13,603 nt of DNA from Thermodesulfobacteriota bacterium (GTDB lineage Bacteria; Desulfobacterota; Desulfocorpusculales; Desulfocorpusculum), in NCBI GenBank assembly GCA_028275295.1, contig JAPWUY010000009.1:1-13603 (forward strand). The letters are read 5' to 3'. The first letter of the stretch is position 1. Every line of letters starts with the position of its first letter. Positions 1-13,603 of the stretch are shown here, piece by piece. The notes under the pieces were generated by a model, which saw only the letters and a program-made list of their open reading frames with translations, searched no databases and was not told where the DNA came from. Both the position numbers and the translations under genes were made by a program.

Positions 1-18
1 CAAAGGGAGGGAAAGACG

Positions 19-483
19 ATGAAGAGGAAATGGGTAGGTTTGGTGGCAGGAGTGGCCATGGTCGGCTGGGCCGCGGCAGCCATGGCCGGACATGGATGGG
101 GCAAGGGCATGGGCCCAGGAGGGGGAGGCGTGGCTAACCCCTACGCGGCATCCTATCTGGGGCTCACCCCGGAGCAGACTTCCCAGCTCCAGGCAATGAG
201 GGAGAGGCACTTCAAGGAGATCGCACCGTTGCAGGAGAAGCTCTTTGCCAAGAAGCAAGAGCTGAGGCTCCTTTGGGCCAACCCCAATCCGGACGCTTCC
301 CAGATCACGGCCAAGCAGAAGGAGATCACCGCTCTCCAAGCCCAGATCCAGGAGCTGTCCACAAAGCATCAACTGGAGGCGAGAAGCATTCTCACCCCTG
401 AACAGCAACAGAAGCTATCCGTTATGAGAGGCCCAGGCCTGGGCGCAGGTCTTGGCTGGGGCAAGAGGGGAAGAGGCTGGTAG
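19..483 (+). CDS. Periplasmic Spy/CpxP-like (metal-resistance sensor type) protein
   Basis: This 154-residue exported protein resembles the Spy/CpxP/CnrX-like LTxxQ superfamily, whose members act as periplasmic chaperones or metal and envelope-stress sensors. An N-terminal signal peptide (residues 1-23, positively charged start, Ala-rich core, likely cleavage after AMA) is followed by a Gly-rich stretch. A helical, Gln/Glu/Lys-rich body comes next. LTPEQ motifs sit at about residues 49-53 and 125-129, the hallmark pair of the family. The tail is again Gly-rich. GGAGG lies 8 bases before the ATG, which fixes the start. The next gene encodes a shorter paralogue after a GC-rich hairpin, so the two probably act together. 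Family assignment rests on motifs and composition. Ligand (metal, misfolded protein) is unknown. Confidence 0.85.
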   Translation: MKRKWVGLVAGVAMVGWAAAAMAGHGWGKGMGPGGGGVANPYAASYLGLTPEQTSQLQAMRERHFKEIAPLQEKLFAKKQELRLLWANPNPDASQITAKQKEITALQAQIQELSTKHQLEARSILTPEQQQKLSVMRGPGLGAGLGWGKRGRGW

Positions 484-494
484 GCCACGTACAA

Positions 495-518
495 GGGGCG
501 GGGGATTAACCCCGCCCA
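495..518 (+). terminator. GC-rich intercistronic hairpin
   Basis: GGGCGGGG (496-503) can pair with CCCCGCCC (510-517) around a 6-base loop, just after the stop of the first periplasmic gene. It is followed by A residues rather than a T tract. A transcript-stabilising or attenuating hairpin between the two paralogues is therefore more likely than a full intrinsic terminator. Confidence 0.5.
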
Positions 519-547
519 AAACAAACCACACGAGGAGGTATGGAACA

Positions 548-907
548 ATGAAGAGAGTGCTCACATTGACGACGGTTCTGGTGGCCATGGTAGTTCTTGC
601 ATCCACAACCCTTGCCGGGCCCTGGGGTGGCAGGTTCTACGGGATGGGGCCTGCTTTGAGCAATCTGACCCCCGAGCAGTCTGCCAAGATCCTGGCCCTG
701 CAACAGGCCCACCTGGAGAAGGTGACACCCATTCAGGAGGAGCTCTTCAAGAAGAAGATGGAGCTTCGATCTCTATGGGCAAGCCAGAACCCGGATCAGG
801 CCAGGATCAACGCCCTGCAGAAGGAGATCTTCGATCTCGTAGACCAGCTTCACCAGGAGTCAATGGCTCTCAGGTCTGAGATCCTGAAGGTCATCCAGTC
901 ACCGTAA
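548..907 (+). CDS. Second periplasmic Spy/CpxP-like protein, shorter paralogue
   Basis: A 119-residue exported protein paralogous to the preceding gene. The signal peptide spans about residues 1-23, with likely cleavage after TLA. LTPEQ follows at about residues 40-44, then a stretch closely parallel to the first protein (matching xLQxxHxxxxxPxQEELFxKKxELRxLWA pattern). It stops at ILKVIQSP, where the first protein has its second LTPEQ motif, so that motif is missing here. The ATG at 548 is chosen because GAGGAGG lies 8-10 bases upstream. A longer in-frame ORF reaches back to 452, but that would run through the hairpin and lacks a signal peptide. The gene probably shares a transcript with the first. 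Its role is likely periplasmic chaperoning or sensing; which ligand it binds cannot be read from sequence. Confidence 0.85.
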   Translation: MKRVLTLTTVLVAMVVLASTTLAGPWGGRFYGMGPALSNLTPEQSAKILALQQAHLEKVTPIQEELFKKKMELRSLWASQNPDQARINALQKEIFDLVDQLHQESMALRSEILKVIQSP

Positions 908-919
908 ACCAGATAAATT

Positions 920-945
920 GGGGGGCGGAAATCCCGCCCCCTTCT
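920..945 (+). terminator. Probable intrinsic terminator after the two periplasmic genes
   Basis: GGGGGCGG (921-928) pairs with CCGCCCCC (934-941) across a 5-base loop, 13 bases after the stop codon. The short run TTCTCT follows. The T tract is weak, but stem strength and position fit a rho-independent terminator of the same style as the hairpin at 496-517. Confidence 0.6.
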
Positions 946-986
946 CTATCGCGGCCTTTGGGGCCGTACAGCACGAGAGGCCCGAG

Positions 987-1418
987 ATGCCATCGAACCC
1001 CAACAAGGCAGAGGAGATCTGGGAGGGAAGGTCCCACTCAGCACTCGACAGAGGAGACATCCGCAGGATGCTCTTGGCCGTTTTGATCATAGGGACATTC
1101 GCGTGTCTGGAGGTGGGAATATTCCTCTTCACCCTGGAGGAGAAGCCAGGTGGGATCAGCTCCCGGCCCGGGCAAGACAATAGGCCAGCCAGAATCCAGG
1201 TCACAGATTTCATGGGGGAGGGGCCGCAAGTCCATCGGGCCGAAAAACGAGAAAAAGGCTATGTTCAGGCCTGGCTGAGATTACAGGGCCAGCAAGTGCC
1301 TTCACAGCCGATTTCGACACTCTTGCAAATGGAGGAGGAAGAGCCGTTGGGTTGTCAGGATAGCCCTGGGCCTCAGCAACCTCTGCCTCCAGGAGTAAAT
1401 GGGCCGTCATGCCAATGA
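987..1418 (+). CDS. Possible small one-TM membrane protein (doubtful)
   Basis: This 143-residue open frame is not recognised as a known family. It would have a charged N-terminus of about 27 residues, one clear hydrophobic segment (about residues 29-50, reading LLAVLIIGTF then CLEVGIFLF) and a Gln/Pro/Glu-rich C-terminal part. The start at 987 has GAGAGG 6 bases upstream. The TM part has GC-rich third positions like its neighbours. The last third has a more random composition and little visible structure, so the gene may be degraded, shorter than shown, or not a gene. Position between periplasmic sensor-like proteins and a zinc anti-sigma-like protein would suit a membrane signalling component, but this is guesswork. 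Confidence 0.35.
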   Translation: MPSNPNKAEEIWEGRSHSALDRGDIRRMLLAVLIIGTFACLEVGIFLFTLEEKPGGISSRPGQDNRPARIQVTDFMGEGPQVHRAEKREKGYVQAWLRLQGQQVPSQPISTLLQMEEEEPLGCQDSPGPQQPLPPGVNGPSCQ

Positions 1419-1476
1419 GCTGGCCCTAAGTCCTGAGGGCATTGCCGGTTTGTCCCCCAGAGGCCAGGAGGTGTTC

Positions 1477-1719
1477 ATGGGCCAAGCAACAAAGAACCCT
1501 GGTGGCTCAAGGCCGAAGAGAGCCGCCGGTCCGTGCCCCTCCTGGCGCGTGGCCTTGCTCATGGATCTTTTCCAGGAGATCTCCACGCATGAGGAGGCCG
1601 CGCTCCTGGAGCACCTGCAGGATTGCGAGCGGTGCAGGGAGGAAAGGAGACGGCTCCGGCTCCTGATGCAGCTGATCCAGACGGCCATGGAGCTCCCCCC
1701 GCGCGTACCCCTTCTCTGA
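1477..1719 (+). CDS. Small zinc anti-sigma-like (zf-HC2) protein
   Basis: An 80-residue soluble protein with the HxxxCxxC signature of zinc anti-sigma domains: His46, Cys50 and Cys53, plus Cys20 lying 26 residues before the His. This is the same spacing as in RsrA-type redox or metal-sensing anti-sigma factors. The domain covers about residues 18-60 and is followed by a basic helix. No TM segment is visible, so it would act in the cytoplasm. The ATG at 1477 is chosen because AGGAGGTG sits 5 bases upstream. An in-frame ATG at 1399 directly follows a stop codon and has a poorly spaced AGGAG. Proteins of this kind hold an ECF sigma factor inactive, but no sigma gene is in the window. The partner may be encoded before position 1 or elsewhere. 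Confidence 0.6.
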   Translation: MGQATKNPGGSRPKRAAGPCPSWRVALLMDLFQEISTHEEAALLEHLQDCERCREERRRLRLLMQLIQTAMELPPRVPLL

Positions 1720-1828
1720 GGCCTCTCAGGCCATCTCTCCCTCCTCCTTGGCAACGCCCACCAAAACAAAGGAACCCTGACCACTGAACCGAAGCAGGTG
1801 ATACAATAGGAGCCGGAGACTCTGGGTG

Positions 1829-3724
1829 ATGGAAGATCGCACCGATATCAAGAGAAAGCTTGCCGCCATCCTAAATGCGGATGTAGTGGGCTACAGCCGC
1901 CTTATCAGGCAGGATGACGAGTCCACTGTTGCCCTCTTGAGACGTTATCGGGAGTTGATGGCGGAGTCCATAGTCCGGCACGGAGGGCGTGTGGTGGACG
2001 CCCCTGGAGACAACCTCTTGGCGGAGTTTCCCAGCGTGGTCCAAGCTGTGCGCTGCGCGGTCGAAGTTCAGGAGACCATAGCCCAAGCCAATGCGCTCTT
2101 GCCTCCTGATCGTCGGATGCTCTTCCGAATGGGAATCAACTCGGGAGAGGTGATCCAGGAAGGGGATAGGATTTACGGAAACGGGGTCAACGTGGCAGCA
2201 AGGCTGCAGGAGCTGGCCCCAGCCGGGGGGATCGCCATCTCGGAGTCGGTGTACGAGGAGGTGGGGGGCAGGCTCTCCCTCACTTATGAGTTTTTGGGAA
2301 AGCACGTAGTCAAGAACATCGATAGGCCCCTCAAGGTATATGCGGTGGGCCCTCGCAATGCAGCGGATGAGCGCAGGGAGCCCCCTGAGAAAGGATCCAT
2401 GAAGAGGAGGAGGAAGGCCACATGGGCTCTGGTCATCTTGGGGGGCCTCCTGCTTGGGGCTTTGAGCCTCATTTTCCTCTATCGCTCCGCCTTCTGGCCC
2501 CCCGAACCAGCACCAGCCGTGGTCGAGCCATCCCCGAGATCTTCGAGTCCCAGCATAGCGGTGCTTCCCTTTCTGGAGCTGAGCGATGCTGCCCAAAAGG
2601 AGCGTCTGGGAGACGGGATAGCGGAGGACATCATCACTGCCCTGGCTGCCATGCCTCGCCTCTCGGTCGTCTCCCGCACCAGCACCTTCAGGTACAAGGA
2701 CAAAGTGCCCGATCCCAGAGAACTGGGCCAGGAACTCAAGGTGCGCTATCTCCTCGAGGGAAGCGTGCAGAAGGAGGGACCCAGGGTGAGGGTCACGGCG
2801 CAGCTCATAGAGGCCGAGACAGGTTTTCACCTTTGGGCGGAGCGCTACGACCTGGAGACAGAGGATCTCTTTGCCCTAAGAGACGACGTGACCTTGCGAG
2901 TGGTCAAGGCCATCCAGGCACAACTTGCGGAAAGGGAAGGGTTTTCCATGAAGCCGAGGCAGACAGATAGCCTCGAGGCGTACCTTCGCTTTCTAAGGGG
3001 TCGATCCTATGCCTCCCAGTTCTCCAGGGAGAAAAACGCCCTGGCCAGACGTTCTTTCCAGGAGGCCTTGTCTCTGGACCCGGGCTTCCTGGATGCGTAC
3101 CTGGCCCTGGCCCACACATACATAACGGATTGGTGGCTTGGCTGGGAGAGCTCTGGAGAAAAGGCCCTGGAGCAGGCCCTGGAGATGACCGAGAAGGCCT
3201 CCCAGCTCAAAGAGACAAACCTCAATGCCCAGGGGCTTCGATCCTATGTCCTCATTCTGAGAGGTGAGCGGCAAAAGGCCCTGGACACGGCCAAGGGGCT
3301 AGTGGCCACCAACCCGGATGAGCCCGAATCATGGGGGTGGTTGGGGGTGGCCCTCTTTTACAGCGGTCAGATCCAGGAGGCCATCCCTCCCCTGGAGAAG
3401 GCCGTGCGCGCCACCCAGAGCCCTGCGGCATGGTATCTCCAGCACCTGGGGTTCGCCTACCTCCTGAGCGGTCGCCATGACCAAGCCATTTCAGCCTTCG
3501 AGAAAGCCCTTTCCCGAAACGAGAGAAACCCCTGGGCCCTTTTGGGGCTGGCGGCGGCTTACAACATGGCAGGCCAAGAGGAGCAAGCCCGAGGGGCCGC
3601 AGCCAGGCTGCGGGCTTCGCACCCTGGGCTCTCCCCCGAGCTCTTTGCGAGCAGACTCCCTTTCAAGGATGACTCCCATCGGGCTTCGTTCGTCAATGCC
3701 TTGCGCCGGGCAGCGGGGGATTGA
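1829..3724 (+). CDS. Class III adenylate/guanylate cyclase with TolB-like domain and TPR repeats
   Basis: A 631-residue membrane-bound nucleotide cyclase of a three-part architecture common in proteobacteria. Residues about 8-175 form the class III catalytic domain. The metal-binding Asp is in NADVVGYS (about residue 18), a second Asp is in the GD of APGDNLLAEF (about 61), and the transition-state Asn and Arg are in GNGVNVAARL (about 121 and 125), so it looks catalytically intact. A basic stretch then leads into one TM helix (about 198-218). Residues about 240-365 match the TolB N-terminal-like fold that follows cyclases in this family (start SIAVLPF). The rest (about 375-610) consists of TPR-type helical repeats. 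The likely product is cAMP; cGMP cannot be excluded. TolB-like and TPR parts probably face the periplasm and sense or bind a partner. ATG 1829 is preferred to the adjacent GTG 1826, with GGAGA upstream of both. Confidence 0.9.
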   Translation: MEDRTDIKRKLAAILNADVVGYSRLIRQDDESTVALLRRYRELMAESIVRHGGRVVDAPGDNLLAEFPSVVQAVRCAVEVQETIAQANALLPPDRRMLFRMGINSGEVIQEGDRIYGNGVNVAARLQELAPAGGIAISESVYEEVGGRLSLTYEFLGKHVVKNIDRPLKVYAVGPRNAADERREPPEKGSMKRRRKATWALVILGGLLLGALSLIFLYRSAFWPPEPAPAVVEPSPRSSSPSIAVLPFLELSDAAQKERLGDGIAEDIITALAAMPRLSVVSRTSTFRYKDKVPDPRELGQELKVRYLLEGSVQKEGPRVRVTAQLIEAETGFHLWAERYDLETEDLFALRDDVTLRVVKAIQAQLAEREGFSMKPRQTDSLEAYLRFLRGRSYASQFSREKNALARRSFQEALSLDPGFLDAYLALAHTYITDWWLGWESSGEKALEQALEMTEKASQLKETNLNAQGLRSYVLILRGERQKALDTAKGLVATNPDEPESWGWLGVALFYSGQIQEAIPPLEKAVRATQSPAAWYLQHLGFAYLLSGRHDQAISAFEKALSRNERNPWALLGLAAAYNMAGQEEQARGAAARLRASHPGLSPELFASRLPFKDDSHRASFVNALRRAAGD

Positions 3725-3811
3725 GAACCGAGGGTGGGATGTGAGGGGCCGTTGCCGACCTGCCGAGATGCGGGCCAAGGGCTTGGGAACCCTCCCCTTC
3801 TTGCCGGGGCT

Positions 3812-3829
3812 CTCGACATATTGGTCGAG
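3812..3829. promoter_or_regulatory. Palindrome, possible activator site for the sigma-54 promoter
   Basis: CTCGAC and GTCGAG form a perfect 6-bp inverted repeat separated by ATATTG. It lies about 180 bases upstream of the sigma-54 motif, a normal distance for an enhancer-binding protein. The half-site CTCGACAT recurs at 3903-3910. No activator gene is present, so the function is inferred from position only. Confidence 0.3.
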
Positions 3830-3997
3830 CGCCTGGCAAGCCCATCGGCCGGCCCTAATTAGCTGGTACGGTTATATTCTCATTCCTGGTTTCTGCTGAG
3901 GGCTCGACATTCCTTGCCTGGCTTTGATCTCCCTTCTTTGCCTTGTCCCCTACCCAACCTACCGAGAGGACGAGCTAATCTACCATTCCCCTTGCCC

Positions 3998-4013
3998 TGG
4001 CACGGTTCTTGCG
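3998..4013 (+). promoter_or_regulatory. Sigma-54 (RpoN) promoter
   Basis: TGGCACG, four bases, then TTGC: an essentially perfect -24/-12 element with GG at 3999-4000 and GC at 4011-4012, ten bases apart. Transcription would start near 4024, giving a leader of about 80 bases to the ATG at 4103. It should drive the protease, 7TM and ligase operon and would need an activator ATPase not encoded here. Confidence 0.75.
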
Positions 4014-4102
4014 GGCATCTATTGCTCGAGGGCCGGGCCAAGTGCCGGCGGAGGATGAGCGACGGCGCATAGCAGCCGGATTCTCCAGCGGAGGGTGGTT
4101 CC

Positions 4103-4711
4103 ATGGAGAGGACTTTTTGGAGAAAAGGAAGTGGATCTTTGACAATCGTGCCCCGAAGCCAAACCGGGCTCTTGATCAGCAGAGCACCGAGCCTCAACCT
4201 CTCGAGGATCCGGCAAATCCTCGGCGCATTCCTGTTGGCGGGATGGTTCCTCAGCGCCGTCCCAGAGAACGCAGGGGGAGTCGAGATCCTTGGGTGGATG
4301 GAAAAAGCCATGTTGAATCCAGGCGGCGTCATCCTCCCGGCCAAACTGGACACGGGGGCTGACCATTCCAGCCTGGATGCCGACGATGTCACCATGATCC
4401 AAAAAGAAGGCCGACAATGGGTCAGGTTCACCGTCACGGCTCCGGACGGAAGACGGACCATTTTGGAAAGACCCTTCGTCCGAACCGCCTTTATCAAGGG
4501 CCGCTCGAGGGATCTTGGAAGGCGTCCTGTGGTGCTAATGGGAATCTGTGTGGGCGGGGTGGTCAAGGAGGTTCAGGTCAACTTGACCGACCGAAGTCAT
4601 TTCAGGTGTCCCCTTATTATCGGGCGGAGCTTTCTGGCCGGCTCGGTGATAGTGGATCCCGGGCGTCGGTATACCAGGGAGATCAGCTGTATGGAAGGAA
4701 AGGGGCCTTGA
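4103..4711 (+). CDS. Retropepsin-like RimK-associated protease (Zn_protease/RimB-like family)
   Basis: A 202-residue protein of the family annotated as putative ATP-dependent zinc protease, which is actually retropepsin-like. The catalytic aspartate motif DTGA is at residues 83-86 within KLDTGADHSSL. The later conserved features are the Arg/Val-rich strand RPVVLMG at about 141-147 and LIIGRSFL at about 171-178. One aspartate motif per chain implies a dimeric active site, as in retroviral proteases. A hydrophobic segment at about residues 38-53 looks like a signal peptide or anchor, so the enzyme is probably periplasmic. The stretch before it (1-37) is unusually long for a signal sequence. The start is supported by GGAGG 8 bases upstream. 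It is followed immediately by the inactive transglutaminase/7TM gene and the ATP-grasp ligase, the usual partners of this family. Confidence 0.85.
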   Translation: MERTFWRKGSGSLTIVPRSQTGLLISRAPSLNLSRIRQILGAFLLAGWFLSAVPENAGGVEILGWMEKAMLNPGGVILPAKLDTGADHSSLDADDVTMIQKEGRQWVRFTVTAPDGRRTILERPFVRTAFIKGRSRDLGRRPVVLMGICVGGVVKEVQVNLTDRSHFRCPLIIGRSFLAGSVIVDPGRRYTREISCMEGKGP

Positions 4712-6237
4712 ACAAGAGCCATCTGTACATCGCGCTGATTCTCTCCGGCCTCGGGCTGGGGTTGTTCCTGTACAAGGTCCTTGCCCTGGGGTTTCCAGTG
4801 GTCAAGGAAACCAAGGCCTCCATCTGGTATGTGGAGACTCACGTCACATTCGAGGCCGATGGGGGACCGGTCAAGGTGGTGATGAACATACCCGGCAACC
4901 AGGCGACCCTTCGCGTGAGCGACGAGAGCTTCGTATCTCCAGGATATGGCCTGACCATCAAGGAAGAGGGCGTAGACAGGCAGGCCATCTGGAGCGTTCG
5001 GGAAGCCTACGGAGAGCAGAGTCTTTACTATCGAGGCGTAGTCCGCCGGCTGCCCGCCAAGGATTTGCCCAAGTTCGAGGAGGCCCCCAGTGTGATACCC
5101 CACGGGTTCGATGGAGCGGAGCTCGTTGCGGCAAAGGCGATACTCAAAGAGGCTAAATCCAGGTCCGCGGATCTGGAGAGCATGGTCCAGCAGCTCATCA
5201 AGATCATCAACAGACCCAAACCGGATGAGCTAGTTGCCCCGCTGCTGAAGGCCGATGCCTCGGTCAGGGATAAGGCGCTTCTCATGGTACGAATACTGGC
5301 CCTGGAGGGTATCCCGGCCCGGCTGCGGCATGGCGTCAAGTTGGAGGACACCCGGGAGGCCATCTTGATAGAACGCTTCCAGGTATTCGAGAAGGGGCGT
5401 TGGGCCTGCTACGACCCCATAACCGCAGAGAAGAAATCCCTGCCGGGGCAGGAGTGTCTGTTTCTGTGGCGAGGGGAATCCCCTCAAGTGACAGTGGATG
5501 GGGGTCACAATGTGAGGGCAAGCACCGCAGTGCGTGCCACCTTGGAGCAAGCAATGGAGAACGCCATCACTCGGGGCAGGACCAGCAACCCCTTGCTCAT
5601 CAAGTTCTCCCTGTTCAGCTTGCCGGTGCGCGTGCAACAGGTGTACGAGGTCATCCTGTTGGTCCCTGTGGGAGCCTTTCTGATAGTGATACTGCGCAAC
5701 TTGGTGGGCATCCGCACCTCCGGGGTATTCATGCCGGTGCTCATCGCCCTTGCCTTCCGCGAGACCAAGATCAGCTGGGGGATAATCCTATTCGTATCCA
5801 TGGTGCTACTTGGGCTTGCGGTCAGGTTCCTGCTGGATCGGTTGAAGCTCTTGTTGGTGCCGCGCCTGACCGTAGTGCTTTTGTCCGTTATAGGGTTCAT
5901 GGTGGCCATCAGCATCCTCACCAACCACCTGGGCCTGGAGAGGGGGGTGTCGGTGGCGTTGTTCCCCATGGTGATCCTGACCATGACCATAGAGCGGTTC
6001 TGCATCATATGGGAGGAGAGCGGCCCTGCGGAGACCCTGTACCGGGGCGTGGCCAGCTTGGCCGCAGCCACGTGTGCGTATCTGGTTATGTCCTGGCACC
6101 CGGTGGGATACCTGGTCTTCGTCTTCCCTGAGCTTCTCGTGGTCATCATGGCCTTCACCTTGCTCATAGGGCGTTACTCGGGATACCGGGTTTCGGATCT
6201 CGTGCGTTTCAAGGCCATTTCGGAGAAACAGCGATGA
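4708..6237 (+). CDS. Membrane protein with inactive transglutaminase-like domain and 7TM region (UUP1 type)
   Basis: A 509-residue inner-membrane protein. One TM helix lies at about residues 6-27, then a large probably periplasmic region (about 28-305), then a polytopic C-terminal part (about 309-495, about seven helices). The transglutaminase-like core is recognisable from GIPARL and the following GRWACYDP. The positions where active enzymes carry Cys and His hold other residues, which fits the inactive transglutaminase family fused to a 7TM domain. The start is taken as TTG 4708, which overlaps the stop of the protease gene and has the purine-rich AGGAAAGGGG upstream. The open frame extends back to 4417, but that part lies out of frame over the protease gene. 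It ends in an ATGA overlap with the ligase gene. It is probably a signalling or scaffold protein joining a periplasmic protease to a cytoplasmic ligase. Confidence 0.85.
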   Translation: MNKSHLYIALILSGLGLGLFLYKVLALGFPVVKETKASIWYVETHVTFEADGGPVKVVMNIPGNQATLRVSDESFVSPGYGLTIKEEGVDRQAIWSVREAYGEQSLYYRGVVRRLPAKDLPKFEEAPSVIPHGFDGAELVAAKAILKEAKSRSADLESMVQQLIKIINRPKPDELVAPLLKADASVRDKALLMVRILALEGIPARLRHGVKLEDTREAILIERFQVFEKGRWACYDPITAEKKSLPGQECLFLWRGESPQVTVDGGHNVRASTAVRATLEQAMENAITRGRTSNPLLIKFSLFSLPVRVQQVYEVILLVPVGAFLIVILRNLVGIRTSGVFMPVLIALAFRETKISWGIILFVSMVLLGLAVRFLLDRLKLLLVPRLTVVLLSVIGFMVAISILTNHLGLERGVSVALFPMVILTMTIERFCIIWEESGPAETLYRGVASLAAATCAYLVMSWHPVGYLVFVFPELLVVIMAFTLLIGRYSGYRVSDLVRFKAISEKQR

Positions 6238-7181
6238 GATGGGCATTGCCAGGAGCACTCAAGAGAGGCGGGGTTCTCGCGATCAACCGCCGAAACGCCC
6301 ATTACACACAGTTCCTGAACCCGCGGAAACAATACCCTTTGGTGGACGACAAACTGGCCACCAAGCGTCTAGTAATGGACTCAGGGATATCGGTTCCGGA
6401 GTTATATGGCTTAGTGGAAGCCCCTTATCAGGCCCGCAATCTGGACCAAATCCTCCAGGAGAGGGAGAATTTCGTGATCAAGCCAGCCCGGGGCAGTGGC
6501 GGCAAGGGAATCCTCGTCTTCAGCGGCCGCTACAAGCGTGCTTACAGGCTCTCAAACGGCCATCTAATGGAGGCAGAGGAGCTGAGGCACCATGTTCTGG
6601 ACATCCTCGGGGGACTCTTCAGCCTGGGTGGACAACCAGACAAGGCATTCGTGGAGGAGAAGGTGAATTTCGACCCAGTGTTCGAGGCAGTGAGCTACCA
6701 GGGAGTGCCCGATGTGCGAATCATCGTGTTCATGGCGGTGCCCGTGATGGCCATGGTTCGCCTTCCCACCCGCCGCTCGGATGGCAAGGCGAACCTGCAC
6801 AAGGGCGCTGTCGGAGTAGGGGTGGACATGGCAACGGGCAAGACCTTGGGGGGTGTGCTGGGCAACGCCCCGGTGGCCGAACACCCTGATACCGGTCACC
6901 CCATAGTGGGCCTCCAAGTCCCCCATTGGGAGATGCTTCTGAGCTTGGCCGCGAGGTGCGGCGACTTGACCGGGATGGGATATCTTGGGGTCGACTTGGT
7001 CCTCGACCGGATAAAAGGGCCGCTGCTTTTGGAGTTGAACGCGAGGCCCGGGCTCAACATCCAGATTGCCAATGGCGCGGGGCTGTTGCCCCGTCTGGAG
7101 GAGGTCCGAAGGGAACGGTGTCGGTTGAGGGAAGTGGAGGACCGGGTCCGATTTTCCATGGAGCGGTTTGCCGCACTGTGA
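6234..7181 (+). CDS. ATP-grasp alpha-L-glutamate ligase-like protein (RimK-related)
   Basis: A 315-residue cytoplasmic ATP-grasp enzyme of the RimK-related glutamate ligase-like family. The ATP-binding Lys is at 83 (FVIKPARG), followed by the glycine-rich loop GSGGKG at 87-92. The substrate region runs from DVRIIVF (160-166) to RLPTRRSDGKANLH (176-189). The metal-binding end has Asp254 and the pair Glu267/Asn269 in LLELNARPG. All motifs look intact. Known relatives add glutamate or similar amino acids to a carboxylate acceptor; the acceptor here is unknown. The start overlaps the stop of the 7TM gene (ATGA), showing tight translational coupling and a common sigma-54 transcript. A peptide-modification and cleavage cycle shared with the upstream protease is a reasonable idea but not shown by the sequence. 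Confidence 0.88.
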   Translation: MRWALPGALKRGGVLAINRRNAHYTQFLNPRKQYPLVDDKLATKRLVMDSGISVPELYGLVEAPYQARNLDQILQERENFVIKPARGSGGKGILVFSGRYKRAYRLSNGHLMEAEELRHHVLDILGGLFSLGGQPDKAFVEEKVNFDPVFEAVSYQGVPDVRIIVFMAVPVMAMVRLPTRRSDGKANLHKGAVGVGVDMATGKTLGGVLGNAPVAEHPDTGHPIVGLQVPHWEMLLSLAARCGDLTGMGYLGVDLVLDRIKGPLLLELNARPGLNIQIANGAGLLPRLEEVRRERCRLREVEDRVRFSMERFAAL

Positions 7182-7189
7182 GATCTTCC

Positions 7190-7205
7190 GGGCATTTGCA
7201 TTGCT
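7190..7205 (+). promoter_or_regulatory. Possible second sigma-54 promoter
   Basis: GG at 7191-7192 and GC at 7203-7204 are ten bases apart. The -12 half TTGCT is perfect; the -24 half GGGCATT matches about four of seven positions. Transcription would start near 7216, about 50 bases before the SHOCT gene. It is weaker than the motif at 3998 but has the right spacing and orientation. Confidence 0.4.
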
Positions 7206-7264
7206 ATAGATAAGGCCTGCCATAGTCAGGTGGGGCCTGATGCGATGGGAAAGGAGGTGCTTCG

Positions 7265-7606
7265 ATGGCGGGCAATGGGTTCTTGTTCTCGGGTGTGGCT
7301 GCAGCTGCCAAGGGTCTCCTTCCGAACGGGGTTCTGGCCCACTGGGGCGGGCCCCACTGGTTTTGGGGGCCTTGGCCTTGGATGACGGGGGATTGGGGGG
7401 TCTGGGGCTGGATCCATTTCCTCGCAGGAATTGGGATCAGGGTCCTCTTCATCGTGGCGTTGATAGCTGCGTTGCGCTGGCTTTTCAAGGCTGGCAAAGG
7501 GGGCAAAGGGGCATCGGGGGCTCTGGAGATACTCAAAGAGCGCTATGCCAAGGGAGAGGTGTCCAAGGAAGAGTTCGAGCGCATGAGAAGGGATATATTG
7601 GCTTGA
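7265..7606 (+). CDS. Small Trp-rich membrane protein with C-terminal SHOCT domain
   Basis: A 113-residue protein. Residues 27-52 are extremely rich in Trp, Gly and Pro (eight Trp in about 28 residues). A TM helix follows at about 52-75, then a Gly/Lys linker. The C-terminal SHOCT motif is at about 85-112 (core ILKERYAKGEVSKEEFE), a short helical module often found at the ends of membrane or oligomerising proteins. The start is certain: AAAGGAGGTG lies 6 bases before the ATG. The gene lies 83 bases after the ligase gene in the same direction, with a possible own sigma-54 promoter. It converges with the permease gene that ends at 7655. Function is not known. Confidence 0.8.
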   Translation: MAGNGFLFSGVAAAAKGLLPNGVLAHWGGPHWFWGPWPWMTGDWGVWGWIHFLAGIGIRVLFIVALIAALRWLFKAGKGGKGASGALEILKERYAKGEVSKEEFERMRRDILA

Positions 7607-7644
7607 GCTATCCTCGGCCCGGAGGCATCGCATGGAGATTTGGC

Positions 7645-7669
7645 AGGCTCCTTGCTAGCCGGGGAGCCT
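7645..7669. terminator. Weak hairpin between convergent genes
   Basis: AGGCTCC (7645-7651) pairs with GGAGCCT (7663-7669) around an 11-base loop at the junction of the convergent SHOCT and permease genes, overlapping the permease stop. No T tract is present on either strand, so termination here is only a possibility. Confidence 0.25.
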
Positions 7670-8197
7670 CATCTCGTAGCCTCTGCCCAGGAGTTTTTCC
7701 ATTAGGATCCCCACTGCTATGAAGACCGGAAGGGTGAAGGCCAGGCGAAGCAGGGAGAACTTGAGCCCCATGAAGCCGATCTCGAAAGAGATCATGGGTA
7801 TCTTCATGGCCGCGAAGGCCCCAAGGAACACGAAGATGTTCCTAAGGCTGCAGCCTTTCCTGCGGAGCATAACGGCGATGGGAAAGGCCGCATAGAGGGG
7901 CCCAGCGTTGAAAAACGCAAGGAGAATCACGAGGAGCATCCCCTTCAGGCCCGATTCATCCCCCAGCATCTCCTCAACGCGCTTCCTCGGGACCCACACA
8001 TCCACCAGGCCGATGAGCATGAAGACGAGGGGGAGCACCAGGATCATCTCCCCCGCGAACCTGCCGAACTCTCGCAGGATCTCCTTCCCCGGCTCCCAAT
8101 GCAAAAGCCAAGAAGCGAAACCTCCCGCCAGGAAAAGGCAAAAGGGAATGTAGCTCCTGAGTCCTACCCTCGCAGGCTTTCCCTCAGATCCTGGCAT
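7655..8197 (-). CDS. Half-size permease, second subunit (ArsP/DUF318-like)
   Basis: A 180-residue inner-membrane protein with about five TM helices (near residues 16-34, 47-69, 85-110, 118-143 and 147-170). It resembles the permease superfamily that includes ArsP, whose full-length members are roughly twice this size. The motif AFFNAGPLYAAFPIA in the third helix and the sequence KIPM...GLKFSLLR later are mirrored in the neighbouring gene (LTLPM...GLKAALLR). The two genes therefore encode paralogous halves. Its start overlaps the end of the upstream half-gene by 14 bases, indicating coupled translation and probably a heterodimer. With an ArsR-type regulator as first gene, export of a metal or metalloid compound is the likely role. 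The substrate cannot be read from sequence. Confidence 0.7.
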   Translation of the reverse strand: MPGSEGKPARVGLRSYIPFCLFLAGGFASWLLHWEPGKEILREFGRFAGEMILVLPLVFMLIGLVDVWVPRKRVEEMLGDESGLKGMLLVILLAFFNAGPLYAAFPIAVMLRRKGCSLRNIFVFLGAFAAMKIPMISFEIGFMGLKFSLLRLAFTLPVFIAVGILMEKLLGRGYEMRLPG

Positions 8198-8663
8198 AGC
8201 TCAACCCCATGAGGATGGCCACTACCACCGCCCCTGCGAGGCTCAACCCATTGCGAAGGAGGGCTGCCTTGAGGCCGAAAAATTTGGACTCCATGGGCAG
8301 GGTCAGGACCCCCACCATCATCAGGGTGGTGACGAATACCGCTATGACGGGAACGCTTGCCCCCTGCTTCATCAAGGTCGAGCAGAGGGGATAGGCTATG
8401 AAGCCCGGAAGTAGCACTATGGAGCCTATGGAGGCTGCCAAGAGAAAGCCCAGTGCTCCCCCCTGTTCGCCCAGCACCCTGGCTATGAGTGGGGCTGGGA
8501 TGAGATAGAGGGCCACCGCCATGAGGATCATCACCGTGAGGAGTGTGGGCATCACGTTGAGAAACATCCTCCCTCCTCTTTGGAGACCCGAGAGGGTCCT
8601 CCTGCGATCCGCCATGAAGGAGACCGCGAGACATAGAATAATGAAGATGGAAAAACCCCTCAT
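8184..8663 (-). CDS. Half-size permease, first subunit (ArsP/DUF318-like)
   Basis: A 159-residue inner-membrane protein with about five TM helices (near residues 2-18, 34-56, 71-94, 103-123 and 135-157). Its second half aligns by eye with the next gene (PM, then FGLKAALLR and a final VVVAILMG helix), so both derive from one repeat unit. The motif LLPGFIAYPL occupies the place of GPLYAAFP in the partner. The ATG at 8663 is preferred, with GGTGAG about 5 bases upstream. An in-frame TTG at 8696 has a closer GGAGG and would add 11 residues, so the start is not settled. Regulation is probably by the ArsR protein encoded upstream on the same strand, after a 207-base gap containing inverted repeats. 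Confidence 0.7.
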   Translation of the reverse strand: MRGFSIFIILCLAVSFMADRRRTLSGLQRGGRMFLNVMPTLLTVMILMAVALYLIPAPLIARVLGEQGGALGFLLAASIGSIVLLPGFIAYPLCSTLMKQGASVPVIAVFVTTLMMVGVLTLPMESKFFGLKAALLRNGLSLAGAVVVAILMGLSYARI

Positions 8664-8686
8664 GAGCTCACCACTCCGTGGGCATA

Positions 8687-8813
8687 GACCCTCCAAAGGC
8701 TCTCAGCTGGCTCCATCGGAGGCCCCGTCACTCGACGCCCCAACGGATGGGACTTGCTCGAGGCTCCCAAAGGTTTGGGGGAGTCTTCCTCCCCCAAAAT
8801 CCTTTGGAGGGTC
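8687..8813. repeat. Nested inverted repeats between arsR-like and permease genes
   Basis: GACCCTCCAAAGG (8687-8699) recurs as its exact reverse complement CCTTTGGAGGGTC (8801-8813). Inside this, TTTGGGGGAG (8774-8783) pairs with CTCCCCCAAA (8789-8798), and CCAAAGG (8767-8773) pairs with CCTTTGG (8801-8807). This gives a 17-bp hairpin with a 2-base bulge. The arm at 8801-8813 can therefore pair with either of two partners. No T tract follows on the minus strand, so a simple terminator is unlikely; a switchable RNA structure or transcript-processing site is possible. Confidence 0.65.
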
Positions 8814-8870
8814 ATCTCTTTGCCCTCAGCTCCTCACGCCTCAAAAGACGCGTGTGGCGAGGGACCCTGT

Positions 8871-9335
8871 TCAGTCCTTCTTCTCGGACTCGCAGGGATG
8901 CTCCTTGACCTCTCCGTGGCACTCCTTGATCTGCTCCGGGGTGCACTCCTCTGGCTTTCCCTTGAGCTTCTCAGGATGTTGGCAGCAGTCCGTGCAGCAC
9001 ATCTGTGGAATCCTCCTTTCTTCCGAGATTTCCTCCTGCTGGAGGATGGTTCGAAAACATGCCGAGGCCTCTGCGGGCCTTCGATCGGCCAAGGACTCGA
9101 TTCGTTGGGCGAGGCCCCTCAGGGCTTCCCTATTCACGATATAGTGGGTCCAGTAGCCCCGTTTTTCCCCCCTCACGAGCCCGGCCCTGCGGAGCACCTG
9201 CAGGTGCTGGGACACAGCGGCCTCGGAAAGACCGACCCTCTTTGCCAGGGCCCCGACACAGAGATCGTGGGTGAGGAGAAGCTCCAGTATGCGAAATCGA
9301 GTTTCGTCCCCGAGGGCCTTGAGAAGGGCTATCAT
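8871..9335 (-). CDS. ArsR/SmtB-family regulator with cysteine-rich C-terminal tail
   Basis: A 154-residue winged-helix repressor. The DNA-binding domain is at about residues 5-70. It shows the ArsR signature start ALGDETRFRILELL, the recognition helix in SEAAVSQHLQVLRRAGLV, and the wing GYWTHYIV. Only one Cys (Cys26) lies in the helix where classical ArsR has CVC. The C-terminal extension from about residue 110 is unusual: CC at 113-114, CC at 117-118, then Cys131, Cys139 and Cys148, mixed with His and Glu. This gives seven cysteines in about 40 residues and should bind soft metal or metalloid ions. Start: ATG at 9335 with GGAG about 10 bases upstream. It is first in a minus-strand unit with two half-permeases and probably represses its own promoter. 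Confidence 0.88.
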   Translation of the reverse strand: MIALLKALGDETRFRILELLLTHDLCVGALAKRVGLSEAAVSQHLQVLRRAGLVRGEKRGYWTHYIVNREALRGLAQRIESLADRRPAEASACFRTILQQEEISEERRIPQMCCTDCCQHPEKLKGKPEECTPEQIKECHGEVKEHPCESEKKD

Positions 9336-9373
9336 CTGGCACCGGCTCCGATCAATTCAGTCGTCACTTCTTT

Positions 9374-9402
9374 ATTTTAGTACTGGCCGATACAGTTGTC
9401 AA
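9374..9402 (-). promoter_or_regulatory. Sigma-70 type promoter of the arsR-permease unit
   Basis: On the minus strand TTGACA (9402-9397) is followed after exactly 17 bases by TAAAAT (9379-9374). Six of six and five of six positions match consensus. Transcription would start near 9367, about 30 bases before the regulator's ATG. Confidence 0.75.
9380..9393. promoter_or_regulatory. Candidate ArsR operator inside the promoter spacer
   Basis: GTACTGGCCGATAC is an imperfect palindrome of the form GTAnnGG-CCnnTAC. It fills the spacer between -10 and -35 of the regulator's promoter, where a bound repressor would block RNA polymerase. ArsR proteins bind such dyads, but the exact site for this protein is inferred. 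Confidence 0.45.
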
Positions 9403-9589
9403 CTCCACGATCCCTTTCCGGGCAGGAAACTCATCCCGCCGCGGCATGGTCTCGCCAATGGGGGGAAAGCAAGCCCTTCTTGTCGCCATGGACATTTGGA
9501 CGAAGGGGAGTTAACGGCCTCAGTAAGATGATCGGGCGGTCTTTTTGGGGGGAGTTTTCTCGAGGCAAAACCCGCGGTCATTCCTTGTC
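9403..9589. other. Divergent intergenic stretch with no clear gene
   Basis: The stretch between the arsR promoter and the riboswitch promoter shows no convincing gene. Only the short dyad TTTCC-GGGCA-GGAAA near 9415 stands out, and it is probably chance. Confidence 0.5.
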
Positions 9590-9619
9590 TTGACACGCCC
9601 GGGCTCCGTGGAGTAAAAA
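9590..9619 (+). promoter_or_regulatory. Promoter of the cobalamin-riboswitch operon
   Basis: TTGACA (9590-9595) is followed after 18 bases by TAAAAA (9614-9619). The -35 is perfect; the -10 matches four of six. Transcription would start near 9626, just ahead of the riboswitch P1 helix at 9641. Confidence 0.55.
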
Positions 9620-9640
9620 GTAAAGGCTCTTTGGAGCGCC

Positions 9641-9835
9641 GTGCTCGGGTACCGTGAGGTTTAAAAGGGAAGACGGTGAGAGACCGTCACGGGCCCGCCG
9701 CTGTGAGTGGGGACGAAAGCCGCACGAGCCACTGTCCATCTCAGGATGGGAAGGCGCGGCGAGTAGGATGATCCACGAGTCAGAAGACCTGCCCGAGCAT
9801 GCTTCACGGACGTCTTCGCGGTTGAGACGGTGAAG
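9641..9835 (+). promoter_or_regulatory. Cobalamin (B12) riboswitch
   Basis: Conserved aptamer parts appear in the right order. GTGCTCGGG (9641-9649) pairs with CCCGAGCAT (9792-9800) to form P1. The core segment GGGCCCGCCGCTGTGA lies near 9690-9705, followed by GGGGACGAAAGCC and CACTG-type segments. GGGAAGG and a GCGAGTAGGATGA-type segment come next. The B12 box AGTCAGAAGACCTGCC is at 9778-9793, with A where GGAGACC is usual. A hairpin directly after P1 (CTTCAC/GTGAAG and CGTCT/AGACG, 9802-9835) fits P13, whose loop makes the kissing contact in this class. Binding of cobalamin should reduce expression of the downstream genes. Confidence 0.93.
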
Positions 9836-9846
9836 GAAGACTTCCT

Positions 9847-9880
9847 GCCCGGTCTTGGCCGAGAAGACCGGGCCTTTTTG
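9847..9880 (+). terminator. Intrinsic terminator of the riboswitch expression platform
   Basis: GCCCGGTCTT (9847-9856) pairs with AAGACCGGGC (9864-9873) through a 7-base loop, followed by CTTTTTG. This is a textbook rho-independent terminator lying just after the riboswitch. An alternative pairing of AAGAC (9837-9841) with GTCTT (9852-9856) would disrupt it, so premature termination is the likely control mechanism. Confidence 0.88.
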
Positions 9881-9956
9881 TTCCCGGCTCTTCCTGGCAG
9901 GGTCTCCTGAGCCACCGCGATGACTTCCGACTTCCTCGCGGAGCAGGAGGCCGGAG

Positions 9957-10301
9957 ATGAACCCCCACCCTCAAGACAGGATCCACACCATTTACTTGTG
10001 CAGATCGCCACAGGTGACGATGCTCGTATTTCTCTTCCTCCAGGAAGGGATCAAGCCAAGGGCCATAGCACGCCTCGAGTGGTCAACAGGTGCGGTCATG
10101 TTCGTGGAATTTCCTGAACTTCCTTGGGATGAACTCCAAGACCAAGTGAGAAGGGACATGCTCGCCTTCTCCACCCAGTACGATGCAGCCGTATCGACGA
10201 TCCACATTCCGAGCGGGTGCTCCCCGGAAACACTCTTGGGATGGATAGAGGCCGAAAAGAGCAGACACACGGCCTATTCGAGGGCCAAGGTGGATGCCTG
10301 A
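9957..10301 (+). CDS. Unrecognised 114-residue protein in the B12 regulon
   Basis: I do not recognise this protein. It is first after the cobalamin riboswitch and terminator and just before the outer-membrane receptor, so its expression should rise when cobalamin is short. The start is well supported by AGGAGG 6 bases upstream. It has no signal peptide or clear TM helix, though residues 20-29 (VTMLVFLFLQ) are hydrophobic. The sequence suggests a small alternating alpha/beta fold: strands near residues 11-15, 20-28, 46-52 and 79-84, helices near 57-74 and 90-103. Two cysteines are present (15 and 88). Codon use matches the neighbours. A cytoplasmic role tied to corrinoid uptake or salvage is suggested by context alone. 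Confidence 0.75.
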   Translation: MNPHPQDRIHTIYLCRSPQVTMLVFLFLQEGIKPRAIARLEWSTGAVMFVEFPELPWDELQDQVRRDMLAFSTQYDAAVSTIHIPSGCSPETLLGWIEAEKSRHTAYSRAKVDA

Positions 10302-10383
10302 AGAACGGTGTAAGGAAAAAGCCCCCTTACGGAAAGAGAGGCGGGGAAAGAAGGAGCCCGGTGAGGGAAAGGAGGGAGAGGTC

Positions 10384-12450
10384 ATGGAACAAAGGGCGAG
10401 GAAGGGTATTTTGGCTTTGGGTGCATTGGTGGGTGTTTTCCTATTGGAGCTGGGGCTTGCCCAAGAGCAGGTGCGCCTCAAGGAAGTGGTCGTCACCGCC
10501 ACTCGAAGCGAGGTGCCAGTGGAGGAGCTCGGCGTCTCGGCGACAATAATAACCTCGGAGGAGATCCGCGACAGGCAAGTGACAGATGTGCTGGAGCTCC
10601 TTAGGGATGTTGCCGGGCTCACCATGGTTCAAAGTGGATCAAGAGGGGCATTGGCCGAGCTTTACTTCAGGGGCACTGAGAGCAACCATACCCTCGTCCT
10701 CATAGATGGGGTGAAGGTGAACGAGGCAGGGGGCGGGTTCGACTGGTCCACCATCACCACGGACAACATAGAGAGGATAGAGATCATCAGGGGACCTCAG
10801 AGCGCCCTCTACGGCTCAGAGGCAATGGGAGGGGTCATTCACATAATAACCAAGAAGGGGCAGGGCCCTCCCAAGATCACCTTCTCCACAGCCCATGGGG
10901 GACATTCGGAAAACGGCAAATACATGGGTGAGCAGAAGCTGAGCCTCTCAGGGGGAAGTCAATGGGCGGGTTACTCCTTAGCCTTCAGCAGGATAGACGA
11001 CCTGGGGATCCTCTCCAAGAACAATGACTACTGGAACAACACCTTGAGCGGCAGATTGGACCTCTACCCCACGGAAAAGCTGGATGTGACCATGACTGGG
11101 AGGTTCACCAACAATCGCTTCGGCATAGCCACTGAAAATGGCGGTGATATTCCCGACAGGATCTTCCCCGGGCTGGACCCGGACCAGTATCAGGAGAAGA
11201 TAGATATGGTGGGCAGCATTGGGGCCAAGCTCCAGCTTTTCCCCTGGTGGGAGCACGTGATCCAGGCGGGTCTTCACAGACTGGACCAAAAGTTCAGGGA
11301 CAGGCCTGATGCTGAAACTGCCTTCGACTTTCCTCCTGGAAGCCGCACCGATTCGCTGGAGACAAGGGCTACCTTGGACTACCACACTAACTTCAAGTTT
11401 CCGGCTCAGGGGCCTGTCCGCTCCACACTGACATTGGGTTATCAGTTCGATCACGAGGCCCTGGATCTCGACGCCTTTTCCACCTTCCGCTTCGGCCCCC
11501 CACCTTTCGGCATATTCACCAGCTCAGAGAGGAGGGAGGCCTCAAGATCCAACCACGGTTACTACCTCCAGGAGCAGGTCACCATTCTGGATAGACTTCA
11601 CCTCACAGGGGGCTTCAGGGTAGAGGACAACTCCTCCTATGGAATGGAAGTGAATCCGAGGGGGTCCGTGGCATACGAGCTCAAGGAGACGGGGACCAAG
11701 TTCAGGGGAGCTGCTGGCACAGGAATAAAGGAGCCGACTTTTCTGGAAAACTTTGGCGGGTTTGGCACCATAGGGAATCCAGACCTCAAGCCCGAGAGGA
11801 TCTTCTCGTGGGAGATCGGTGTGGATCAATACTTCCTCGACCGAAAAGTGGAATTGGGGGTCACTTATTTCAGGAACTATCTCAAGGACCTCATAACATA
11901 CGTTCCCACCTCCTGGCCGCCACCTCCAGTGCTTCCGCCCAATTATTTCAATATCCAGGAAGCGGAGGATTGGGGGGTGGAGCTAGGGGTCAAGATCAGG
12001 CCTTTCTCTGGACTCACGGTGGGAGGAACTTACACCTTCCTGGACACGGAGGTCACCAATGATGGAGGGCTCGGGAACCTTTACTTTGCCAAGGGGAAGA
12101 AACTCCTCAGGAGACCCAACCACACGGGATCCTTCTTCGTCAACTGGGCGTGGAAGGGGCTCAATGTGAATCTCAGGGGCTCTTATGTGGGGCCCAGGGA
12201 CGATACCTTCTTCACCGTCTCCCCAGGGCCTTTTGGGTTCTATGACTTTGTGAACAGAAGAGTGACCAACCAGGACTACTTCGTCATGGACCTTGCCCTC
12301 TCATACACATTGGACCTGAGCTCTGGACCCATACGATCCGTGAGATTCTTCGCTAAGGGGAGAAACATCCTCAACGAGAAGTACGAGGAAGTTTACGGAT
12401 ATTCGTCCCCCAGGGCCAGTGCGATTGGTGGGGTGGAGTTTTCTTTCTAA
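10384..12450 (+). CDS. btuB: BtuB-like TonB-dependent outer-membrane receptor
   Basis: A 688-residue outer-membrane transporter. The signal peptide spans about residues 1-26 (cleavage near GLA-QEQ). A TonB box-like stretch VVVTATR follows at about 35-41, then the plug domain to about 155. Plug motifs seen include LRDVAGL, LYFRGTESNHTLVLIDG and IEIIRGPQSALYGSEAMGGVI. The remainder is a barrel with alternating aromatic strands ending in a terminal Phe (VEFSF), the outer-membrane assembly signal. Riboswitch control and the following cobT gene point to cobalamin or another corrinoid as substrate. The ATG at 10384 is chosen because the signal peptide begins there, with GGAGGGAGAGG upstream. An in-frame ATG at 10294 would add 30 highly charged residues and overlap the preceding gene by 8 bases. 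Confidence 0.9.
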   Translation: MEQRARKGILALGALVGVFLLELGLAQEQVRLKEVVVTATRSEVPVEELGVSATIITSEEIRDRQVTDVLELLRDVAGLTMVQSGSRGALAELYFRGTESNHTLVLIDGVKVNEAGGGFDWSTITTDNIERIEIIRGPQSALYGSEAMGGVIHIITKKGQGPPKITFSTAHGGHSENGKYMGEQKLSLSGGSQWAGYSLAFSRIDDLGILSKNNDYWNNTLSGRLDLYPTEKLDVTMTGRFTNNRFGIATENGGDIPDRIFPGLDPDQYQEKIDMVGSIGAKLQLFPWWEHVIQAGLHRLDQKFRDRPDAETAFDFPPGSRTDSLETRATLDYHTNFKFPAQGPVRSTLTLGYQFDHEALDLDAFSTFRFGPPPFGIFTSSERREASRSNHGYYLQEQVTILDRLHLTGGFRVEDNSSYGMEVNPRGSVAYELKETGTKFRGAAGTGIKEPTFLENFGGFGTIGNPDLKPERIFSWEIGVDQYFLDRKVELGVTYFRNYLKDLITYVPTSWPPPPVLPPNYFNIQEAEDWGVELGVKIRPFSGLTVGGTYTFLDTEVTNDGGLGNLYFAKGKKLLRRPNHTGSFFVNWAWKGLNVNLRGSYVGPRDDTFFTVSPGPFGFYDFVNRRVTNQDYFVMDLALSYTLDLSSGPIRSVRFFAKGRNILNEKYEEVYGYSSPRASAIGGVEFSF

Positions 12451-12459
12451 GGGGGGCTC

Positions 12460-13524
12460 ATGGGACTTCTCAGGGAGACAATCGCCGCGATCCAGCCTCA
12501 GGATCCCAAGTGGCGAGAAAGGGCGAGACAGAGGCTTCGAGAGCTCACGATGCCCCATTGGGCCCTCGGAAGGTTGATGGACCTGGCCGTTGACCTTGCT
12601 GGGATCACCCGCTCCATGAAGCCAAAGACCTCGAGAAGGGTAGTGGTGGTAATGGCTGCTGATCATGGGGTGGCGGAGGAAGGGGTGAGCAAGTATCCCC
12701 AAGAGGTCACGGCACAAATGGTGATGAATTTTCTGAGGGGTGGGGCGGGCATCAATGCCTTGGCAAAGGTCGCGAGAGCGAAAGTAGTGGTCGTGGACAT
12801 GGGAGTTCTCAATGAAATTGGGGATGTGCCCCCTGGGGCGAGCTTTCTCAGGAAAAAGGTCGCCCCAGGCACCAAGAACATGGCCCAGGGGCCAGCAATG
12901 TCCAGGGAGGAGGCCATAAAGGCTTTGGAGACAGGGATCTCCATCGCGATGGAGCTGGCCTCGAGATTCCATATCCTGGCAGCCGGGGACATGGGGATTG
13001 GGAATACCACCCCCAGTTCAGCGATCCTTTCGGTCATGGCTGGAGCGAGCCCCCATGAGGTCACAGGAAGGGGAACAGGACTCGAGGACCATGAGCTCCA
13101 GAGGAAGATCACGGTGGTCGAGAGGGCGATCTCGGCTAACAGGCCCGATCCCTCAGATCCCATAGACGTTCTCGCCAAGGTGGGAGGTTTGGAGATAGGA
13201 GGGATTGCGGGCTTCTTCTTGGGGTGCGCGAGGGCGAGGAAGCCAGCCTTGGTGGATGGCTTTATCTCCACAGCTGGAGCTCTAATAGCCAAGGCCCTCT
13301 GCCCCGCATCCATCGAGTACATGATAGCTTCCCACAGAAGCGCCGAGAGGGGCCACAGGCTGGCCCTGGAATATCTGGGACTCAAGCCCCTTTTGGACCT
13401 GGATTTGAGGCTGGGAGAAGGGACAGGGGCTGCTCTGGCAATGCCCCTGGTTGAAGCGGCAGCGAGGATATTGACGGATGTGGCGACTTTCGATGAGGCC
13501 AGAGTATCAAGGGCCTCCCATTGA
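12460..13524 (+). CDS. cobT: Nicotinate-nucleotide-dimethylbenzimidazole phosphoribosyltransferase
   Basis: A 354-residue cytoplasmic enzyme, full length for the family. It transfers phosphoribose from nicotinate mononucleotide to dimethylbenzimidazole (or another lower-ligand base), giving alpha-ribazole phosphate for the nucleotide loop of cobalamin. Conserved parts seen: MAADHGVAEEGVSKYPQEVT (about 65-84), NFLRGGAGINALA (about 90-102), AAGDMGIGNTTPSSA (about 174-188), and LGEGTGAALAMPLVEAA near the C-terminus with the catalytic Glu at about 320. It starts 9 bases after the btuB-like stop, with GGGGGG a few bases before the ATG, so it belongs to the riboswitch operon. Together with the receptor this suggests salvage of incomplete corrinoids and attachment of a chosen base. 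Other nucleotide-loop genes are not in the window but may follow. Confidence 0.95.
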   Translation: MGLLRETIAAIQPQDPKWRERARQRLRELTMPHWALGRLMDLAVDLAGITRSMKPKTSRRVVVVMAADHGVAEEGVSKYPQEVTAQMVMNFLRGGAGINALAKVARAKVVVVDMGVLNEIGDVPPGASFLRKKVAPGTKNMAQGPAMSREEAIKALETGISIAMELASRFHILAAGDMGIGNTTPSSAILSVMAGASPHEVTGRGTGLEDHELQRKITVVERAISANRPDPSDPIDVLAKVGGLEIGGIAGFFLGCARARKPALVDGFISTAGALIAKALCPASIEYMIASHRSAERGHRLALEYLGLKPLLDLDLRLGEGTGAALAMPLVEAAARILTDVATFDEARVSRASH

Positions 13525-13603
13525 GGGAAAAGAGGGGCCAAGGAAAACTCGAGTTTCATCTGGGCCCTATCAAAAGCCCTTTCCAGCGAAGGGGCGCACT
13601 CTT

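Follow-up and report, generated by a model that had tools for sequence, protein, structure and literature searches.

Operons headed by a cobalamin riboswitch (RF00174) and carrying btuB and cobT are the described uptake systems closest to the locus studied here. Accessory B12 proteins, BtuG among them, are further known from Bacteroidetes. BtuH is reported to be an accessory B12 protein encoded in a Bacteroidetes uptake operon (PMC8941943), and the B12-binding proteins of a 2025 study are reported to be lipoproteins of Bacteroidetes B12 operons (PMC12751083). The present locus resembles such systems in that an extra uncharacterised gene is found in a B12 uptake operon. The products differ: the Bacteroidetes proteins are presumably surface-exposed or lipoproteins, whereas ours is a small protein of about 115 residues without a signal-like start.

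In the window (the whole analysed stretch of 13,603 nucleotides from a Thermodesulfobacteriota contig) riboswitch, terminator, receptor and cobT follow each other as in the known btuB/cobT operons, but a first gene without a match in Pfam, NCBIfam or PHROGs is added (Table 1). An earlier note, made from the letters alone, had described a riboswitch with its terminator ahead of the open reading frame (ORF) and a btuB-like receptor and cobT behind it. The profile matches bear this out: besides the riboswitch score given in Table 1, cobT reaches 445.8 bits with TIGR03160 against a cut-off of 319.3. For the receptor the top NCBIfam model is TIGR01779 (vitamin B12 receptor), at 239 bits under its cut-off of 599.7. 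The receptor start is probably at 10384 rather than at the first ATG of the longest frame (10294), because a signal-peptide-like N-terminus and a Shine-Dalgarno site of its own can be read there. GC3 is similar in the small ORF, the receptor and cobT (0.68, 0.70 and 0.68, respectively). The hairpin has a stem of 10 pairs (7 G-C) followed by CTTTTTG; it is the sole plus-strand site out of nine in a terminator scan of positions 9400-13603, for which shuffled sequence averages 4.5 sites on both strands together.

Elsewhere in the window, the minus strand at 7655-9335 encodes a regulator of the ArsR type (Pfam HTH_5) together with two frames that read like permeases; this unit is divergent from the riboswitch operon and possibly metal-related. 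Positions 19-907 hold two tandem small frames with a common 'LTPEQ' pattern and signal-like starts, which we take to resemble metal-sensing periplasmic proteins.

Table 1. Features of the riboswitch operon in the window, and positions of a second small frame found behind other cobalamin riboswitches.
Feature	Position	Strand	Evidence or remark
Cobalamin riboswitch aptamer RF00174	9630..9810	+	cmscan 123.6 bits (gathering 31.5)
Rho-independent terminator-like hairpin (9847-9873) plus T run, riboswitch expression platform	9847..9879	+	
Shine-Dalgarno AGGAGG, 6 nt 5' of the ATG of the small ORF	9945..9950	+	read in sequence
Small uncharacterised gene, 114 codons, ATG start, without signal-peptide-like start	9957..10301	+	homologues and selection
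BtuB-like TonB-dependent receptor	10384..12450	+	Pfam PF00593 (barrel), PF07715 (Plug); probable start
cobT, nicotinate-nucleotide--dimethylbenzimidazole phosphoribosyltransferase	12460..13524	+	PF02277, TIGR03160, both over cut-off
Second small frame	L090:1043-1300	-	coordinates converted by hand
Second small frame, riboswitch-relative positions	L136 341-601; L112 995-1255; L039 1217-1495		

Homologues and purifying selection show the small ORF to be a real gene. Among 5.8 billion proteins searched, 7 protein clusters match it, and with an alignment as query 18 clusters are matched in the same collection at identities of 35 to 99% (the own protein is counted in both cases). A genome search finds the gene in all three genomes sampled from the window's family, the window genome included, each time between an RF00174 riboswitch and a TonB receptor. 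In the nearest relative (G001) receptor and cobT follow as in the window; in the third genome (G002) the frame after the receptor carries Pfam POR_N and TPP_enzyme_C. Comparison of the window gene with G001 gives a dN of 0.407 and a dS of 1.535 (dN/dS approximately 0.27), with differences mostly at third codon positions (32, 36 and 65 for the three positions), and dS is saturated against G002. These results uphold the earlier proposal of a real gene. Among 395 genomes of the phylum, the narrow-family search gave no convincing match outside the window's family; weak matches in G028 and G043 were dropped, and so was one in G040 (E 0.004, internal stop). A plasmid search gave no match for the window protein.

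The earlier note could not match the frame to any B12 gene, and the library comparisons agree: nothing in Pfam, NCBIfam or PHROGs fits the window protein, and no family of unrelated function emerged. An AAC_3 match at E 0.16 was rejected, since it scores 11.3 bits where the cut-off is 270. A sequence search of the PDB gave four rows with a best E of 0.23, and for the 8 members of alignment A2 a Pfam search that allows E values as high as 10 shows no family. When the alignment is read by eye, 16 of the 19 narrow-family members begin with a short polar stretch followed by a strand, and in these 16 no signal peptide or lipobox of the kind found in surface or periplasmic B12-binding proteins such as BtuG, BtuH and BtuF is seen; the other three records begin inside, at residue 22, where the N-terminus cannot be judged.

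A probable distant branch extends to two further families of the same phylum (genomes G003, G077 and G083). The G003 relative came from a listing of reading frames that follow a sample of the phylum's cobalamin riboswitches: the first such frame in G003 encodes 115 residues with a residue rhythm similar to that of the narrow family, to which it is 13 to 19% identical (six members in a joint alignment and one further). Comparing the narrow alignment A3 with this protein in hhalign gives 93 aligned columns at 14% identity and E 2.3e-6, and the values for G083 and G077 are 7.8e-4 and 0.014 (all of these being single-pair values). With the G003 protein as query, the 395 genomes yield G077 at E 1e-24 and G083 at E 0.002, and each of the two immediately follows an RF00174 match. 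False rows do arise at the score level of G083, because in the same search G170 ranked ahead of it (E 3.4e-4) without a riboswitch; the G170 frame, which we take to be LpxI-like, was rejected. The case for G083 therefore depends on where it lies, on a BLASTP match to G003 (27% over 95 residues) and on a G003-type profile that finds it at E 3e-8. A phage search gave no match for the G003 protein.

Using A3 in HMMER on the frames behind 96 riboswitches (two of these stretches, L049 and L149, being short), G003 is found at 9e-7, G083 at 2e-4 and G077 at 1.1; the six carriers among the 96 loci are not a rate, as loci were chosen by riboswitch score and carriers were added deliberately. On 2967 open frames plus their reversals G003 reaches 5e-5 and G083 0.0057, with unrelated frames in the same range (0.0048 and 0.0098). 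Profile against profile, hhalign aligns the narrow and distant branches at E 5.7e-7 with a score of 42.3 over 99 columns, against at most 24.7, over 19 columns, for 300 unrelated frames compared with A3; these controls are single sequences and the distant profile holds four. Taken singly, the distant proteins score 38, 24, 20 and 17 against A3, so three fall within the control range, yet their alignments span 88 to 106 columns. In the opposite direction the signal is weak: on the 2967 frames and reversals the distant profile gives G001 at E 0.065 and G002 at 0.38, leaves the window protein unlisted and ranks HflC-like frames (0.0015) above the narrow family. On these similarities we consider common descent of the two branches probable, not proven.

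A joint profile (A4) gives six matches below 1e-30 in the 395 genomes, and immediately upstream of every one lies an RF00174 match. Since these six proteins (for G001 a near-identical one) were themselves in the profile, the only informative part is the absence of further matches: there is no seventh below 1e-4 except two HflC-like frames. Besides the six carriers, 77 genomes gave at least one row with E no higher than 1; eight of these weak loci were inspected, L069, L071 and L075 among them on the strand opposite to the match. The frames in G187, G074, G135 and G162, presumably HflC by our reading, match with E values between 2e-5 and 3e-3, and the alignments cover only positions from 38 or 44 up to 105; they were rejected and treated as local resemblance. 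Among the weak rows, one frame in G367 (L083:1483-1776) matches the distant-branch profile at E 1e-8. It is fragmentary, near a contig end, without a clear start or a riboswitch, and possibly represents a remnant or an unlinked relative; as a likely relative it counts against exclusive linkage to riboswitches.

All six carriers (the window, G001, G002, G003, G077 and G083) have RF00174 directly upstream of the small gene on the same strand, and Shine-Dalgarno-like sites can be read 5' of each start. In five of them the stretch from aptamer to gene contains a terminator-like hairpin on the plus strand; a simple scan shows none in G083. The hairpin of G001 is nearly identical to that of the window and in the same place, and that of G002 is weak (5 pairs); shuffles average 0.7 to 1.1 sites per region for G001, G002, G003 and G077. 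As evidence, these positions do not count equally: G003 is not independent, because it was spotted from the riboswitch side, G077 is only partly so, being of the same genus as G003, and G083 is independent.

The neighbourhoods differ. In the three distant genomes the small gene comes first behind the riboswitch and no receptor gene follows; in G003 and G077 it is succeeded by a convergent thyX (Pfam Thy1), and in G083 a D-Ala-D-Ala ligase frame begins approximately 285 nt further on. B12 genes are nearby in one of the three, G077: cobT is divergent there, with 61 nt between it and the riboswitch, and on the far side of thyX come FecCD and a gene resembling BtuF. Riboswitch and small gene thus stay paired while the neighbourhood changes, and therefore the small protein itself is likely the product that the riboswitch controls. 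Homologues also recur beside a B12 riboswitch, receptor and cobT, the co-occurrence that the earlier note had named as support for a B12 role. That note had proposed cytoplasmic corrinoid handling or regulation. The link to B12 appears stronger than the note had it, since cobalamin riboswitches also precede probable distant relatives that have no receptor gene behind them; the biochemical role can still only be suggested, given that no fold match is significant and no His or Cys column is conserved across the wide family. Overall, the proteins form a new uncharacterised family tied to B12 by a riboswitch in differing neighbourhoods. Its distribution is patchy (6 of 395 phylum genomes; it is absent from G042, a member of family f2, and from four of the five f10 genomes), and the family must therefore be dispensable for B12 uptake in general.

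Another observation concerns corrinoid synthesis. CbiC, which acts in the synthesis of the corrin ring, was found in none of the six carriers (three of the window's family plus G003, G077 and G083), against 41 of the 93 other genomes in a 99-genome sample of the phylum. The hypergeometric value is 0.036, unadjusted for shared ancestry (three families) or for genome incompleteness (the G000 genome is 81% complete). Because no CbiC was found, the carriers probably import corrinoids and depend on this supply. G001 and G002 have further riboswitch loci, which lead into frames that we take to be BtuF- and CobT-like.

The ORF is likely a real yet unexplained part of B12 scavenging. We tentatively favour a cytosolic accessory of corrinoid scavenging that acts through a protein partner, the location being suggested by the N-termini described above. 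At low cobalamin levels the riboswitch would allow transcription to read through the terminator, assuming B12-dependent repression, and the small protein would be made first: together with receptor and CobT in the window and G001, together with the receptor in G002, and with no receptor gene behind it in G003, G077 and G083. Most likely it would then bind a protein that takes part in uptake or activation (BtuCD, an adenosyltransferase or CobT) rather than coordinate cobalt itself.

Structure modelling bears on the other readings. A first model, built from 8 sequences, reached a pLDDT of 64 and was set aside as poor, its Foldseek list having no row at E <= 0.001. For a later model (pLDDT 86) the nearest folds, if any, are WGR-like nucleic-acid- or protein-binding domains, with a likeness below significance. 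The WGR domain (presumably PF05406) occurs in PARP1/2/3 and bacterial MMR-like proteins; its profile is matched neither by the G003 protein nor by any of a set of six proteins, two of them A2 members. Given this likeness, it might be argued that the protein is a WGR-like cytosolic effector of B12 shortage, produced solely while corrinoids are scarce, which, in bacteria unable to make the corrin ring, would spare the cofactor by restraining B12-dependent enzymes or adjust the regulon; we consider this rather unlikely. The WGR-like folds would also fit a small nucleic-acid- or protein-binding regulator that would fine-tune expression of the B12 regulon, by binding mRNA or DNA or as co-factor of a transcription factor, and this too we regard as unlikely. 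With the same model, 59 residues align below significance to the inhibitory subunit of methane monooxygenase hydroxylase (6d7k, which we take to be MmoD), likewise a small single-domain protein. By analogy to inhibitory small subunits that hold other enzymes, the protein could be made only in B12 shortage and bind, restrain or protect a B12-dependent enzyme, thereby saving cofactor. Such a sparing factor appears improbable.

Direct corrinoid handling can be judged from individual residues. As a chaperone, the protein would bind cobalt with a side chain and hand the corrinoid over to an adenosyltransferase, in line with the operon shared with receptor and cobT, with Cys15 kept in all 16 narrow-family members covering that part and Cys88 in 17 of 19, and with frames near another G001 riboswitch locus that we take to be adenosyltransferase-like. 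However, neither Cys is kept in the four distant members, no column is at least 80% His or Cys across the 23 sequences of the wide family, and the window protein, read directly, lacks DxHxxG, the motif of the B12-binding domain, so that we hold a chaperone to be decidedly improbable. A leader gene whose translation paces or couples receptor expression, the protein itself mattering little, would suit a first gene that in the window stops 82 nt before the probable receptor start, but is highly improbable given the purifying selection on its residues and the probable relatives without a receptor gene behind them.

The preferred reading of a scavenging accessory and that of a B12-sparing effector would each fill a place for which we know of no established player. 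The family also offers a small testable handle on the management of a scarce cofactor in bacteria without corrin synthesis. Among the papers listed for small or unknown proteins in connection with cobalamin riboswitches, none deals with such a protein, which is weak evidence as subscription journals are poorly covered.

The listing of frames behind cobalamin riboswitches shows some further arrangements. At L107 (G007) and L126 (G043) the riboswitch is followed by approximately 580 to 830 nt without a plus-strand frame of at least 50 codons, and then by a longer gene common to both. L106 (G004) has an unusual neighbourhood, with frames at riboswitch-relative positions 347-514 and 626-1147 that presumably encode a Flp-type pilin and a prepilin peptidase. 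Finally, a second small frame of approximately 85-92 residues recurs behind the riboswitches of L090, L136, L112 and L039 (Table 1), at L039 preceded by a frame that we take to be CbiK-like. With a start of roughly 'xxYLxGxxxLP' and an 'AWHYLLTKG'-like stretch, it may represent another little-known small family.
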